64,000 nucleotides of DNA from Nostoc sp. FACHB-152. Lineage in GTDB: Bacteria > Cyanobacteriota > Cyanobacteriia > Cyanobacteriales > Nostocaceae. The notes beneath the pieces were generated by a model. The model was not told the DNA's origin and did no database searches. It worked only from the letters and a program-made list of their open reading frames with translations. Made by a program: the position numbers and the translations under genes. The stretch spans positions 62,001 through 126,000 of the forward strand of contig NZ_JACJRV010000001.1 in the NCBI RefSeq assembly GCF_014697475.1, read 5' to 3'. Of the stretch, positions 1 to 64,000 are shown in pieces. Numbering within the stretch: position 1 is the stretch's first letter; the number at the start of each line of letters is the position of its first letter.

Positions 1-2845
1 AGTTTCCAGCATTAGGATGGAAAAAACTATTTTCGTAAGCGATCGCTTGACGCGCTGCTTCTAAATAGGTGCGATTATCAGTCACAGCATAAAGCCGCAA
101 CAGTGCATAGGCAATGCCAGCCGCACCATGAGAGTAACCAGTTAAAGGTTTATTAGCTGTGTCTTGTAACACGTAGGCAGATTGACAATAATTGAGCAAA
201 TGCTCGCCACACTCCATTGCTCGCTGTAAGGTTAATGTATCTGATGTTGTTTCATACAGAGCCAATAGAGATAAAATCGCTCCGGCTGCACCACCAACAA
301 TATCAAATTTGGTATCTTTAGCGATCGCGGCGGGTGTGAGCAATTTAACAAGTTGCCGCACCTCCTCTTGTAGCTGGGGTAATTCTAAGAATTGGCTAAT
401 TTTGACCAGAGAGTAAATGATGGAAGGCAACCCTGTAGCACCACCAATACCCATATTCTCGGCTTGGGAATGATCTACTAGCAATGACTTTTGTACTAGT
501 TGGATGCTTTTTAAAGCTAAGTCACGAAACTCGGTATTACCAGTACAACGAGCTAAAGCGGCAAAGAATAAAGCAATTCCGCAATTGCCATCATATAAGT
601 TATCACCTAAAGGTTGAAGTTGATAACGTTCTGTAGCCAGGTCAAAGTTTAACCCAATCCAAGTGAGACTACCATCAGTACCAGCGATCGCACGTTTGGC
701 GATCGCCTTAGCAATTTCCTGCGCTTCTTGCACCAACTGTTCGGATGTCAATGCAGATATATCTTGTGCAGTTTCTCTAGAATCAACCGTTTCAGTTTGC
801 ATATTTTTTGCAACTCTGGCATAGAAAGCCAACTGAATAATCCCTACCTGCACAGCCAAATTTGCTTCGCTGAATTTTTGCAATCGAGTTAAAACATCGT
901 TTAAGCTAGGCTGTTGAAAGTACTCAACAATCTTTTGTGCTTCATTTAAAGCTAGAGTATCACTACCAGTTGTAGCGTTAAAGTAGGGAACATCTAACTG
1001 TTCTACTGCCCTCAGTTCAGCCGCCAAAATCTGCCATGCTAAAGGCTTTTTCTGAGGGAATAGAAAAGCTCTACTCAGAAAGTCAGCCTCTATACTCCAA
1101 TCGCGTCCATCGCTGAGGAATTGTGGAGATAAAGCATTGTTCAATATCCTGCCGTAAATCCTCGTGGGACGGAAAATAAATCTTACCTGCTGAGAACGAA
1201 AGGCCGCGAGGACACTATCAGACTCTAACAGAGCTTCTCTATGACTCACCAGAAAACGATACATTTGCTCAAATCCAGTGACTAATTCATCTATATAATC
1301 GTTCGGTGATAATAAAGCTCCATACAACATAGGGATGTTTTTTTGCAAAGGTCGGTTCATGTTCTCAAACCCTTGCTGCATATCATCCGTATTGATAAAC
1401 TTCCATACGGGCATAGGGATAGGTGCTGGTTGACTTTCAACACTACCTAAACCGCTCAAGTCAAAAGCCACAGAATGATCGGCGCTAAAATCCCACATTG
1501 GCAACATCCCTGTAGTCAAGACTGAATCTGAAAGTTGGTCTGTGGCTACAGAAGCTGCTGTTTGTTCTAACAATTCTTCCATCGCTTTTGCTTGGTGGTG
1601 CAAGACTGTTTCCATATCAATCAACACCAAATGTTCACCGCAAGCGATTAAATTTTCATAATGACAATCGCTAGCCCCTAATAAATATAAGAGGCAGAGC
1701 AACATCCCCGCTCTGATGTAAAAACGTTTTGCAGCCGCTTCATCTTCGCAAGGTTGTTGTTCTACATATTCCACCCAACCGTAGGTCTGACGACTCAAAA
1801 TTTTCAGTATTTTAAAGTTTAATTCAGATGCTTCCAGCCCTAGAGATTTGCTAAGTTCTAGGTTTTGATTGCACCACTCTAAAAACTGACAGTATGTAAC
1901 TTCTAAATCTAGATTTTTGGGCTTGTAGATTAGTTTTAATCCAGATGCAAAAGTTAAAGAAATAACTGATTGATTCTGATTATGCAAATCAGACAAACCA
2001 GATTGAAGCTCTATAACTTTACCAATATTACTATTTTCGCCAAATAACTGTTTTATGTTGAAAAAATCTTCATTTAACCTTTCTATAAATTTTGCTGTTG
2101 TTTCCACCCAAAATTCAATGGTCGTTACTACAAATCTGCTTAATACAGGATATTTTTTAAACAATCCCATTAACCCATCAGCTAGTAATCTTTCTACAAA
2201 AGCCTTGTACTGTTCTGTATTATTAATAGATGAGCTACTTTTGATAATCAGATTTAGTAAATTTTTACCTAGAGGACGAGAATGAGAAAATTCAAAATCT
2301 AGAGTTTTGGCAGTTATATTAGCTAATCTTTGCAGTAAAGATTGCTCTAAGCTTAGGTAAGCTGATTCTGTGAGTGAATGCAGTGGTAATGAATCAGAGC
2401 CTAAACGCCGGAGCAATTTCTGTCTTGCTACACCACATAAAGGTAGTAATACATCTTCAAAAGGATAAGGATGATCTGGATTTATCGGAGTTGGATATAT
2501 AAGTTGTCCGTTAAATTCCAAGACTGTTTGAATAATCTCACTCAGAGTATTTGCCCATTCTGGCAAAGTTTGACTATCAAATATTGATTCTGTTCCTAGG
2601 ATATAATTGACACTCTCAGAATCCCATTCATCCCACTCTAGGCGTTTTTGAAATTGTTGCCAGTTACCTTGGGCGGCAACTTGGCACCAACGAGCCAGAC
2701 GTGTGTTTGTTTCTGCTTCGTTGAGTTTAGTGCTTGGCTCTGGAAAAGATGGCTGATTTAAACGTTCAGATAAAAATCTAGCTTTACCGACAATTTCTGC
2801 TATATCAGAGTGCTTGACTGTTGATTTGGATGGGATGGTAATCAT
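1..2845 (-). CDS. lanM: Class II lanthipeptide synthetase LanM (C-terminus beyond window)
   Basis: This is a bifunctional enzyme that would phosphorylate and eliminate Ser/Thr in a precursor peptide and then cyclise the dehydro-residues with Cys to form (methyl)lanthionine rings. The reading frame is open from an ATG at 2845 to the window edge (948 codons). The N-terminal half is the DUF4135 dehydratase, with the kinase-like motif DCHYENL near residue 390 followed by LIDMET. The C-terminal part is LanC-like, with YDGNCGIALFF, GIGGATGLPS and GYSHGAAGI near residue 900. The Cys/Cys-His zinc ligands of LanC would lie beyond position 1 and cannot be checked. A good ribosome binding site, GGAGGA, sits 8 nt before the ATG. 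No precursor peptide gene is visible upstream, so it must lie elsewhere. The AraC-type regulator upstream is on the same strand. Confidence 0.93.
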   Translation of the reverse strand, partial: MITIPSKSTVKHSDIAEIVGKARFLSERLNQPSFPEPSTKLNEAETNTRLARWCQVAAQGNWQQFQKRLEWDEWDSESVNYILGTESIFDSQTLPEWANTLSEIIQTVLEFNGQLIYPTPINPDHPYPFEDVLLPLCGVARQKLLRRLGSDSLPLHSLTESAYLSLEQSLLQRLANITAKTLDFEFSHSRPLGKNLLNLIIKSSSSINNTEQYKAFVERLLADGLMGLFKKYPVLSRFVVTTIEFWVETTAKFIERLNEDFFNIKQLFGENSNIGKVIELQSGLSDLHNQNQSVISLTFASGLKLIYKPKNLDLEVTYCQFLEWCNQNLELSKSLGLEASELNFKILKILSRQTYGWVEYVEQQPCEDEAAAKRFYIRAGMLLCLLYLLGASDCHYENLIACGEHLVLIDMETVLHHQAKAMEELLEQTAASVATDQLSDSVLTTGMLPMWDFSADHSVAFDLSGLGSVESQPAPIPMPVWKFINTDDMQQGFENMNRPLQKNIPMLYGALLSPNDYIDELVTGFEQMYRFLVSHREALLESDSVLAAFRSQQVRFIFRPTRIYGRILNNALSPQFLSDGRDWSIEADFLSRAFLFPQKKPLAWQILAAELRAVEQLDVPYFNATTGSDTLALNEAQKIVEYFQQPSLNDVLTRLQKFSEANLAVQVGIIQLAFYARVAKNMQTETVDSRETAQDISALTSEQLVQEAQEIAKAIAKRAIAGTDGSLTWIGLNFDLATERYQLQPLGDNLYDGNCGIALFFAALARCTGNTEFRDLALKSIQLVQKSLLVDHSQAENMGIGGATGLPSIIYSLVKISQFLELPQLQEEVRQLVKLLTPAAIAKDTKFDIVGGAAGAILSLLALYETTSDTLTLQRAMECGEHLLNYCQSAYVLQDTANKPLTGYSHGAAGIAYALLRLYAVTDNRTYLEAARQAIAYENSFFHPNAGN

Positions 2846-2979
2846 GAATTAAGTCCTCCAGTTTTAAAAAATAATTCCCGTAGATGTATATAGATGTGAT
2901 TGAGCAAATCCTATTTGATATTGTGCAAAGAGGATATTCGAGGCATTAACAATGCTTTTTTACATATGAGCAAAGAGAC

Positions 2980-3921
2980 TCATTTATACAGTTTCATCTC
3001 TTCAATGATTTTGTAGACAAAGTTTTGAGGAAGTTGCGTTTTCTGACGCTGCTCTTTTCTCCACACTTGCGGAGTAGTTTTATGATATTGACGAAACTGG
3101 CGGAAGAAGTGGCCTTCATACTGATAGCCAACAGCCTCAGCAATTTGATTTATGGAATGGTCTGTCTCTAAAAGTAAGGTACGTGCTGCTAGCATCCGAC
3201 GTTCAACAATCCAATGATTCACAGGTTTACCTGTGCAACGCCGCACTAAATCAGTGAGGTAAGCTGCTGAATAGCCAACTGACTGGGCTACATCACACAG
3301 GGTAATTGGTTGATGATAATTAGCCTCAATAAAATCAAAGACAGCACTCAACTGAGGGTGGTTAGAGAATCTTGATTTCATATCTGCTAGATTCGCTGTG
3401 TCAACCCAGAGTGGTAATGTCGTGGTTGGATGTTGTGTAGTTTTCGGTTCTAAGGATAAATGTTCTACAGGGTATGCAAAATTGCTATTAGCCATATCTG
3501 GCTGAGTTTGGTAGCTCTCATGAAGTGAAATAGAGCAACATTCAGCACCTTGATGCCCCATATAGGTAATAGTGATTTCCAGTGAACAATTTTGGCCTGT
3601 CTGAGTTTGATATGAACCTTCAAAATATAAAGAACCTTGCTGTTGGAGCTTTGTCCAATACTTTGACCAAACTTCTACCAAGCTTTGTAATTTGAGGTCT
3701 TGCAGAGTCAGAGAAGCTATTTCCTGATGAGAGTAGCCCAAAAATTTACACGCAGTATCATTAGCATAGAGGATTTGTTGATCTGCCCTTACCCATAAAA
3801 CTGCATATGCCGCACGTTCTGGCAACAATTTACTTATATGCAGATTGTGTTGTGACGATTGCCATTTTGCTTGAAGGTTATGTTGTTCTATAGCCCATTC
3901 GTTTGAAATCTTATTCGTCAT
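2980..3921 (-). CDS. PAS domain-containing AraC-family transcriptional regulator
   Basis: This is a 313-residue DNA-binding regulator. Residues about 30-140 form a PAS sensor domain, visible as YANDTACKFLGYSHQEIASL. The C-terminal 100 residues hold the double helix-turn-helix of the AraC/XylS family, including ITLCDVAQSVGYSAAYLTDL and the second-helix signature INQIAEAVGYQYEGHFFRQF. No cofactor is obvious for the PAS fold. The gene is on the same strand as the LanM gene and ends 134 nt before its start, so it may control lanthipeptide production; that link is inferred from position only. The ATG at 3921 is the only plausible start. Confidence 0.88.
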   Translation of the reverse strand: MTNKISNEWAIEQHNLQAKWQSSQHNLHISKLLPERAAYAVLWVRADQQILYANDTACKFLGYSHQEIASLTLQDLKLQSLVEVWSKYWTKLQQQGSLYFEGSYQTQTGQNCSLEITITYMGHQGAECCSISLHESYQTQPDMANSNFAYPVEHLSLEPKTTQHPTTTLPLWVDTANLADMKSRFSNHPQLSAVFDFIEANYHQPITLCDVAQSVGYSAAYLTDLVRRCTGKPVNHWIVERRMLAARTLLLETDHSINQIAEAVGYQYEGHFFRQFRQYHKTTPQVWRKEQRQKTQLPQNFVYKIIEEMKLYK

Positions 3922-4323
3922 ACAGATATTTATGTATTAAAGCAAATTAACACTTTAAGTTCCACAACTTTGTTGTTTTTTGGTATCCACGTCAACAATC
4001 AAATTAGGATGTGGATATTACGAAAATGTAGAAAATTAGGAAACAAAAGTTTTATCTACACTTATTGCTACACCAAATTTAAAACATATTCCGCACGGCT
4101 ACTCGGATTTTGTACCTAACTCAGTAAACTGGTAAAAGGTAAATAAAGCTCCCGCTTTGCTCATTCGTAAATGAGTTAGGAAAAATGGGCAATCACAAGT
4201 TACTTGACTGCTATTATTAAGCAATTAATATAATAAGGCTTCTTCTTCAAACTAAAATTTTTCGCAAAAATGTGAAAACTGTTACAAACCTTTATACAGG
4301 GACGCTGAATTTATTGCTGTCTG
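3922..4323. other. Intergenic region upstream of the AraC-type regulator
   Basis: This AT-rich spacer of about 400 bp holds the promoter region of the AraC-type gene and the downstream end of the FUSC gene. No convincing ORF, repeat or terminator was seen. Confidence 0.5.
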
Positions 4324-6603
4324 CTATCCTTGTATACGCCCAATTACACAGTGGATAACTTTAATTTCATTCACAATTCGCTCTAGTTCTGTAGATAAAA
4401 GAGTTTGTTCTCGGACGGCTTGTAATGTGGGCGTTAAAGTGTGAGAATTTGTAGCAATTTCTGATAAACGAGCAGTATGTAACTGTTCAATTTGGTTGAG
4501 AATGACTTCAAGATAGCTATCCAGTGCTGGTAAAGGTTGGGGTGAGTGTCCTTGTTGAAGAGCATCTGCTAAGTTTTCCAACACTTGAACAATGGTATCT
4601 GTCAGTTGCTGGAGTTGGATAAATTGATACTCGCCACTAAATTCTGACAGATGTTCTGCCAGTGTTGTTACCGAACTAAACAAACTACGAATGTAAAGTA
4701 TTAACGTCATTACAGGTTCAATTTCTCCTTGCACGTGACGAGGTTCGCTAAACAAGCGTTGAGCGGCGGCACTAGCGTTAGAGTTCTCTAGTGCTGCTTG
4801 ATGGCGTAGCGTATTGATAGAGGCAAACAAATTTGGTTGTGGGTGGAGGTAGTTTGTGATTACCTGTTGAAAGTAGCTGAGATTGGCTCGAATTGTCTTT
4901 TCTAATTGTGCTGGAAGTTGCTGTCGTTCCCAACGCGGGAAAAGTAAATAGCTGCCAACCAGTGCTAGTCCACCCCCAACCAAGCTATCAACAATACGCA
5001 GCACTCCTACCTGCCAGCCACTTGTACTAATCAAGTTGAGTAGTAAGATAATGGCGGGAGTGAGCAATATAGTAAATAGGCTGTAGCTTAAAGCTCGCAC
5101 TGACATAGCAATGAAGACTAAAAGTAGTAAACACAGTGCGATCGCAGTTTGATTATTCACTAGTAAAATGAGAATAATCCCAATAATTCCACCTAAAATA
5201 GTCCCGATAACTCTTTGAACTGTTGTTTGGAACGTGCCGCCAAAGTTAGGTTTGAGTGCAACTAAGGCTGTTAATGTAATCCAGTAACCTCTGGGTAGTT
5301 GCAATACTGAGGCGATAAATTCCGCAAATGTTGTAATTAGTGCTAGGCGCAACGCATGGCGAAAGATGACTGAATTAAAAGTGAAGTTATTTCGCAATGT
5401 ATCAATAATTGCCGAAGGTTTTGATTGAGGTAGAGAGAAAATATCTTCCTGAAGAATGCGACGCTGTTTTCCTTGTTTTAAATCTGCAATAATGTCTGCA
5501 TTAGTATGAATTTGCTGTGCCAGATTTATCAGACTAGTAGTAATCTTCCTCAAATTGACTAAATCGCCATACTCATCTGCTTGTGGGTTGGTTGTTTTAA
5601 GGACATGAGAACGTAAAACTTGCCACTGGTGTTGGAGTGCTTCAACTGTGCGATCTAAATCCCCAAGATGAACTGTGCTTTTCTCTTTAACAATTGCTTT
5701 TGACAACATGAAAAGAGCAATTGCCAACTGTTCTATTACTTGCTGAATTTCTCTATGTAACTGAAAAGATAATTGATTTTCAGATGCGATCGCTAACATT
5801 TCGCTGACTGCAACTATAGAATTCAGAATTTGATTAGCATTCTCAATCAAAATTAATAAGTTATTTCCCCGTTGGTTAGCACCTTTCTGCACAGTCCACT
5901 TAGCAGCCCAGACACTGCGAGCAGATATCAAACTCGCAATTACTGCATCCTGAGATGGCAAAAATCGTTCTGCCCACTCTTGTCGATTTTGGGGATTTAA
6001 TACTCTTTGGCTGGCTAAATCTACAAATTTGCTTAACGACAGATAACAATTAGCAACGGTTTGTATTGCTGGGTCATTCGGGCGCACTGCCCAAAGTATT
6101 AATGACACTAAGATTGTCCATGTTCCACCTGTTAGACACAGCACACAGTGTTGAATAAGAGTAGAAAAATTGGTAAATGTAGCAAATTTAGCCAGTGCAA
6201 TGACAAACATAATGGAAGTGACTAAGCTCACAGATGAGGCTACATTGCCATACAGACTTGCTAAACCTGCGATAAACATCACAATAAACGTTGTCAGGAT
6301 GGTTAACCAAAGATAACTGCTCGCTAGACTGGCAATGAAAAATACTGTAGTCACTGCAATTGTAGCTGCGCTCATCGCCATCAGCTGCTGGCGATAGGTG
6401 CCGTCAACATTTACCATCCCAACAAACCAAGCTGCCATAGTAGAGATCGCGCTGGCAGCAGCCTGACCAGTAATAATACCAACCCCTATTGGAACACCTA
6501 AGATCAAAAGACTACGCACTCCAGAAAAAAATGCGGGTCTACCTGGCTGGAGTTGAAACTGTTGTAACAACCAATCAAAAGAACGTTTATTTGTAGATGC
6601 CAT
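4324..6603 (-). CDS. FUSC-family integral membrane protein (YccS/aromatic acid exporter-like)
   Basis: This 759-residue protein is predicted to lie in the inner membrane. It has two blocks of about six hydrophobic segments (residues about 25-175 and 410-555), each followed by a long soluble helical region, which is the YccS/FusC architecture. The second block carries the family-like run LPRGYWITLTALVALKPNFG followed by QTTVQRVIGTILGGIIG. Family members export aromatic acids or fusaric acid, but many have no known substrate, so the transported compound is unknown here. The gene stands alone between two spacers of about 400 bp. The start ATG at 6603 has only a weak ribosome binding site. Confidence 0.85.
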   Translation of the reverse strand: MASTNKRSFDWLLQQFQLQPGRPAFFSGVRSLLILGVPIGVGIITGQAAASAISTMAAWFVGMVNVDGTYRQQLMAMSAATIAVTTVFFIASLASSYLWLTILTTFIVMFIAGLASLYGNVASSVSLVTSIMFVIALAKFATFTNFSTLIQHCVLCLTGGTWTILVSLILWAVRPNDPAIQTVANCYLSLSKFVDLASQRVLNPQNRQEWAERFLPSQDAVIASLISARSVWAAKWTVQKGANQRGNNLLILIENANQILNSIVAVSEMLAIASENQLSFQLHREIQQVIEQLAIALFMLSKAIVKEKSTVHLGDLDRTVEALQHQWQVLRSHVLKTTNPQADEYGDLVNLRKITTSLINLAQQIHTNADIIADLKQGKQRRILQEDIFSLPQSKPSAIIDTLRNNFTFNSVIFRHALRLALITTFAEFIASVLQLPRGYWITLTALVALKPNFGGTFQTTVQRVIGTILGGIIGIILILLVNNQTAIALCLLLLVFIAMSVRALSYSLFTILLTPAIILLLNLISTSGWQVGVLRIVDSLVGGGLALVGSYLLFPRWERQQLPAQLEKTIRANLSYFQQVITNYLHPQPNLFASINTLRHQAALENSNASAAAQRLFSEPRHVQGEIEPVMTLILYIRSLFSSVTTLAEHLSEFSGEYQFIQLQQLTDTIVQVLENLADALQQGHSPQPLPALDSYLEVILNQIEQLHTARLSEIATNSHTLTPTLQAVREQTLLSTELERIVNEIKVIHCVIGRIQG

Positions 6604-6988
6604 TATTATGCTGGCGATTATTAATTAACTAGAGTAAAACTCAATGGTAATGTTTCGCTCCGCTTATAATTCATTTTTTGCTTATACCATTTCACGAAAA
6701 ATCTAATATAAATGTAAATCCTGAAAGCTTTGCTGCTCTAAATTTTTTAATTGCGTTAGTGCAGCGTTAGCGAGCTTGCGAGCGTCATTTTGAATTGGTA
6801 TAGTTCTTTACGATAAGATATTTGCAACTCAACCTAAACCTATCTTAGGCAAGATTTGTTATATTATGCTCTAATCTATGAATTGAGGCATAAATGAGCT
6901 AATTGCTTCAGAGCAAAAAATTGTAGATCACTCAAAATCCCCCTTAATCAGGAGGACTTTGAGATATTATTGCACCTTGAAAAATGGC
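6604..6988. repeat. Intergenic region with a dispersed Nostoc-type repeat and a stem-loop
   Basis: The spacer contains a dispersed repeat at about 6755-6793 with the core GCGTTAGCGAGCTTGCGAGC. The same core recurs at 16331-16352 (other strand) and in diverged form at 31036-31068. At 6935-6965 an imperfect hairpin (arms TCAAAATCCCCCT and AGGAGGACTTTGA) lies just downstream of proA and could protect or end that transcript, but it lacks an adjacent U-tract. Confidence 0.55.
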
Positions 6989-8293
6989 TTATAAATCTTG
7001 ATGGGTAAAAGCCTTAGCATTTGCTCCGGTGTAAGTAGCTACAATGTGTCCATCACCTGTCATTTGATATTTGTATGTGATCAATCCTTCTAAGCCGACG
7101 GGGCCACGGGGAGGCATTTGTTGGGTACTGATGCCGACTTCTGCACCAAAACCGTAGCGGAAGCCATCAGCAAAGCGTGTAGAACAATTGTGGAAGACTC
7201 CGGCTGAGTTTACCAAGCCAAAGAAAGTTTCAGCTGTGGCATTATCTTCAGTAATAATTACGTCGGTGTGGCGAGAACCGTATTGGTTAATATGAGCGAT
7301 CGCATCTTCTAATGAGTCTACAATCTTAATCGACACAATTAAATCGCTGTATTCTGTTTCCCAATCTGTTTCGCTGGCAGCAGCAATATTAGGTAATATT
7401 TCTAAGGTGCGTTCATCACCTTTTATTTCCACATGGCTGGCTTGTAAAGCGGCTGCAACCTTAGGTAAAAATTCGCCAGCAATTGATTGATGAACTAGTA
7501 AAGTTTCAATAGCATTACAAGCAGCAGCATACTGCACTTTGGAATCAACAGTAATCTCGACTGCTTTGGTAATATTTGCGGCTTCATCTATATAAGCATG
7601 ACAAATACCATCTGCATGACCGAGTACAGGAATACGGGTATTTTCTTGCACAAACCGCACAAAAGAATTAGAACCTCTAGGAATAATTAAATCTACGTAT
7701 TTATCTAATTTCAAAAGTTCTACAGTTTCTTCTCTTGTTGTTAGCAACTGCACTGCATCAGGACTAACAGCAGTTTGCGATAATCCTTGTTTAATTGCTT
7801 TGACTATCGCTTCACAAGAACGCACTGCTTCTCTACCACATTTGAGAATTACACCGTTACCCGACTTAATAGCTAAAGAGACAATTTGAATTGCTGCTTC
7901 TGGACGCGCTTCAAAAATTATCCCCAACACACCCAAAGGACAAGTAATGCGTTTTAAGACTAAGCCTGTATCAAGTTCGCGGTGAATCTGCACTTTGCCA
8001 ACAGGATCGGCTAGTTTACCAACATCTCGGACACCAGCGATCGCATCTCTTAATTTATGTTCATCTAACTGCAACCGTTTATATAGAGGTTTGGCAATTC
8101 CTTGGGCTGCTGCTGCTTCACAGTCAGCCACATTCGCCTGCAATATTTCTTCTGTTGCTGATTCTAATGCTTGGGCGATCGCTTCGATAGCTTGATTTTT
8201 TGCTTCGGTTGACAGAATCGCCAGCTTACTTGCAGCTTGGCGTGTTTGTCCGGCGATCGCAACTAGGGAAGACGCAACTTGAACAATAGTCAT
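6989..8293 (-). CDS. proA: Glutamate-5-semialdehyde dehydrogenase (gamma-glutamyl phosphate reductase)
   Basis: ProA reduces gamma-glutamyl phosphate to glutamate-5-semialdehyde with NADPH, the second step of proline synthesis, in the cytosol. The protein shows the ALDH-superfamily fold signatures: the catalytic cysteine in [15 protein letters not shown], the nucleotide-binding run [17 protein letters not shown], and the C-terminal [20 protein letters not shown]. The frame could begin at 8344, but those 17 extra codons lack a ribosome binding site. The ATG at 8293 gives [10 protein letters not shown] and the usual length of about 434 residues, and it has an AAAGAG about 12 nt upstream. No proB is adjacent. 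Confidence 0.95.
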
Positions 8294-8344
8294 GTCAAAA
8301 AATAACTCTTTATTATGGCACAAACCTTTATTCCATCCTATCAA

Positions 8345-8457
8345 AGAGGTTAGAGGCTAGGGCTTAGGGGCTAGGGATGAGAGGCTAGTATTTTTACTTT
8401 ACACTTAGCACTTTCAAGTCAATCGCGGGAAAAACTTTCTTCTCTAGCCTCTAGCCC
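8345..8457. repeat. Heptamer-type STRR repeats (AGGCTAGGG family)
   Basis: The spacer between nif3-like and proA is filled at both ends with variants of AGAGGCTAGGG in opposite orientations (8346-8388 and about 8440-8461), so the arms could pair. The same motif recurs at about 30962-30990. This matches the short tandemly repeated repetitive sequences known from heterocystous cyanobacteria. Confidence 0.6.
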
Positions 8458-9174
8458 CTACTTAATAACTACTTCCAAACTCGGCCAGCGTTCTTGCAGT
8501 ATCCTCGCCAAAGCACGTAAACCCCAGACTTCGCTACGATAATGACCAACTGCTAATGCTCCTATTTTAGTTTCTCGGAGTGCCTCTGCTGCTGGCTGTC
8601 GCAACTGTCCTGTGATGTAAACATCTGCACCACGCGCTGCTGCTTCACGTACTAATAAATCTGTCATTGCACCCACAACAGCAATTCGTGTGATTTCAGT
8701 ATTTATAGGTTGACTGACTTTTTCATAGCCGCCAAAAATTTTTGATATGCGATCGCATAAATTACCAAAGCTTTGGCTAGAAATTTCTCCTAACATTCCA
8801 ATTGGTCTATTTTCCTTTTCTCCTAATATTTCTAATTTAGAAATATTTAACACCTGAGCCAAGCGAATATTAAAACCTATTGTTAAATATTCATCAAAAG
8901 GGAGATGATAAGAAATTACGCCCATATTATCTTTAATATGTTCTATTTCTAGTTTCCACGGTCGGTGTAAAAAAAGCGCATCTACACTTTCAGCCGTCAT
9001 CCATTCTTGAAATTTCTCTCCAGGTTTGAGAGCTAATCCTATACGTTTTATAGGACGAGATGACGCTAAATATATACCTCCTCTCTCATTTAGAGGAAAG
9101 CGTTCTACACTAAATAAATCATTGAGAAATTCTGCGATTATCTCCAAAGATATAGCAATATATTCTGATTTCAT
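8458..9174 (-). CDS. Nif3-like dinuclear metal centre protein (DUF34/NIF3 family)
   Basis: This 238-residue protein belongs to the NIF3/YbgI family, whose members bind two metal ions through conserved His/Asp/Glu and have been linked to GTP cyclohydrolase-like or metal-chaperone roles; the function is unsettled. Visible family features are ALFLHRPWKL (N-terminal metal-site region), the IAVVGAMTDLLVREAAARGA block and GALAVGHYRSEVWGLRAL near the C-terminus, which supplies the second His/Glu set. It starts 3 nt after the stop of the ABM-like gene, so the two are probably co-transcribed. Confidence 0.85.
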   Translation of the reverse strand: MKSEYIAISLEIIAEFLNDLFSVERFPLNERGGIYLASSRPIKRIGLALKPGEKFQEWMTAESVDALFLHRPWKLEIEHIKDNMGVISYHLPFDEYLTIGFNIRLAQVLNISKLEILGEKENRPIGMLGEISSQSFGNLCDRISKIFGGYEKVSQPINTEITRIAVVGAMTDLLVREAAARGADVYITGQLRQPAAEALRETKIGALAVGHYRSEVWGLRALARILQERWPSLEVVIK

Positions 9175-9177
9175 TAT

Positions 9178-9639
9178 TTACAAATTATTTTGTCGCTCAT
9201 CAAGCAGAACGTCAAAATGTTTAACCTTGGCCTCTGGCTCAATTAAATATTCATTATCTCTAGGCAGAGGACTGACCTTTTCAATATCATTACCAGCAAA
9301 AGCCCGAATTGCATCCCGCGATCGCCAATAAGAAATAACAGTAAACTCTGTAACTTCGCCAACGTTACGGCGGAACACTTGCACACCTAAATTACCAGGA
9401 ATCGACTTAATTTTTGTGATTCCAGCTTTTAGCAAATAATCATAATATTCTGCGGCTTTGGCATTGGGTGTTTTACCTTGCCAGATACGTGCCACTACTG
9501 TTTTAGATTGAGAGTTATTTGTCCTGTTTGCGGGTACAGGAACTTTTGCCGGATTAACTTGTGCAACAGCAGTCAGTGATAAAGAACTAAGCAATAGTGA
9601 GCAGCCAAAAAGTACACCCAATAACTGCTTACTATTCAT
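9178..9639 (-). CDS. Secreted ABM-like (antibiotic biosynthesis monooxygenase fold) protein
   Basis: This 153-residue protein has an N-terminal signal peptide (hydrophobic run LLGVLFGCSLLLSSLSL, then AVAQ, about residues 5-27), so it is exported. The mature part resembles the dimeric alpha/beta-barrel of ABM-type proteins: AKAAEYYDYLLKAGITKIKS, LGVQVFRRNVGEVTEFTVIS and YWRSRDAIRAFAGNDIEKV. No catalytic residues can be assigned, and a monooxygenase activity should not be assumed. It precedes the Nif3-like gene by 3 nt. Confidence 0.65.
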   Translation of the reverse strand: MNSKQLLGVLFGCSLLLSSLSLTAVAQVNPAKVPVPANRTNNSQSKTVVARIWQGKTPNAKAAEYYDYLLKAGITKIKSIPGNLGVQVFRRNVGEVTEFTVISYWRSRDAIRAFAGNDIEKVSPLPRDNEYLIEPEAKVKHFDVLLDERQNNL

Positions 9640-9710
9640 ACAGATATAACTACTGATTCTGAAACATTTTAGTACATCATCTTTTAGCCATTTCTACCTC
9701 CCTAGAAATA

Positions 9711-9757
9711 TTCTGCGTTCCTCCGCGCTAACTCAGCGTCACTCTGCGTTTAAAAAC
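9711..9757. repeat. Dispersed TCTGCGT/CTCCGCGC repeat, copy 1
   Basis: This short GC-rich repeat directly downstream of the cbiG-cobJ stop has the core CTCCGCGCTAACTCAGCG followed by TCTGCGTTTAAAAAC. Related copies lie at 31901-31937 and 42432-42480. Its role is unknown. Confidence 0.5.
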
Positions 9758-11452
9758 TTAACTATACCGACGAGGCGTATAAACCGAAATACTCCCATCA
9801 CCACGTTTAATAATTCTAGTCTGCGTAGAACCCACAATAATAACTGTCCGCATATCAGCTACATCTGGTATTAACCCTTCCAGAGAAATTACCTTAACTG
9901 TTTGTCCACGCCTACCAAGATTCCTACCCAATACTACCGGAGTCTCTGGTGTGCGATAGCGTAGCAAAATATCTCTAGTGGCTGCGAGTTGCCAAGTACG
10001 TTCTTTAGAAACAGGATTGTAAAATGCGATCGCAAAATCCGCTTCAGCCGCCGCCGCAATTCTTTGTTCGATAATTGACCAAGGTTTTAAAATATCTGAT
10101 AGTGAAATCGCGCAAAAGTCATGACCCAAGGGTGCGCCAACCGCCGCCGCCGCCGCTTGCATCGCCGAAATTCCCGGCGCAACGTAAATTGCTATACTTT
10201 CCCATTCTGGCTTGGGATACCTATCAAGCACTTCAAACACCGCCGCCGCCATTGCATATATCCCAGGATCGCCAGAGGAAACAACTGCCACATATCTGCC
10301 TGTAGCGGCCAAATCCAGTGCCATTGTTGCCCGTGCTATTTCTTCGCGGTTATCAGACTCATGGCGTTGCTTGCCATCAGCTAAAGAACCAACTAAATCA
10401 AGATAAGTTTTGTAACCTACTAAATCAGTAGCCGACTTGAGGATTTCCTTCACTTCGGGAGACATCCACTGCGATGCACCAGGGCCTGTGCCAATAATTG
10501 CTAATTTACCGCGTGACTGACCGATGGTGTTGGGATCAATTGGTTCGGGTGCGATCGCAATTGCTATCTCAGCAGTATTAGCAATCAGTTTACCAGATGA
10601 GCCTGTTGCAGCCAGTGCCAATTTTTGTGCGCTTTCAACCTGATTTTGGTTAAAAAAGCGGACATTTACACCAAAAGCATCAGCTATAGCGTGAATCTCT
10701 AGATTAGCTGCAATGCTGAGGGGTGCAAATATTCCAGCTACCGAGGCGGGTGCAAGGTCGGCATCTGCTAATAGTTGCTGCACTGAAGCTAGAGTAGTTG
10801 AGGGGTTAGTGATGGCGATCGCAATAGTTTTAGGATGGTAAACAAGACAATTAGCAGTAGGAGTAACTAAACTTTCTGTAACTCGAATTGTTAAATCTCC
10901 ATTTGCGTCGATAGGCAATTGACTATTTGTTAACCACGGCGCAGTTCCCTCCAGCTTAACTTGCGCCCCCGCTAACAAATCCGAAATAAATGTTTTAGCA
11001 TCATCTGGGTTTGCTAAATGATATCCAACCGGAGGCGATAACAACGCCGTGCGGAAACGGATATCGCCTGTAGTTGTAATTGCTGGTTGAACATCCAGAA
11101 CCTCAGCAATGCGGCGCGCCAAATCATTCACCCCACTCAGCCCACCTAATAGCGGCACAACAGCACTCCCATCCTCAGCCACAGCTAACACTGGCGGTTC
11201 TTGACGTTTATCAGAAATTAGAGGGGCTAAGGTTCTAATCAGAATACCAGCCGCACAGATACCAATTATCGGAGTTCCCGCAGCAAATAACTCGCGCAAG
11301 GTTTCACCAAAATTCGTGAAACTGACATCAACCCCAGAGGTGCGACCTGCCAAACCATATAATGTTGATTCTGGCAAGATGCCCATCATTTTACGAGCGA
11401 TCGCCACACTATTTTGACCCAATACTACAACAGCAGGTGCAACCTTTATCAT
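9758..11452 (-). CDS. cobJ: CbiG-CobJ fusion: cobalt-precorrin-5A hydrolase / precorrin-3B C17-methyltransferase
   Basis: This 564-residue fusion acts in corrin-ring synthesis. Residues 1 to about 315 are CbiG-like, with GICAAGILIRTLAPLISDKR and PLLGGLSGVNDLARRIAEVL, the domain that opens the ring-A lactone and releases the C20 carbon. Residues about 316-564 are a class III SAM methyltransferase of the CobJ/CbiH type, with IIGTGPGASQWMSPEVKEIL, VVSSGDPGIYAMAAAVFEVL and FAIAFYNPVSKERTWQL, which methylates C17 during ring contraction. Fusions of this kind occur in cyanobacteria. It is about 1.8 kb downstream of the cobGHI operon on the same strand but separated by three unrelated genes. The ATG at 11452 follows an AAGAAG. 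Confidence 0.93.
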   Translation of the reverse strand: MIKVAPAVVVLGQNSVAIARKMMGILPESTLYGLAGRTSGVDVSFTNFGETLRELFAAGTPIIGICAAGILIRTLAPLISDKRQEPPVLAVAEDGSAVVPLLGGLSGVNDLARRIAEVLDVQPAITTTGDIRFRTALLSPPVGYHLANPDDAKTFISDLLAGAQVKLEGTAPWLTNSQLPIDANGDLTIRVTESLVTPTANCLVYHPKTIAIAITNPSTTLASVQQLLADADLAPASVAGIFAPLSIAANLEIHAIADAFGVNVRFFNQNQVESAQKLALAATGSSGKLIANTAEIAIAIAPEPIDPNTIGQSRGKLAIIGTGPGASQWMSPEVKEILKSATDLVGYKTYLDLVGSLADGKQRHESDNREEIARATMALDLAATGRYVAVVSSGDPGIYAMAAAVFEVLDRYPKPEWESIAIYVAPGISAMQAAAAAVGAPLGHDFCAISLSDILKPWSIIEQRIAAAAEADFAIAFYNPVSKERTWQLAATRDILLRYRTPETPVVLGRNLGRRGQTVKVISLEGLIPDVADMRTVIIVGSTQTRIIKRGDGSISVYTPRRYS

Positions 11453-11638
11453 GAGACTTCTTAAACTTAAATAGATATTACGTAAAATTTATGTCTTTCA
11501 AATCAAAGCATAAATGTACACACTTAAACACACATATTTTTATATTAGTAGGTACTGAACACTAGCCAAATCTTTAAAACGTATACAAGTTTTCGACTCT
11601 CTTGAATCTGAAGTTAAATAACAACACAACAATCAAAA

Positions 11639-12010
11639 CTAATCGCACTGTGTAGTAGTGTATGGTGTAATTTCATTGGGAACAATATGTTTCTGTCCTG
11701 CAAATTCTCTGCCATAATAACCATCATCAAAACCACGGCTAAATTCTCCCCCAGCAGTGCGTGGCTTGTATGCATTTCCTTTTTTAGCTTGCGCTTGTCC
11801 TTGACGATAGCCATCAGCATAAGCTTGGGGATGATAAGCAGGGTCTTGATCAACTACCCACTGAGTAATTGGATAACAGTCATATAATGACAGCCTAGAA
11901 TATGGATAATGGCGATAGTAACGCCGATGAGCTTGGGCAGACGGACTGTTAACTAAAAGTCCAGTAATAGTAGCTAAGGTGATTAGACTCAATGCGGTAC
12001 TATTTTTCAT
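11639..12010 (-). CDS. Small secreted hypothetical protein
   Basis: This 123-residue protein has a clear signal peptide (MKNSTALSLITLATITGLLV, cleavage near SAQA). The mature part is rich in Tyr, Arg and Gly, with YADGYRQGQAQAKKGNAYKP and GFDDGYYGREFAGQK. The paired DGYRQG/DGYYGR runs look like a short internal repeat, and two Cys residues (about 45 and 122) could form a disulphide. I do not recognise a family. A GAGG lies about 10 nt before the ATG at 12010. Confidence 0.6.
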   Translation of the reverse strand: MKNSTALSLITLATITGLLVNSPSAQAHRRYYRHYPYSRLSLYDCYPITQWVVDQDPAYHPQAYADGYRQGQAQAKKGNAYKPRTAGGEFSRGFDDGYYGREFAGQKHIVPNEITPYTTTQCD

Positions 12011-12228
12011 TGTTTGAGCCTCACAAACTTCTCTCGCCTAGATACTTTTAATGTAGCGTTTAGACGATTGAGGTGACATCTTCTAAAAGGAGGTTGGAAA
12101 AAATTAGTAAACTGTAAACCTCTTTCAAAAGTTAGTGGTGCAAATTCATTTTTGGGGATTTAAAGCTTATAGTGATAAAAATTCAAGTTTGAATTCAACT
12201 GTTTTTCCAAACATTAATTATAATAATT

Positions 12229-12645
12229 TTATTCCCAAGGATTAATAATAAAAATTCCGCAGCCTGCAAAATCAGCAACATTGCGAGTTGCTATAGCTGC
12301 GTTACGAGAATAGCAAATAGCCGCAATTTGAGCATCAGCCTGAGAGATGGGAGTCCCACTGGCTCGTCTTTGGGCTGAAATATTAGCAAAAGCTACAGCA
12401 GCAGATTCATCAAAGCTCAGAATACGTCCTCCAAAGTCTTCTGAAAACATCAAAGTAGCAGCTTGATATAGTTCATATTTCCGCTTTCCTTCTGGTAAAA
12501 TGGCGATGCCATAGAGAATTTCGGCTTGTGTAATTGTTGTAATAAATAAACTTGTTATAGGTTGTTGAGCAGCCCAATTGCGAACTACTGTAGACCCTTG
12601 GGGTTTGATTAATTCTGACAATACATTAGTATCAAGAACAATCAT
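12229..12645 (-). CDS. PIN-domain toxin ribonuclease (VapC/FitB family)
   Basis: This 138-residue PIN-domain protein is predicted to be a Mg-dependent RNase toxin. The conserved acidic residues are visible in MIVLDTNVLSE, TQAEILYGI, SQADAQIAAI and the C-terminal ATRNVADF. Its ATG overlaps the stop of the upstream antitoxin gene by one base (TAATG at 12643-12647), so translation is coupled as in typical FitAB/VapBC pairs. The pair sits between cobalamin genes, which fits insertion of a mobile toxin-antitoxin module. Confidence 0.92.
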   Translation of the reverse strand: MIVLDTNVLSELIKPQGSTVVRNWAAQQPITSLFITTITQAEILYGIAILPEGKRKYELYQAATLMFSEDFGGRILSFDESAAVAFANISAQRRASGTPISQADAQIAAICYSRNAAIATRNVADFAGCGIFIINPWE

Positions 12646-12890
12646 TATTCAAAACTAGGTGCAGGACGCATAGGTTCTCTCTTTATTTCTTCTAATTCAA
12701 AATTGCCTAAGTGAGCAAAGCGTTTGTCTATCAAATTTACAATATTTCTAGGCTGTGTTTGATTTTCTATTAAAGCTAGACGGAGAATTTCTTTGATTTC
12801 TTCTTCTAAAGAACGCCCATTTTTTGTAGCTCGTTCTTGTAAGATGTTTTTCAAATTGTCATCAATGTTAAAAATAGTAATGTCTGTCAT
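12645..12890 (-). CDS. FitA/VapB-like ribbon-helix-helix antitoxin
   Basis: This 81-residue protein would neutralise the adjacent PIN toxin and probably represses its own promoter. The N-terminus is a ribbon-helix-helix DNA-binding domain of the FitA type: a beta strand ITIFNIDD, then helices NILQERATKNGRSLEEEIKE and ILRLALIE. The C-terminal tail (about residues 50-81) would wrap the toxin. It overlaps the toxin gene by one base. Confidence 0.87.
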   Translation of the reverse strand: MTDITIFNIDDNLKNILQERATKNGRSLEEEIKEILRLALIENQTQPRNIVNLIDKRFAHLGNFELEEIKREPMRPAPSFE

Positions 12891-12933
12891 AGTGAGTTAA
12901 TGAGGCGGTAATTTGTTTAATATGTTTAATAAT

Positions 12934-13039
12934 TACAGCAGGAAATAGGCAATAGGCAATAGGCAATAGGGGTGAAAGCCTGTTGGTATATGGCTTTGTT
13001 CTTAAAATCTGTATCTCATTTACCTGCAATGTGCTGTAT
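12934..13039 (+). mobile_element. 106-bp MITE-like element A, copy 1
   Basis: A 106-bp block with 7-bp terminal inverted repeats (TACAGCA ... TGCTGTA) contains three or more GGCAATA heptamers at one end. A nearly identical copy lies in the opposite orientation at 23370-23475. It has no coding capacity, so it is best explained as a non-autonomous mobile or dispersed element. It occupies much of the 338-bp spacer between the antitoxin gene and cobI. Confidence 0.75.
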
Positions 13040-13228
13040 ATTTTAATTTAAAATATCAGGTGACAGCTATATATTGTTGCGATCGCAAAAATATATAGCA
13101 TTTTTATCTAACTCTAATCTTAAAATTTGTAAAGAGCGATCGCACTACTCAATTTTATCTAAGTGATATAAAGCAATATAGCTTTTCTTTGAGATGCTGC
13201 ATTATCATGCCCATGTTTGAGCAAACCT

Positions 13229-13933
13229 TTACAAGCGATTTTTACTAGGTATGACAATCATCGCAAAATAAGGTACTTCCGCCGGATCAACTTCATCTAA
13301 GGGTACAATTCTCTGCTGTGCCATTGTTGCCCGTTCGATATATAATGCCCGTGATGCTAATCCTAATTGATGCAAAATATCACGCACTTTTTTAAAATGA
13401 CGACCCAGTTTCATAATTGCGGCTGCGTCAGTTGTGAGTAATTGCGTAATTAGGTCTTCGGCGGGGAGTGGCGCGGGTAGAACGGTCATAATGTCGTTGT
13501 AGTAGGTGAAGGGTACACCTAAAGCTACGGGACACGCCATCAGTGAGGAAACACCGGGGACAACTTCGGTTTGATACTGTTCAGATAAGCGTGTGAATAC
13601 ATACATAAATGAACCGAAAAAAAACGGGTCGCCTTCACACAGCACTACTACATCGCGTCCGGCGGCGAGGTGTTGGGCAATTGGTTCTACTTCTTTGTCG
13701 TAAATTTCCTTGGCTTTTTCTGGTTCTAAGGCGCGGGGGAGGTGATAGGCGACTTCGATTTGTTTGCCTGTGAAATATGGAGAGGCGATCGCCCGCGCTA
13801 TACTCTCTTTATCTGTGGCTGATTGATAAGCAATCACAGGTGCAGCTTGGATTAACCGCAATGCTTTGATGGTCAAGAGTTCCGGGTCGCCTGGCCCGAC
13901 ACCAACTCCATAAAGACGGCCTTTGCTTGTCAT
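13229..13933 (-). CDS. cobI: Precorrin-2 C20-methyltransferase
   Basis: This 234-residue SAM-dependent methyltransferase adds the C20 methyl group to precorrin-2, giving precorrin-3A. The N-terminal signature GRLYGVGVGPGDPELLTIKA and VVLCEGDPFFFGSFMYVF are characteristic of CobI/CbiL. It is the last gene of the cobG-cobH-cobI operon, starting 2 nt after the cobH stop. Whether it prefers precorrin-2 or cobalt-factor II cannot be decided from sequence alone. Confidence 0.94.
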   Translation of the reverse strand: MTSKGRLYGVGVGPGDPELLTIKALRLIQAAPVIAYQSATDKESIARAIASPYFTGKQIEVAYHLPRALEPEKAKEIYDKEVEPIAQHLAAGRDVVVLCEGDPFFFGSFMYVFTRLSEQYQTEVVPGVSSLMACPVALGVPFTYYNDIMTVLPAPLPAEDLITQLLTTDAAAIMKLGRHFKKVRDILHQLGLASRALYIERATMAQQRIVPLDEVDPAEVPYFAMIVIPSKNRL

Positions 13934-13935
13934 AA

Positions 13936-14562
13936 TTATTCTTCCTCCGTTGCCAAGGCGTTAACTGCGGCGGCGGCGATCGCACTTCCACCCCGCCGAC
14001 CATGTAATGTCATATAAGGTACATCTGGGCTATTTTCTGCTAATGCGGCTTTTGACTCGGCTGCACCCACAAACCCCACCGGAAAGCCCAAGATTAACGC
14101 AGGTTTAGGCACACCCTCATCTAGCATTTCTAGCAGCCGGAATAGTGCGGTGGGTGCATTACCAATGGCGACAACTGCGCCTGATAAGTGCGGTTTCCAT
14201 AATTCTAAAGCTGCTGCTGACCTTGTATTACTCAATTTCTGCGCTAGTTCTGGCACTTCTGGTTCATTCAAGGTGCAGATAACTTCGTTGTTGGCTGATA
14301 GTCGTCGCCTTGTCACCCCATCAGCAACCATGCGACAATCGCATAAAATTGGCGCGCCTGCTGCTAATGCTGCCCTTCCTGCTTGTGCGGCTGTTGGTGA
14401 ATATCCCAAATCGGTGACAATATCCGTCATTCCACAGGCATGGATGAGGCGCACAGCAACTTTAGCTATATCGGCTGGCAGTATATCTAAGTTTGCTTCT
14501 GACCGGATGATAGCAAAGGAATTACGGTAGATTTCGTTGGCGTTGCGGATATAGTCGGGCAT
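13936..14562 (-). CDS. cobH: Precorrin-8X methylmutase
   Basis: This 208-residue enzyme moves the C11 methyl group to C12 of precorrin-8X to give hydrogenobyrinic acid (CbiC in the cobalt-early route). The active-site histidine is visible in VRLIHACGMTDIV, and the family motifs APILCDCRMVADGVTRR and GFPVGFVGAAESK are intact. It begins 2 nt after the cobG stop and ends 2 nt before the cobI start, so the three are a tight operon under the B12 riboswitch. Confidence 0.95.
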   Translation of the reverse strand: MPDYIRNANEIYRNSFAIIRSEANLDILPADIAKVAVRLIHACGMTDIVTDLGYSPTAAQAGRAALAAGAPILCDCRMVADGVTRRRLSANNEVICTLNEPEVPELAQKLSNTRSAAALELWKPHLSGAVVAIGNAPTALFRLLEMLDEGVPKPALILGFPVGFVGAAESKAALAENSPDVPYMTLHGRRGGSAIAAAAVNALATEEE

Positions 14563-14564
14563 TT

Positions 14565-16028
14565 TCAGTTACAAACAGCAGAGGTATGCAGATTATAGGT
14601 GTGTTGAGAAAATAATTCTTTTAATGGGGTAATTCCGTATCTATAGGAAAATTCCTTGAAAGATTCGTCAGCATGAATTCGGTAACTTTTATACACATTG
14701 AGCATTTTTTCTATCAATGACGGCAGTTCTTTGAAACTTACGTTTTGGTAGAGTAGCCGACCGAATTTTTCGTGATTATCACCGTCCCCAACATAAATGT
14801 GATAGCTTTCTATATTGCCATTTTTGACACCCAGTAAAGTAATGTCACTGCTATGATGCTGGGCGCAGGATTTTTCACAACCAGTAAAGTGAATATTAAT
14901 TGGGCAATTTAGCTTAACACGAGTTTGTAGATAGTCGGACAATGCTAAAGCATGAGCTTTGGTATCTGTGGCAGAAGCCGCACAACCTCGTTTACCAGAA
15001 CAGGCTACCAATGCACTTTTAATATTAGTTACTGCAAAATCTAATCCTAAGCCGATGATTTCACTTTGCACATCAGCAACATACTGCTGAGGAATGTCAG
15101 TTATCAGCAGATTTTGCCAAGGAGTGAGTCTAATAGTACCACTACCAAATTTTGCTGCTAAATCACCTAAACTCCTGATTTGCTGACTTTCTAACCGACC
15201 TAAAGGTAACACTACACCGATATAAAATAATCCCGGCTGCCTTTGGGGATGTATGCCGATATAAGAGGAACGCTGATCTTTTTTTACAAGAGACTGTTTA
15301 AAACGCTTCCAAGAAAAAGGTAAACGCTTTTCAACTTTTTGAAGATAATGATCACAACCCAAACTATTGATTACTTCTCGCAAACGTGGCTTGCGTTTAC
15401 TACTAGTATCAATGTGCGCTAGGTAAACATCAGCCAAAGCGGCTAAGACTAACAAGCATTCATCGGGTGTGACGATAATTCCCACATCGCTGGGTGGTTT
15501 CCCTTTCTCTCCGATACTGAGATGTAGCCGGAAGTAAACATTATGATCTATCAAGATGGCAGCAAATAGGATATCATTTAGGCGATCGCTTACCGAAACT
15601 AATCCACCACCATCAAAGCAAACGCTAAACTTAGCCGAAAGTCCTGCAAGTTCCGAGTGTGCTGCCAGATAATCATCCCAGCCTTGAACTAAAGGACGCG
15701 TATCGATGATTTCTTGAGAGTCGATACCTGCCGTTGGGCTAGACATGATATTGCGGATGTGGTCTATCATCGGGTTGCGAGAACCTAAGCCTAAATCTTG
15801 CAGTTGTTTGAGAACTTCTGCATTTATACCTTGACTAATCTCACGGATTTGCAGATTAGCACGATTCGTAACATCGACATAGCCGCCGTACATATCTGCA
15901 ATGACAGCGATCGCCCCACATTGTTTACTATTCAGTATTCCACCTGGTATTCTGATACGAGACAAAATCCCGTCTTTTGCAGGTGTGGCATAAAATAAGC
16001 CAGGACAAGGTGTAGAAGCAGACAACAA
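14565..16028 (-). CDS. cobG: Precorrin-3B synthase (CobG), start revised to TTG
   Basis: CobG is a sirohaem/[4Fe-4S] protein of the sulphite/nitrite reductase fold that oxidises precorrin-3A to precorrin-3B. The conserved start of the fold is CPGLFYATPAKDGILSRIR, and the iron-sulphur cysteines are in CSGKRGCAAS and FTGCEKSCAQH. The frame stays open to 16181, but those upstream 51 codons translate the cobalamin riboswitch and are unlikely to be protein. The best start is TTG at 16028 (or the next TTG at 16025), preceded by AGGGAAGGAG with 8-nt spacing. The ATG at 16088 lies inside the B12 box. It is followed by cobH after 2 nt. Confidence 0.85.
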   Translation of the reverse strand: MLSASTPCPGLFYATPAKDGILSRIRIPGGILNSKQCGAIAVIADMYGGYVDVTNRANLQIREISQGINAEVLKQLQDLGLGSRNPMIDHIRNIMSSPTAGIDSQEIIDTRPLVQGWDDYLAAHSELAGLSAKFSVCFDGGGLVSVSDRLNDILFAAILIDHNVYFRLHLSIGEKGKPPSDVGIIVTPDECLLVLAALADVYLAHIDTSSKRKPRLREVINSLGCDHYLQKVEKRLPFSWKRFKQSLVKKDQRSSYIGIHPQRQPGLFYIGVVLPLGRLESQQIRSLGDLAAKFGSGTIRLTPWQNLLITDIPQQYVADVQSEIIGLGLDFAVTNIKSALVACSGKRGCAASATDTKAHALALSDYLQTRVKLNCPINIHFTGCEKSCAQHHSSDITLLGVKNGNIESYHIYVGDGDNHEKFGRLLYQNVSFKELPSLIEKMLNVYKSYRIHADESFKEFSYRYGITPLKELFSQHTYNLHTSAVCN

Positions 16029-16036
16029 GACTAGAA

Positions 16037-16195
16037 CTCCTTCCCTGTGCGACGCAGGGAGTAGACTGTATACTCTCGGAATTGGCATTCTGACTCGCAA
16101 AGTCCAAAGCAAATTTCTTTTGGCTTTTACATTACAGCTGCGGCACAGTCCCGGAATCGCACCGGAATTTCCCAACACCAAGCTTTAGTAATTTA
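16037..16195 (-). promoter_or_regulatory. Cobalamin (B12) riboswitch of the cobGHI operon
   Basis: Read on the minus strand, 16185-16127 has the Cbl aptamer core: TTGGGAAATTCCGG, then TTCCGGGACTGTGCCGC and AGCTGTAATG. The B12 box GCGAGTCAGAATGCC follows at 16097-16083. A hairpin at 16059-16043 (stem CCCTG/CAGGG) has the loop CGTCGCA, whose TCGCA is perfectly complementary to TGCGA in the upstream loop at 16161-16157, as in the known L5-L13 kissing interaction. The 3' arm of that hairpin overlaps the ribosome binding site AGGGAAGGAG (16046-16037). Control of translation initiation by B12 is therefore likely. The exact 5' boundary is uncertain. Confidence 0.88.
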
Positions 16196-16200
16196 GCATG

Positions 16201-16597
16201 AGTAGCCAGTCATAATTTTGAATGTCAGCAAGAAGGGTTTAGGGTGTAGGGTGTCAATACCTTTCGGTTAAGGGGGAAAGGGGAAGGGGAAAAAGTAGAA
16301 GAAAACCTTTAACCCTTACCCTTTAACCCCTTCGGGGTGACGCTCGCAAGCTCGCTAACGCCAGTCGCTCATGGGGAGCCAGTCTCGTGGGCGGCTCTGC
16401 CGACTTGAGAGAACTGGCGTGGAAACCCCCAAGACCGCGCTGGCTCACCTTTTCCCAAAACCAGATTACAAGTTAAAAATGCTTAACCGAATAGTATTAG
16501 GTAGGGTGTGGGGTGTAGGGAAGACAGCATTGAAAGGTGCTTGAAACCCCGCATGGTGCAATCTTCTTCCCACCCTTTGTTGGGGCTATTTCTTTCT
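16201..16597. repeat. Repeat-rich intergenic region
   Basis: About 400 bp without a gene. It contains runs of TTAACCCTTACCC-type and GTAGGGTGTGGGGTG-type repeats, a copy of the GCTCGCAAGCTCGCTAACG dispersed repeat (16331-16352), and at 16590-16620 the CTACACCCCGTCCCAACGGG repeat that also occurs at 28886-28917. No promoter or RNA gene could be identified. Confidence 0.55.
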
Positions 16598-16987
16598 CTA
16601 CACCCCGTCCCAACGGGGCTTGCTCAACTGCAATTTAGAATATATGGCTTTAATTAGAGTATAAGTATCAAATGGTTTAAAGATTATTTCGTTTTCTGTA
16701 AGGTAAAGCTGCAACTTAGGAATATGTTTTGAGTCAGCATCCGTCATCAATAGAAACGGAATTTTTTTCGTTTCTGAATAATTTTGTAGTGCTTGCCAAA
16801 GTTCTAATCCATCGAATCGGGAAAACTCATCAGCAGTCAAAATTAAATCTGGTAGTTCTTGGCAGGCAAGCTTATACCCGTCAGAAAAGTTATTGGCAGT
16901 TAGAGGATGAAATGCATAGAGCTTTAGGCAATGTTCTAGAAGCTGCAATAAATCATTATTACAATCTATGACTAAGATTCTATACAT
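16598..16987 (-). CDS. Degenerate response-regulator receiver protein
   Basis: This 129-residue stand-alone receiver-like protein has an altered active site. The fold is clear (YRILVIDCNNDLLQLLEHCL, IPFLLMTDADS, NEIIFKPFDTYTLIKAI), and the switch Thr and conserved Lys are present. The phospho-acceptor Asp expected in LILLD is Ala in LILTADEFSRFDG, and the N-terminal acidic pair is DC instead of DD/ED. It probably cannot be phosphorylated normally and may act as a binding partner. Its last residues, PRWDGV, are encoded by a dispersed repeat. It is the last gene of the same-strand signalling cluster. Confidence 0.8.
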   Translation of the reverse strand: MYRILVIDCNNDLLQLLEHCLKLYAFHPLTANNFSDGYKLACQELPDLILTADEFSRFDGLELWQALQNYSETKKIPFLLMTDADSKHIPKLQLYLTENEIIFKPFDTYTLIKAIYSKLQLSKPRWDGV

Positions 16988-17071
16988 AGTTTTGACAGGC
17001 TTGCTATAGAATAACTAAGCCTGAATTTAAAACATATTTATGAATAATTTGTGAATAAAAAAATTTAATAA

Positions 17072-17449
17072 TTAATCGTGCCAGCCTAAAAGCGATCGCA
17101 TCTGTTTTACCAAATCAGGTGCTTTGAAGGGTTTGGTGATAATTCCTGTAATGGGTAGCTTAGTAAACTGTTGCTGTTCAGAATTTTGAGCTTTGGCAGT
17201 TAAAAAAATTGTCGGAATACTTTGAGTTTTGGGGTTAGCTTGGAGGTATTCAAAGGTGGTAATCCCATCCATTTCTGGCATCATGACATCTAAAAGAATC
17301 GCATCTGGTTGTTCGGCTTGAGCGATGGCTAATCCTTCCTGACCTGATGCAGCAACTAACACTTCCCATGCGGCGATCGCTTTGAGGGAAATTTGTGTAA
17401 TCTTGCGAATGCCCATTTCATCATCAATTATTAAAACGCGCTTTGACAT
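17072..17449 (-). CDS. Single-domain response regulator
   Basis: This 125-residue CheY-like receiver has the full set of conserved residues: acidic triad in RVLIIDDEMG, phospho-acceptor Asp in PDAILLDVMMPEMDG, Thr in IFLTAKAQ and Lys in GIITKPFK. It has no output domain, so it probably passes phosphate or binds a target. It lies 32 nt downstream of the giant hybrid kinase on the same strand and is the natural substrate candidate for that kinase. Confidence 0.93.
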   Translation of the reverse strand: MSKRVLIIDDEMGIRKITQISLKAIAAWEVLVAASGQEGLAIAQAEQPDAILLDVMMPEMDGITTFEYLQANPKTQSIPTIFLTAKAQNSEQQQFTKLPITGIITKPFKAPDLVKQMRSLLGWHD

Positions 17450-17481
17450 AGTTTTTCCCCACTCCTAGATTGACCGATGTT

Positions 17482-20400
17482 TTAGTTTTCTTGATGTTCT
17501 TCTGGCTGCATTGGTAAGGTAAAAAAGAATGTACTGCCTTTACCAAGGGTACTTTCTGCCCAAATTTCTCCGCCATGTTGCCGAACGATGCTGCGGCAAA
17601 TTGCCAAACCTAAGCCAGTTCCGCCTTTTTCACGAGAATCACTGGCATCAACTTGATGAAAGCGAGCGAAAATACTTTCTAGGTTATCACTGGGAATACC
17701 CCGTCCTTGATCGCGCACCATGAAGCGTAGAAATGTTCCGGCGTCCTGAGATTGTTGTTGCTCGACTGATAGCTCAATAGTAGAGTTATTGGGAGAGAAT
17801 TTAATTGCATTACTGAGTAAGTTGGTGATTACTTGCAATAACCGATCGCCATCAGCTTCTATTTGGCAGGAATGAGGGGTAAATTTGAGGGTGATATTTA
17901 CCTGATTAGCCATTTCCTGCATTTGAGCGATCGCAGTTTCTATCAAATCACCAATATTGCACAGGTGTTTCTCTAACCGAATTTTGCCAGACTCCAGGCG
18001 TTCTAAATCAAGAATATCGTTAACTAAGCGTACTAAGCGATCAGTTCCTTCAGTGGCAATTTGGATGGTAGCTTCCCCTTCTTCGGAATTAGGATCGATA
18101 ATTTTTTCACTTAAAAGACTGAGGGCGGCTTGCATGGAAGTTAAGGGCGTTCGTAATTCGTGGCTGACAACAGAAATGAATTCAGCTTTCATGCGTTCAA
18201 CTTTGTAGCGTTCTGTAATATCTTCACCAATGCTCATAGTGCCGATTGGTTGCCCTGCCACATCGCGTAAGATTGTGTTATTCCAAGCAATTATGCGTTC
18301 CTCACCCGATTTAGTCACAACCGGATTTTGGTAGTAAGGATGAAAGTTATGTTCTAAAACTTCTCGAAAAATGACTTTTATAGAATTTTGCTGTTCGGGA
18401 TTGAGAAAATCAAACCAGTATTGACCTAATACTTCCTCTGACTCATATCCGGTAAGCTGTAGGAAGAATTGATTTGCATATTCGACGTTGCCGTTAATAT
18501 CTAATCCAATCACAACCAATTGCACATTGTCGAGGAGTGATCGCCATCGCCGATCTGACTCTTGTAATGAAGCTTCTATATGTTTGCGATCGCTAATATC
18601 TAGAACTATACCAAGGGAGCGCAGAGGTTGATTTTGGTCATCGTGAATAGCTTTTCCGCGCGCCATTAACCAATGTATCGAGCCATCAGGATAAACCACT
18701 CGATATTCTGCTTCGTAATCAGTACGGTTTTCGAGAGATTCTTGAAATAGTTGCTCGACGCGCTTCACATCTTCAGGGTGAATACATTTGAGCCAAGCTT
18801 CAACTTTCGGTTTAGCGATATTAGCAGGTAAACCTAGTAGCGTAAAGTGATTTTCATTCCAGATTAAATCTCCACTAGGTAGGTGTAAATCCCAACAGCC
18901 GATGTGAGTCAAATCTATAGCCAATCGCCGTTGTTCTTCACTTTTTTGCAGAGCTGCTTCAAATAGTTTGCGATCGCTAATATCTCGATGCGTACCAATC
19001 ATCCGCAATGGCTTACCGTCTTCATCCCAAACCACAACCTTGCCATAGTTGGCAATCCACTTCCAGTCGCCTGATTTTGTTTGTAAGCGGTAGTCAAAAT
19101 CATAGCGTACTGCACCGTTTTCTAGGTGTTGGGCGAGAATTTCTTTTACCCAGATTATATCTTCAGGATGTACTAACTGTTCCCAAGCAGCAAATGAATG
19201 GGGTAATTCATTCGCTTCATAACCCAACATCTCAAAGTATTGGGGACTGTAATAAACTTCATTGGTGACAATATTCCAATCCCAGATTCCATCGCCAGAT
19301 GCTTCTAGTGCTAGTTGTAAACGTTCTTCACTTTTTCGTAAAGCTTGTTCTACATTTTTTAACTCTGTGATATCCCGCCCTACTGATTGTAATTCAATGA
19401 AATTACCCTGTTGATCAAACAACATTCGATTAACCCACTGCGTCCAGCGAATTTCGCCTTGATTATTAATCACACGATTTTCAATAATCTGCATCGGATT
19501 TTCAATGCTCATTGATTTAATTAATTGATTTACTTTTTCTATGTCTGCCTCATAAATCATGGGACTGTAACTCTGATTAATTAAGTCATCTCTGTTAACG
19601 TTAAAATAGCGGCAGTAAGCATCATTAACAAATAAAATCGTGCTATCTGGTAAAAAACGAGCAATCATTTCTGTTTGGTCTTCAACAATTGCTCGGTAGC
19701 GAATCTCACTTGCTTGTAAAGCTTCTTCGATGCGTTTACGTTCAGTGATATCAACAGCAATACCACCTACTAACTGCTCTCCTGGCAGATTACTAAGAGG
19801 GAAAATATAAACTAAAAATTCACCCATTATTCCATCTGCTTTTAGGAATTTTTGGGTTCTTTGTACTGTTTCCTTACTAGTGGCAACTGCTTGAATATCC
19901 TTCAGATATTGTTGAGATATTTCTGAAGGATAAAGCTCGAAAATATTACTTCCTATTACTTCTTGATTTAATACTTTAAAAGTCTGATAGTAAGTTTTAT
20001 TAGCATAAATTATTTGCCCATTTATGTCTGTAATCCAGGCGCAAGCAGGATTATGATTCATAAACGCTTGAAAGCGTTCTTCACTCTGCCGTAATTGTTG
20101 TTCTATGATGCCACTCCGGACTAATTCTAGTTGCAGTTCTGCTGTTCTTTCTGTAATTCGAGTTTCTAACTGTTCATTTAACTGCTGGAGTGCTATTTCT
20201 GCTTGCTTACGTTCAGTAATTTCTTCACAAACTGTATTAATGCCAATAATTTCATCCCCATTTTTTAGCGGAAAAAAATGCTCTAACCAAGTTCTTTTCA
20301 CTCCTGGTTGAGCAGGCGTTTCTCCGGTAATTTCTACATTTAATAGAGGTTCGCCTATTTCGAGGATGGAATGAAACAGTGGTTCGGCTATATCTGCCAG

Positions 20401-23295
20401 ATTGGGCAGTAATTCTCGCACGGTACGCCCTAAATGAGCTTCTACAGAATGTCCATTGATCTCGGCTAGACGTTGGTTAATTCTGACAAAGCGCAAATTT
20501 GTGTCTATAAAATTTAAGCCGATGGGTGCAGATTGGTAAATTGCTTCGATTTCAGCTAATTGTTGCTGAAGTTGGATTTGGTTATTTTGCAGGATGGCTT
20601 CTGTGCGTTTGCGATCGCTAATATCCCGATAGAAAATACCTAATCCGTCTTGATGCGGGTATGCATGAATTTCTAACCAAACATCATATTCTGAAGGCAC
20701 ATAATAATGATACTCAAAATGTACAGGAATTTGTTCTGTAACTGCCCGTCTGTATTGATATTCAAGATTACTGCCAGCACTAGCCGGCCATGCTTCCCAA
20801 GGTGTTTTTCCTAATACTTCAGAACGAGACTTATTATTGTTAATTTTTTCTCCTGCCGCATTGATATAATTAATTCGCCAATCTTGATCTAAATTAATAA
20901 AAGCATCGCTCATCCTCTCTAAAATGCTAATCAATCTGTCAGAAATTTTCTGAGCTTCTGTTTTAGCTTGTTCTGCTGCAAGGCGCAATTTATTTTCTCG
21001 AACAGCAATTTCTTGGCGAATTTGCGCCATTTTTAAATTAGCTTCTACACGAGCTAATAACTCACGAGTAGAAAAAGGTTTAATTAAGTAATCATCAGCA
21101 CCCCTTTCTAAACCTTCCACCCGTGCTTCTTCCCCTGCACGAGCCGATAAAAGAATGATTGGTAATTCCCGTGTTTGGGGTTGATTGCGTAACTGTTGCA
21201 GCAACCCAAAACCATCAAGTCTGGGCATCATCACATCTGTTAAGACGAGATCGGGCTTACATTTTTCAATAGCAGTTAATGCTGCCATACCATCTGAGGC
21301 TGTTTCGACTACATAGCGTTGTGCTAATAATCGCTGCACATAGTCGCGCATATCAGCATTATCTTCAACTAAAAGGATGCGTAACTTTTGAGCAATTTGA
21401 GAAGCAGGAAAATGGGTAATTTCTTTGTTTAATTCGCTGAGTACTGGCTCTGGAGAAGCATCTTGATTAGTATCTATTAGCCATCGTTCTGCTTCTTCAA
21501 TATAAGCTGAACCTCTTAATGCTGTGGACTCTAGTGTGCGCGATCGCCCCGTTTCTGTAATTGGTAAATGTGCAGATCCAGTGGGAATGGAAACCGTAAA
21601 ACAACTGCCTTGTCCTACCTGACTGGTGACTGTAATATTACCTTTATGCAGTTTGATTAATTCCTGCACTAACGACAACCCAATCCCAGAACCTTCAAAG
21701 CTACGTCCTTGGGAGCTTTTTACACGATAAAAACGCTCAAATAAATGGGGAATTTCTTCAGGTGCAATACCAATACCTGTATCTTCGATAGTTAGCTCAA
21801 CATAGTTATCGTACTCTTTTAAACGAACTATTATTTTACCTACAAGGGTAAATTTAAACGCATTTGATAAAAGGTTAAATATAATTTTTTCCCACATTTC
21901 TTTATCTACATAAATAAATGTAGATAAAGGTGGACAGTCAATTTTGAAAGATAGTCCAGCCCGTTCAATTAAAGATCTAAAAGTGCTGGCAAGATCGGCA
22001 GTAAAAGCCGCTAGATCTGTAGGTTCGTAAACAGCTTCAATTCGTCCGGCTTCAATGCGTGAGAAATCTAGCAATGTATTTACGAGTTTGAGTAACCGTT
22101 GTCCGTTGCGCTGCACAACCTGAATGCGATCGCGCTGAATCCCAGCCAAGGGGTTGTCTGTATCAGCTAAGGCATCTTCTGCCGGTGCCAACATCAAAGT
22201 TAACGGTGTACGAAATTCGTGGGAAACGTTATTAAAAAAGAGGGTTTTAGCGCGATCAATTTCTGCTAATGCTTCTGCCCTTTGGCGTTCAGCTTCATAA
22301 GCCTGTGCTGAAGCCAGTGCTTTAGCTACATTATTCGCAATTAAATCGAAAAATCCCTGATAATTATCATCAAATTTGCGACGCGGGTTGACTCCTAATA
22401 CCAAAAATCCAGCTAAATCGGGTTTTCCTGACTCAGCAATTGGCATAACTAAAGCTTCAGATGAGGCTAGATCGCACGCTTTCCCAGGAAGTTTGCCAAA
22501 ACGCTGTTTTAAATTGTCAATTTTTTCTGCTTGTGCTGTGCGGTTTACTCGCGCTAAATACCAAGGATCGTCTTCCTGAGTTAAATCTACCTGTTCTGGA
22601 CTAGCAGGCGTTCCCTTTTCAATACCGAGAGTTGTCATTAATTTTGCTTGCTTGCCATCTGATAAATATAAAAGTGCAAAAGGGATATCTGCCGAATTTT
22701 GGGATAGTGCTTGGACAGCAAAATTACAAGCTGCTGGGGATGTTTTTGCCTCTGCTGTTTTACTAGCAAGTTCTCGTAAGGTAGAAAGACGGCGATCGGC
22801 TATAACTTGTTCTGTGGTTTCGATACAGGCACAGAAAACACCACCAATCCCTCCACTTTCATCTCTAACAGGGCTATAAGAAAAGGTAAAATAAGTTTCT
22901 TCAATGTAACCGTAGCGATACATTAATAATAAAAAATTCTCAAACCAAGTAGATTCTCCTTTAGTGAAGACATTATCAATCATCGCACCGATCACATCCC
23001 AAATTTCTGCCCAGCAATCTTTGGCGGGTAGTCCTAAAAATTGGGGATGTTTACTAGCACCTAAGATGGGACGGTAAGCATCATTGTAGAGATTGGCATA
23101 TTCAGGCCCCCACCAGACAAACATGGGGTAACGAGAACTCAAAATAAGACTCAGGGTGGTGCGTAAACTTTGCGGCCAGTTTTCGACTGCACCAAGGGGC
23201 GTTTTTGACCAATCATGCGATCGCATCAAATTAGCCATTTCTCCATCACCAGGAAATAGGCTGTTTAAGATATCTGCACGATTTGGTGTCATCAT
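17482..23295 (-). CDS. Giant hybrid multi-PAS sensor histidine kinase with two kinase cores
   Basis: This 1937-residue cytoplasmic hybrid kinase has no evident membrane segment. Order: N-terminal PAS-like domain (about 20-165), GAF-like region (about 170-330), first HisKA with His359 in NNVSHEFRTPLTL, first ATPase domain (470-575, GSGIGLSLVQEL), receiver with Asp687 in LVLTDVMMPRLDG, then about seven PAS/PAC units (about 785-1700, each PAC ending like DITERK or DISDRK). A second HisKA has His1712 in SVVSHELRTPLTS, and the second ATPase domain carries GGTGLGLAICRSI. Two complete cores in one chain around an internal receiver suggest internal phosphotransfer or two sensory inputs. The ligand is unknown. 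The second Met (23292) is an alternative start. Confidence 0.93.
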   Translation of the reverse strand: MMTPNRADILNSLFPGDGEMANLMRSHDWSKTPLGAVENWPQSLRTTLSLILSSRYPMFVWWGPEYANLYNDAYRPILGASKHPQFLGLPAKDCWAEIWDVIGAMIDNVFTKGESTWFENFLLLMYRYGYIEETYFTFSYSPVRDESGGIGGVFCACIETTEQVIADRRLSTLRELASKTAEAKTSPAACNFAVQALSQNSADIPFALLYLSDGKQAKLMTTLGIEKGTPASPEQVDLTQEDDPWYLARVNRTAQAEKIDNLKQRFGKLPGKACDLASSEALVMPIAESGKPDLAGFLVLGVNPRRKFDDNYQGFFDLIANNVAKALASAQAYEAERQRAEALAEIDRAKTLFFNNVSHEFRTPLTLMLAPAEDALADTDNPLAGIQRDRIQVVQRNGQRLLKLVNTLLDFSRIEAGRIEAVYEPTDLAAFTADLASTFRSLIERAGLSFKIDCPPLSTFIYVDKEMWEKIIFNLLSNAFKFTLVGKIIVRLKEYDNYVELTIEDTGIGIAPEEIPHLFERFYRVKSSQGRSFEGSGIGLSLVQELIKLHKGNITVTSQVGQGSCFTVSIPTGSAHLPITETGRSRTLESTALRGSAYIEEAERWLIDTNQDASPEPVLSELNKEITHFPASQIAQKLRILLVEDNADMRDYVQRLLAQRYVVETASDGMAALTAIEKCKPDLVLTDVMMPRLDGFGLLQQLRNQPQTRELPIILLSARAGEEARVEGLERGADDYLIKPFSTRELLARVEANLKMAQIRQEIAVRENKLRLAAEQAKTEAQKISDRLISILERMSDAFINLDQDWRINYINAAGEKINNNKSRSEVLGKTPWEAWPASAGSNLEYQYRRAVTEQIPVHFEYHYYVPSEYDVWLEIHAYPHQDGLGIFYRDISDRKRTEAILQNNQIQLQQQLAEIEAIYQSAPIGLNFIDTNLRFVRINQRLAEINGHSVEAHLGRTVRELLPNLADIAEPLFHSILEIGEPLLNVEITGETPAQPGVKRTWLEHFFPLKNGDEIIGINTVCEEITERKQAEIALQQLNEQLETRITERTAELQLELVRSGIIEQQLRQSEERFQAFMNHNPACAWITDINGQIIYANKTYYQTFKVLNQEVIGSNIFELYPSEISQQYLKDIQAVATSKETVQRTQKFLKADGIMGEFLVYIFPLSNLPGEQLVGGIAVDITERKRIEEALQASEIRYRAIVEDQTEMIARFLPDSTILFVNDAYCRYFNVNRDDLINQSYSPMIYEADIEKVNQLIKSMSIENPMQIIENRVINNQGEIRWTQWVNRMLFDQQGNFIELQSVGRDITELKNVEQALRKSEERLQLALEASGDGIWDWNIVTNEVYYSPQYFEMLGYEANELPHSFAAWEQLVHPEDIIWVKEILAQHLENGAVRYDFDYRLQTKSGDWKWIANYGKVVVWDEDGKPLRMIGTHRDISDRKLFEAALQKSEEQRRLAIDLTHIGCWDLHLPSGDLIWNENHFTLLGLPANIAKPKVEAWLKCIHPEDVKRVEQLFQESLENRTDYEAEYRVVYPDGSIHWLMARGKAIHDDQNQPLRSLGIVLDISDRKHIEASLQESDRRWRSLLDNVQLVVIGLDINGNVEYANQFFLQLTGYESEEVLGQYWFDFLNPEQQNSIKVIFREVLEHNFHPYYQNPVVTKSGEERIIAWNNTILRDVAGQPIGTMSIGEDITERYKVERMKAEFISVVSHELRTPLTSMQAALSLLSEKIIDPNSEEGEATIQIATEGTDRLVRLVNDILDLERLESGKIRLEKHLCNIGDLIETAIAQMQEMANQVNITLKFTPHSCQIEADGDRLLQVITNLLSNAIKFSPNNSTIELSVEQQQSQDAGTFLRFMVRDQGRGIPSDNLESIFARFHQVDASDSREKGGTGLGLAICRSIVRQHGGEIWAESTLGKGSTFFFTLPMQPEEHQEN

Positions 23296-23369
23296 AAGCT
23301 AAGAGTCTGCCAAGGTAACTTTGCGGTAAGCTTTTGTGCCTACACCATTTCACCAAATAAATGATACAA

Positions 23370-23475
23370 ATACAGCATATTGCAGGTAAATGAGATACAG
23401 ATTTTAAGAACAAAGCCATATACCAACAGGCTTTCACCTCTATTGCCTATTGCCTATTGCCTGTTTCCTGCTGTA
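23370..23475 (-). mobile_element. 106-bp MITE-like element A, copy 2 (inverted relative to copy 1)
   Basis: On the minus strand this block is nearly identical to 12934-13039 over 106 bp, with the same TACAGCA/TGCTGTA ends and the same GGCAATA heptamers. It lies in the 243-bp spacer between the GGDEF regulator and the hybrid kinase. It could affect co-transcription of the two genes. Confidence 0.75.
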
Positions 23476-23538
23476 ATTTCTCCTCTGCCCCCCTGCTCCC
23501 CTGCTCCTCTGCACAAGAGCGGCCTATTTGTATCAAAC

Positions 23539-26040
23539 TTAAAGTGAAACTGTATCAGTCGGTGCTGCCAAAATTCGGTTCCGCCCTGCTGCTTTGGCAC
23601 GATAAAGAGCTTCATCTGCCGCATTATAGAGCGTTTGTAAGTCAGTACCGTTTTCACCTGATTCAGCAATGCCGCCACTAAAGGTAACTTGAAAAGATGT
23701 TCCATTAGGTGCTACAAACACATGGCTATTTAATGTTTTAAGTAAGTTATTCAACCGCTTGATGCCATTTTGCTTGGTCATTCCGTACATTCCCACTACA
23801 AATTCCTCACCTCCCCAACGTCCAATGATGTCTTCGCCTCGGAAAGATTGATTGAGTAAGTTTCCAATATAATTGAGAACGCGATCGCCCATATCATGCC
23901 CATATTGGTCATTAACCTGTTTAAATTTGTCTAAATCTAATATTGCTAAACTAAAAGGCTGCTGTTGTCGTTGAGCTAAGTAGAGCGATCTCGTTAAATC
24001 TTGCAGAGCTTTGCGGCGCAAACAGAGTCCTGTAAGTTCATCAAGCTCTCTTGTTGCCCACATTTTTCGTTGCTTTAGGCGAGTTTGCACACGGGTTAAG
24101 AGTTCTTGAGGCACGACTGGCTTATTTAAAAAGTCATCAGCCCCAGCCACAAAACTACGCTGTACGGTTTCCAAATCTGTGTGAGCAGACAAAAAAATCA
24201 CTGGTAAGCAGTTCCAACGCAGATCACTACGAATCACCTGACAAAGTTCAATTCCACTATAATGTGGCAATTTTTCTCCCGGATAAGATGACGTTGCAGA
24301 CTCATACAATTCAATATCTAAAATCAATAAATCAGGATCTTTTTGCTCTAATGTTTGCCAAAACTGTTGTGCTTCGCTTAGTAGTATTACATCGTAGCCA
24401 TAGGGTTCCATCAAAGTACTAAGTAGCCTCAAAAGTGCTGGATCATCATCTAAAATTAATATTCGCGCAATCGACCGAATCGTCTGTTCCAGTACTTGAG
24501 CTACAGCCGCTAAAACTCGATATGGGGCTAGGGGCTTTTGCAAAAAGCAGCGACTTCCCAATCGGGCTGCTTCAACTCGCTTTTCAAAGATTCCCTCGGC
24601 GGTTAATATAATTACGGGAATATTAGAATATTGACGGCTAATAGTTGCGAGAAATTCCAGCCCCGTCTTAACAGAACCTAAAATATTGAGATCAAGCAAA
24701 ATTGCCTGACAAGAAAAGTCATTTAAAAATTTTTCTGCTTTATCTATTGTTGTCACGACTTGCGCTTGCATTCCCCAATTAGATGCTTCTTGGGCAATTT
24801 GTTGTGCTAAGGCTAAGTCATCATCTACAACTAACAACTTCAGGGGCAGGGGAGCAACTATTGTCGCAGAGGATGGCAACGCTGTAGCATCGGCACTAGA
24901 TTCAGTCTCTAAATAACCACCCAACGCTGCAATTAATTTGATTAATGCTTCGATGTCCGAAACTGATGGTGGGTGTGGTTGCTTGAGAATTTGTTGAATC
25001 TGACGGGAAATCTGCGAAGCTTCGTCTAAACCAAAACTGCCTAAAGAACCAACGAGTGTGTGAGCTTCTCGTTCAGCTTGATGTTGCTGTTCTGGTGTGA
25101 GAGTTCCAGATTGTAAAGCAGTTACGGCTTGCTGAATCACAAAGAGGCGATCGCAATAAGACTGCCGACACTCCTGCCAAACTCCCGATAAATCAGGCGT
25201 GACTGAGGAGAAAGAACTTACAGGCAATAATAAATCTTGGTCTTGATAACTTTCCTCAGTTTTATCATGCGTCTTTAACTTATAACCTATTTTATAAATC
25301 GTTTCTAAGGGATCAACTACTCCAGCTTGCTTTAATTTTTGTCGTAAGCCTTTAATCTGCGCGCGTACGGCTCCTTCGGTGGGAGATTCGTCTGATGGCC
25401 ATAAACAATCTAGCAATCGTCTGATACTAAAACTTTGCTCTGGATTTCGCAGAAATAGCTCTAATAGTTCGTATTCTTTCTTATTAAGCGCAATTGGTTG
25501 CTCTCGATAAGTTACTTCACAACTATTGGGACTCAGGCATAATTCACCCCATTTCAATATAGGCGATCGCTCTCCATGCTTACGGCGTAAGAGCGCACGA
25601 ATCCGAGCTAGCAGTTCGTCAAAATCAAAAGGTTTGACTACATAGTCATCGGCTCCCGCATCTAAAGCCATCACCTTACTCGTTGTCGCATCTAAAGCCG
25701 TCATCAATAAAACTGGGGTATCGTGATTAGGATTATGCCGAGAATGGTTTTTGTCCCGCAATTTTTGACAAAACTCAATCCCTGTCAGCTTGGGTAATAT
25801 CCAATCAAGCAAAATTAAGTCGTAAATAAAGATTTGGGCTAACTCCCATCCTGCCTGTCCATCAGTTGCAATCTCTACGTGGTAGTGCTGCTTTACGAGT
25901 ATTTTTTGAAGCAGAGTTGCCAAGCTTTCATCATCTTCTATGCACAGGATCTTCACATCAGAGCTAGGTTTTATGCTGTTTAGCATCATTATATACTTGG
26001 CCGATCTACTGAAAATAGTTACAATCAAACCGTTTAACAT
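23539..26040 (-). CDS. REC-wHTH-HPt-REC-REC-GGDEF response regulator (diguanylate cyclase)
   Basis: This 833-residue regulator has six domains: receiver 1 (Asp79 in LILLDWILPKLTG), OmpR-type winged helix (about 160-255, ALNKKEYELLELFLRNP), HPt (about 290-375, His327 in EREAHTLVGSLGSFG), receiver 2 (Asp450 in AILLDLNILG), receiver 3 (Asp575 in LLILDIEL) and a GGDEF domain (about 665-825). The cyclase signature is GGEEF at 743-747, with an RxxD product-inhibition site (RGED, 734-737) five residues before it. It should therefore make c-di-GMP and bind DNA. The HPt could receive phosphate from the adjacent hybrid kinase. Met18/Met19 (MMLNSIKPSSD, near 25989) are better family starts than 26040, but no ribosome binding site decides. 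Confidence 0.92.
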   Translation of the reverse strand: MLNGLIVTIFSRSAKYIMMLNSIKPSSDVKILCIEDDESLATLLQKILVKQHYHVEIATDGQAGWELAQIFIYDLILLDWILPKLTGIEFCQKLRDKNHSRHNPNHDTPVLLMTALDATTSKVMALDAGADDYVVKPFDFDELLARIRALLRRKHGERSPILKWGELCLSPNSCEVTYREQPIALNKKEYELLELFLRNPEQSFSIRRLLDCLWPSDESPTEGAVRAQIKGLRQKLKQAGVVDPLETIYKIGYKLKTHDKTEESYQDQDLLLPVSSFSSVTPDLSGVWQECRQSYCDRLFVIQQAVTALQSGTLTPEQQHQAEREAHTLVGSLGSFGLDEASQISRQIQQILKQPHPPSVSDIEALIKLIAALGGYLETESSADATALPSSATIVAPLPLKLLVVDDDLALAQQIAQEASNWGMQAQVVTTIDKAEKFLNDFSCQAILLDLNILGSVKTGLEFLATISRQYSNIPVIILTAEGIFEKRVEAARLGSRCFLQKPLAPYRVLAAVAQVLEQTIRSIARILILDDDPALLRLLSTLMEPYGYDVILLSEAQQFWQTLEQKDPDLLILDIELYESATSSYPGEKLPHYSGIELCQVIRSDLRWNCLPVIFLSAHTDLETVQRSFVAGADDFLNKPVVPQELLTRVQTRLKQRKMWATRELDELTGLCLRRKALQDLTRSLYLAQRQQQPFSLAILDLDKFKQVNDQYGHDMGDRVLNYIGNLLNQSFRGEDIIGRWGGEEFVVGMYGMTKQNGIKRLNNLLKTLNSHVFVAPNGTSFQVTFSGGIAESGENGTDLQTLYNAADEALYRAKAAGRNRILAAPTDTVSL

Positions 26041-26333
26041 AGCTTAGGCACTCAATACCATTCGGTTAAGACATCTCTTCGTTAAGACCGCGAGGGGCTT
26101 CAGGCGCAGAGGAGAGGTTACTGTTGATTCTCCCCGGCTGGTTTGCTTGCTTACTGATTTTGAGTATGAGTTCAATTCCGGAAGGAAATCGAATTTGGAT
26201 TGTTTAAGAGTCTGAAAAATTTGTGAATTATTTATGAATAATTTGTAAATGTAAATCAAAGGCAACAATTCTATACTTAAACTTACTCAAGAATTGCGTC
26301 TGATTTAATTGATGATTCTATAGTAAATTGACT

Positions 26334-27548
26334 ATGGTACAGAAATGGCTATCTATTATTGGTATTGGTGAAGATGGATTACCAGGGTTAAGCGCGATCG
26401 CTCGTTCTTTACTTGAGCGTGCTGAAATTATTGTAGGAGGCGATCGCCATTTAGCTATGCTCCCCACAGATGACCAACGGCAAAAAATAGCTTGGGCTTC
26501 TCCTTTTAGCGCATCAGTTGAAGAAGTTATCCGTCGTCGGGGTCAGTCAATCTGCATTTTAGCTAGTGGTGATCCTATGTGTTACGGCATTGGTGCTACC
26601 TTAACGCGGCGCATTCCTGTCTCGGAAATGACGATTATTCCTGCGCCTTCAGCCTTCAGTCTCACCTGCGCTAGGCTGGGATGGTCATTAACTGAAGTCG
26701 ATACTTTAAGTTTGTGCGGTCGTCCACCTTCTTTGCTTCAGTCTTACATTTATCCCAACGCCAAGTTATTGATTTTGAGCGAGGGACAAGAAACACCCAA
26801 AATTGTTGCCCAAATCCTCACAAGTCGCGGCTATGGGGATAGTAAAATCACCCTGTTAGAACGTATGGGTGGGATTCATGAAAGGATTTTAGAAGGTACA
26901 GCAGCCTCTTGGAGTGAAACTGAAGTTGCTGCATTAAATACCATCGCTGTTGATTGTATTGCCGACAGGGGAATTGCGCCTTTATCCAGATTACCAGGAT
27001 TGCCAGATGATGCTTATCATCACGATGGACAACTTACCAAACGCGAAGTCAGGGCAGTTACTTTATCAACCCTAGCACCCTTGCCAGGAGAACTTTTATG
27101 GGATGTCGGCGCAGGTTGTGGTTCAATTTCGATTGAATGGATGCGGACGAATGCTCGGTGTCGGGCGATCGCCATTGAACAAAACGCCTCTAGACTAAAA
27201 TATATTGCTGATAATGCCGCAGCTTTAGGTACACCCAACCTGCAAATCATCGCCGGAAAAGCACCCTCAGCTTTAATAGATTTGCCGACACCAGACGCTA
27301 TCTTTATTGGTGGCGGAGTCACAGCCGCAGGATTATTTGATATTTGTTGGCAAGCATTAAGACCAGGGGGACGTTTAGTTGCAAATGTCGTCACCATAGA
27401 AGGTGAACAAACTTTATTTCAATGGTATGAAAAAGTTGGTGGCAATTTCACTCGCATCGCTATTCAAAGAACAGAACCAATTGGTAAATTTTTAGGTTGG
27501 AAAGCAATGGCTCCTGTTACACAATGGATAGCAATCAAAAATTTGTAA
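26334..27548 (+). CDS. cobL: Precorrin-6Y C5,15-methyltransferase (decarboxylating), CbiE-CbiT fusion
   Basis: This protein of about 404 residues catalyses two methylations (C5 and C15) and the C12 acetate decarboxylation of precorrin-6Y. The N-terminal CbiE-type domain has LSIIGIGEDGLPGLSAIAR and ILASGDPMCYGIGATL. The C-terminal CbiT-type domain begins near residue 215 with TKREVRAVTLSTL and has the SAM motif LLWDVGAGCGSISIEWM. ATG at 26334 is preferred over the TTG at 26328. It is divergent from the GGDEF regulator and separate from the other cob genes. Confidence 0.94.
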   Translation: MVQKWLSIIGIGEDGLPGLSAIARSLLERAEIIVGGDRHLAMLPTDDQRQKIAWASPFSASVEEVIRRRGQSICILASGDPMCYGIGATLTRRIPVSEMTIIPAPSAFSLTCARLGWSLTEVDTLSLCGRPPSLLQSYIYPNAKLLILSEGQETPKIVAQILTSRGYGDSKITLLERMGGIHERILEGTAASWSETEVAALNTIAVDCIADRGIAPLSRLPGLPDDAYHHDGQLTKREVRAVTLSTLAPLPGELLWDVGAGCGSISIEWMRTNARCRAIAIEQNASRLKYIADNAAALGTPNLQIIAGKAPSALIDLPTPDAIFIGGGVTAAGLFDICWQALRPGGRLVANVVTIEGEQTLFQWYEKVGGNFTRIAIQRTEPIGKFLGWKAMAPVTQWIAIKNL

Positions 27549-27611
27549 TTAGTAATTTGTAATTCGTATTGGTTTACGGTTTGGTGATTGGGGGTGTTAA
27601 TCGCAAGTCTT

Positions 27612-27740
27612 ATATAGGAATCCGGTTTGATTACTGAAATACTTGTGTAGAGAGGCAATAGGCAATAGGCAATAGGGAACAGGAAAGAAGGGATAAAAGT
27701 ATACTGAGTTTTTTTCCCAAATCAAATATGAATCCTATAT
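27612..27740 (+). mobile_element. MITE-like element B, copy 1
   Basis: This 129-bp element is bounded by imperfect terminal inverted repeats of about 21 bp (ATATAGGAATCCGGTTTGAT at the left; ATATAGGATTCATATTTGAT when the right end is read inward). It carries GGCAATA heptamers inside. Related copies lie at 50288-50404 and, decayed and inverted, at 57554-57669. It has no coding capacity. Confidence 0.75.
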
Positions 27741-27894
27741 GCAGATGATGGAGAAACAAGCCCGTGAAGCCTCTGAACAAGGACGCATGAGGGTAATCGT
27801 GCAAGACAATGGCCCAATATTAGCCGTAACGTACTCCTTCTCGCTGTGCGTTAAGCGTTGCTATAACGCACCCGACAAATTAAGCTTTACTTGA
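27739..27894 (+). pseudogene. Short coding remnant, possibly of a transposase
   Basis: An open frame of 51 codons begins within the right end of element B. The part MEKQAREASEQGRMRVIVQD, followed by NGPI, looks like natural protein and recalls the metal-binding core of IS630-type transposases, but the rest (AVTYSFSLCVKRC) runs into a palindrome. It is best read as a truncated remnant, and the family assignment is weak. Confidence 0.3.
27846..27871. repeat. Hairpin repeat GTGCGTTA...TAACGCAC
   Basis: An 8-bp perfect inverted repeat with a 10-nt loop lies 63 nt upstream of trmJ. It resembles the dispersed GCGTTA-type palindromes common in Nostoc genomes. No U-tract follows, so a terminator role is not supported. 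Confidence 0.5.
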
Positions 27895-27934
27895 TGAATC
27901 ATTTCTATGTACGATCGCAGACAGGAGGAAAAAA

Positions 27935-28675
27935 ATGGGATTAGCTGGGGTAAGAATTGTGTTAGTAGAACCAGCTGGCCCGATGAATGTAGGAGCGATC
28001 GCGAGGGTAATGAAAAATTTTGGTCTAACTAATTTAGTCTTAGTTAATCCTCAATGCGATCCCTTATCAGCAGACGCGATGAAAATGGCAGTTCATGCCA
28101 AAGATGTTTTAGAATCTGCCTCCTTAGTGGCAACACTACCTGAGGCGTTGCAAGGATGTATAAGAGCGATCGCCACAACTGCGCGTGTCCGCACTGGGGA
28201 AATTCCAATGGAAACTCCGCGTACAGCCCTTCCTTGGTTACTCGAAGAACCAGACAAACTCTCAGCATTGATTTTTGGAAGAGAAGACCGAGGATTAAGT
28301 AATGAAGAGTTAAATTATGCCCAGCGATTTGTTCGCATTCCGACCAGCGAGATTTACGCGTCTTTAAATTTGGCTAGTGCTGTAGGGATTTGCTGTTATG
28401 AACTAGCTCAACACGCAGAACTATCTCAACCGCAGACCGTGCAAGAATCAGAATTAGCACCTCTAGAGCTTGTAGAAGCATATTATCAACAATTAGAATC
28501 CCTACTATTTAATATTGGTTATATTTACCCCCATACGGCAGCTAGTCGCATGGAAAAATTTCGTCAACTATATAATCGCGCTCGGCTGACAACTAATGAA
28601 GTGGCACTGTTGCGCGGAATACTACGGCAAGCAGAGTGGGCATTGAATAATCGTGGTGATGAAAAAAACTTATGA
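27935..28675 (+). CDS. trmJ: tRNA/rRNA 2'-O-methyltransferase, TrmJ-type (SPOUT superfamily)
   Basis: This 246-residue SPOUT methyltransferase is likely to 2'-O-methylate position 32 of tRNAs. The N-terminal start VRIVLVEPAGPMNVGAIARV and the knot residues LIFGREDRGLSNEELNYAQR and IPTSEIYASLNLASAV are diagnostic of the TrmH/TrmJ group. The C-terminal extension (RLTTNEVALLRGILRQAEWA) is the dimerisation helix region typical of TrmJ. A strong ribosome binding site (AGGAGG) lies 5 nt before the ATG. Confidence 0.88.
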   Translation: MGLAGVRIVLVEPAGPMNVGAIARVMKNFGLTNLVLVNPQCDPLSADAMKMAVHAKDVLESASLVATLPEALQGCIRAIATTARVRTGEIPMETPRTALPWLLEEPDKLSALIFGREDRGLSNEELNYAQRFVRIPTSEIYASLNLASAVGICCYELAQHAELSQPQTVQESELAPLELVEAYYQQLESLLFNIGYIYPHTAASRMEKFRQLYNRARLTTNEVALLRGILRQAEWALNNRGDEKNL

Positions 28676-28999
28676 CACATTCGCTTAATATAGACGCAAT
28701 CTTCCCCCAAAATAGATAATATGGCTTAAACTAAACAAACAAATGCTACTGAGTAGCATTGGTTCATATCAACAAGAAGGGCGTAGAGAAGGTGTTGGAA
28801 GGGGCTTGTAACCCTTATCAACAATTGCCTTTAAGGGGAGGGCTTGTATCGATCCCGGTTGTTCGATGCTCTATATCCCCCACACCCTACACCCCACACC
28901 CCGCCCCAACGGGGCTTAGTCAGCATCAAAACTGCACAAAAAGTAAGTTTTGGGTCGGAAGTCTGCCAGAAAAATTTAAGTTAGTCACCAGGAGTAGCA
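28676..28999. repeat. Intergenic region with GGGTGTAGGG/CCCCAACGGGG-type repeat
   Basis: This 324-bp spacer carries, at about 28873-28920, CACACCCTACACCCCACACC followed by CCGCCCCAACGGGGCTT. The same repeat forms the 3' end of the degenerate receiver gene at 16590-16620. An 85-codon frame across it (28759-29016) shows no protein-like features and is not called. Confidence 0.5.
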
Positions 29000-30559
29000 G
29001 TGACAGAATCAAGTGACAAACTAAGAGATTTCTCGCGGCGACAACCCGTAAACCGCCGCCAGCGATCGCGTAAAGTTCAAAAAGTAGAACCTAAAAAAAC
29101 TAAGGCTCCCAATCGACAGCAGCGTGCTGTTGTCAAAGAAGCTACGCTGATACCTCATCCCGTGGCGGCTGGTGTACCAAGGCCAAGACCAGGGTTAGTG
29201 ATGCCAGCAGCAGTCAAACCCATCCCGAAAACCCCAAGAAATATTCCGCCTTCTCAGCCCAACACAGTCAAAGTCAAAACAGTGCGGGTACAAAAGCAGC
29301 CCCAGCCTAAAATAGCTAAAAGAGTATCCAAAAAGACGCGGTTAAAGCCAATGGCCAGAACCATGTTATATATCCTGCGGTTGCTGATTGTAGGTGTGGG
29401 CATGGGTGCGATCGTTGGTACAGTATTATCAGTTCTAGACCCAGCTAGTCGCATAAATTCCACTACTTCGGTGACATCTAACACTAATAATGCTGGCCAA
29501 GTTCAGCCACAAGCTACTCCTAATCCTACTGTTGCTACTTCGGGGTTATACCTGTCTCAAGAAATTACCTCCTTGAAAAATGCTGTGCAGGAATTAGCAA
29601 CAACCACCCCAGACATGACTCCTGGTGTTTTCTTAGTAGATTTAGATAATGGTGGTTACGTAGATTTAAATGCCTCGACTAGTTTTCCGGCCGCCAGCAC
29701 CATTAAAGTACCAATATTAGTAGCTTTTTTCCAAGACGTAGATGCTGGTAAAATCCGTCTGGATGAAATGCTCACCATGCAACAAGATATGGTAGCTGGT
29801 GGTTCCGGTAATTTCCAATTCAAACCTGTAGGTACTCAATACACAGCCTTAGAAGTGGCGACCAAAATGATTACAATCAGCGACAATACAGCCACAAATA
29901 TGCTGATTGCGCGATTGGGAGGTACAGAAACATTAAATCAACGTTTTCGCAGTTGGGGTTTGACAACTACAACAGTTAACAATAAACTGCCAGACTTACA
30001 AGGTACAAACGTCACCAGCCCGAAAGAATTAGGTAATTTGATGGCAATGGTGAATCAAGGTAATTTTGTGAGTATGCGATCGCGTGATTTAATGTTAGAT
30101 ATCATGCGTCGCACAGAAAGAGATAATCTATTACCATCTGGCTTAGGCGCAGGCGCACGGGCTTATCACAAAACAGGTGATATCGGCACAATGCTGGCAG
30201 ATACAGGTTTAGTGGATGTCCCTAATGGCAAACGCTACATCCTTTCGGTGATGGTAAAACGTCCCAATAATGACAACCGCGCCGAAAAATTGATCAGTTC
30301 AATTTCTCGCATTGTTTATCAAACTTTCAGTCAAAGTACAGCACCTACTAACACTAACACTCCTGTACCCCCGACAACTTATCCTTCCCCAACTATAACT
30401 GCACCCGTACCTAATACTACGACTGGGGCGATGCCGATGAGTGGCTACCAAACCCCAATGCTTAATCCTCCCGTACCCAACACTACAGGAAATAGCGTTT
30501 ACCCCAACATTTATCAGTCACCAACATTTGCTAACCCCCAATATTACCCATCAAGATAA
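29000..30559 (+). CDS. Membrane-anchored class A beta-lactamase-like serine hydrolase
   Basis: This 519-residue protein has a basic, Pro-rich cytoplasmic N-terminus (about 1-115), one membrane segment (about 117-145, YILRLLIVGVGMGAIVGTVL) and an extracytoplasmic serine hydrolase domain. The catalytic motifs are S-x-x-K (STIK, Ser233), SDN (294-296) and KTG (391-393). The tail (about 450-519) is rich in Pro and Thr. It may be a beta-lactamase or a peptidoglycan-modifying enzyme; the motifs do not decide. The start is GTG at 29000, with AGGAG 6 nt upstream. Confidence 0.87.
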   Translation: MTESSDKLRDFSRRQPVNRRQRSRKVQKVEPKKTKAPNRQQRAVVKEATLIPHPVAAGVPRPRPGLVMPAAVKPIPKTPRNIPPSQPNTVKVKTVRVQKQPQPKIAKRVSKKTRLKPMARTMLYILRLLIVGVGMGAIVGTVLSVLDPASRINSTTSVTSNTNNAGQVQPQATPNPTVATSGLYLSQEITSLKNAVQELATTTPDMTPGVFLVDLDNGGYVDLNASTSFPAASTIKVPILVAFFQDVDAGKIRLDEMLTMQQDMVAGGSGNFQFKPVGTQYTALEVATKMITISDNTATNMLIARLGGTETLNQRFRSWGLTTTTVNNKLPDLQGTNVTSPKELGNLMAMVNQGNFVSMRSRDLMLDIMRRTERDNLLPSGLGAGARAYHKTGDIGTMLADTGLVDVPNGKRYILSVMVKRPNNDNRAEKLISSISRIVYQTFSQSTAPTNTNTPVPPTTYPSPTITAPVPNTTTGAMPMSGYQTPMLNPPVPNTTGNSVYPNIYQSPTFANPQYYPSR

Positions 30560-30580
30560 TCCCTTAATTTCAGATTGCTC

Positions 30581-30946
30581 ATGACATCTACCACACCCTC
30601 AATTCAGTTTTTCTCTGGCATTTTTGAAGAACTCAGTAATGTCAGTTTGCGACGTGGAAAAGTTTCTGGTAAACGCATCGTTGCCTTGACTTTTAAGAAG
30701 TTACAAGCAATAGAAGGTTTTAATAGCTTTACAAAACAATCTCTCAATTCGATGCTTTTAACTGATGAAGAAGGTGAAATTAATGTCACTCCTTCTTCGA
30801 CTAAATTCATTTTTGGCGGCGATGAAGGCGATGAATTACAAGGTGTCGAGTGCCAATTTGAAGTTGAACAAGATGATCATTGGGAGCGAGTTATGCGCTT
30901 TCTCCACCGTTATGCTGAAGCTAATGGTATGGAGTATCAAGGTTGA
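30581..30946 (+). CDS. Photosystem II assembly protein Psb28 family (Psb28-2-like)
   Basis: This 121-residue soluble protein is of the Psb28 family, which binds PSII assembly intermediates at CP47 on the cytoplasmic side of the thylakoid. Family features are IQFFSGIFEE at the N-terminus, LLTDEEGEINVTPSSTKFIF in the middle and WERVMRFLHRYAEANGME at the C-terminus. The N-terminus differs from the usual Psb28-1 and suggests the Psb28-2 paralogue. ATG at 30581 is preferred over the TTG at 30575. The gene follows the serine hydrolase by 21 nt. Confidence 0.87.
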   Translation: MTSTTPSIQFFSGIFEELSNVSLRRGKVSGKRIVALTFKKLQAIEGFNSFTKQSLNSMLLTDEEGEINVTPSSTKFIFGGDEGDELQGVECQFEVEQDDHWERVMRFLHRYAEANGMEYQG

Positions 30947-31098
30947 GGAAAGTAGGAAAAAGGGGCTAGAGACTAGAGGCTAGGGATTAGTATTTTTCCT
31001 CAAAATGTTCAAATTTAATTCCCAAAATTTAATTACGTTAGCGCAGCGTTAGCGAGTTTTCGAGCGTCATTACGAATTACGAACTACAAATTAATCTT

Positions 31099-31620
31099 AT
31101 GCCTAAACTCAACATCAAACAGAAAAACTGGTTACTGTCTGCCCATGTTGCTTCTGGTAGTATTTGGTTTGGCGCGGCTTTGTGCATGGTAGCGATCGCA
31201 TTCAAAAATGCTCATACTACTAACGGTGATGAACTGTATGCGATTAATGCAACTTTAAAACTGCTGGATGATTTTGTCGTGATTCCCTCGGCAAACCTAT
31301 CTTTACTCACCGGGGGTTTGCTTTGTTGGCTGACTATTTGGGGATTTTTTAAACATTATTGGGTAATCGTCAAATGGGTAGCTACAGTCACTTTAATTGC
31401 TGTAGGAACTGCTTGGTTAGGGCCGTGGGTAAATGCAGCTACCAGTATTTCGGATATCGAGCGATCGCAAGCGTTAAGCAATCCCCTATACACCTTTGAT
31501 ATCAAAGGAGCTTTAATCGGAGGTGCAATTCAAACTTTCTGTATACTTGGTATTATTGCGATTTCCGTACTCAAGCCTTGGGGTAGAAGAGTAGTTAAAA
31601 CAGAAGAACCATCTACTTGA
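31099..31620 (+). CDS. Four-helix integral membrane protein (DUF2269-like)
   Basis: This 173-residue protein has about four predicted membrane helices (LLSAHVASGSIWFGAALCMV, IPSANLSLLTGGLLCWLTIW, WVIVKWVATVTLIAVGTAWL and the segment starting GALIGGAIQTFCILG). The N-terminal His in SAHVASGSIWFG is in the position conserved in DUF2269-like proteins. The function is unknown. It follows the Psb28 gene after a 152-bp spacer filled with dispersed repeats. Confidence 0.65.
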   Translation: MPKLNIKQKNWLLSAHVASGSIWFGAALCMVAIAFKNAHTTNGDELYAINATLKLLDDFVVIPSANLSLLTGGLLCWLTIWGFFKHYWVIVKWVATVTLIAVGTAWLGPWVNAATSISDIERSQALSNPLYTFDIKGALIGGAIQTFCILGIIAISVLKPWGRRVVKTEEPST

Positions 31621-31682
31621 TAAATATATAAGATTGCTAGTAAACAAAGTAAAAATTGTTACTCTGTCCCCTGCTTTAACCA

Positions 31683-31850
31683 TCAAGGTGCAGCTAAAAA
31701 ACCATCACTCAAACCAGTATCACGCAACCTCTGCGCGCCGATATTGCGTCTGAGTACAGATAACCCGGCTAAGTGTGCCTGTAAGCCTGCGGTACTAGCA
31801 CAGCAGTCAGTGAGTACAATTGGCTCAATCCCGATATCAATTTTTAAGAA
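31683..31850 (-). pseudogene. C-terminal remnant of an isochorismatase-like cysteine hydrolase
   Basis: The minus strand encodes IGIEPIVLTDCCASTAGLQA, followed by HLAGLSVLRRNIGAQRL and a stop at 31683, which looks like the C-terminal third of an isochorismatase-family hydrolase. An in-frame stop lies just upstream (near 31852), and no N-terminal part or start codon is present. It is a decayed fragment. Confidence 0.5.
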
Positions 31851-31900
31851 TTATGAAGTCAGGCGATCGCTTGTTGACAATTAGAAGAATAATGTAGAAC

Positions 31901-31937
31901 TCCTCATACTCTCCGCGCCTTTGCGCCTCTGCGTGAG
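31901..31937. repeat. Dispersed CTCCGCGC/TCTGCGT repeat, copy 2
   Basis: The core CTCCGCGCCTTTGCGCCTCT is related to the repeats at 9711-9757 and 42432-42480. It lies between the dead hydrolase fragment and the pentapeptide gene. Confidence 0.45.
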
Positions 31938-31970
31938 AAGATTAATTCCGCATTTATGCAATGCCGAATA

Positions 31971-32666
31971 TTATTGGTTTGCAAAAGCTAAATCACCTTC
32001 AATTAACTTTGCACCTGTCAAATTAGCCCCTTTTAAATTGCAAGAGTCAAACCTTGCGCCTCTAAGGTCTACTAAAGCTAAATTTGCGCCTGTTAAATCT
32101 GCATTAGTCAGATTAGCTTCACTTAAATTTGCCCTAGTTAAATTAGCCCCTCTCAGGTCAGCTTGTTCTAGATTTACTTTAGTTAGATTTGCTCTTAATA
32201 ACTCTGCATTTTTCAAATTTGCTTGGCTTAAATTAGCTTCACTAAAGTCAGTCGCTGTTAAATTAGCTTGAGTTAAGTCAGCTTGAGTTAAGTCAGCCAT
32301 ATTCAATTGTGCATAACTTAAATTAATTTGACTCAGCTTCATTGATGCCAGCACTGCACATCTCAAGTTAGCATTAACAAAATTTCTGTCTTTAAGCGCA
32401 TAACGGCGCAAAAGTTCATCAGTTGTTAATCTTACTAAAACAGCTTTTGCATCACCAGGAAAGCACCATGTAGATGATAGTAGTTTCGCAGCAGTGTCAA
32501 CAGCAATCTCATCAAAGTTATCTACTAATACGCTATTACAACCATCCCATTGACCATTAATTATCAAAGAGATTTCCTCAGCAGATGTAATTGAGTCAAA
32601 TAGTAAAACAAATTCTCGCTTACGATTAAACCAGCTATTCAAATCAAGTAATTTAAAAATTTTCAT
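31971..32666 (-). CDS. Pentapeptide repeat protein
   Basis: This 231-residue protein has a C-terminal half (about 95-228) made of A(D/N)Lxx pentapeptides, such as ADLTQADLTQANLTATDFSE, that would fold into a right-handed quadrilateral beta helix. The N-terminal 90 residues are a globular region without repeats. No signal peptide is evident, so it is probably cytosolic. The function of most cyanobacterial members is unknown. A purine-poor leader gives no clear ribosome binding site. Confidence 0.9.
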   Translation of the reverse strand: MKIFKLLDLNSWFNRKREFVLLFDSITSAEEISLIINGQWDGCNSVLVDNFDEIAVDTAAKLLSSTWCFPGDAKAVLVRLTTDELLRRYALKDRNFVNANLRCAVLASMKLSQINLSYAQLNMADLTQADLTQANLTATDFSEANLSQANLKNAELLRANLTKVNLEQADLRGANLTRANLSEANLTNADLTGANLALVDLRGARFDSCNLKGANLTGAKLIEGDLAFANQ

Positions 32667-32701
32667 TTACAGCACAGTTAATGTAATAGTACTATTTTAA
32701 T

Positions 32702-32743
32702 AAAAAAAATAAGATACCCGACCTCTTCCAGAAGTCAGGTATC
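32702..32743 (-). terminator. Rho-independent terminator downstream of the flavin reductase gene
   Basis: On the minus strand a long hairpin (GATACCTGACTTCT ... AGAGGTCGGGTATC, loop GGA) at 32743-32713 is followed by TTATTTTTTTT. It lies 51 nt after the stop of the flavin reductase gene and would end that transcript. Confidence 0.85.
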
Positions 32744-32794
32744 TGAGCATATCTATTTTCATAAATTAAATAGAATTGCTATATCTGCTAAATT

Positions 32795-33376
32795 TTACGA
32801 ATTGAGTTTAAATAATATATTTGCTAAACTCTCACCCAATTTTTCAATCGATTGTTGTTGTTTTGGCTCTTTCAATGTGCCATCATCATTAAAGGCTGCG
32901 TAGGCGTTAGGTACTGCCACCTGATCAGGTAGAACCAAAACCTTAATATTTCCTAAAATAGACCGTAGATGCACCAAGCCACGTAATCCACCTAATCCAC
33001 CTGGTGAAGCACTCATAATTACCGCCGCTTTGCCAGCAAAAGCCGCTAATGGAGGCTCATCAGGTGCAGGACGAGATACCCAGTCAATAGCATTTTTCAA
33101 CACTGCTGTCAGTGAACTATTGTATTCCGGCGAGGCAATTAATAGCCCTTGGTGAGAAATGAACAGGTTTTTCAACGTTTGAGCGTTGGCAGGCATACCT
33201 TCTTGAGCTTCCAAATCCTCATCAAACAGAGGTAACGGTAAATCGCGGAGATCAATATAAGTTACTTCTGCACCTGCTGCTTGAGCGCCAGCCGCCGCAA
33301 TTTTCACGAGTTTTTTATTGTAAGAGTCAGTACGCGTGCTTCCTGCAAAGGCCAGTATTTTCGGTGTATCTGCCAT
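32795..33376 (-). CDS. NADPH-dependent FMN reductase family protein
   Basis: This 193-residue flavodoxin-fold protein binds FMN through GSTRTDSYNKKLVK near the N-terminus and SPEYNSSLTAVLKNAIDWVS in the middle, both typical of the NADPH-dependent FMN reductase/chromate-quinone reductase family. SASPGGLGGLRGLVHLRSIL is a further family region. The substrate could be a quinone, chromate or FMN. It is monocistronic: a terminator follows, and a 99-bp spacer separates it from the ABC exporter. Confidence 0.92.
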   Translation of the reverse strand: MADTPKILAFAGSTRTDSYNKKLVKIAAAGAQAAGAEVTYIDLRDLPLPLFDEDLEAQEGMPANAQTLKNLFISHQGLLIASPEYNSSLTAVLKNAIDWVSRPAPDEPPLAAFAGKAAVIMSASPGGLGGLRGLVHLRSILGNIKVLVLPDQVAVPNAYAAFNDDGTLKEPKQQQSIEKLGESLANILFKLNS

Positions 33377-33475
33377 AAGTACAGGTCATTCTTGATTGGA
33401 TAGATAGCAACTGCATTATCTAATTAGAGCATCTAACTCTTGACTACCTTTAGTGTTTCTTTATAATTCGTTGAG

Positions 33476-36145
33476 TTAAACATTAGCCTGCTGACGCTGA
33501 TAAAGAGACCAATACAAACCTTGAAGTTGTAAAAGCTGAGAATGAGTACCACGTTCAGCAATTACACCCTGTTGCATCACCAAAATCAAATCTGCACGCT
33601 TGAGGGGAGAAAAACGGTGAGCAATTAAAAACACTGTGCGATTTGTCGAAACTCGTTGCAAATTCTGCAACACTTGCTGTTCTGTCTCACTATCTAACGC
33701 ACTTGTCGCCTCATCTAAAATCAAAATCGGTGCATCAGACAAAAACAATCGCGCCAAAGCAATGCGTTGTCGTTGTCCCCCTGACAAAGCCGTACCCCGC
33801 TCCCCGACATTTGTCTCATAACCATATGGCAACTGACTGATAAAATCATGTGCCACCGCTAACCGCGCCGCCTCTACTACCTGTTCAGCCGTAATATTCG
33901 GATTTCCTAGCGTAATATTCTCCAAAATCGAGCCATTAAACAGGAAGTCTTCTTGCAAGACCACCGCAATTTGTTGACGCAACGAAGCTAAATCAGCACT
34001 CTTGATATCAAAACCATCAATTAAAATCCGTCCCGACTCAATTTGATACAACCGTTGCAACAACTTCGATAGCGTACTTTTGCCAGAACCACTACGTCCA
34101 ACTATCCCTACAAATTGTCCTGGTTGCACATCAAAAGATATCCCCCGCAAAACCGGTTCAGTATGCGCTTGGTAGCGGAAAAACACCTGCTCAAAAGTTA
34201 CCTGTCCCTTGAGTGGCGGTAGTACTAACCCCGTTCCGGCTTCCGCTTCTGGAGCGGTATTGAGAATATCACCAATTCGGTCTACCGACAGCAACACCTG
34301 TTGCAAGTTCTGCCACAACTGCACCAAACGCAACAGTGGTTCAGTCACCCGCCCAGATAACATCTGAAACGCTACCAACTGTCCAATTGTCAGTTGTTGT
34401 TCAATGACGAACTTCGCCCCCACCCACAAAATTAGTAAGGTTGAGAAATTCGTTAAAAAGTCGCCAATATTACTACTAATATTTGATGTCGTAGAAGCCT
34501 TAAACCCTGTGCGAATAAACCGCGCAAATAAACCTTCCCAACGTTCTCTTGCTACTGGTTCAGCTGCATGGGCTTTTACAGAATGAATTCCGGTAATTGT
34601 CTCCACCAAAAACGATTGACTATCTGCATTCCGGTTAAAAGTTTCATTCAGCCAGTTGCGTAAAATTGGTGTAGCGACAATCGTTAAAGTGGCAAACAAG
34701 GGCAATACAGCCAACGCCACAAAAGTTAAGGGAATATTGTAATAAAACATCAATGCCAAGTAAACCACGGCAAAGATGCTATCGAGAATCACAGTTAATG
34801 CTGTACCTGTGAGAAAGGAGCGAATTTGTTCTAGTTCTTGGACACGTGCTACCGTATCACCCACACGCCGAGATTCAAAATAAGCTAAGGGCAAGCGCAT
34901 TAAATGGCGAAATAGCTGTGCCGATAAACTTAAATCTAAGCGTCTGGCTGTGTGGGTAAAGATAAACAAACGCAAGGTTCCCAACACCGCCTCAAAGCAG
35001 GCTATTAATAATAAAGCTATTGCCATGACATCTAAGGTGGGCAAACTTTCTTGCACCATCACCTTATCGATGACGACTTGCGTAATTAGAGGTGCGCCTA
35101 AACCCAACAGTTGTAATGTTAGAGAGGCAAGCAATACTTCGCCTAATAATTTTTTGTATTTCCAAACGGCGGGGATGAACCAACTGAGGTTGAATTGTTC
35201 TTGTTGAGATATTAGTTCTACTTGCCAGAGTTGCCCATCCCAGGCGGCTTCTACGATTGATTGTGGTAGGCTTTCACAAGTTGCTTGGGAATGATGGGGG
35301 TTGGCAATGATCAGGCGCGAACCTTTGAGGGCATAAGCGACTACCCAAGTCGGTTCTGGTTGGGTTTCGCTTTGCCATAACATTAAGGCGGGGAATGAAA
35401 GTTTTGCTAGTTCTGGCCAAGTTACTTGCAGCCTGCGTAAAACAAATCCCAGTTTTTCGGCGGCTTCGACAATTTGTTTCGGGTTTTGTCCCCGCAGTTG
35501 TCTTTGTACCCATTCCAGCTGCACGGGGTGTTCTAGGTATTGGGAAACCATTGCTAGGCAAGCACTAGCACTGTTGCTGTGGGCAATGAAAGGATAGTTG
35601 AATGTCTCTGGGGTGCGGTTGAGGATTTCTTGTAGGCTGGGCTGTGGGCTTTTAATCTGGATGGTTGCTGGTGGGAGGGGTAGCTGTGATTGAGTTGTTG
35701 GGGGTGTGGATGGATTTTCTGATGTTGTGCCACTGAAGAATTGTTCAATTTCTGGGGTGGTAATTTCTGTCCATAGGGTGCTGTCCCAACGTGCAACGAT
35801 GACTTGTTTGCTGGCGGCTACAGCTTTGTAGTCTACTGGGATTTTTTTGAGGTCGCCAAACCAGTCTCCTGTTTGCAGGGTGGCTAGGGCAAGGCTATCA
35901 ATTTCTTGTCTGAGTCTGACTTTGCCGGTGATGATGTAGTATTGGTAGCCCGGTGTTTGCGTTGACCAGATTCTTTCTCCTAGTTGGTAGGTTTGGATGC
36001 TTTGTTGCTGTTGGATTTTGGCTAGTTGTTCGCTACTGAGCCAGCAAAAAGGTGCTTGATGCCACGGTATTTGACCAGGATCTGGATGTTGTGTGTTTTC
36101 GTTTACAGCTTGACTGTCAGTTTTTGAATTTTCTCGGCTAGCCAT
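33476..36145 (-). CDS. Type I secretion ABC exporter with cNMP-like and inactive C39-like domains
   Basis: This 889-residue exporter half-transporter has four parts: a cyclic-nucleotide-binding-like domain (about 45-140, GERIWSTQTPGYQYYIITGK), a C39 peptidase-like domain (about 185-310), a membrane domain (about 330-610) and an ABC ATPase (about 645-885, GRSGSGKST, LSGGQRQRIALAR, LILDEATSAL). The C39 catalytic residues are all replaced: Cys by Ser192 (NSASACL), His by Thr266 (TWVV), Asp by Asn282 (ANP). It is thus likely a HlyB-type exporter that recognises but does not cleave its substrate. It starts 43 nt inside the parvulin gene. No HlyD or TolC gene is adjacent. Confidence 0.92.
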   Translation of the reverse strand: MASRENSKTDSQAVNENTQHPDPGQIPWHQAPFCWLSSEQLAKIQQQQSIQTYQLGERIWSTQTPGYQYYIITGKVRLRQEIDSLALATLQTGDWFGDLKKIPVDYKAVAASKQVIVARWDSTLWTEITTPEIEQFFSGTTSENPSTPPTTQSQLPLPPATIQIKSPQPSLQEILNRTPETFNYPFIAHSNSASACLAMVSQYLEHPVQLEWVQRQLRGQNPKQIVEAAEKLGFVLRRLQVTWPELAKLSFPALMLWQSETQPEPTWVVAYALKGSRLIIANPHHSQATCESLPQSIVEAAWDGQLWQVELISQQEQFNLSWFIPAVWKYKKLLGEVLLASLTLQLLGLGAPLITQVVIDKVMVQESLPTLDVMAIALLLIACFEAVLGTLRLFIFTHTARRLDLSLSAQLFRHLMRLPLAYFESRRVGDTVARVQELEQIRSFLTGTALTVILDSIFAVVYLALMFYYNIPLTFVALAVLPLFATLTIVATPILRNWLNETFNRNADSQSFLVETITGIHSVKAHAAEPVARERWEGLFARFIRTGFKASTTSNISSNIGDFLTNFSTLLILWVGAKFVIEQQLTIGQLVAFQMLSGRVTEPLLRLVQLWQNLQQVLLSVDRIGDILNTAPEAEAGTGLVLPPLKGQVTFEQVFFRYQAHTEPVLRGISFDVQPGQFVGIVGRSGSGKSTLSKLLQRLYQIESGRILIDGFDIKSADLASLRQQIAVVLQEDFLFNGSILENITLGNPNITAEQVVEAARLAVAHDFISQLPYGYETNVGERGTALSGGQRQRIALARLFLSDAPILILDEATSALDSETEQQVLQNLQRVSTNRTVFLIAHRFSPLKRADLILVMQQGVIAERGTHSQLLQLQGLYWSLYQRQQANV

Positions 36146-36852
36146 TGTTCAAACAACTCGTTTTGTAGTGCAAGTTTTAGTTGAGTATCTTCTAGTGAAG
36201 CGGGGAGGAATTGTTCGACGCGAAATAAACCATAACGTCCTTCTATTTCGATAGGGCCGACTATTTCACCTGGGCTGGCAATGTCAATGGCGGCTCTAAC
36301 TTTATCTGGAATACTGCCGCGACTGATGGCTCCCATCATGCCGTTCATGGTGCGCTCTTCGGCTTGGGAATATTCTTTGGCTAGTTGCTCAAAACTGGCT
36401 CCTTCTTCGATTTGGGTTTTGAGTTCTTCTACTAGTTCTTGGTTGTTGACGATGATGCGTGAGAGGATAACGCGGTCTAGGTAGATTTTTCTTTCGATGA
36501 AGTATTCGGAAATTCTTGGTTCTGTTACTAGGTTTCTGAGGTTTTCGATTTTGAATCCTAGGCTAATTGATGTATGAAATGTGCCATAGTCTGTGCCATT
36601 TGCTTGTAACCATTGTTGAAATACTTGGGGTTGAGTGAGTTCGTTTTTGAGACGAAAGTCAATGATTGCTTGTTCTGTTATGGCTGGATTGATTTCTAAA
36701 TCATCTCTGGTTTTTATTTCTTGCTCTATGACATATTGCCGCAGAATTTCTCCGATAAATTGTGAGAGTTTGCCAGCTGCTTGCAGATATTTTACTGCTT
36801 CTTCTTTTGTTATTGCTTGCTCATTGATTGTCAAAAATGGTAAAGTTTCCAT
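36103..36852 (-). CDS. Parvulin-type peptidyl-prolyl isomerase (PpiC/SurA-like)
   Basis: This 249-residue protein has an N-terminal helical chaperone-like region (about 1-125) and a parvulin domain (about 130-225, VILSRIIVNNQELVEELKTQ and ISRGSIPDKVRAAIDIASPG). No signal peptide is visible, so it appears cytoplasmic, which fits a role in preparing the substrate of the coupled ABC exporter. Its 3' end overlaps the exporter gene by 43 nt, implying translational coupling. Parvulins next to HlyB-like exporters are recurrent in cyanobacteria. Confidence 0.87.
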   Translation of the reverse strand: METLPFLTINEQAITKEEAVKYLQAAGKLSQFIGEILRQYVIEQEIKTRDDLEINPAITEQAIIDFRLKNELTQPQVFQQWLQANGTDYGTFHTSISLGFKIENLRNLVTEPRISEYFIERKIYLDRVILSRIIVNNQELVEELKTQIEEGASFEQLAKEYSQAEERTMNGMMGAISRGSIPDKVRAAIDIASPGEIVGPIEIEGRYGLFRVEQFLPASLEDTQLKLALQNELFEQWLAEKIQKLTVKL

Positions 36853-37008
36853 GAAATTACCTAGAAAAAACTTTAAAATTTCATAATTAAAATAGTCATT
36901 AGCTGAATCAAGATTAAGACTTCGTTAAGCTTAATTAGCGTGCGAAATTATAGCAACTCCACTGCTGGTGTGTTGCCGGAAAAAAAATTTAAGTTTTCAG
37001 AATGATAA

Positions 37009-37806
37009 TTAGGCTACAAAGATTGTCCAGATCCAAGCAAATGATATTGCTGCGATCGCGCCGATTAATGTATTGAAAATATTCACTATTTCATTGGTTA
37101 GCCAAGTATATTTCGTTTGCAGTGTTGCTCCAATTACACTTTCTAAATTTGTCGCAATGAAAGCGGCTAAGATACACCACACAATTCCTAACAAGTCTAT
37201 AAATCCTACCGCCCAACTAACAATTGCGATCGCTATTGATGCCACTACACCAGCTAAAGTGCCTTCTAAGCTGACTGCACCTTCTGTACCACGCGGTACT
37301 GGTTGTAATGTAGTAATCAAATAAGTGGTTTTACCATAGGCTTTACCCACTTCGCTAGCAGAGGTGTCAGACAGTTTGGTACTAAAACTCGCTACAAAGG
37401 CTAACAATAGCAAAGACACAGGATTAGGCACTAAAGTCTGGAGATTAGCTCCTACAAATCCGGAATTGATCACCCCTACACCCACAGCACACAATGTACC
37501 AGTTAATGCTGAACCCCAAACATTTTCCGGGCCTCTTGCGCCGGAACGTTTTTCTGCGATGCCTTCTGCTTCTTTCTGTGCCATGCCAATGCGTGTTACT
37601 CCTGAACCCACCAGGAAGTAAAACATGACTACTAGATATCCCTGCCACCCTAATGTTCCCCAAATCAATACACCTAGTCCCCAAGCGTGAAATAATCCGG
37701 CTGGGGTGAGCAGTTTTTTAGGAGCAATCCAAGCTAAACCCAATAAAATTGTGTTTAATCCTACTCCTACTAACCAGGGATTTGCAGAGTTAATGAAAGG
37801 TAACAT
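37009..37806 (-). CDS. DUF92 family membrane protein (VTE6-like, phytyl-phosphate kinase candidate)
   Basis: This 265-residue polytopic protein of the DUF92/TIGR00297 family has about six to seven membrane helices. Conserved loops are GARGPENVWGSA, KLSDTSASEVGKAYGK, VPRGTEGAVSLEGT and NLESVIGA. The plant homologue VTE6 is a phytyl-phosphate kinase that recycles phytol from chlorophyll into tocopherol, and cyanobacterial members probably do the same. That specific assignment rests on family knowledge, not on residues seen here. Confidence 0.82.
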   Translation of the reverse strand: MLPFINSANPWLVGVGLNTILLGLAWIAPKKLLTPAGLFHAWGLGVLIWGTLGWQGYLVVMFYFLVGSGVTRIGMAQKEAEGIAEKRSGARGPENVWGSALTGTLCAVGVGVINSGFVGANLQTLVPNPVSLLLLAFVASFSTKLSDTSASEVGKAYGKTTYLITTLQPVPRGTEGAVSLEGTLAGVVASIAIAIVSWAVGFIDLLGIVWCILAAFIATNLESVIGATLQTKYTWLTNEIVNIFNTLIGAIAAISFAWIWTIFVA

Positions 37807-38191
37807 TAGCAGTGAATCACAAGTAGTGTTGTCATTGCCAGCATATCAACAGAATAACTAATTTTAGACCCTGTTTGCTTGCTCTGTGCCATTCTTTCAT
37901 CCCAAAAGTGCATTTCTATTACTTTTACTGGGAGTGAGAGAAAAAACAGGGAAGACAAAGAATAAATTTTGTGCTTTGATCAGAACCAAAATATAGGCTA
38001 CAGCAATATAAAACTGTGTTCTGTTTAACCACAATTAGGTTTTCAGCGCATAAATTGTAGATATAGCAGTCCTAAATCATTCGTGAACAACAAGTAGAGA
38101 CGTAGCATTGCTACGTCTCTACATTTGGTGGAATGACGAAAAATCGTTCACTGATTTTCATAAAATCTATAAAATCTCATCAAAACAAGTT
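37807..38191. repeat. Intergenic region with a 29-bp palindrome
   Basis: This 385-bp spacer contains at 38094-38122 a perfect inverted repeat, GTAGAGACGTAGCA, then T, then its complement. It is a widespread Nostoc-type palindrome. An upstream extension of the VOC frame starts inside it and is rejected. Otherwise no feature was seen. Confidence 0.6.
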
Positions 38192-38623
38192 ATGAACAGA
38201 CCTATATTTCATTTGGCTTTCCCCGTAAGTGATATCCAACAGACGAAAGCATATTATGTTGATGGCTTGGGTTGCATTCCTGGCCGAGAAAATCCCCACG
38301 CTTTAATTCTCAATCTCTATGGACATCAACTAGTAGCGCACACTACCAAAGAACCTTTAACAAGGCAACGCACGATTTATCCTAGGCACTTTGGACTAAT
38401 CTTTACTGAAGAAAGTGATTGGGAAGAGTTGTTAACTAAAGCACAAAAGCAACAACTGTTATTTCGAGAAGAAGCTAAAGACCGCTTTGTGGGTTCGGCT
38501 TTAGAGCATCGGACTTTCTTTTTAGAAGATCCTTTTTATAATTTGATGGAGTTTAAATATTACCGCTACCCTGATGCGATTTTTGGTAGTTATGAGTATA
38601 CCCAAATTGGCGATCGCTCTTAA
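38192..38623 (+). CDS. VOC family (glyoxalase-fold) protein
   Basis: This 143-residue protein has a vicinal-oxygen-chelate fold of two beta-alpha-beta-beta-beta modules: FHLAFPVSDIQQTKAYYVDG and, in the second half, RTFFLEDPFYNLMEFKYYR. The metal-binding candidates are the first-strand His in FHLAF, the His in RHFGLIF and the terminal Glu in LMEFK. The substrate is unknown. The start ATG at 38192 (MNRPIFHLAF) is preferred because the longer frame begins inside a palindromic repeat. Its last 71 bp overlap the 3' end of the convergent lipase gene. Confidence 0.82.
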   Translation: MNRPIFHLAFPVSDIQQTKAYYVDGLGCIPGRENPHALILNLYGHQLVAHTTKEPLTRQRTIYPRHFGLIFTEESDWEELLTKAQKQQLLFREEAKDRFVGSALEHRTFFLEDPFYNLMEFKYYRYPDAIFGSYEYTQIGDRS

Positions 38624-39230
38624 CTGTCTTAATCGGTTCGGCTAAGGCTGTGGCGACTGCGGTTAAACTCCTAGAGTCAGTTAACATCCAAGGGTGTGAT
38701 GCTACGGGAATAATTACTTGTGTACCTATGGGCATCTGAGAACTGTCTGCTGGTACAATCATCAAATCGTAAGGTGTCCAAATCGATGTAAAGTTTAGTT
38801 CCTTTAACATTACAACATCAGAATTTAAGTCCTTGAGAAAATTACTGTGAGTACGCATTTGTTGACAACCAGGCTTCCAAGAACCATATGCAACATAAGT
38901 TCCATGATGTGGTGATGATATGGTAATGAACCGTTGCACCCGCTCAATGCCTCCCAGTCGTTGTACATAATAACGACTGACGATTCCTCCCATACTGAAA
39001 CCTACTAAATCTAGCGGCTGTTCTGGGTCAAAGTTTGCATCAATATAATTAGCTACTTGCTTTGCCAACACATCAAGACCAACATCACCATTATTAGGTA
39101 CTAGATTTAGCGCATACACAGACCAGCCCTTCTGTGTTAGGTAACTTCTCATCTTGTGGAATACTGCTTCTGTATCGCTAATTCCATGTACTAATAAAAC
39201 TGGATTGTAGTTTTGATTGGTAATGTTCAT
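38553..39230 (-). CDS. Lipase/esterase-like alpha/beta hydrolase
   Basis: This protein of about 225 residues is an alpha/beta hydrolase of the lipase class 2/PGAP1-like group. It has the oxyanion region PVLLVHGISDTEAVF, the nucleophile elbow DLVGFSMGGIVSRYY (Ser in GFSMG) and TISSPHHGTYVAYG. The catalytic Asp is probably in IVPADSSQMPIG and the His in PVASHPWMLTDS. ATG at 39230 is preferred over the TTG at 39257. It converges on and overlaps the VOC gene by 71 bp. Confidence 0.88.
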   Translation of the reverse strand: MNITNQNYNPVLLVHGISDTEAVFHKMRSYLTQKGWSVYALNLVPNNGDVGLDVLAKQVANYIDANFDPEQPLDLVGFSMGGIVSRYYVQRLGGIERVQRFITISSPHHGTYVAYGSWKPGCQQMRTHSNFLKDLNSDVVMLKELNFTSIWTPYDLMIVPADSSQMPIGTQVIIPVASHPWMLTDSRSLTAVATALAEPIKTVKSDRQFGYTHNYQKSHQGSGNI

Positions 39231-39778
39231 TGCCTGATGCCTATATGAGCCTGTCAAAAATCTAGCTAAGTTATGTTGACCTCACAGATGCAGCTATGAC
39301 ACTCAAATCACTGGCTACACACTCTAAATATCTACTTCATAGTTATTCAGATATTTATCTAAATAAAGTTTATTAAATTTTGTTAAGACAACTTTCATAA
39401 TCTTGCTTATAGTTACAGTAAAATTTAATAATGAGTCTTGATATATACAGGCTGCAAATGCCTGCAAAATCAAAGACATTTGCTCTGTAGTCTTACTAAA
39501 GTCGTGTCATAGTACTAAACTATAAACTTAGTAAAAGTAATAATACGGCGCAAAAAAATGTAGCATTAAGCTGCAATTTTTAACATTACGGTCAACTGAA
39601 GTGTGAAGTGTGAAGTATGAAGTATGAAATTAATCCACAAAGGGATAAGTCATGAGTCAGGAGAAACTGAATTATTTCACCTAGTAGGGAAGAGGGCTGT
39701 ACAAGTTATTACTTCACACTTCAGCATTTTTTCAGTCAATAGTGAAATTTACAAATATAGAATGCAGGAGAAATTCTA
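39231..39778. repeat. Intergenic region with TGAAGTG/TGAAGTA heptamer STRRs
   Basis: This 548-bp AT-rich spacer has heptamer repeats GTGTGAAGTGTGAAGTATGA at about 39601-39627 and the complementary TTACTTCACACTTCA at 39709-39723, so the two could pair. It ends with the ribosome binding site GCAGGAG of the next gene. No ORF or RNA gene was recognised. Confidence 0.5.
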
Positions 39779-40252
39779 ATGTCCGGTTTTATCAAAGTTA
39801 TCAAAAATTTAATTGCTGGAATTTTGGGCTTCGTCACAGGGCTGTTACGTGGGAAGAAAGGCAACGGTGGCTACTATTTACAATTAGATGAAAGTGCTGA
39901 ACCAACTCCAGCACCTACACCAAAACCAGCCGCTACTACTAACGGTACAAAAGCTACAGCAAAACCACCAGAAGCAGAGAAAAAACCTGCACCTGTGGAA
40001 GCAGAGAAAAAACCTGCACCTGCTGCTAAAGCAGTGAAAGCTAAGGCATCGCAAAATGGCAAAGTTGCTACACCTGAACCTGAAAAAGCTCCAACTGCTG
40101 TTGCTGCTGTTAAGAAAGAACCCACTGAAACTACATTTGCTCCAAAATATTTAGTTCCTTCTGCTACTAATGGCCGTCGTCGTCCCGGAGCAAATATGAG
40201 TTCGTTCTTGGATATGGCAAGTCAAGTAAAAACTCCTAGCCAAGCTCAGTAA
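39779..40252 (+). CDS. Hypothetical protein with amphipathic N-terminus and Ala/Pro/Lys-rich linker
   Basis: This 157-residue protein has an N-terminal hydrophobic/amphipathic helix (about 1-25, FIKVIKNLIAGILGFVTGLL) followed by a basic patch RGKKG, suggesting peripheral membrane binding. The long middle (about 40-125) is a low-complexity linker with a repeated EAEKKPAP unit. The C-terminal APKYLVPSATNGRRRPGANM and SSFLDMASQVK look like a short conserved binding segment. I do not recognise the family. A good ribosome binding site, AGGAG, precedes the ATG. It abuts the convergent TPR gene with no gap. Confidence 0.7.
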   Translation: MSGFIKVIKNLIAGILGFVTGLLRGKKGNGGYYLQLDESAEPTPAPTPKPAATTNGTKATAKPPEAEKKPAPVEAEKKPAPAAKAVKAKASQNGKVATPEPEKAPTAVAAVKKEPTETTFAPKYLVPSATNGRRRPGANMSSFLDMASQVKTPSQAQ

Positions 40253-41344
40253 TTAATTTTCATTGTTAGCGATCGACAAGCATTTATTAAACACCAATCC
40301 GCTATACAACTGAAAAGCTGCATCCCAATTACTCTGCTCTCTACGAAACAGATGGATATGGGGTGTAATATTGCTTAAAAGTTCTGTTTGCTCCAGAATT
40401 GTCTCGGCAAAAGGGGTAAAATCTGACCAAAGTTTAACTTGTGGTAACTGCTGCTCCAACCAGTTAAGTACCTGATTCCAGTTAATTCTGATGGTATTGT
40501 GGCTGGCTTGGGCAGCAATTTCTATACCTTGCTGAAATTCATAACTATTGTCTGAAAGTCTGAGAATGCAATGTCGCTCAGGAATATGTAAATCACAAAA
40601 CTGGGCGTAATCTTGCGTTTGGGTTTTGCGTTCTAGTTGATGTTTAGCATTAACATCTACAACTTGTTCAAAAATTGGTAATAGTCCTGCTACTCGTGCT
40701 GTAACTTCCGACCAATTAAAGGTGAGAGAACCAAGTTGATTTTCTTGGTTACGACAAACTACAGTAGGTTGTAGGTTAGCTTCAGAAAAATATTGGACTT
40801 GAAAAACTTGTATTTGCTCAATTGCAGCTATTGATGTCCAAAAGCAGGGGATTTCCGCTTGCTGTAGCTGTTCACCGTAATATTGTAGTTCTCCTACTTG
40901 TCCAGTGCGATAGAGTTTCCAGTGTCGGGTGGGTAGTAATAACCGGGCTGTGTAAGCGTCTAGCTGCATGATTTGAGCAAATTTTGGTGCAGCGATCGCC
41001 TTGATTTCATTACTTATAGGCTCTAGGACTAGTATACCTGGTTCAGTATTGTTAGGTTCGGCTGTGGCTTTGGCAATGGCGCGTAGTCTTTCTTCTTCCT
41101 CAACTTCCTTCAGTCGTTGTAAACCTTGACGTGCTTGCGACAAGATTTTGTTATGAGTGGTAGTCTGCAACAACTGACGATATATTCTCTCTGCTTCCTG
41201 TTGTTTGCCAGATACTTCATAAAGTCTGCCAACATAAAATTGCACCCAAGGGTCTTGAGGTGATTGTTTTACTAGCTGTTTCAGCAATTTAGCAGCAGTC
41301 TGATATTCTTTACGCTCAAAAGCGATCGCAACCTGCTCAATCAT
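40253..41344 (-). CDS. TPR-repeat protein
   Basis: This protein of about 363 residues has tetratricopeptide repeats at the N-terminus (IEQVAIAFERKEYQTAAKLL and DPWVQFYVGRLYEVSGKQQE, about residues 3-90), followed by a region of about 260 residues of unknown fold. The ATG at 41344 has AGGA 8 nt upstream and is preferred. A longer frame to 41395 would place its ATG directly after the rsmE stop codon (TAAATG). It is probably co-transcribed with rsmE. The function is unknown. Confidence 0.75.
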   Translation of the reverse strand: MIEQVAIAFERKEYQTAAKLLKQLVKQSPQDPWVQFYVGRLYEVSGKQQEAERIYRQLLQTTTHNKILSQARQGLQRLKEVEEEERLRAIAKATAEPNNTEPGILVLEPISNEIKAIAAPKFAQIMQLDAYTARLLLPTRHWKLYRTGQVGELQYYGEQLQQAEIPCFWTSIAAIEQIQVFQVQYFSEANLQPTVVCRNQENQLGSLTFNWSEVTARVAGLLPIFEQVVDVNAKHQLERKTQTQDYAQFCDLHIPERHCILRLSDNSYEFQQGIEIAAQASHNTIRINWNQVLNWLEQQLPQVKLWSDFTPFAETILEQTELLSNITPHIHLFRREQSNWDAAFQLYSGLVFNKCLSIANNEN

Positions 41345-41395
41345 GGTTTTTTCCTGCATCCCCGCTTGTAGTTTGATTGGCGCGAGATATATCAT

Positions 41396-42115
41396 TTATA
41401 CTTCACAGGTTGCGGTAACTATGGATAACGCCACAATTGGAGCAGTCACAGCGCGGAGGATACGACGACCGAGAGATACAGGTTGAAAGCCAGAGGCGAT
41501 CGCAATTTCTAGTTCTTTTTCTGTCCAGCCGCCTTCGGGGCCTGTAGCAATAATTAGGGCTTGGTCATTTGTTATTTGTGCTTTGTTGGGTAAGCAATTG
41601 AGTAATTGAGGATAGTTACCCCGCGCCTCACAGATATACTTTTGACCATTGACTGTTGACAAAGACTCACTAAAAGCTACTGGTTCTAAGATTGTCGGGA
41701 CAAAAGCCCGTTCTGATTGTTCTGCGGCTTCTGCGGCTATGCGTCGCCAACGTTCGAGCTTTTGGGGGCTGGGATTGAGGAGAGTGCGATCGCTAATAAC
41801 TGGAGCAATACAAGTTACACCTAATTCCGTACAGCAACGCACCACTTCATCGAATCCGCTACCTTTCGGCAAGGCTACCATTAAGGTAATTGATACTGGT
41901 AATTCCGTTTCTACGGAGAGTGTTTCTAAAACCTGGGCTTGTTCTCCTGTTAATTGTGCTAACCACCATTTACCCAAACCATCCATTGCAATAAAGCGAT
42001 CGCCCTCACGCAAACGCAGCACTCGGACTAGATAATGTAGCTGCTGGGGTGTCAGGATAATTTGTGATGCTTGGAGTTGAGAGGGAGCGATCGCAATTCG
42101 TTGTAGTTGAGTCAT
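41396..42115 (-). CDS. rsmE: 16S rRNA m3U1498 methyltransferase
   Basis: This 239-residue SPOUT methyltransferase methylates N3 of U1498 in 16S rRNA. The N-terminal PUA-like domain (HYLVRVLRLREGDRFIAMDG) and the C-terminal knot (LIIATGPEGGWTEKELEIAI and SLGRRILRAVTAPIVALSIV) are characteristic. GSGFDEVVRCCTELGV is the conserved central motif. The stop codon abuts the start of the longer TPR frame, indicating an operon. Confidence 0.95.
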   Translation of the reverse strand: MTQLQRIAIAPSQLQASQIILTPQQLHYLVRVLRLREGDRFIAMDGLGKWWLAQLTGEQAQVLETLSVETELPVSITLMVALPKGSGFDEVVRCCTELGVTCIAPVISDRTLLNPSPQKLERWRRIAAEAAEQSERAFVPTILEPVAFSESLSTVNGQKYICEARGNYPQLLNCLPNKAQITNDQALIIATGPEGGWTEKELEIAIASGFQPVSLGRRILRAVTAPIVALSIVTATCEV

Positions 42116-42170
42116 GCTAGATCAAATATCCATAAAATTATAAAATTTCACTGGATTAAATTTGGTTTAA

Positions 42171-42262
42171 ACTAGTACACCACGGCGGAAATAAGCAGAC
42201 CATTGAAAAGTTATAAACAGCTTATTCCATAGTATTTTTGACTTCCGCCTTGCGGTACTAGT
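42171..42262. mobile_element. MITE-like element C (92 bp)
   Basis: This element is bounded by ACTAGTAC ... GTACTAGT, with imperfect terminal inverted repeats of about 20 bp (CTAGTACACCACGGCGGAAA versus CTAGTACCGCAAGGCGGAAG read inward). It has no coding capacity. It is immediately followed by the remnant of an Rpn-type nuclease gene. Confidence 0.7.
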
Positions 42263-42263
42263 G

Positions 42264-42428
42264 TCTTTTGATAATGTTTGCAAAATATTAGCAGAAAAAT
42301 ATCCAATGGAGTTTGCTCGATGGTTGTTACCTGATGAACTGCGAAAAGTTTAAGTATTAAAAACTGAATTAAGCATCGAACCAATTTGAGCAGATTCCTT
42401 CACATTTTGACAAAGTGAATTACCTTGA
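42264..42428 (+). pseudogene. N-terminal remnant of an Rpn-family nuclease/putative transposase gene
   Basis: The plus frame reads SFDNVCKILAEKYPMEFARW and LLPDELRKV, a stop, VLKTELSIEPI, a stop, ADSFTF, a stop, QSELP. This is the typical N-terminus of the Rpn/PD-(D/E)XK family, broken by three in-frame stops and then lost. The preserved codons show it was once a gene. Confidence 0.65.
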
Positions 42429-42431
42429 TAA

Positions 42432-42480
42432 AACCTCCGCATACTTTGCGCTAACCTCTGCGTACCTTTGCGTTTAAAAA
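42432..42480. repeat. Dispersed CTCCGC/TCTGCGT repeat, copy 3
   Basis: The core CTTTGCGCTAACCTCTGCGT followed by CTTTGCGTTTAAAAA is related to 9711-9757 and 31901-31937. The rest of the spacer up to 42798 is AT-rich and shows no recognisable feature. Confidence 0.5.
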
Positions 42481-42798
42481 AGATTTTATTCCTCAGAGGA
42501 TGTTTGTAAAGTACCATGCTGTATCCAAGTCCCCAACTTTTTTAATAAGTCAGGGATTTGCGTCTCGTTAAAGTTACTACAAAACTTTATCTTAAAAATG
42601 CTTTAATACAACTATTAACTTATTGAGAATAGCCGTAAAATGATGTTTCTATCAGCTAATTCTTTTAATAAGATTTTAATTATTATTGCCAAATAGATAG
42701 GAATTTTCCTGTCAGTTTAGATAAGGTTGTCGCCACATCTTCTATCAGTAAAGCCCTGTAATCTTATTTGCTGTTGTAGTTAATTTCATAAAAAGTTG

Positions 42799-43494
42799 AT
42801 GAGTAAAGATACACCAGAAGAATTAGAATCAGATAAAGAAATCGAACGCTTAATTGATGAAGTAATGTCCTCATCCCTGAATAATAATTCAAAACTGACT
42901 GATGAACAGTACCGTGAAAAGATGCAACGCCGCAAAGAAATACAAGATCGGCGCATAGCACAAGCGGTACCAGAGAAAGGGTTAATTATTGTTAATACTG
43001 GTAACGGTAAAGGCAAAACTACGGCAGCGTTAGGAATGGTAATGCGATCGCTGGGTCATGGGTATAAAGTGGCGATCGTCCAATTTATCAAAGGCGCGTG
43101 GGAACCTTCCGAAAAAATGGTGTTCAGCCATTGGGAAGACCAAATCGAATTTCATGCGATGGGTGAAGGCTTTACTTGGGAAACCCAAGACCGCGATCGC
43201 GACCTCGAAAAAGCGCAAGCCGCTTGGGAAAAATCATTAGAATACATCCGCAACCCAGATTTTCAATTGGTGTTGTTAGATGAAATCAATATTGCCTTAA
43301 AAATGTCTTACTTACAAATAGAAGAAGTTTTAGCTGGCTTGGCAGAGAAACCACCATCAAAACACGTAATTCTTACAGGTAGAGGCGCGCCAGCAGCTTT
43401 AATTGAGCGTGCTGATTTAGTCACAGAAATGACATTAATCAAGCATCCTTTCCGCGACCAAGGTGTGAAAGCGCAACCAGGAATTGAATACTAA
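42799..43494 (+). CDS. cobO: Cob(I)yrinic acid a,c-diamide adenosyltransferase
   Basis: This 231-residue CobO/BtuR-type protein transfers the adenosyl group of ATP to cob(I)yrinic acid a,c-diamide or cobinamide. The P-loop is VNTGNGKGKTTAALGM, followed by VAIVQFIKGAWEPSE, DLVLLDEIN-like LVLLDEINIALKM and HVILTGRGAPAALIERADLV, all typical. ATG at 42799 is preferred over TTG at 42796. No riboswitch is evident upstream, in contrast to cobG. Confidence 0.94.
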   Translation: MSKDTPEELESDKEIERLIDEVMSSSLNNNSKLTDEQYREKMQRRKEIQDRRIAQAVPEKGLIIVNTGNGKGKTTAALGMVMRSLGHGYKVAIVQFIKGAWEPSEKMVFSHWEDQIEFHAMGEGFTWETQDRDRDLEKAQAAWEKSLEYIRNPDFQLVLLDEINIALKMSYLQIEEVLAGLAEKPPSKHVILTGRGAPAALIERADLVTEMTLIKHPFRDQGVKAQPGIEY

Positions 43495-43649
43495 TGAAGT
43501 ATGAAGTGTGAAGTGTGAAGTGTGTTCGCCCTACAGCCCCAAGGGCATCCTACGGCAGGTTTTCTCGCAAGGTAGTGTAAAGTCTAAAACAGCCAATAAA
43601 AGCAACCCAAGCGATGATTTTCTGTACTAAACATTTCATACTTCATACT
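43495..43649. repeat. Inverted TGAAGTG/ACTTCAT heptamer STRRs between convergent genes
   Basis: Tandem TGAAGTATGAAGTGTGAAGT at 43495-43522 and CATACTTCATACTTCAT at about 43636-43652 form inverted arrays at the two ends of the 155-bp spacer. They can pair into a long stem and may separate the convergent transcripts. Confidence 0.55.
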
Positions 43650-44366
43650 TCATAATTGATTTGCTTGGCACATTTGCAAAATGCGGCGATCGCTAGCACC
43701 AATAGATTTAATTGGATGATAGTCTTGCAATGCTACTGAGTGGGCATAATTACTAAAATCATCATCAGAAACGGAAGGAATTGTACTGGTTGTAGCTACC
43801 TCAGACGAGCCAACTTCATCTTGTGAGCCATTGACTGTCATTGCTAATTCGCCAGATTTGTCAATTGTGCCTTGAAAGCAACTAAATTCAGAGCTAGGCA
43901 TATACAAAGCACCAATCACTCTACTTTGTTGCTTCTTGAATATGATATATCCTTGACCAATCTCATTCGCTGTTGGCGATTGTCCATAGAGATAAATCCC
44001 ATCCTTTTTAGGGATAGTTCTTTTGGACATTACTCCAGCTTCTTTGCCAGCTTTTTGATAATTTACAGGTAATAAATCTGTAGACTCAGCTTCTACATCA
44101 GTTTCTAAAGCTACTGTTTGCTGTTGAGTTCGCTGTTCTCTAATTTCTCTGAGCCGTGATAACAAAGAATTGTCCGAACTATTCAGTTGCTGATTAGTCA
44201 ATCTAGAAAAGTTACCATTTAAAGATGCAGAAGTTGATACTGTTCGTAATTGTTTACTTAATACAGGGTTAGTCTGCTCAGTTACTACACCAATAGTTAA
44301 AACCAAGCCAACAATAGGAAATGCTAGTTTACTAGGGGATAAGAATTTAGAAATATTGTTAAGCAC
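43650..44366 (-). CDS. Conserved-looking secreted hypothetical protein
   Basis: This 238-residue protein has an N-terminal hydrophobic segment (about 14-30, KLAFPIVGLVLTIGVVTEQ) that may be a signal peptide or anchor. It then has a Ser/Asn/Gln-rich stretch with a short helical region (LSRLREIREQRTQQQ), and a C-terminal domain with DGIYLYGQSPTANEIGQGYI and VIGALYMPSSEFSCFQGTID, which looks beta-rich. I do not recognise a named family. Confidence 0.6.
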   Translation of the reverse strand: MLNNISKFLSPSKLAFPIVGLVLTIGVVTEQTNPVLSKQLRTVSTSASLNGNFSRLTNQQLNSSDNSLLSRLREIREQRTQQQTVALETDVEAESTDLLPVNYQKAGKEAGVMSKRTIPKKDGIYLYGQSPTANEIGQGYIIFKKQQSRVIGALYMPSSEFSCFQGTIDKSGELAMTVNGSQDEVGSSEVATTSTIPSVSDDDFSNYAHSVALQDYHPIKSIGASDRRILQMCQANQL

Positions 44367-44789
44367 CCGACCACTCCTGTTACGAAATTAACTGTCTCCT
44401 CTGCGACTCACTTAAACCATAACTAATTGTTTATTGTTCAAGGTTCCGTCGATGGTTTGATTTAGATTTATCAAAATAAAAATTCGTCAAAAATAGAAGC
44501 TTTCTGGAGTATTTGACGATAATCTCAGACTATCATCACTTAGAGAATTCACTCTTCACCCAACAGAATCACCCAATCGGGTGATGTAATAGAGAAGTGC
44601 AAAATTTTAATAACCTTTAAAAGCTTTTCCTTTACAAATATTGATATTTTTCTTGTCAATTAGGTTTGACTATAATCAACTACAACAGCCAAGCTCTACA
44701 TTTCGTAAGAGATGATATTTTAATTTTTCGGGTGTAGAGTAACGGAAAAGCAGACACTAGAAGTTAGAAGCTAAGGATAATTATTTATT
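44367..44789. other. Intergenic region between divergent genes
   Basis: This 423-bp AT-rich spacer contains an ACTCTTCACCCAAC motif (44550-44563, also near 63640) and a small palindrome CACCCAATCGGGTG. It is the likely promoter region of the two divergent genes; no consensus promoter could be assigned. Confidence 0.4.
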
Positions 44790-45473
44790 ATGATTTCTGC
44801 TGACAAGACTGCTGAATTATTGACAACTCCGCCTTTAGAAAACGGCGACAAGCTTACCCGTGCTGAATTTGAGCGACGTTACCACGCCATGCCGAATCTC
44901 AAAAAAGCAGAATTAATTGAAGGAGTTGTTTACGTGGCATCACCATTGAGAATCAAAAGTCATGGAGAACCTCATGCTTATATCATGGGTTGGTTGGCTA
45001 CATATGTAGCAGCAACACCAGGCGTAGGTTTTGCAGATAATACCACTGTTTTATTAGATGCCGATAACGAACCACAACCGGATGCACTACTCAGAATAGA
45101 ACAAGGTGGGCGATCGCGTATTACCAAAGATGATTATGTCGAAGGTGCGCCGGAATTAATTGTAGAGATTGCTGCTTCTAGTGCTTCCTATGATTTGCAT
45201 GAAAAACTCAAAGTATACCGTCGTAATCAAGTACAAGAATATTTAGTGTGGCGAGTTTATGACCGTCAGTTTGACTGGTTTAAGTTAAATGAAGGCGAGT
45301 ATCTTCAACTTCAACCAAATTCAGATGATATAGTTTGCTCTCAAGTTTTTCCGGGGTTGTGGTTAGCAAAGTCAGCATTATTATCAGGAGATTTAGCTAA
45401 AGTTTTAGCTACTTTACAGCAAGGATTCTCTACCCCAGAACATCAAAGTTTTATCGAGAAGTTATCTGGTTAG
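44790..45473 (+). CDS. Uma2-family (DUF820) putative endonuclease
   Basis: This 227-residue PD-(D/E)XK-like protein belongs to the Uma2 family, which is greatly expanded in cyanobacteria. The nuclease-core residues are visible in EPQPDALLRIEQGG (Asp), APELIVEIAASSAS (Glu) and DLHEKLKVYRRNQVQEYLVW (Lys region). ELIEGVVYVASPL is the usual N-terminal strand. Its biological role is unknown. It stands alone. Confidence 0.9.
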   Translation: MISADKTAELLTTPPLENGDKLTRAEFERRYHAMPNLKKAELIEGVVYVASPLRIKSHGEPHAYIMGWLATYVAATPGVGFADNTTVLLDADNEPQPDALLRIEQGGRSRITKDDYVEGAPELIVEIAASSASYDLHEKLKVYRRNQVQEYLVWRVYDRQFDWFKLNEGEYLQLQPNSDDIVCSQVFPGLWLAKSALLSGDLAKVLATLQQGFSTPEHQSFIEKLSG

Positions 45474-45574
45474 CATTCTTTCCCAAATTTCTATTAAATT
45501 CATATTTAAAAGCATAGTAATTTTTACCCAAATAATAATACAAATTTTGCAGGCGATCGCACCATACTTGGCTA

Positions 45575-45605
45575 CAAAAAAACGCCCCCTGAATTCAGGA
45601 GGCGC
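45575..45605 (-). terminator. Rho-independent terminator of the sigma factor gene
   Basis: On the minus strand CGCCTCCTG and its partner CAGGGGGCG (loop AATT, one mismatch) are followed directly by TTTTTTT. The hairpin begins 31 nt after the sigma factor stop codon and is a strong intrinsic terminator. Confidence 0.9.
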
Positions 45606-45635
45606 ATCACCGTTATCGAGTTATTGATTCTGCAA

Positions 45636-46619
45636 TTAACTAGCAACGTATTCTTTAACGTTGGCGCGGCGGCGGCGCAGATGAGCCAAGGCTTGATGTT
45701 CGAGTTGACGAACACGTTCGCGGCTAAGATTCAATCTTTCACCAACTTTTGCCAAGGACAATTCGTTACCATCCTCTAAGCCAAAGCGCAGGGCTAAAAC
45801 TTCACGCTGTTGGGGTGTGAGTTCAGCTAACAAGGTGTTGAGGTCTTGGCGCAAGAATTCTTGGGTGGTGTAATACTCTGGTGATGGGCCATCATCTTCG
45901 AGCATTTCTTGCAGTTCGGTGTCTTGGTTATCACCAACGCGCACATCTAAAGAAACTGGTTGACGTGCCATATTCAGATATTCCCGAATTTGGGCTGGTT
46001 CTAATTCCAGTTCTTTGGCAATTTCGGCGGGTGTAGGAGAACGCCCTAATGTTTGGGCTAGTTCGCGCTGCACTTTTTTGATTTTATTTAGTTTTTCGGT
46101 AATGTGAATCGGTAAGCGAATGGTGCGCCCTTGTTGAGCGATCGCACGGGTAATCGCTTGGCGAATCCACCAGTAAGCGTAGGTTGAGAATTTATATCCA
46201 CGTGTGGGGTCAAATTTCTCTACACCTCGCTCTAATCCTAGTGTTCCTTCTTGGATTAAATCGAGAAATTCCATGTTACGCTTTTGGTATTTCTTGGCGA
46301 TCGCCACGACTAAGCGCAAATTCGCTTCAATCATTTTTTGCTTCGCCCGTTTACCTTGAGCTACCGTTTGTTTGACATCGGTTTCTGATTGTTTAACATG
46401 GCTTGCCCATTCTAGTAAACTTGGTTCGCGGTGCAATTTCTTCGCTAAAGCTTCTTTGGCTTCCACTAGCGTCATCATTTGTTGCACCTGCTTCCCATAC
46501 ACAATCTCTTGCTCACGGGTTAGCAGTGGTACACGACCAATTTCCCGCAGATAGGTTCGCACCATATCAGCCGTGAATTTGGTGTTCAGGTTTTCCGTTT
46601 GGGTGTTAACAGTAGGCAT
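45636..46619 (-). CDS. sigB: Group 2 RNA polymerase sigma factor (SigB/SigD type)
   Basis: This 327-residue sigma-70 family protein lacks the long N-terminal extension of the primary factor. Region 1.2/2.1 begins at [20 protein letters not shown]. Regions 2.2-2.4 include [40 protein letters not shown] and [20 protein letters not shown]. Region 4.2 carries the -35-binding helix [20 protein letters not shown]. In Nostocales such factors respond to nitrogen or carbon stress; the SigB rather than SigD/SigE assignment is by overall appearance only. GAGGA lies upstream of the ATG, and a strong terminator follows. Confidence 0.88.
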
Positions 46620-47412
46620 TGGTGCGTTGTCCTCTACTCCGTAAACACAATAAATCTTGAATAAGTCAGAAAAATTAAGAGAGACTATCTATCGCAGAAC
46701 ATCAGGCAATGTTCTGGAAAAATGCTGAGTTTTAAGGTTTAAGTAATAAATCTTAGTTTTTAGCCTAAGCGCCTTTTGTTCTTTGGTTCTCGTCTAAATA
46801 GTTCATGACGGTTATTAAAAATAATCAGTTCATATACTTCAGTTTCCAGAAGATACCTTCCTTAGATAGGTTCCCTATCTCCCTAAATTTTTATTTCTTT
46901 TAGAAGCACACTGGGCTATTTTCAAGAATTCTTCCTTATCTTCAGTCGCGGACGGCAACCCCTAAATCCGAAGTCGATATGAGTTTTATTTTCTTTTATC
47001 TTAGAACAAATCAGATGGATAGTAAAGTAGCCTAGAGAAAGAGATAATTATAATTCAAAAGTGTGTATTTGCCAAAAAAGTTTTAACTTCCTTAGAGTGC
47101 TTACTATATATATAGTGACGCTAAAACCCTCGCTTAGGCTCCCTATCGCTAGGGAGAAAACCGAACTCTATAGGCATAATTTTGGAGGGATGTTACGAAT
47201 GTGACAATAGTCATGTGTCAATGGTCATTGGTCAAGAGTCAAGAATAGGGTGTTGGGGGTAGGGAATAAATCAGTGAGGGCTTGAACCCTTGTTGTTTTC
47301 GGGGCGGGGTGTACATAAATGAAAAAGTTTTTTCTTTTGACCCTACACCCACTCAGCCTAGTTTTGGTCAATGGTAAAGGCAATTGACAATTGACTATAG
47401 ACTGTTGACTAA
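46620..47412. repeat. Long intergenic region upstream of the sigma factor, with STRRs
   Basis: About 790 bp without a gene. A stem-loop CTCCCTATCGCTAGGGAG lies at 47140-47157. TGGTCATTGGTCAAGAGTCA-type repeats lie at about 47220-47245 and GGGTGTTGGGGGTAGGG/CCTACACCC repeats at about 47248-47350. The first 300 bp upstream of the sigma factor presumably hold its promoters, but none could be assigned with confidence. Confidence 0.5.
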
Positions 47413-49152
47413 TTAAAATCCCAAATCAGCTTTAGCTAATTCCGCAGCCGCAAATACTTCTGCGTCTGGCTTTTCTTCCCAAGCTGGATCGCCAATTTCT
47501 GCATAGAAAGTTGCGTCGTAAGGACGAGTACGGACAACTACTGGCATCGGTACAGCATGACCTAATATCAAAGCTTGTTGCTTAGAGTCTAACTTTGCTA
47601 ATACCGATCGCAGCCCACCAGCACCAGATACACCCGTAAAAATTGCATCGATATCTTTTTCGTCGTTGAGTAAAGCTGTAATTCGAGTACCGATCTGGGA
47701 CATAACTTCATTATCTATGCCCGAAGGTCGTTGATCAACTACCAACAACGTTACGAAATATTTCCTGAGTTCTCGCGCAATCGTGCCAAAGATAGTGCTT
47801 TGAACTATTGCCGGATCTAGAAAACGATGCGCCTCTTCAATGGTAATCATTAAGGGAGTAGGGCGATCATTGGGGTTTTTGCTCTGCAAGAATTTATCAG
47901 CTTTTTTGACATAATGCTCATGAATACGTCTGGTGATCATATTGGTCACCAACATATAAGAGAGCATATTTGACTGGGAACCAAATTCTACCACTACATT
48001 CTTGCCAGCTTCTAGAGATTGTAAGATTTTATTAATATAGTTCTGGGGACAGACCGCCCGCATATATTTCAAACCGTCTAAGCGCAATAGTTTGCGCTGT
48101 AATGCCATAATCGAGCCTTTGTGTCCGCGCTTTTCCTCACAAAACATCTCGATTTCTTCATTTGTCATGTTCAACAATTGAACAATCCAAGATTTATTGA
48201 ATTCGCTGTACAGGATATTGGCATTATCCAACGCTGCGTCTGACAGTCCTAAATCGCGGCTACATAATTTAATGTCTTCAACTTCTATTTGTTCGTAACT
48301 CAGATATAGTTCGTGAGAATCGCGCACACCCCGCCGCTTGGTTGATTCAGGGTCAAGGGTGTAGACTTCAACTTTACCGGGAAATAACTGTTTTAAACCT
48401 TTAACAGTATTCACATTTTTTCCTTCGGCTACGGCTTCCCAACCGTATTCTGAATGCATATCAAAAATTAAGTTCACCGCCGCATTTTTGCGGATGACAC
48501 CAGCCAAAAGTAAGCGGGTGAGAAAGGATTTACCTGTACCAGATTTACCAAAAACGCCATTGCTACGTTCCACAAATCTATTTAAATCGATACATACAGG
48601 TACATCCATATCTAATGGTTTACCAATGGCAAAATTTCTCCTATGGATATCGTCTTCCCAACCGAAGACTCTGCGAAAATCTTCTTCACTCGCATCGAAA
48701 ACTTGACTAAAGTGACTAGGAATAGTTTTTACTGGTAACAATTCCATCGTGGTACTAGTTTGGGGCTGGAGTGATGCCAAACCTGTAGTTGATGGGACAA
48801 AAGGATTTACAGATTTACCGTTGGTAGAAGAAAAAGATTCATTAGATTCGGGAGTAAACATCAACATTGGTGCTAAGGCGATAGTCCCGTATGTCCCACT
48901 TCCGGCTAAGACATCTCTTAAAAAAGTATCTTCCCAACTAGGAGGATTAGCAATAATTCGGGCATTAGCTGTGCCTAGAGATACATCTGTCAGCATACAG
49001 AAAAACCGCGATCGCATCCCCTGCACGACTAAAAATTTACCCACCCGCATATCTTCTACAGAAATATCCGGGTGTAGCCTGACTTCTAATCCCTCAGTTA
49101 GTGAACCTTGAATTACCGAACCTAATGGTTTTACCAATTTGTCATGAGTCAT
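47413..49152 (-). CDS. HerA-like hexameric ATPase (DUF87)
   Basis: This 579-residue protein has an N-terminal HAS-barrel-like region (about 1-130) and a HerA/FtsK-type ATPase core: Walker A in GVFGKSGTGKSFLTRLLL, Walker B in LMITIEEAHRFLDP, and the sensor region VVDQRPSGIDNEVMSQIGTR. HerA acts with the nuclease NurA in DNA end resection, but no nurA is adjacent here, and cyanobacterial members may do something else. The start codon lies at the edge of a TGGTCATTGG repeat, without a recognisable ribosome binding site. Confidence 0.87.
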   Translation of the reverse strand: MTHDKLVKPLGSVIQGSLTEGLEVRLHPDISVEDMRVGKFLVVQGMRSRFFCMLTDVSLGTANARIIANPPSWEDTFLRDVLAGSGTYGTIALAPMLMFTPESNESFSSTNGKSVNPFVPSTTGLASLQPQTSTTMELLPVKTIPSHFSQVFDASEEDFRRVFGWEDDIHRRNFAIGKPLDMDVPVCIDLNRFVERSNGVFGKSGTGKSFLTRLLLAGVIRKNAAVNLIFDMHSEYGWEAVAEGKNVNTVKGLKQLFPGKVEVYTLDPESTKRRGVRDSHELYLSYEQIEVEDIKLCSRDLGLSDAALDNANILYSEFNKSWIVQLLNMTNEEIEMFCEEKRGHKGSIMALQRKLLRLDGLKYMRAVCPQNYINKILQSLEAGKNVVVEFGSQSNMLSYMLVTNMITRRIHEHYVKKADKFLQSKNPNDRPTPLMITIEEAHRFLDPAIVQSTIFGTIARELRKYFVTLLVVDQRPSGIDNEVMSQIGTRITALLNDEKDIDAIFTGVSGAGGLRSVLAKLDSKQQALILGHAVPMPVVVRTRPYDATFYAEIGDPAWEEKPDAEVFAAAELAKADLGF

Positions 49153-49303
49153 TGGTTAATGGTCATTGGTCAAGAGTCAATTGTCAATTGTTGTTTGTTC
49201 TTCTTCATTTTCCTTACCTCCCCACTCCCGTACGGGCGGGTTGATGAGGTATTTTGTCTACCCACAGATTCATTCACTCAACCCGCCCCTACCAACTCCC
49301 TAA
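49153..49303. repeat. GTCATTGGT/GTCAATTGT STRRs
   Basis: Tandem-like variants (GGTCATTGGTCAAGAGTCAA and TTGTCAATTGTTG) sit directly before the HerA-like gene and match the motif at 47220-47245. Further on, CTCCCGTACGGGCGGGTTGA and CAACCCGCCCCTACC form an inverted pair. Confidence 0.5.
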
Positions 49304-50095
49304 TTAATCAATTTGGATCGAAGTTGGTGCTGTACTAGATGGAGGCACACCAATTAATGGTTTACGAAATTGAGTATAGAGGCGATCGCGCCATTCAAAG
49401 AATAATTGATAATCAATATTTTCTGCTAGGGCGGGTACACCTTTACCTCTTAAGCCTGCTGGTAAATCTAGATAAGGCCCTTCTGGAAACTTCAATAATA
49501 TTGATAAACCAGCGACGGCTAAGTCTGCTAACGTGGGTTCATCGCCTGTAAGATAAGGGCTATCTGCCAATAATAAAGTTAGGGCTTCTAGGTCTTGTTT
49601 TAAATCAGTTATTGCTGATCTAATCACATCTGGGCTATATCCTACACCTAAACCCAACACTGTCAAAATATCGCTGGGAACTCCTTCAACCAAATTTCGG
49701 AATATGTCTGGTGTTGATGTTGGTAATAATGATTTGCGAAAGTTTTGACTCTGACTAATAGCAGAAAAAAACGCTGTTCGACCTTTCTTACCGATTGACT
49801 CATCAGCCCATTCTTCAATTAATAAGGTTAATGCTTTTTGCTTTGGATCTTGCGGTATCAATGGACGTTCTGGAAATTTTGAGTCTAAATACTTAGCTAT
49901 TTCTGTAGAATCAGCAATATATTTATTTCCATCCTTTAAAACTGGAACTTGTCTTTGACCTGTGAGCCTAAATAACTCTATCTGCCCTATGCCTGGGGTG
50001 ACTTCGATTTTACGGTAATCTAGACCTTTATAATCTAGAATCAGCCGCACTTTTTCTGAGTATTGAGATAGTTCCCATTGATATAATTCCAGCAT
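49304..50095 (-). CDS. Glutathione S-transferase family protein
   Basis: This protein of about 263 residues has an N-terminal thioredoxin-like domain (LELYQWELSQYSEKVRLILD, with RQVPVLKDGNKYIADSTEIA as the cis-Pro and glutathione-gamma-Glu binding region) and a C-terminal helical domain (SPYLTGDEPTLADLAVAGLS with the N-capping Asp). The catalytic residue near the N-terminus is probably the Ser of LSQYSEK. The substrate is unknown. ATG at 50095 has AGGTAGAG upstream and is preferred over the GTG at 50113. Confidence 0.88.
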   Translation of the reverse strand: MLELYQWELSQYSEKVRLILDYKGLDYRKIEVTPGIGQIELFRLTGQRQVPVLKDGNKYIADSTEIAKYLDSKFPERPLIPQDPKQKALTLLIEEWADESIGKKGRTAFFSAISQSQNFRKSLLPTSTPDIFRNLVEGVPSDILTVLGLGVGYSPDVIRSAITDLKQDLEALTLLLADSPYLTGDEPTLADLAVAGLSILLKFPEGPYLDLPAGLRGKGVPALAENIDYQLFFEWRDRLYTQFRKPLIGVPPSSTAPTSIQID

Positions 50096-50287
50096 ATTCT
50101 CTACCTTAATCACTAGGTAACTAATTTTCTCATTGTATATGTAAATAAATATTTTTTACATCACAAAAGCCGAAATTATACTAAAAATAATCCTATAAAT
50201 TCAACCTTTTCTGCTGATTGTTGATTGGTTAAGGTTAGGTAATTATGATATTTTTGATGTGACGATCAATATATATCTAATAACCCC

Positions 50288-50404
50288 ATATAGGAATCCG
50301 GTTTGATTTCTGATTTACTTGGGTAGACAGGGGGGTAGGGAGTAGGAAAGAAGCCTTGTCTGAGCGTACTGATTTTTTTCCCAAATCAAATATGATTCCT
50401 ATAT
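50288..50404 (+). mobile_element. MITE-like element B, copy 2
   Basis: This 117-bp element has the same termini as 27612-27740 (ATATAGGAATCCGGTTTGAT at the left; CAAATCAAATATGATTCCTA at the right) and the shared interior GTAGGAAAGAAG...CTGATTTTTTTCCC. It lies in a 560-bp spacer that is otherwise AT-rich and empty. Confidence 0.75.
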
Positions 50405-50657
50405 CTAAACTCCCAAATTGAAGATTGGGAGAATTTAGATGTGGATGTTAATTGTAAATTAAGAATGAGAAAAATTTTACTAACTACAATAAATCAGTCA
50501 ATCTCAACTAGCTTTTTACTAAAAATCTTGAATAATTTAGACTCATACATTTATCATGTTTTTGCCGAAAAATCTTACTTCTGTAGTTAGATTTTGTGTG
50601 TTACTAAATGTTATAAATCTTTATATAAACTCTGTCTAATCAAAACAAACAAATTTT

Positions 50658-51500
50658 ATGAAGGGAAATTATAGCAAATTATTGCCTAGTCTAGCAGGGA
50701 TAGCGGGAGTAGCGGGGATGAGTCTCTTTGTTACTTTACCATCACAAGCCAAAGAAGTGTTAAATCCCAAACCTAGTATTTTTAGCGAAGCTCCTTATAA
50801 CCGGAGTCAACGTCTTGGGGCAAATGCTAGTTATACACCAGTTGAAGGTGCGATCGCTACAGACAAAAATAACGCGGGCAAGAAAAATTTAGTAGCCCAA
50901 CAAAGAACTAGAAACAGAGGTGTAAATCCTCGCCCAAGTATTTTTAACGAGCCTCCTTACAACCGTGGTGGTCAAACTCCACCCAGCGAAACTACACCTA
51001 CTCCTACTACTCCAGAAGTAGCACCGACCACTCCACCAACAGAGACACCTCCTAAACCTCCAACAACCAGGACAAACAGCAATCGCAACAAGACTGTTAT
51101 CGCCTTAGCAGAATCTAGTAGTTCTTTTAAAACACTTACCCAGGCTCTCAAAGCAGCCGGACTAATAGAAACATTACAAGGTGCAGGGCCTTTCACCATT
51201 TTTGCACCCACTGATGCAGCCTTTGCCAAATTGCCTAAAGACGCATTGCAAGAGTTGCTCAAGCCTGAAAATAAAGAAGTGCTAATTAAGATATTAACTT
51301 ACCATGTTGTCCCAGGTAAGGTGTTATCTACAGATTTAAAACCTGGTGAAGTCAAAAGCTTGCAAGGAGATCCAATCTCTGTGAAAGTTGATGCCAATGG
51401 TGTGGTAGTCAATGATGGCAAGGTAACTCAAGCAGATATTCAAGGCAGCAACGGTGTAATCCATGCGATCGACAATGTGATTTTACCTCCTAGCCTGTAG
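50658..51500 (+). CDS. Secreted fasciclin (FAS1) domain protein
   Basis: This 280-residue exported protein has an N-terminal signal peptide (about 1-31, SLAGIAGVAGMSLFVTLPSQ, then AKA-like cleavage). Two copies of a short motif follow, PKPSIFSEAPYNR and PRPSIFNEPPYNR (about residues 37-51 and 93-107), then a Pro/Thr-rich linker. The FAS1 domain is about 145-278, with GPFTIFAPTDAAFAKLPKDA, the conserved central LTYHVVPGKV and NGVIHAIDNVILP. Such domains mediate adhesion at the cell surface. The duplicated motif has no function known to me. Confidence 0.9.
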   Translation: MKGNYSKLLPSLAGIAGVAGMSLFVTLPSQAKEVLNPKPSIFSEAPYNRSQRLGANASYTPVEGAIATDKNNAGKKNLVAQQRTRNRGVNPRPSIFNEPPYNRGGQTPPSETTPTPTTPEVAPTTPPTETPPKPPTTRTNSNRNKTVIALAESSSSFKTLTQALKAAGLIETLQGAGPFTIFAPTDAAFAKLPKDALQELLKPENKEVLIKILTYHVVPGKVLSTDLKPGEVKSLQGDPISVKVDANGVVVNDGKVTQADIQGSNGVIHAIDNVILPPSL

Positions 51501-51595
51501 TTATCAGTGAACAGTTATCAGTTATCAGTTATCAGTAAAGAGGGTTTGTTTATCCACAAGTCACGCGCTGCAACATCATACGCCTTGATAACTGT
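51501..51595. repeat. AGTTATC heptamer STRR
   Basis: Tandem copies of AGTTATC (CAGTTATCAGTTATCAGTTA, 51512-51533) lie between the FAS1 gene and the convergent receptor gene. A related inverted GATAACTGTTCACTGA lies at 51586-51601. Confidence 0.6.
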
Positions 51596-54500
51596 TCACT
51601 GACTATCAGGTTGATTTTGCGCGATCGCACTTAACTTAGCTAAAGATTTCGCTACTTTTGCGGCTTGTTCATTTGTCTGCTGGGAGTTACTGGCAACTTC
51701 GAGAATAAACTGGCTAGCAGTAGTAGAAATTTGGGCTTGGTTTGTAGCTACCTGCATCAGTTCCCCAATTAAGGTATTCACTTGGTGACTAATGGCGGTA
51801 ATTTGAGTCAGTTGATACTGAGTTTGTGCAACTTCTGTAATTGCTGCGATCGCTTGTTGTTCTCCTACCTCCATTAACGCTGTCACTTCGTTATTTGTAA
51901 TCTGAGTTTCTACAATCAAAGATTTGATTCCAGCAATGTCAGCATCTAACTGCTGCGCTAAAGAAAGGATTCCCTCTATTGTTGAGGTAAACTCTGCACC
52001 TGCTCCCTCAGTATGGACTGATTCAAACACAACCTTCATCGCATGACGTTTCATTTGTGATGCCATCTGAGCAATCAGGTTAACTTTTTCTAACAGTGTT
52101 TGCGATGGCTGCTCAAAACGTTTTAGCCTTGTAGTAGCTTCTACAACCGTCGAGTGAATGGTAGAAGTGTTGTCTAGAACTCGATTCATACCCTGCTGCA
52201 CAGCTTCTACTTGATGATAGATTAGCTGTTCTTGACTTTCTAATTCTTGAATACAGCCGAGCATTTCTTGAGCTAAATTAATTAATGCTTGAATTTGCTC
52301 ATAAGTATCTGTCACAGAGTTGATTTGGCTAAGTGCATTATCTGCCAAGGTTTCGACAATAGCTTCGCTATCTCTGAGTAGTTCTGAAGCTTGAGATTGC
52401 AGATCTTCTTTGCGCTGATACTGCTGTTGAAAGGCAGATTCCACTGATTCATAAGCTTGCTCTACTTGGTTTAAAAGCCGAGCATGGTCAAGGGCAAATC
52501 CCACTTGTATGGCTAACTGAGCCACTAAATCAATTTCAGGCTTTTGCCACTCTCGCGGCGCAGAACACTGATGCACAATCAATAAGCCAAATAATTGGTC
52601 ATCTTTGAGAATTGGTGCGACTAAGTTTGCCTTAACAGCAAAAGGTTCTAGTTGGCTGAGGTGACAAGCACTTAAACCTGCTTTGTAAATGTCATTGGTT
52701 GCTTGCACCCGACCGGCTCGATATTGTTCAACATAGCCTTCCACAAAGCAAGGGTCTTTAATTTTGGCGCGCAAAGCTTTCGGCAAGCCAGGAACGACAG
52801 CTTCAGCGATGACTGTGCCATACCAATCTGCATCAAACCCATATATCATTACGCGGTCAGCACTCAGGGCTTTGCGAATTTCTTCTACTGTATTTTTTAA
52901 GACATCTTCTTCATTTAGAGATGCCCGAATTCGTCTGGTAATATCTACTAGTAACTGAGTCAGTATGCCTTCAGCATCAATGCGTTGCAGCAATCTGGCA
53001 TGGTCTAGGGCAAACCCTACCTGCATGGCTAACTGAGCCATCAAATCAATCTCAAACTTTTGCCACTCTCGCGGTGCAGAACACTGATGGGCAATTAATA
53101 AGCCGAATAATTGGTCATCTTTGAGAATTGGGGCGACTAAATTTGCTTTCACAGCAAAAGGTTCTAGTTGGCTGATGTGGCAAGCACTTAAACCTGCTTT
53201 GTAAATGTCATTGGTTGCCTGGACTCGACCGGCTCGGTATTGCTCGACATAGCCTTCCACAAAGCAAGGGTCTTTGATATTGGCGCGTAAAGCTTTCGGA
53301 AAGCCAGGAACGACAGCTTCAGCGATGACTGTGCCATACCAGTCAGCATCAAACCCATATATCATTACACGGTCAGCACTCAGGGCTTTGCGAATTTCTT
53401 CTACTGTATTTTTTAAGACATCTTCTTCGTTGAGCGATTGCCGAATTCGCCTGGTAATGTTGATGATTACATGGGCTTGGTCGGCTCTAATGTCTATCTG
53501 TTCTACAACCCTGACATGATCAAGGGCAAATCCTAGTTGAGTGCCGATTTGAGCAAACAAATCAATCTCAGATTGTTGCCAAAGGCGGGGAGCAGAACAT
53601 TGATGTCCGATGAGTAAACCAAAAAGTTGATTCTTTTTGACAATAGGTGCAATCAAATTGGCTTTAACGGCAAATCGCTCTAATAGTCCGATGTGGCAAT
53701 CGCTGAGGTTGGCTTGATAAATGTTATCAATCGCCCGGACGCGTCCTTGCCGATACTGTTCAAGATATTTTTCTTGAAAACAGGGATCGGAAACGGTAGC
53801 CCACAGTATTTTGGGCAAACCGGGTGCTGCTGCTTCTTCGATAAAAGTGCCACCCCAAACAGAGTCAAAACGAAAGATAACTACACGGTCTATCCTCAAA
53901 GCTTGACGTACTTCTTCAATTGTCGTTCTCAAAACATCTTCTTCTGAGAGTGCTTCCCACATCCGGCGAGTAATGTTTGCTAGCAATTGGGAGCGTTCAG
54001 CTTCGGTTTCTTGTTTTGAGAGTAACTCTGGCAAATGATTTTGTAGTAGGTTGATGTTTGCCTTTAAAGCAACTAATTCATCTTTAGCCCCAATATCAGC
54101 TTGAGTCTCGATTTCTTCCCTGCGACATAGCCTGTTGACTAAAACAGTAGAAGTCTCAGCCGCAGACATAACTGGTCTTGTTAGCCGATTGGAAATTAAA
54201 GCCGCGATCGCACCTGCTGCTACCGCTATAATCCCAGTACCCCACAACAGCGATGAACGATAGTTATTCAGGGTCAGTTCCGCTTCTTGCAGTTCTGTTG
54301 CGCTCGCTTGTTTTGTTTGATTAATCTGCTGCGTTACCGACTGACTACCAAGGTAGCTGGCTATCCCAATAGTAATTACTGGTAGCATAGTTAGCGCGAT
54401 CGCCCAACCCCTAACTTTCGATTTCAAACTCAATTGCGACTGTCTTGGTTGCCAAGACACCAAAGATTGTGGGCGGTTGGAGAACATTTTGCGTCTTTTC

Positions 54501-54613
54501 CCAGGTCTATCGTCATTACTGTCATAATTGCTCGTTTGCTCAAAGCCTGGTTCAGCTTCAGTATTAGTACTATTGCTACGGTTGTGATCAGTGGAAGGCT
54601 GCGTTTGCGTCAT
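51596..54613 (-). CDS. PixJ-like receptor: three cyanobacteriochrome-like GAF domains and an MCP-like coiled coil
   Basis: This 1005-residue membrane protein has a cytoplasmic N-terminus, two membrane segments (about 70-92 and 121-142) and a short periplasmic loop. A HAMP-like linker follows, then three tandem GAF domains (about 205-370, 378-545, 550-715). Each GAF has the motif DPCF and, exactly 28 residues later, the Cys of SxCH: Cys278/306, 450/478 and 622/650. This is the dual-cysteine (DXCF) cyanobacteriochrome layout, so linear-tetrapyrrole binding and light sensing are likely but unproven. The C-terminal third is an MCP-like coiled coil whose tip (MASQMKRHAMKVVFESVHTE) lacks the canonical CheA-binding sequence. 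GAF2 and GAF3 are near-identical. Confidence 0.88.
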   Translation of the reverse strand: MTQTQPSTDHNRSNSTNTEAEPGFEQTSNYDSNDDRPGKRRKMFSNRPQSLVSWQPRQSQLSLKSKVRGWAIALTMLPVITIGIASYLGSQSVTQQINQTKQASATELQEAELTLNNYRSSLLWGTGIIAVAAGAIAALISNRLTRPVMSAAETSTVLVNRLCRREEIETQADIGAKDELVALKANINLLQNHLPELLSKQETEAERSQLLANITRRMWEALSEEDVLRTTIEEVRQALRIDRVVIFRFDSVWGGTFIEEAAAPGLPKILWATVSDPCFQEKYLEQYRQGRVRAIDNIYQANLSDCHIGLLERFAVKANLIAPIVKKNQLFGLLIGHQCSAPRLWQQSEIDLFAQIGTQLGFALDHVRVVEQIDIRADQAHVIINITRRIRQSLNEEDVLKNTVEEIRKALSADRVMIYGFDADWYGTVIAEAVVPGFPKALRANIKDPCFVEGYVEQYRAGRVQATNDIYKAGLSACHISQLEPFAVKANLVAPILKDDQLFGLLIAHQCSAPREWQKFEIDLMAQLAMQVGFALDHARLLQRIDAEGILTQLLVDITRRIRASLNEEDVLKNTVEEIRKALSADRVMIYGFDADWYGTVIAEAVVPGLPKALRAKIKDPCFVEGYVEQYRAGRVQATNDIYKAGLSACHLSQLEPFAVKANLVAPILKDDQLFGLLIVHQCSAPREWQKPEIDLVAQLAIQVGFALDHARLLNQVEQAYESVESAFQQQYQRKEDLQSQASELLRDSEAIVETLADNALSQINSVTDTYEQIQALINLAQEMLGCIQELESQEQLIYHQVEAVQQGMNRVLDNTSTIHSTVVEATTRLKRFEQPSQTLLEKVNLIAQMASQMKRHAMKVVFESVHTEGAGAEFTSTIEGILSLAQQLDADIAGIKSLIVETQITNNEVTALMEVGEQQAIAAITEVAQTQYQLTQITAISHQVNTLIGELMQVATNQAQISTTASQFILEVASNSQQTNEQAAKVAKSLAKLSAIAQNQPDSQ

Positions 54614-54929
54614 TGATGAAATCTCTCCTAGATTGGCTATATCTGCCTTGCAAATCGGCTACTACGTGTCGGATGTCGGTAGATACCTATCCTGACTAGT
54701 AATTTAAGCATCGGTTTGAATGCAAATAATGTCGTTTTTGTCAATCAAAATGTGCTAAGAAATATTAATATTTATTAAACAATCATAGGTAAGCACGCAA
54801 CTTGCTTGCTTAATGATACATCACAAAATATCTTTGAAAATTGTACGTTTTTTATCAACAATTGATTGATATTTTTCGTGACATTACTGAATTAATTCGC
54901 TAGATAGATTTTGAATTTTTATAAATGAA
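54614..54929. other. AT-rich intergenic region
   Basis: A 316-bp spacer upstream of the PixJ-like gene. No repeat, ORF or terminator was recognised. Confidence 0.4.
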
Positions 54930-56696
54930 TTAAAAACCTGAGAGAGATATAGCTACTCGAAAACCTAGAAGATTACCCCGGCCATCCTGAGGATTCCAAC
55001 TACGATAGGCAGAACGACATAGCCTAGAAGAATTTTTCCAAGAGCCACCCCGAATCACACGAGATTTAACATCATCTTGAGATAACCATTCACTACCATC
55101 GGCAGGTGCGCCTTGATAATTTTCGTGCCAATGATCAGCGCACCATTCCCACACATTGCCATGCATATCGCACAATCCAAAGGCATTAGCCGGAAAACTA
55201 CCTACAAGGCTTGTTTGCCAATGATTGCCTTGTTCAATGCTAGAAAGAGAGTTGTTATAGTTAGCCAAACTAGGCGTGAGCATTTCCCCAAAGTGAAAAG
55301 GACTAGTTGTTCTAGCACGACAGGCATATTCCCACTCAGCTTCACTAGGTAGCCGATAATCTCGCCCTGTTTTTTCGGACAAGCGCGCACAAAACTCGAC
55401 TGCATCCTCCCAAGAAACCTGCTCCACGGGACGATTTATGCCCTTGGCACTAGCAGGTTCAGGTTCAAGCTCGCGGTTAATTGGTGGAAGCTTGGCTACT
55501 ATGCGCCATTGTGCTTGAGTAATTACAAACTTACTAATAAAGAAGGGTTTGACTGTGACAGAATGCTGTGGACTTTCACAATCAAATCTTTCTGGTTCAT
55601 CCTCTGGAGAACCCATGAGAAATTGTCCACCAGGAATGGATACCATGACTAAGTTGATGTCATTATCTAAATTCTCCGTAAAGCATTCAGCCGAGCCACG
55701 ACTACGGTTAATGTCATAGCTGGGTGTACCAAAGGATTTTTTCACAGAAATAGTAGCGGTTTCAAAGTCTAATTTTTCCAGAGGTAAGAATACTGTGTCT
55801 ACTTGCAACTGCTCAACTTCTAGGGGCGATGGCTCTGGCAAAGATGAAGCAGGCGAAACTAAGGATGAAGGTGAAAGCGGGAAGTCATAACTGGTGAGTG
55901 CTTGTAATGCTTCCACTGCTGATGGATAACGCAAAGTGTAGCGATCGCATATCATTTTATCCAACACATTAGCCAACTCATCACTCACCTGTACCTGATC
56001 TCGCCAAAGCAATTCTCCCGACTGGGGATTTTCTTGTAAAAGATGGGGGGGAATTCCTGTTAAGGCTTCAATACCCATCATTCCCAAAGCATAAATGTCA
56101 CTTGACAACCGAGGCTTACCTTTAGCTTGTTCTGTTGGAATGTAACCAGGAGTACCAACCACCACACTGGTACGAATCATCTTATAAATATCAATTGAAA
56201 GAATGCCAATTTCTTTTACAGAGCCAAAGTCAATCAAGACGAGCTTACCGTCTTGTTTGCGCCGCATCACATTTTCGGGCTTGATATCGCGGTGAATCAC
56301 ATTATTTTGATGGACATAGACTAAAACTTCTAAAATGTCTTGTAATAGCTGTCTTACATCCGCTTCTGCCATTTGCTTTTTTGGCACAATTTCTTTTCTC
56401 AGTGTGTTTCCTTCTACATAATCTTGAATAATGTAGAACTCGTTATCGATAGCAAGATGTGCCAATAACCGGGGAATTTGCGGATGCTCCCCCAACTTCT
56501 CTAAAATTACTGCTTCCTGCTCAAAAAGTTCGAGTACGCGAGGATGGGTATGCTTTGGCTTTAGCCGCTTGACTACGCACAGAGGCTTGCTAGGACGTTT
56601 TTGATCCCTAGCTAGATAAGTTTCACCAAAGTTGCCTTCACCTAATTGTTTGAGGATTTTGTAGCGTTTATCTAGTTGTTCGCCTATAAAGCCCAT
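54930..56696 (-). CDS. Ser/Thr protein kinase fused to an FGE/SUMF1-like domain
   Basis: This protein of about 588 residues has an N-terminal Hanks-type kinase: Gly loop LGEGNFGETYLA, Lys in CVVKRLKP, catalytic loop VIHRDIKPENV and DFG in VLIDFGSVKE. A linker of about 70 residues follows, then a formylglycine-generating-enzyme-like domain (SIPGGQFLMGSPEDEPER, YRLPSEAEWEYACRA, DMHGNVWEWCADHW and GVIRGGSWKN-like VIRGGSWKNSSRLCRSAYRS). The first of the two Cys used by true FGE is Asn here, so it is unlikely to be an oxidase and may bind ligand. No membrane segment is seen. ATG at 56696 is preferred over TTG at 56753, which would add 19 non-conserved residues. Confidence 0.9.
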   Translation of the reverse strand: MGFIGEQLDKRYKILKQLGEGNFGETYLARDQKRPSKPLCVVKRLKPKHTHPRVLELFEQEAVILEKLGEHPQIPRLLAHLAIDNEFYIIQDYVEGNTLRKEIVPKKQMAEADVRQLLQDILEVLVYVHQNNVIHRDIKPENVMRRKQDGKLVLIDFGSVKEIGILSIDIYKMIRTSVVVGTPGYIPTEQAKGKPRLSSDIYALGMMGIEALTGIPPHLLQENPQSGELLWRDQVQVSDELANVLDKMICDRYTLRYPSAVEALQALTSYDFPLSPSSLVSPASSLPEPSPLEVEQLQVDTVFLPLEKLDFETATISVKKSFGTPSYDINRSRGSAECFTENLDNDINLVMVSIPGGQFLMGSPEDEPERFDCESPQHSVTVKPFFISKFVITQAQWRIVAKLPPINRELEPEPASAKGINRPVEQVSWEDAVEFCARLSEKTGRDYRLPSEAEWEYACRARTTSPFHFGEMLTPSLANYNNSLSSIEQGNHWQTSLVGSFPANAFGLCDMHGNVWEWCADHWHENYQGAPADGSEWLSQDDVKSRVIRGGSWKNSSRLCRSAYRSWNPQDGRGNLLGFRVAISLSGF

Positions 56697-56939
56697 ACTT
56701 ATTGCTAAACCAGATGGTAGTGCCTGCTGGTAGTGTGGGATAATTAAATTCAAGATGAGGCTAGTTTAGACAATGCCTCTATCTGGTGAAGTAAAATTGC
56801 CTTGGCAAAGTAAAAAAATAATGTATTGTTGCTAATCTATATTAATTAGCGGCAGGTTTTTCAAGCCCTAATCTTATCATTATCAAGGGTAGTAAAAACA
56901 TACTTATTTATGGAAAAGTTTAAAATATCAGTCAACTGA

Positions 56940-57061
56940 CTAACTCGCTACATTGCGTTTTGAGGCTGAGACTGCCGCTTCACCGTCATTATCTGCTGCT
57001 GGCATTTTTCGCTCAATTGCCAGTTGAAATTTTGTCTCAAAATCAGCCTAGTCTATATCTG
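56940..57061 (-). pseudogene. Remnant of a small protein gene (copy 1, paralogous to 58633-58842)
   Basis: The minus strand ends with ADFETKFQLAIERKMPAADN, then DGEAAVSASKRNVAS and a stop at 56940. It aligns with DPDFDTKIQAAIMEKMQGAD-NNGEAKA at 58633-58842. An in-frame TAG interrupts the copy near residue ADFET, and the N-terminal part is missing. It resembles the C-terminus of a small cyanobacterial family (DUF6887-like). Confidence 0.5.
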
Positions 57062-57106
57062 GAACTCTAGATTTCATATACTTCAATTGGTACAGTTTTA
57101 TTCCTA

Positions 57107-57132
57107 GCGATGCTTGCCGCCGCAAGCATCGC
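57107..57132. repeat. Perfect 11-bp inverted repeat (hairpin)
   Basis: GCGATGCTTGC, CGCC, then GCAAGCATCGC forms a strong stem-loop 55 nt downstream of the zinc-ribbon gene. It lacks a U-tract and looks like a dispersed palindrome rather than a terminator. Confidence 0.6.
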
Positions 57133-57187
57133 AGTATTGAAAGTTGCTCATCAAGTCATTAACATATCTGCTATCACTGCTGATTTC

Positions 57188-57499
57188 CTAGACAACTTTC
57201 TCATGCGAGTAAAGTTGCCCAGATTCTTCAGATTGGTGCAACTGGCTAGCGCAATAAGAGCAATAATACTCTTCACCATCCCGGTAGACAGAATTACCGC
57301 AAGTATCGCAATGTTCAGTATCGCCATATCCTAAATTATTTTGCCAGTACCAATTGCAGCGTACAGATGTGTCAAGAATTGTTTTTTTGTGTGCATTAAT
57401 GGATGCGATCGCTTGTGCTTCTGCATCTTGAAGTGAATTGGCTTGACCTTTCCAATGCCTCTCTCCGAATTCAGTTTTGATAAATACTAGAAATTGCAT
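57188..57499 (-). CDS. Small hypothetical protein with a C4 zinc-ribbon motif
   Basis: This 103-residue protein has a zinc ribbon at about residues 64-86, with paired CDTCGNSV and YYCSYCASQ (CxxC-x13-CxxC). The N-terminal 45 residues (MQFLVFIKTEFGERHWKGQA, SLQDAEAQAIASINAH) look like a small alpha/beta domain. No family is recognised. The spacing of the ribbon suggests metal binding but not a specific partner. The 5' flank is a decayed element B. Confidence 0.6.
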   Translation of the reverse strand: MQFLVFIKTEFGERHWKGQANSLQDAEAQAIASINAHKKTILDTSVRCNWYWQNNLGYGDTEHCDTCGNSVYRDGEEYYCSYCASQLHQSEESGQLYSHEKVV

Positions 57500-57553
57500 A
57501 AATAAGTACCTCCGCAGATATTGTTATTAATAACAACTAGGTAAAATGTAGGG

Positions 57554-57669
57554 CTAATATTTGATTTTTTTCAAAAATCAGTAAATTTATATGTTCCTTC
57601 TTGGCTGTTCCCTGTTCGCAGTTGCCTAGCTACAAAAGTACGCTCAGTAATCAAACCTGATTCCTCTAT
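57554..57669 (-). mobile_element. MITE-like element B, copy 3 (decayed)
   Basis: Read on the minus strand it begins ATAGAGGAATCAGGTTTGAT and TACTGAGCGTACTTTTGTAG, and ends CTGATTTTTGAAAAAAATCA and AATATTAG, matching the ends and the interior of 27612-27740 and 50288-50404 with more differences. Confidence 0.6.
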
Positions 57670-57787
57670 CTTTAATTCTAAGATAATTGCCTTAGCTCGT
57701 AGTAAAATATATATTCTCATGCTTTCGGCAGATGATAGCTATTACAACATTAGTCATGATGTTTAATAGCAACTATTCTCTTTTTTT

Positions 57788-58036
57788 GTGTTTAACAAAA
57801 TTAAATTTTTCTTTACAGGATTTATTCAAGGACTGAAGAGTGATTACTGGGCAGAAGTTACCACCCAATGCCCTTACTGCATCTACTATTTTGGGCCTTT
57901 TCAAACTTTTCTGGAAGCGAAAACAGCCTGCCCCGGATACGTTGACGACCTTCAAAGCGAGGGAGCTTTGGGAATAAAAGTTGCGGTTAAACGTTGCAAT
58001 CCTGATGTATTAACGATTTTTGAAGAACAAGCATAA
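57788..58036 (+). CDS. DUF1816 domain protein
   Basis: This 82-residue protein has the DUF1816 core YWAEVTTQCPYCIYYFGPFQ, then EAKTACPGYVDDLQSEGALG and KRCNPDVLTIFEE. The start is a GTG at 57788; no clear ribosome binding site precedes it. The family is cyanobacterial and of unknown function. It is the only plus-strand gene of the decayed patch and looks intact. Confidence 0.75.
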   Translation: MFNKIKFFFTGFIQGLKSDYWAEVTTQCPYCIYYFGPFQTFLEAKTACPGYVDDLQSEGALGIKVAVKRCNPDVLTIFEEQA

Positions 58037-58170
58037 GTAAGTCGGTGGGAAAAAACAAAACCATGTTAAGAAAGCCCAATTGGTATCAGAGGTATTGTTC
58101 AAGTTTTTGCCACTCATATCAATTTGCCCTTCCTGCTTAATTATCCGAATCGCATCATTACACTTGTCTA

Positions 58171-58509
58171 TCATGTAACGGCAAAACCTGTATGCTGCCG
58201 TATTTTTGGATGGCGAAAACCAAGCACGATATCTTCTTTAGATATACCCTCTGCCATTAGATCAGTCGCTACGCCTTCCTCTGTATCATCATATTGAATC
58301 CAGACTTTACCACCAATTAAACTAATATGAATTGGAGTTGCGTGCAGATATTTATCACCATTCCAGCCCATATCTAGAAGTAAATACTGCCCTCGTTCAT
58401 CATCAAACACAACTTCAGAGGTGTAACCATCAGTCAGAGTAGCACGATAGTCTGCATGGTTTTGGAGGACATATTTAATAATGCTCTGGTATTTTAATCG
58501 GGTATCCAT
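58171..58509 (-). CDS. XisI-family protein (fdxN element excision controlling factor family)
   Basis: This 112-residue protein matches the XisI family across its length: FDDERGQYLLLDMGWNGDKY, PIHISLIGGKVWIQYDDTEE and ISKEDIVLGFRHPKIRQHTGF. XisI was first described as a factor controlling excision of the fdxN element in Anabaena, but most copies are not linked to that element. Its usual upstream partner XisH is reduced here to a C-terminal scrap that overlaps the XisI start. Whether it is still functional is unclear. Confidence 0.9.
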   Translation of the reverse strand: MDTRLKYQSIIKYVLQNHADYRATLTDGYTSEVVFDDERGQYLLLDMGWNGDKYLHATPIHISLIGGKVWIQYDDTEEGVATDLMAEGISKEDIVLGFRHPKIRQHTGFAVT

Positions 58510-58560
58510 TGCACAATCGCCTCACTTTCATCATCAAAGACAATAATGATAATGGATAAC
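58494..58560 (-). pseudogene. C-terminal remnant of xisH
   Basis: The minus strand encodes IIIIVFDDESEAIVQWIPD and a stop at 58494, which resembles the C-terminus of XisH and overlaps the first codons of XisI as in intact xisHI pairs. Upstream of position 58560 the frame no longer resembles XisH. The rest of the gene has been deleted. Confidence 0.5.
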
Positions 58561-58632
58561 AGACAATAGCTAAAAAACAAAACAGGTGCGTTACATTTCA
58601 TTAATGTCAACTACGCGATTCACCCGGTAATA

Positions 58633-58842
58633 TTAAGCTTTTGCTTCGCCGTTATTATCTGCGCCTTGCATTTTTTCCATAATTGCTGCTTGAATCTTGG
58701 TATCAAAATCAGGATCGTCTACAGTAGTAATTATCTCGCGCGGATGCTGATTGATTCTATCTAAATACACCCGAAGAGCCATCTTGTCATCACGATGTTG
58801 TAGAAAGTATCGTCTCAGTTCTTCATCAGACTTGCTAAAAAT
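58633..58842 (-). pseudogene. Small protein gene without a start (DUF6887-like), copy 2
   Basis: The minus strand encodes SKSDEELRRYFLQHRDDKMA, LRVYLDRINQHPREIITTVD, DPDFDTKIQAAIMEKMQGAD and NNGEAKA, then a stop. This resembles small cyanobacterial DUF6887-type proteins found near XisH/XisI-like pairs. An in-frame TAG lies just before IFSKSD, and no start codon precedes ELRRYF. Translation from the internal ATG at 58782 would give only 49 residues. It is probably N-terminally truncated. Confidence 0.5.
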
Positions 58843-58932
58843 CTAAAGTTTTTGCTGAATCAAGAAAGCCAAGTTCCTAATTTTGGATCACATAAAGCTT
58901 AGGCTGACGCAGAAAGACATACATCTGAAGTT

Positions 58933-61900
58933 TTAGGGATTGCGTTCAGCTAAATATTGATACATTTGCCAACGTGCATCGACCTCAGCTTGTGCTTGTT
59001 GTAATAAGTGCTTGGCAATTTCTGGTTTACTCTTAGTGAGCATTTTGAAGCGATTTTCTTGATACATTGATGCCTCTACAGATTGTGTAGGAGCGCGCAT
59101 ATCCAATTGCAAGGGGTTCTTACCTTGTTCTCTTAATTGCGGATTATGGCGATACAACAACCACCGCCCTGATTCTATCAAGGCTTTTTGGTGATTCATC
59201 CCGGTGGTCATGTTGATGCCATGAGCGATGCAATGACTGTAGGCAATAATTAATGATGGCCCGTCGTAAGCTTCGGCTTCTAAAAATGCTTTGAGGGTAT
59301 GGTCATCTTTTGCACCTAAAGCTACACTCGCTACGTAGACATTACCGTAGTTCATAGCCATTAAGCCTAAATCTTTTTTAGGTGCAGGCTTACCACTAGC
59401 AGCAAATTTCGCTACGGCTGCTTTTGGGGTGGCTTTGGAAGATTGACCGCCAGTATTAGAATATACTTCTGTATCCATCACCAAAATATTGACATTGCGA
59501 CCACTAGCTAACACATGGTCAATACCGCCAAAGTCAATATCATAAGCCCAACCATCGCCGCCAATAATCCAAACGCTTTTCTTAACTAGGTAATCAGCGA
59601 TTGATTTGAGATTTTTAATTTTGGATTTTAAATTGGAGTCGATTTCGGAAGTGATAATTTTATCTAATTTGTCTTTTAATAATGCAACGCGTTCCCGTTG
59701 TTCCCAAATATCTGCTTCTGTTTTTTGTTCAGCATTGAGAATGGACTGAACAAGATTGTCACCTAATTCACTGCCTAAGTGTTTTAATAATTCTGCGGCA
59801 AATTCAGTTTGTTTATCTATGGATAGGCGATAACCAAAACCAAATTCGGCGTTATCTTCAAATAAACTATTCGACCAAGCCGGGCCTCTTCCGTCAGCGT
59901 TGGTTGTCCAAGGTGTGGTAGGGAGGTTCCCGCCGTAGATGGAAGAACAGCCTGTGGCGTTGGCGATGACAGAGCGATCGCCAAACAATTGCGTTAATAA
60001 TTTTAAATAAGGTGTCTCACCACAACCAGCGCAAGCACCAGAAAATTCAAATAAAGGTTCTTGTAGTTGTTGTTGTCTAATTTGGTTTAATTTTAAATGT
60101 CTGCGGTCAGGATTAGGTAAGTTTAAAAAGAAATTCCAATTTTCTCTTTCTTGTTCTCTTAAAGGTAGCTGTTGCGCCATGTTAATGGCTTTTTTAGTAG
60201 GTTCAGTTTTATTTTTAGCAGGACAAATATTTACACAAATAGCGCAACCTGTACAATCTTCTGGAGCAACTTGAATAGTAAATTTTTGATTAGTAAAATC
60301 TTTATCTTTAGCACTGGCTGATTTAAAAGCCGAGGGTGCATTAGCTAACTCACTCTCTTGATAAACTTTGGCACGGATGGCACTGTGAGGACAAACCATC
60401 ACACATTTACTGCATTGAACGCAGACATCCGCTTCCCACACTGGGATTTCTTGGGCTACGTTGCGTTTTTCCCATTTGGCTGTACCTGTGGGGAAGGTTC
60501 CGTCTGCTGGTAATGCGCTGACAGGTAAATCATCGCCTTGCCAAACCATGATTTTACCGAGAACTTCTTGGATAAATTCAGGCGCACTCACAGGTAGGGT
60601 ATTAGTAGAGAATAATTCCTCATCTATCCATTTACCTTGTTCTTCGGTAGGAACTTGCACCTGATGCAAGTTATCCAAGGTCATATCGACCGCTTGCAAG
60701 TTCATACGGACAATATCTGCGCCTTTTTTACCATAGGTCTTTTCGATCGCCTTTTTGATTTTGGCGATCGCATCTTCCTGCGGTAAAACCCCAGCTAAAG
60801 CAAAGAAGCATACTTGCATAATTGTATTGATGCGTCCCCCCATCCCACTGTCGCGGGCGACTTGGTTGGCATTAATGACATACAATTTCAGTTGCTTGTC
60901 TAAAATTTGCTGTCGCACTTTTAGGGGGAGATTTTGCCAAACAGTATCTTTATCAAAGGGACTGTTTAACAAAACCGTCGCCCCAGGTGCAGCCGCTTGC
61001 AAAACATCTATCTTTTCTAGAAATACCCAGTGGTGACAACCAATAAAGTTGGCTTTGTCTATCAGGTAGGTAGAACGAATAGGTTCCGGCCCGAACCGTA
61101 GGTGAGAAACGGTAATCGAGCCGGATTTTTTGGAGTCGTAGACGAAGTAACCTTGAGCGTAGTTATCGGTTCCCTCACCGATAATTTTGATGGAGTTTTT
61201 ATTCGCCCCCACCGTACCATCGGAACCCAATCCGTAGAACATCGCCCGGACGACGCTATCGGGTTCGATGGAAAAGTTGGGTTCAAAAGTGAGGGAAGTG
61301 TGGGTAACATCGTCATGAATACCCACAGTGAAATGATTTTTTGGTCTTGGTTGAGACAGATTATCGAAGACGGCCTTCACCATCGCCGGAGTAAATTCCT
61401 TTGAGGAAAGGCCGTAACGGCCACCTACAATGACGGAGGGTAGCTTATCTCTACCACTACCGCGTGCATCGGCGGTAATAGAAGGAACCTTGTCTCTACC
61501 ACTACCGCGCGCATCGGCGGTAATAGAAGGAACCTTGTCTCTACCACTACCGCGTTCCGCCCGGATTTCGTTGATAGCTGCTACCACATCGAGATATAGT
61601 GGTTCGCCAGTGCTACCTGCTTCTTTAGTGCGGTCTAAAACCGCGATCGCTTGTGCAGTTTCTGGTAACATTTCCACAAACCTTTGGATATCGAAGGGAC
61701 GGTAAAGACGCACTTTCACCACGCCCACTTTTTCCCCACGCGCGTTGAGATAATCAACAGTTTCATGGACAGTTTCGCAACCAGAACCCATGATCACAAT
61801 TACCCGTTCCGCATCCTTCGCACCGTGATATTCAAAAATGCGATAGTATCTACCTGTGCGATCGCCAAATTTATCCATGATGTTCTGCACAATTTCTGGA

Positions 61901-62613
61901 CAGGCGTTGTAGTAAGGGTTCGCGCCTTCCCGCGATTGGAAATAAACATCAGGGTTTTGGGCAGTACCGCGTAACACAGGGCGATCTGGGGTTAAAGCAC
62001 GGGCGCGGTGTTCTAAAATTAATTCGTCGGGAATGAGCGATTTGATATCGTCATCTGAAAGTAACTTCACCTTCTGCACTTCATGAGATGTGCGGAACCC
62101 GTCGAAGAAATGCATGAACGAGACGCGTGATGCTAGAGTCGTTGCATGGGCAATAAGTGCTAAGTCGTGACTTTCTTGCACTGAAGCGGAACACAACAAA
62201 GCAAAGCCAGTCGCCCGCGCCGCCATCACATCACTATGATCGCCGAAAATTGATAAAGCGTGAGTAGCCAAAGATCGTGCAGCAACATGAACAACTGTGC
62301 TAGTGAGTTCCCCAGCAATTTTGTAAAGGTTAGGAATCATTAACAATAGCCCCTGAGATGCCGTAAACGTAGTACTCAGAGAACCTGTTTGTAATGCCCC
62401 ATGCACTGCACCAGCCGCACCACCTTCACTTTGCATCTGCACAACACTGGGAACTGTACCCCAAAGATTGGGGCGACCTTCTGCTGACCAAGCATCTGCC
62501 CATTCGCCCATTGCTGAAGAGGGAGTGATAGGGTAAATGGCAATTACTTCATTTAGTTTGTAAGCAACACGGGCAACAGCTTCATTCCCGTCGATAGTTG
62601 CAAATTGGCTCAT
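58933..62613 (-). CDS. nifJ: Pyruvate:ferredoxin (flavodoxin) oxidoreductase
   Basis: This 1226-residue enzyme oxidises pyruvate to acetyl-CoA and reduces ferredoxin or flavodoxin. Domains: pyrimidine-binding N-terminus (IAVYPITPSSAMGE-like IAIYPITPSSAMGEWAD), transketolase-C region, two [4Fe-4S] clusters (CVQCSKCVMVCP and CTGCAICVNICP), the proximal-cluster/TPP region (GACAGCGETPYLKLL) and the TPP-binding GDGWAYDIDFGGIDH with DTEVYSNTGGQSSK. Residues about 351-395 contain a tandem 15-residue repeat (GSGRDKVPSITADAR) that accounts for about 30 extra residues over the usual length. All cofactor motifs are intact, so it is likely functional. It is monocistronic. Confidence 0.95.
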   Translation of the reverse strand: MSQFATIDGNEAVARVAYKLNEVIAIYPITPSSAMGEWADAWSAEGRPNLWGTVPSVVQMQSEGGAAGAVHGALQTGSLSTTFTASQGLLLMIPNLYKIAGELTSTVVHVAARSLATHALSIFGDHSDVMAARATGFALLCSASVQESHDLALIAHATTLASRVSFMHFFDGFRTSHEVQKVKLLSDDDIKSLIPDELILEHRARALTPDRPVLRGTAQNPDVYFQSREGANPYYNACPEIVQNIMDKFGDRTGRYYRIFEYHGAKDAERVIVIMGSGCETVHETVDYLNARGEKVGVVKVRLYRPFDIQRFVEMLPETAQAIAVLDRTKEAGSTGEPLYLDVVAAINEIRAERGSGRDKVPSITADARGSGRDKVPSITADARGSGRDKLPSVIVGGRYGLSSKEFTPAMVKAVFDNLSQPRPKNHFTVGIHDDVTHTSLTFEPNFSIEPDSVVRAMFYGLGSDGTVGANKNSIKIIGEGTDNYAQGYFVYDSKKSGSITVSHLRFGPEPIRSTYLIDKANFIGCHHWVFLEKIDVLQAAAPGATVLLNSPFDKDTVWQNLPLKVRQQILDKQLKLYVINANQVARDSGMGGRINTIMQVCFFALAGVLPQEDAIAKIKKAIEKTYGKKGADIVRMNLQAVDMTLDNLHQVQVPTEEQGKWIDEELFSTNTLPVSAPEFIQEVLGKIMVWQGDDLPVSALPADGTFPTGTAKWEKRNVAQEIPVWEADVCVQCSKCVMVCPHSAIRAKVYQESELANAPSAFKSASAKDKDFTNQKFTIQVAPEDCTGCAICVNICPAKNKTEPTKKAINMAQQLPLREQERENWNFFLNLPNPDRRHLKLNQIRQQQLQEPLFEFSGACAGCGETPYLKLLTQLFGDRSVIANATGCSSIYGGNLPTTPWTTNADGRGPAWSNSLFEDNAEFGFGYRLSIDKQTEFAAELLKHLGSELGDNLVQSILNAEQKTEADIWEQRERVALLKDKLDKIITSEIDSNLKSKIKNLKSIADYLVKKSVWIIGGDGWAYDIDFGGIDHVLASGRNVNILVMDTEVYSNTGGQSSKATPKAAVAKFAASGKPAPKKDLGLMAMNYGNVYVASVALGAKDDHTLKAFLEAEAYDGPSLIIAYSHCIAHGINMTTGMNHQKALIESGRWLLYRHNPQLREQGKNPLQLDMRAPTQSVEASMYQENRFKMLTKSKPEIAKHLLQQAQAEVDARWQMYQYLAERNP
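61439..61556. repeat. 45-bp in-frame tandem repeat inside nifJ
   Basis: Two full 45-bp units (61451-61495 and 61496-61540) and a partial third encode GSGRDKVPSITADAR repeats in NifJ. The units differ at only one or two bases, so the expansion looks recent. The flanking AERGSGRDK/KLPSVIVGG is the family sequence from which the repeat arose. Confidence 0.9.
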
Positions 62614-63073
62614 AATTGTAGTCCTAGCCTATATCTGGTGCTATCAGATAGCGTTACGAGACTAATTAGAAATAGCCAGAGCCAGAAAGTCGATGTGTTA
62701 TGCTAGCTGCATCCAATTGAATAACTAATAATTGCAGTCAGATTATCCCTGGTAAAGATGATGGTGGATTGACGGCTTGCGGCTCTTAAGTTGACTCTAA
62801 ATAGTTACTGTAAGCCTTAGTATCTCATCTGCAATATCTTATTTATTAATATCTATTAGCAATGTACTCACGGTTGCAAACAATTATTAGATAGGAGTTC
62901 TGTCCTGTAAATGCTGTTGTGTAGGGGTACAGGTTCGGGATTTATTTTGCACTTAATTATTAGATATTTGCATTTCTTGAAGATGTTCTTAAAAATTAAA
63001 ATAACCAGTTTATTTAAGTTAAAAAATATTTCTGTTTTTCTAGTTACGAATTACATTAAAAAGTCCGTAAAAT
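62614..63073. other. Intergenic region upstream of nifJ
   Basis: This 460-bp AT-rich spacer presumably holds the nifJ promoter. A 72-codon frame at 62911-63129 has no protein-like features, overlaps the DUF202 gene and is rejected. No repeat or RNA gene was recognised. Confidence 0.4.
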
Positions 63074-63505
63074 TTAATCCAAATTATGATTTTGTAAGTG
63101 AGGTGGTAGAGAAGATGGACGCTGTGTAGGATTTCGCAAGAACAATACAGGAATACTTAGTAGTCCTAAAACGATCACTACTACGGTGAGTATCCAAACA
63201 GGTAAACGATTGGGTCGATAATTACCGTGTTCGATTTGCCAAAATATTTGATTATATCGCCATGCAGCTAGGGCGATCGCTACTATCCCCACAATTACTA
63301 AGGCAATTCCCAAGTTCTCCGAGTTGAAAAGGGGATGTACTACCACAACTTCACGTTTTGTAATCGCGGCATCTAGTTGACGCAAGAATAAACCAAATCT
63401 GGCGATCGCAAAACCAAAACCAATCAATGCAATAGAAGTCCTCAACCAAGCTAAAAAAGTTCTTTCGTTGGCTTGGTGTTCTCTTATCCGGTCAATTTTA
63501 TTCAT
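63074..63505 (-). CDS. DUF202 (YidH-like) membrane protein
   Basis: This 143-residue protein has three predicted membrane helices and the DUF202 signature ANERTFLAWLRTSIALIGFG. The helices are at about 22-42 (IALIGFGFAIARFGLFLRQL), 64-84 (LGIALVIVGIVAIALAAW) and 103-125 (PVWILTVVVIVLGLLSIPVL). The function is unknown. ATG at 63505 (MNKIDRIREH) has GGAGG about 10 nt upstream and is preferred over the frame start at 63556. Confidence 0.87.
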   Translation of the reverse strand: MNKIDRIREHQANERTFLAWLRTSIALIGFGFAIARFGLFLRQLDAAITKREVVVVHPLFNSENLGIALVIVGIVAIALAAWRYNQIFWQIEHGNYRPNRLPVWILTVVVIVLGLLSIPVLFLRNPTQRPSSLPPHLQNHNLD

Positions 63506-63715
63506 GATTAATTGCCCTCCATTACTCACAATAAAACAGTACTGAGAAGGCAACAAGAAATCTTAAATACTTACCTTTGGGAAGGGTGTATTAATACTGA
63601 ACAAAAATTTTTTACCTCTCAAGTAAGAAGACAGATAACACTCTTCACCCAACGGACAACAAAGAAGTAAGCTAAAATTCAAGCAGTTCAAGCATTTCTC
63701 ACACAAACACATCTC

Positions 63716-64000
63716 ATGTTGGAGACTCTACAAACCCGAATTTACGAACTCGAACAATTTGCCAACGCCTTAGTTGCTAATCAACTTACACACCTTAGCC
63801 TGTTAAGTGTTGGCATTATTTTTGCTGCTGGTTTACTTACTAGCCTTACGCCTTGTATGCTGTCGATGCTGCCAATTACTATCGGCTACATCGGCGGTTA
63901 CGAAACCAAAAGCCGCCTCCAAGCAGCCGCCCAATCAACATGGTTTGCTTTGGGATTAGCAACTACCCTAGCTGGGATGGGTGTAGTAGCTGCTTTAGTG
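63716..64000 (+). CDS. ccdA: Cytochrome c biogenesis/thiol-disulphide transporter CcdA (C-terminus beyond window)
   Basis: The first 95 codons of a CcdA/DsbD-type membrane protein, which carries reducing equivalents across the membrane for cytochrome c maturation. The first membrane segment contains the redox Cys in LLTSLTPCMLSMLPITIGYI, typical of cyanobacterial CcdA (CcsA/Ccs1 system II partner). The second segment, starting STWFALGLATTLAGMG, runs to the edge. The ATG at 63716 follows a spacer with ACTCTTCACCCAAC and has no obvious ribosome binding site. Confidence 0.85.
   Translation, partial: MLETLQTRIYELEQFANALVANQLTHLSLLSVGIIFAAGLLTSLTPCMLSMLPITIGYIGGYETKSRLQAAAQSTWFALGLATTLAGMGVVAALV

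Follow-up and report, generated by a model that had tools for sequence, protein, structure and literature searches.

The 64,000-nucleotide stretch of Nostoc sp. FACHB-152 DNA analysed here, referred to as the window, encodes a receptor with three tandem GAF domains of the DXCF cyanobacteriochrome type. We consider it rather probable that this protein is a membrane-anchored dimeric photoreceptor whose sensors have been conserved, whose connection to the CheA phosphorelay has been abandoned, and whose signal is read by another partner. The start region of the protein, MTQPS, is common to the window receptor and its orthologs, and the following features were delineated in the window:

51596..54613, minus strand: gene for the tandem DXCF cyanobacteriochrome, the window receptor (1005 aa; stop codon at 51596-51598)
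54185..54415, minus strand: two hydrophobic, presumably membrane-spanning helices (residues ~67-90 and ~119-143; read by eye)
54017..54184, minus strand: HAMP-like linker (residues ~144-199; by-eye reading only)
53501..54016, minus strand: GAF1 (residues 200-371; cysteines 278 and 306)
52985..53500, minus strand: GAF2 (residues 372-543; cysteines 450 and 478)
52469..52984, minus strand: GAF3 (residues 544-715; cysteines 622 and 650; 87.8% identical to GAF2)
51599..52468, minus strand: C-terminal MCP-like helical hairpin, degenerate in sequence (residues 716-1005; Pfam, AlphaFold, Foldseek)
51947..52066, minus strand: position of the hairpin tip, eroded, which in MCPs meets CheA/CheW (residues ~850-889)
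54930..56753, minus strand: upstream neighbour, a Ser/Thr kinase fused to an FGE-sulfatase domain

The N-terminus appears polar and is followed by the two hydrophobic helices, separated by a loop of ~28 residues, all as read by eye; Pfam reported no HAMP domain in the receptor at E ≤ 0.1. The three GAF units, each recovered as a GAF stretch by Pfam, are contiguous and 172 aa long. As the preliminary description had stated, each of them carries a DPCF cysteine (278, 450, 622) and a CH cysteine (306, 478, 650) exactly 28 residues apart, and these are the only pairs with this spacing among the 11 cysteines of the protein, although they do not count as three independent observations because GAF2 and GAF3 are 87.8% identical. 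The pairs correspond to C494/C522 of TePixJ (PDB 3vv4), which is matched by GAF1, GAF2, and GAF3 with E values of 3e-38, 7.5e-47, and 6.9e-47, respectively. Among solved structures, TePixJ is the closest to GAF2 and to GAF3, and both cysteines of each align with its DPCF and ECH motifs. GAF1 has its best structural match in 6oap (1.6e-41), where DQYF replaces DXCF, and TePixJ comes second; GAF1 and GAF2 line up free of indels, and the cysteines of GAF1 were placed by this register. On these alignments, the cysteine pairs reflect homology and not chance.

The resemblance to the blue/green DXCF domain of TePixJ (PDB 3vv4, 4fof, 6p58) extends to the chromophore pocket, as the equivalents of D492, C494, C522, H523, and N535 are present in all three GAFs with the DPCF and CH motifs in register. 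In the available part of the TePixJ report (PMC6955287), C522 holds ring A and C494 adds to C10 of the bilin, and D492, Q526, N535, and H523 surround the moving chromophore. The Q526 position is occupied by Gln in GAF2 and GAF3 and by Leu in GAF1, and because of this substitution GAF1 is probably tuned differently from the other two. In a tree of 130 GAFs, the family joins TePixJ in a 75-row clade (support 100/98), and the references AnPixJg2, NpR6012g4, and Slr1393g3 fall in another clade of 47 rows; DXCF is missing from some GAFs of the TePixJ clade and present in some of the other. By sequence, the three GAFs are thus DXCF cyanobacteriochrome domains related to TePixJ and set apart from the red/green cyanobacteriochromes, in agreement with the earlier assignment; a position outside the cyanobacteriochrome clade, which would have refuted it, did not emerge from the tree. 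The suggestion of a membrane protein with three potentially photoactive sites is upheld at the same level, and so is a probable blue/green colour class. In the accessible portion of PMC11284453, typical DXCF domains are described as blue/green switches that bind phycoviolobilin. The genome contains one bilin-reductase-family gene, which makes phycocyanobilin the likely precursor for the window receptor.

In the AlphaFold model, the C-terminal 290 residues form a pair of long helices running antiparallel to each other (2-150 and 157-284; mean pLDDT 81.8, pTM 0.45), and the top seven Foldseek matches at E ≤ 0.001 are all chemoreceptor chains. The predicted two-helix hairpin and these matches indicate that the C-terminus is MCP-derived. 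Its sequence has diverged markedly: it scores 21.8 bits with Pfam MCPsignal against a cut-off of 34.6, and the domain is absent from the full-length Pfam scan of the receptor at E ≤ 0.1. The 16 family C-termini scored give 18.8-76.8 bits, and 13 of them exceed the cut-off (the window, L038, and L042 are below), as compared with 141.5-148.5 bits in three canonical relatives; no Pfam MCP match was found in four further family members (L043, L014, L019, and L022). With our own MCP HMM, the window receptor reaches 89.6, versus 347-410 in the leave-one-out controls. In MCPs, conservation normally peaks at the tip. Of 31 tip residues that do not vary among the three canonical relatives, the window receptor retains 9; outside the tip it keeps 37 of 111 canonical residues, so that erosion reaches beyond the tip. 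The intact CheA/CheW-contacting tip of PixJ-type chemoreceptors was not found in the window receptor, whose tip has lost its special conservation. Hairpin length and fold are nevertheless preserved, and when the window is compared with the four closest orthologs examined, dN/dS is 0.17-0.37 for the C-terminus and 0.03-0.10 for the GAFs, ratios that are rough, as dS is near saturation. A C-terminus of kept length and fold, with dN/dS well under 1, appears to be still useful and may bind something, perhaps CheW.

The genes around the window receptor encode a fasciclin, a GST, a HerA-like ATPase, a sigma-70 factor, the Ser/Thr kinase-FGE protein, and XisI; no che genes were found among them, nor the cheA/cheW/cheY cluster of PixJ-type loci. 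The upstream Ser/Thr kinase-FGE gene is retained in the near relatives L038, L039, L040, and L041, lies on the other side of the receptor gene in convergent orientation in L046, and is not retained in L043. A scan for promoter-like sites (5 versus 7.1 expected) and terminator-like sites (1 versus 2.8 expected) was uninformative. The XisI gene lies at window:58171-58509, and a large ORF at window:58933-62613, by eye a pyruvate:ferredoxin oxidoreductase of the NifJ type, carries in its middle a three-fold repeat, SGRDKVPSITADARG.

A CheA-like protein is encoded by the gene that follows the receptor gene, on the same strand, in 12 of 35 distinct orthologous loci (L044, L047, L048, L064, L066, L068, L101, L102, L103, L105, L107, and L110). 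Six of these genes, directly downstream of the receptor, are located as follows:

L044:8902-10698, plus strand: CheA-like gene
L048:8428-10200, plus strand: CheA-like gene
L047:8775-10784, plus strand: CheA-like gene
L064:1842-3542, minus strand: CheA-like gene
L066:8455-9753, plus strand: CheA-like gene
L068:8314-10341, plus strand: CheA-like gene

The neighbours are composed of Hpt, CheW, and REC domains and lack a kinase (Pfam on six), and in L066 no Hpt was found either. HATPase was detected in none of the twelve with our own HMM at E ≤ 1e-3 and in none of the six with Pfam; the same HMM gave 218-458 bits for the control CheAs of the window's genome, and Pfam found HATPase in two canonical CheAs. 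When aligned by Blast to the canonical CheA of that genome, the L044 protein matches through residues 26-272 and 296-593 and skips ~587 residues of the canonical protein, its HATPase among them. The twelve proteins form one clade (98/96). The REC aspartate is retained in all twelve, and the Hpt histidine is kept in three of ten alignable copies (L044, L048, and L068) and replaced in seven, two of the twelve proteins being without an alignable Hpt. On the ortholog tree, a quick tree with some long branches, the presence of the CheA-like gene requires at least three changes; we read this pattern as an ancestral operon from which the CheA-like partner was lost several times, the absences scored in L041, L100, and L114 not being firm, as they rest on at most ~1.5 kb of downstream sequence. 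The window receptor has no adjoining CheA-like gene. A kinase-less copy elsewhere in its genome was not found among the matches listed, the best of which are four CheA places, all HATPase-positive, with weaker matches in the CheW-REC range at C57 and C46. Across 17 loci that either lack the CheA-like gene or are close to the window, with L038 included as a near relative, no neighbour is common that could represent a new partner gene, and only lineage-local neighbours were seen.

These data bear on whether the protein is an ordinary PixJ-like phototaxis receptor, whose diverged hairpin joins arrays and steers a CheA encoded elsewhere, for example at G000:C117. The preserved hairpin and the 13 family members above the Pfam MCP cut-off are what such a receptor would show, and the genome does hold an intact locus of this kind: the AnPixJ-like locus on C117 (L070:4882-11811) encodes a tandem GAF-MCP receptor and, after it, a CheA that has Hpt, CheW, and REC domains. 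That locus differs in its red/green-type GAFs (nearest structures 3w2z/6bhn), its MCPsignal score of 141.5 bits, and its HATPase, and it makes canonical light-chemotaxis signalling available separately in the genome. We regard the phototaxis explanation as unlikely, given the poorly retained tip, the score of the window receptor below the Pfam cut-off, the lack of a kinase core in the adjoining CheA-like proteins, and the outright loss of the hairpin in the following relatives, which have no recognisable output domain:

L067:6118-8727, minus strand: headless receptor
L111:5669-8266, minus strand: headless receptor
L112:5822-7888, minus strand: headless receptor
L115:6008-8614, plus strand: headless receptor

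All four proteins stop 9-11 residues past the last GAF, within a QAY(E/Q)-like sequence, and no MCP remnant was detected by tblastn near their genes. The L065 receptor extends only through the first hairpin arm, and together with L114 these five form one clade in the ortholog tree. The headless count leaves out L114, which reaches a contig end, and seven further frames of ~870 aa. Among L067, L111, and L115, dN/dS is 0.13-0.20 for GAF2-4 and 0.27-0.35 for GAF1, which is without its cysteines in all three; both cysteines are also missing from GAF3 of L067. Internal deletions in the C-terminus were observed in the L043 and L014 receptors.

Conservation of the sensor was surveyed in 37 orthologs, which have two to four GAF repeats and contribute 111 GAF units with a minimum length of 160 aa. 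Of these, 88 carry both cysteines, 17 carry neither, six carry the DXCF cysteine alone, and none carries the canonical cysteine alone; equivalents of D492 and N535 are retained in all 88 dual-cysteine units. At the second GAF position, the pair is complete in all 35 cases examined; at the first, it is complete in 21 of 36, and both cysteines are missing in the other 15. Rows of three units in which every unit is dual-cysteine occur in 15 of the 37 orthologs, the window included. Among the first 58 units, 52 had both cysteines and six neither (Fisher p 2.5e-8), a value to be read in light of the relatedness of the 58; a tree-based test of joint loss found three supported pairs (p 0.25). Joint loss of the two cysteines as a strict rule was discarded in view of the six of 111 units that keep the DXCF cysteine alone; in these sequences, the rule holds only in the form that the canonical cysteine never occurs without the DXCF cysteine.

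The relation between the repeats themselves was addressed through synonymous distances. GAF2 and GAF3 are separated by 0.14-0.84 inside a gene (14 genes), and the equivalent GAF2 or GAF3 units of other genes lie at 0.81 or more from those of the window, often at saturation. In the window (window:52469-53500), the distance is 0.52 inside the gene and 0.81-1.01 to the nearest ortholog, L038, itself an exception with about equal within-gene and between-species distances. The lower distances inside the gene suggest that GAF2 and GAF3 have undergone gene conversion or have been re-duplicated repeatedly.

Could the receptor then be a decaying relic of a phototaxis operon, devoid of present function? 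The lost CheA-like neighbour, the eroded tip, the C-terminal deletions in L043 and L014, the truncations in L065 and the L067 clade, and the 15 first GAFs without cysteines would all fit decay. However, the frame is open in the window and in nearly all relatives examined, with an internal TAG in one match, the second GAF has kept its cysteines throughout, and the low dN/dS of the GAFs, both near the window and for GAF2-4 of the headless members, suggests that the GAFs stay under purifying selection, which makes a functionless relic improbable. That the GAFs bind no bilin, their cysteine pairs being inherited but unused or serving redox sensing, is very hard to credit, even with six units elsewhere in the family that keep only the DXCF cysteine and 17 that keep neither, when both pocket cysteines and the D492/N535 equivalents occur together in every dual-cysteine unit, the match to the solved bilin-binding TePixJ is close, and the canonical cysteine is never found alone.

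The reading we favour, a conserved three-DXCF photoreceptor detached from the CheA phosphorelay, can be put as a mechanism. By analogy with TePixJ, each GAF would attach phycocyanobilin through its CH cysteine and convert it to phycoviolobilin; in the dark, the DXCF cysteine would add to C10, giving a blue-absorbing state, and blue light would release this cysteine from the bilin, giving a green-absorbing one. Comparison of the loci suggests that the ancestral receptor adjoined a CheA-like protein without a detectable kinase core and that, in the line leading to the window, this neighbour was lost and the CheA/CheW-contacting tip eroded while the GAFs were conserved. Light would then no longer reach the CheA phosphorelay through the window receptor. 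Illumination of the membrane dimer would instead twist the tandem GAF helices, and these light-driven changes in the anchored GAF/coiled-coil dimer would pass the signal to a partner other than CheA, candidates being other GAF-MCP receptors that would mix with it or, in the clade of the window, the upstream Ser/Thr kinase. More tentatively, a widespread cyanobacterial photoreceptor family may have left the CheA phosphorelay stepwise under continued selection for dual-cysteine sensing, the output being the light-switched membrane GAF dimer itself, which could, for example, mix with other GAF-MCP receptors and modulate their arrays. Loss would have begun with the kinase core of the CheA partner, followed by the partner itself, then by the MCP tip and, in one clade, by the entire MCP end.

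The suggestion in the preliminary description that a membrane receptor with several bilin GAFs would be unusual in itself is not supported: in the available sections of the respective reports, PixJ has one to five GAFs and an MCP domain (PMC13383048), and PtxD has seven GAFs, at least six binding bilin and two using a second cysteine (PMC5812497). A tandem three-DXCF array with an MCP end is hence of a kind already known, and the loss of chemotaxis output is what differs. The preliminary description mentioned neither this degenerate output nor the CheA-like neighbours without a kinase in related loci. As far as those sections go (PMC5812497, PMC13383048), receptors of the PixJ/PtxD type share with the window receptor a membrane anchor, tandem bilin GAFs (predicted here), and an MCP-derived C-terminus. 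The published ones have an MCP domain with CheA, CheW, and CheY homologs alongside; the window receptor has neither che genes nor an intact tip, and its relatives have a kinase-less CheA-like partner. TePixJ itself differs from the window receptor, which has three active-looking GAFs and an eroded MCP tip. The closest parallel to the CheA-like proteins is CheA3, a CheA homolog without autophosphorylation, which retains a damaged kinase domain, whereas none is detectable in the proteins of this family; the part of the CheA survey available to us (PMC10782961) reports HATPase_c in every CheA collected and mentions a single CheA3 whose kinase is broken. No description of the present receptor family was found in the titles and abstracts of the open-licence literature.

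Light-sensing GAFs are usually read through their attached output domain. A family with constrained sensors and stepwise decay of the output, up to its complete removal in one clade, offers a natural series in which to explore what a photoreceptor deprived of kinase-coupled output is still able to do, and GAF2 and GAF3, nearly identical and separately retained, would allow a direct test of why tandem sensors of the same colour are kept.
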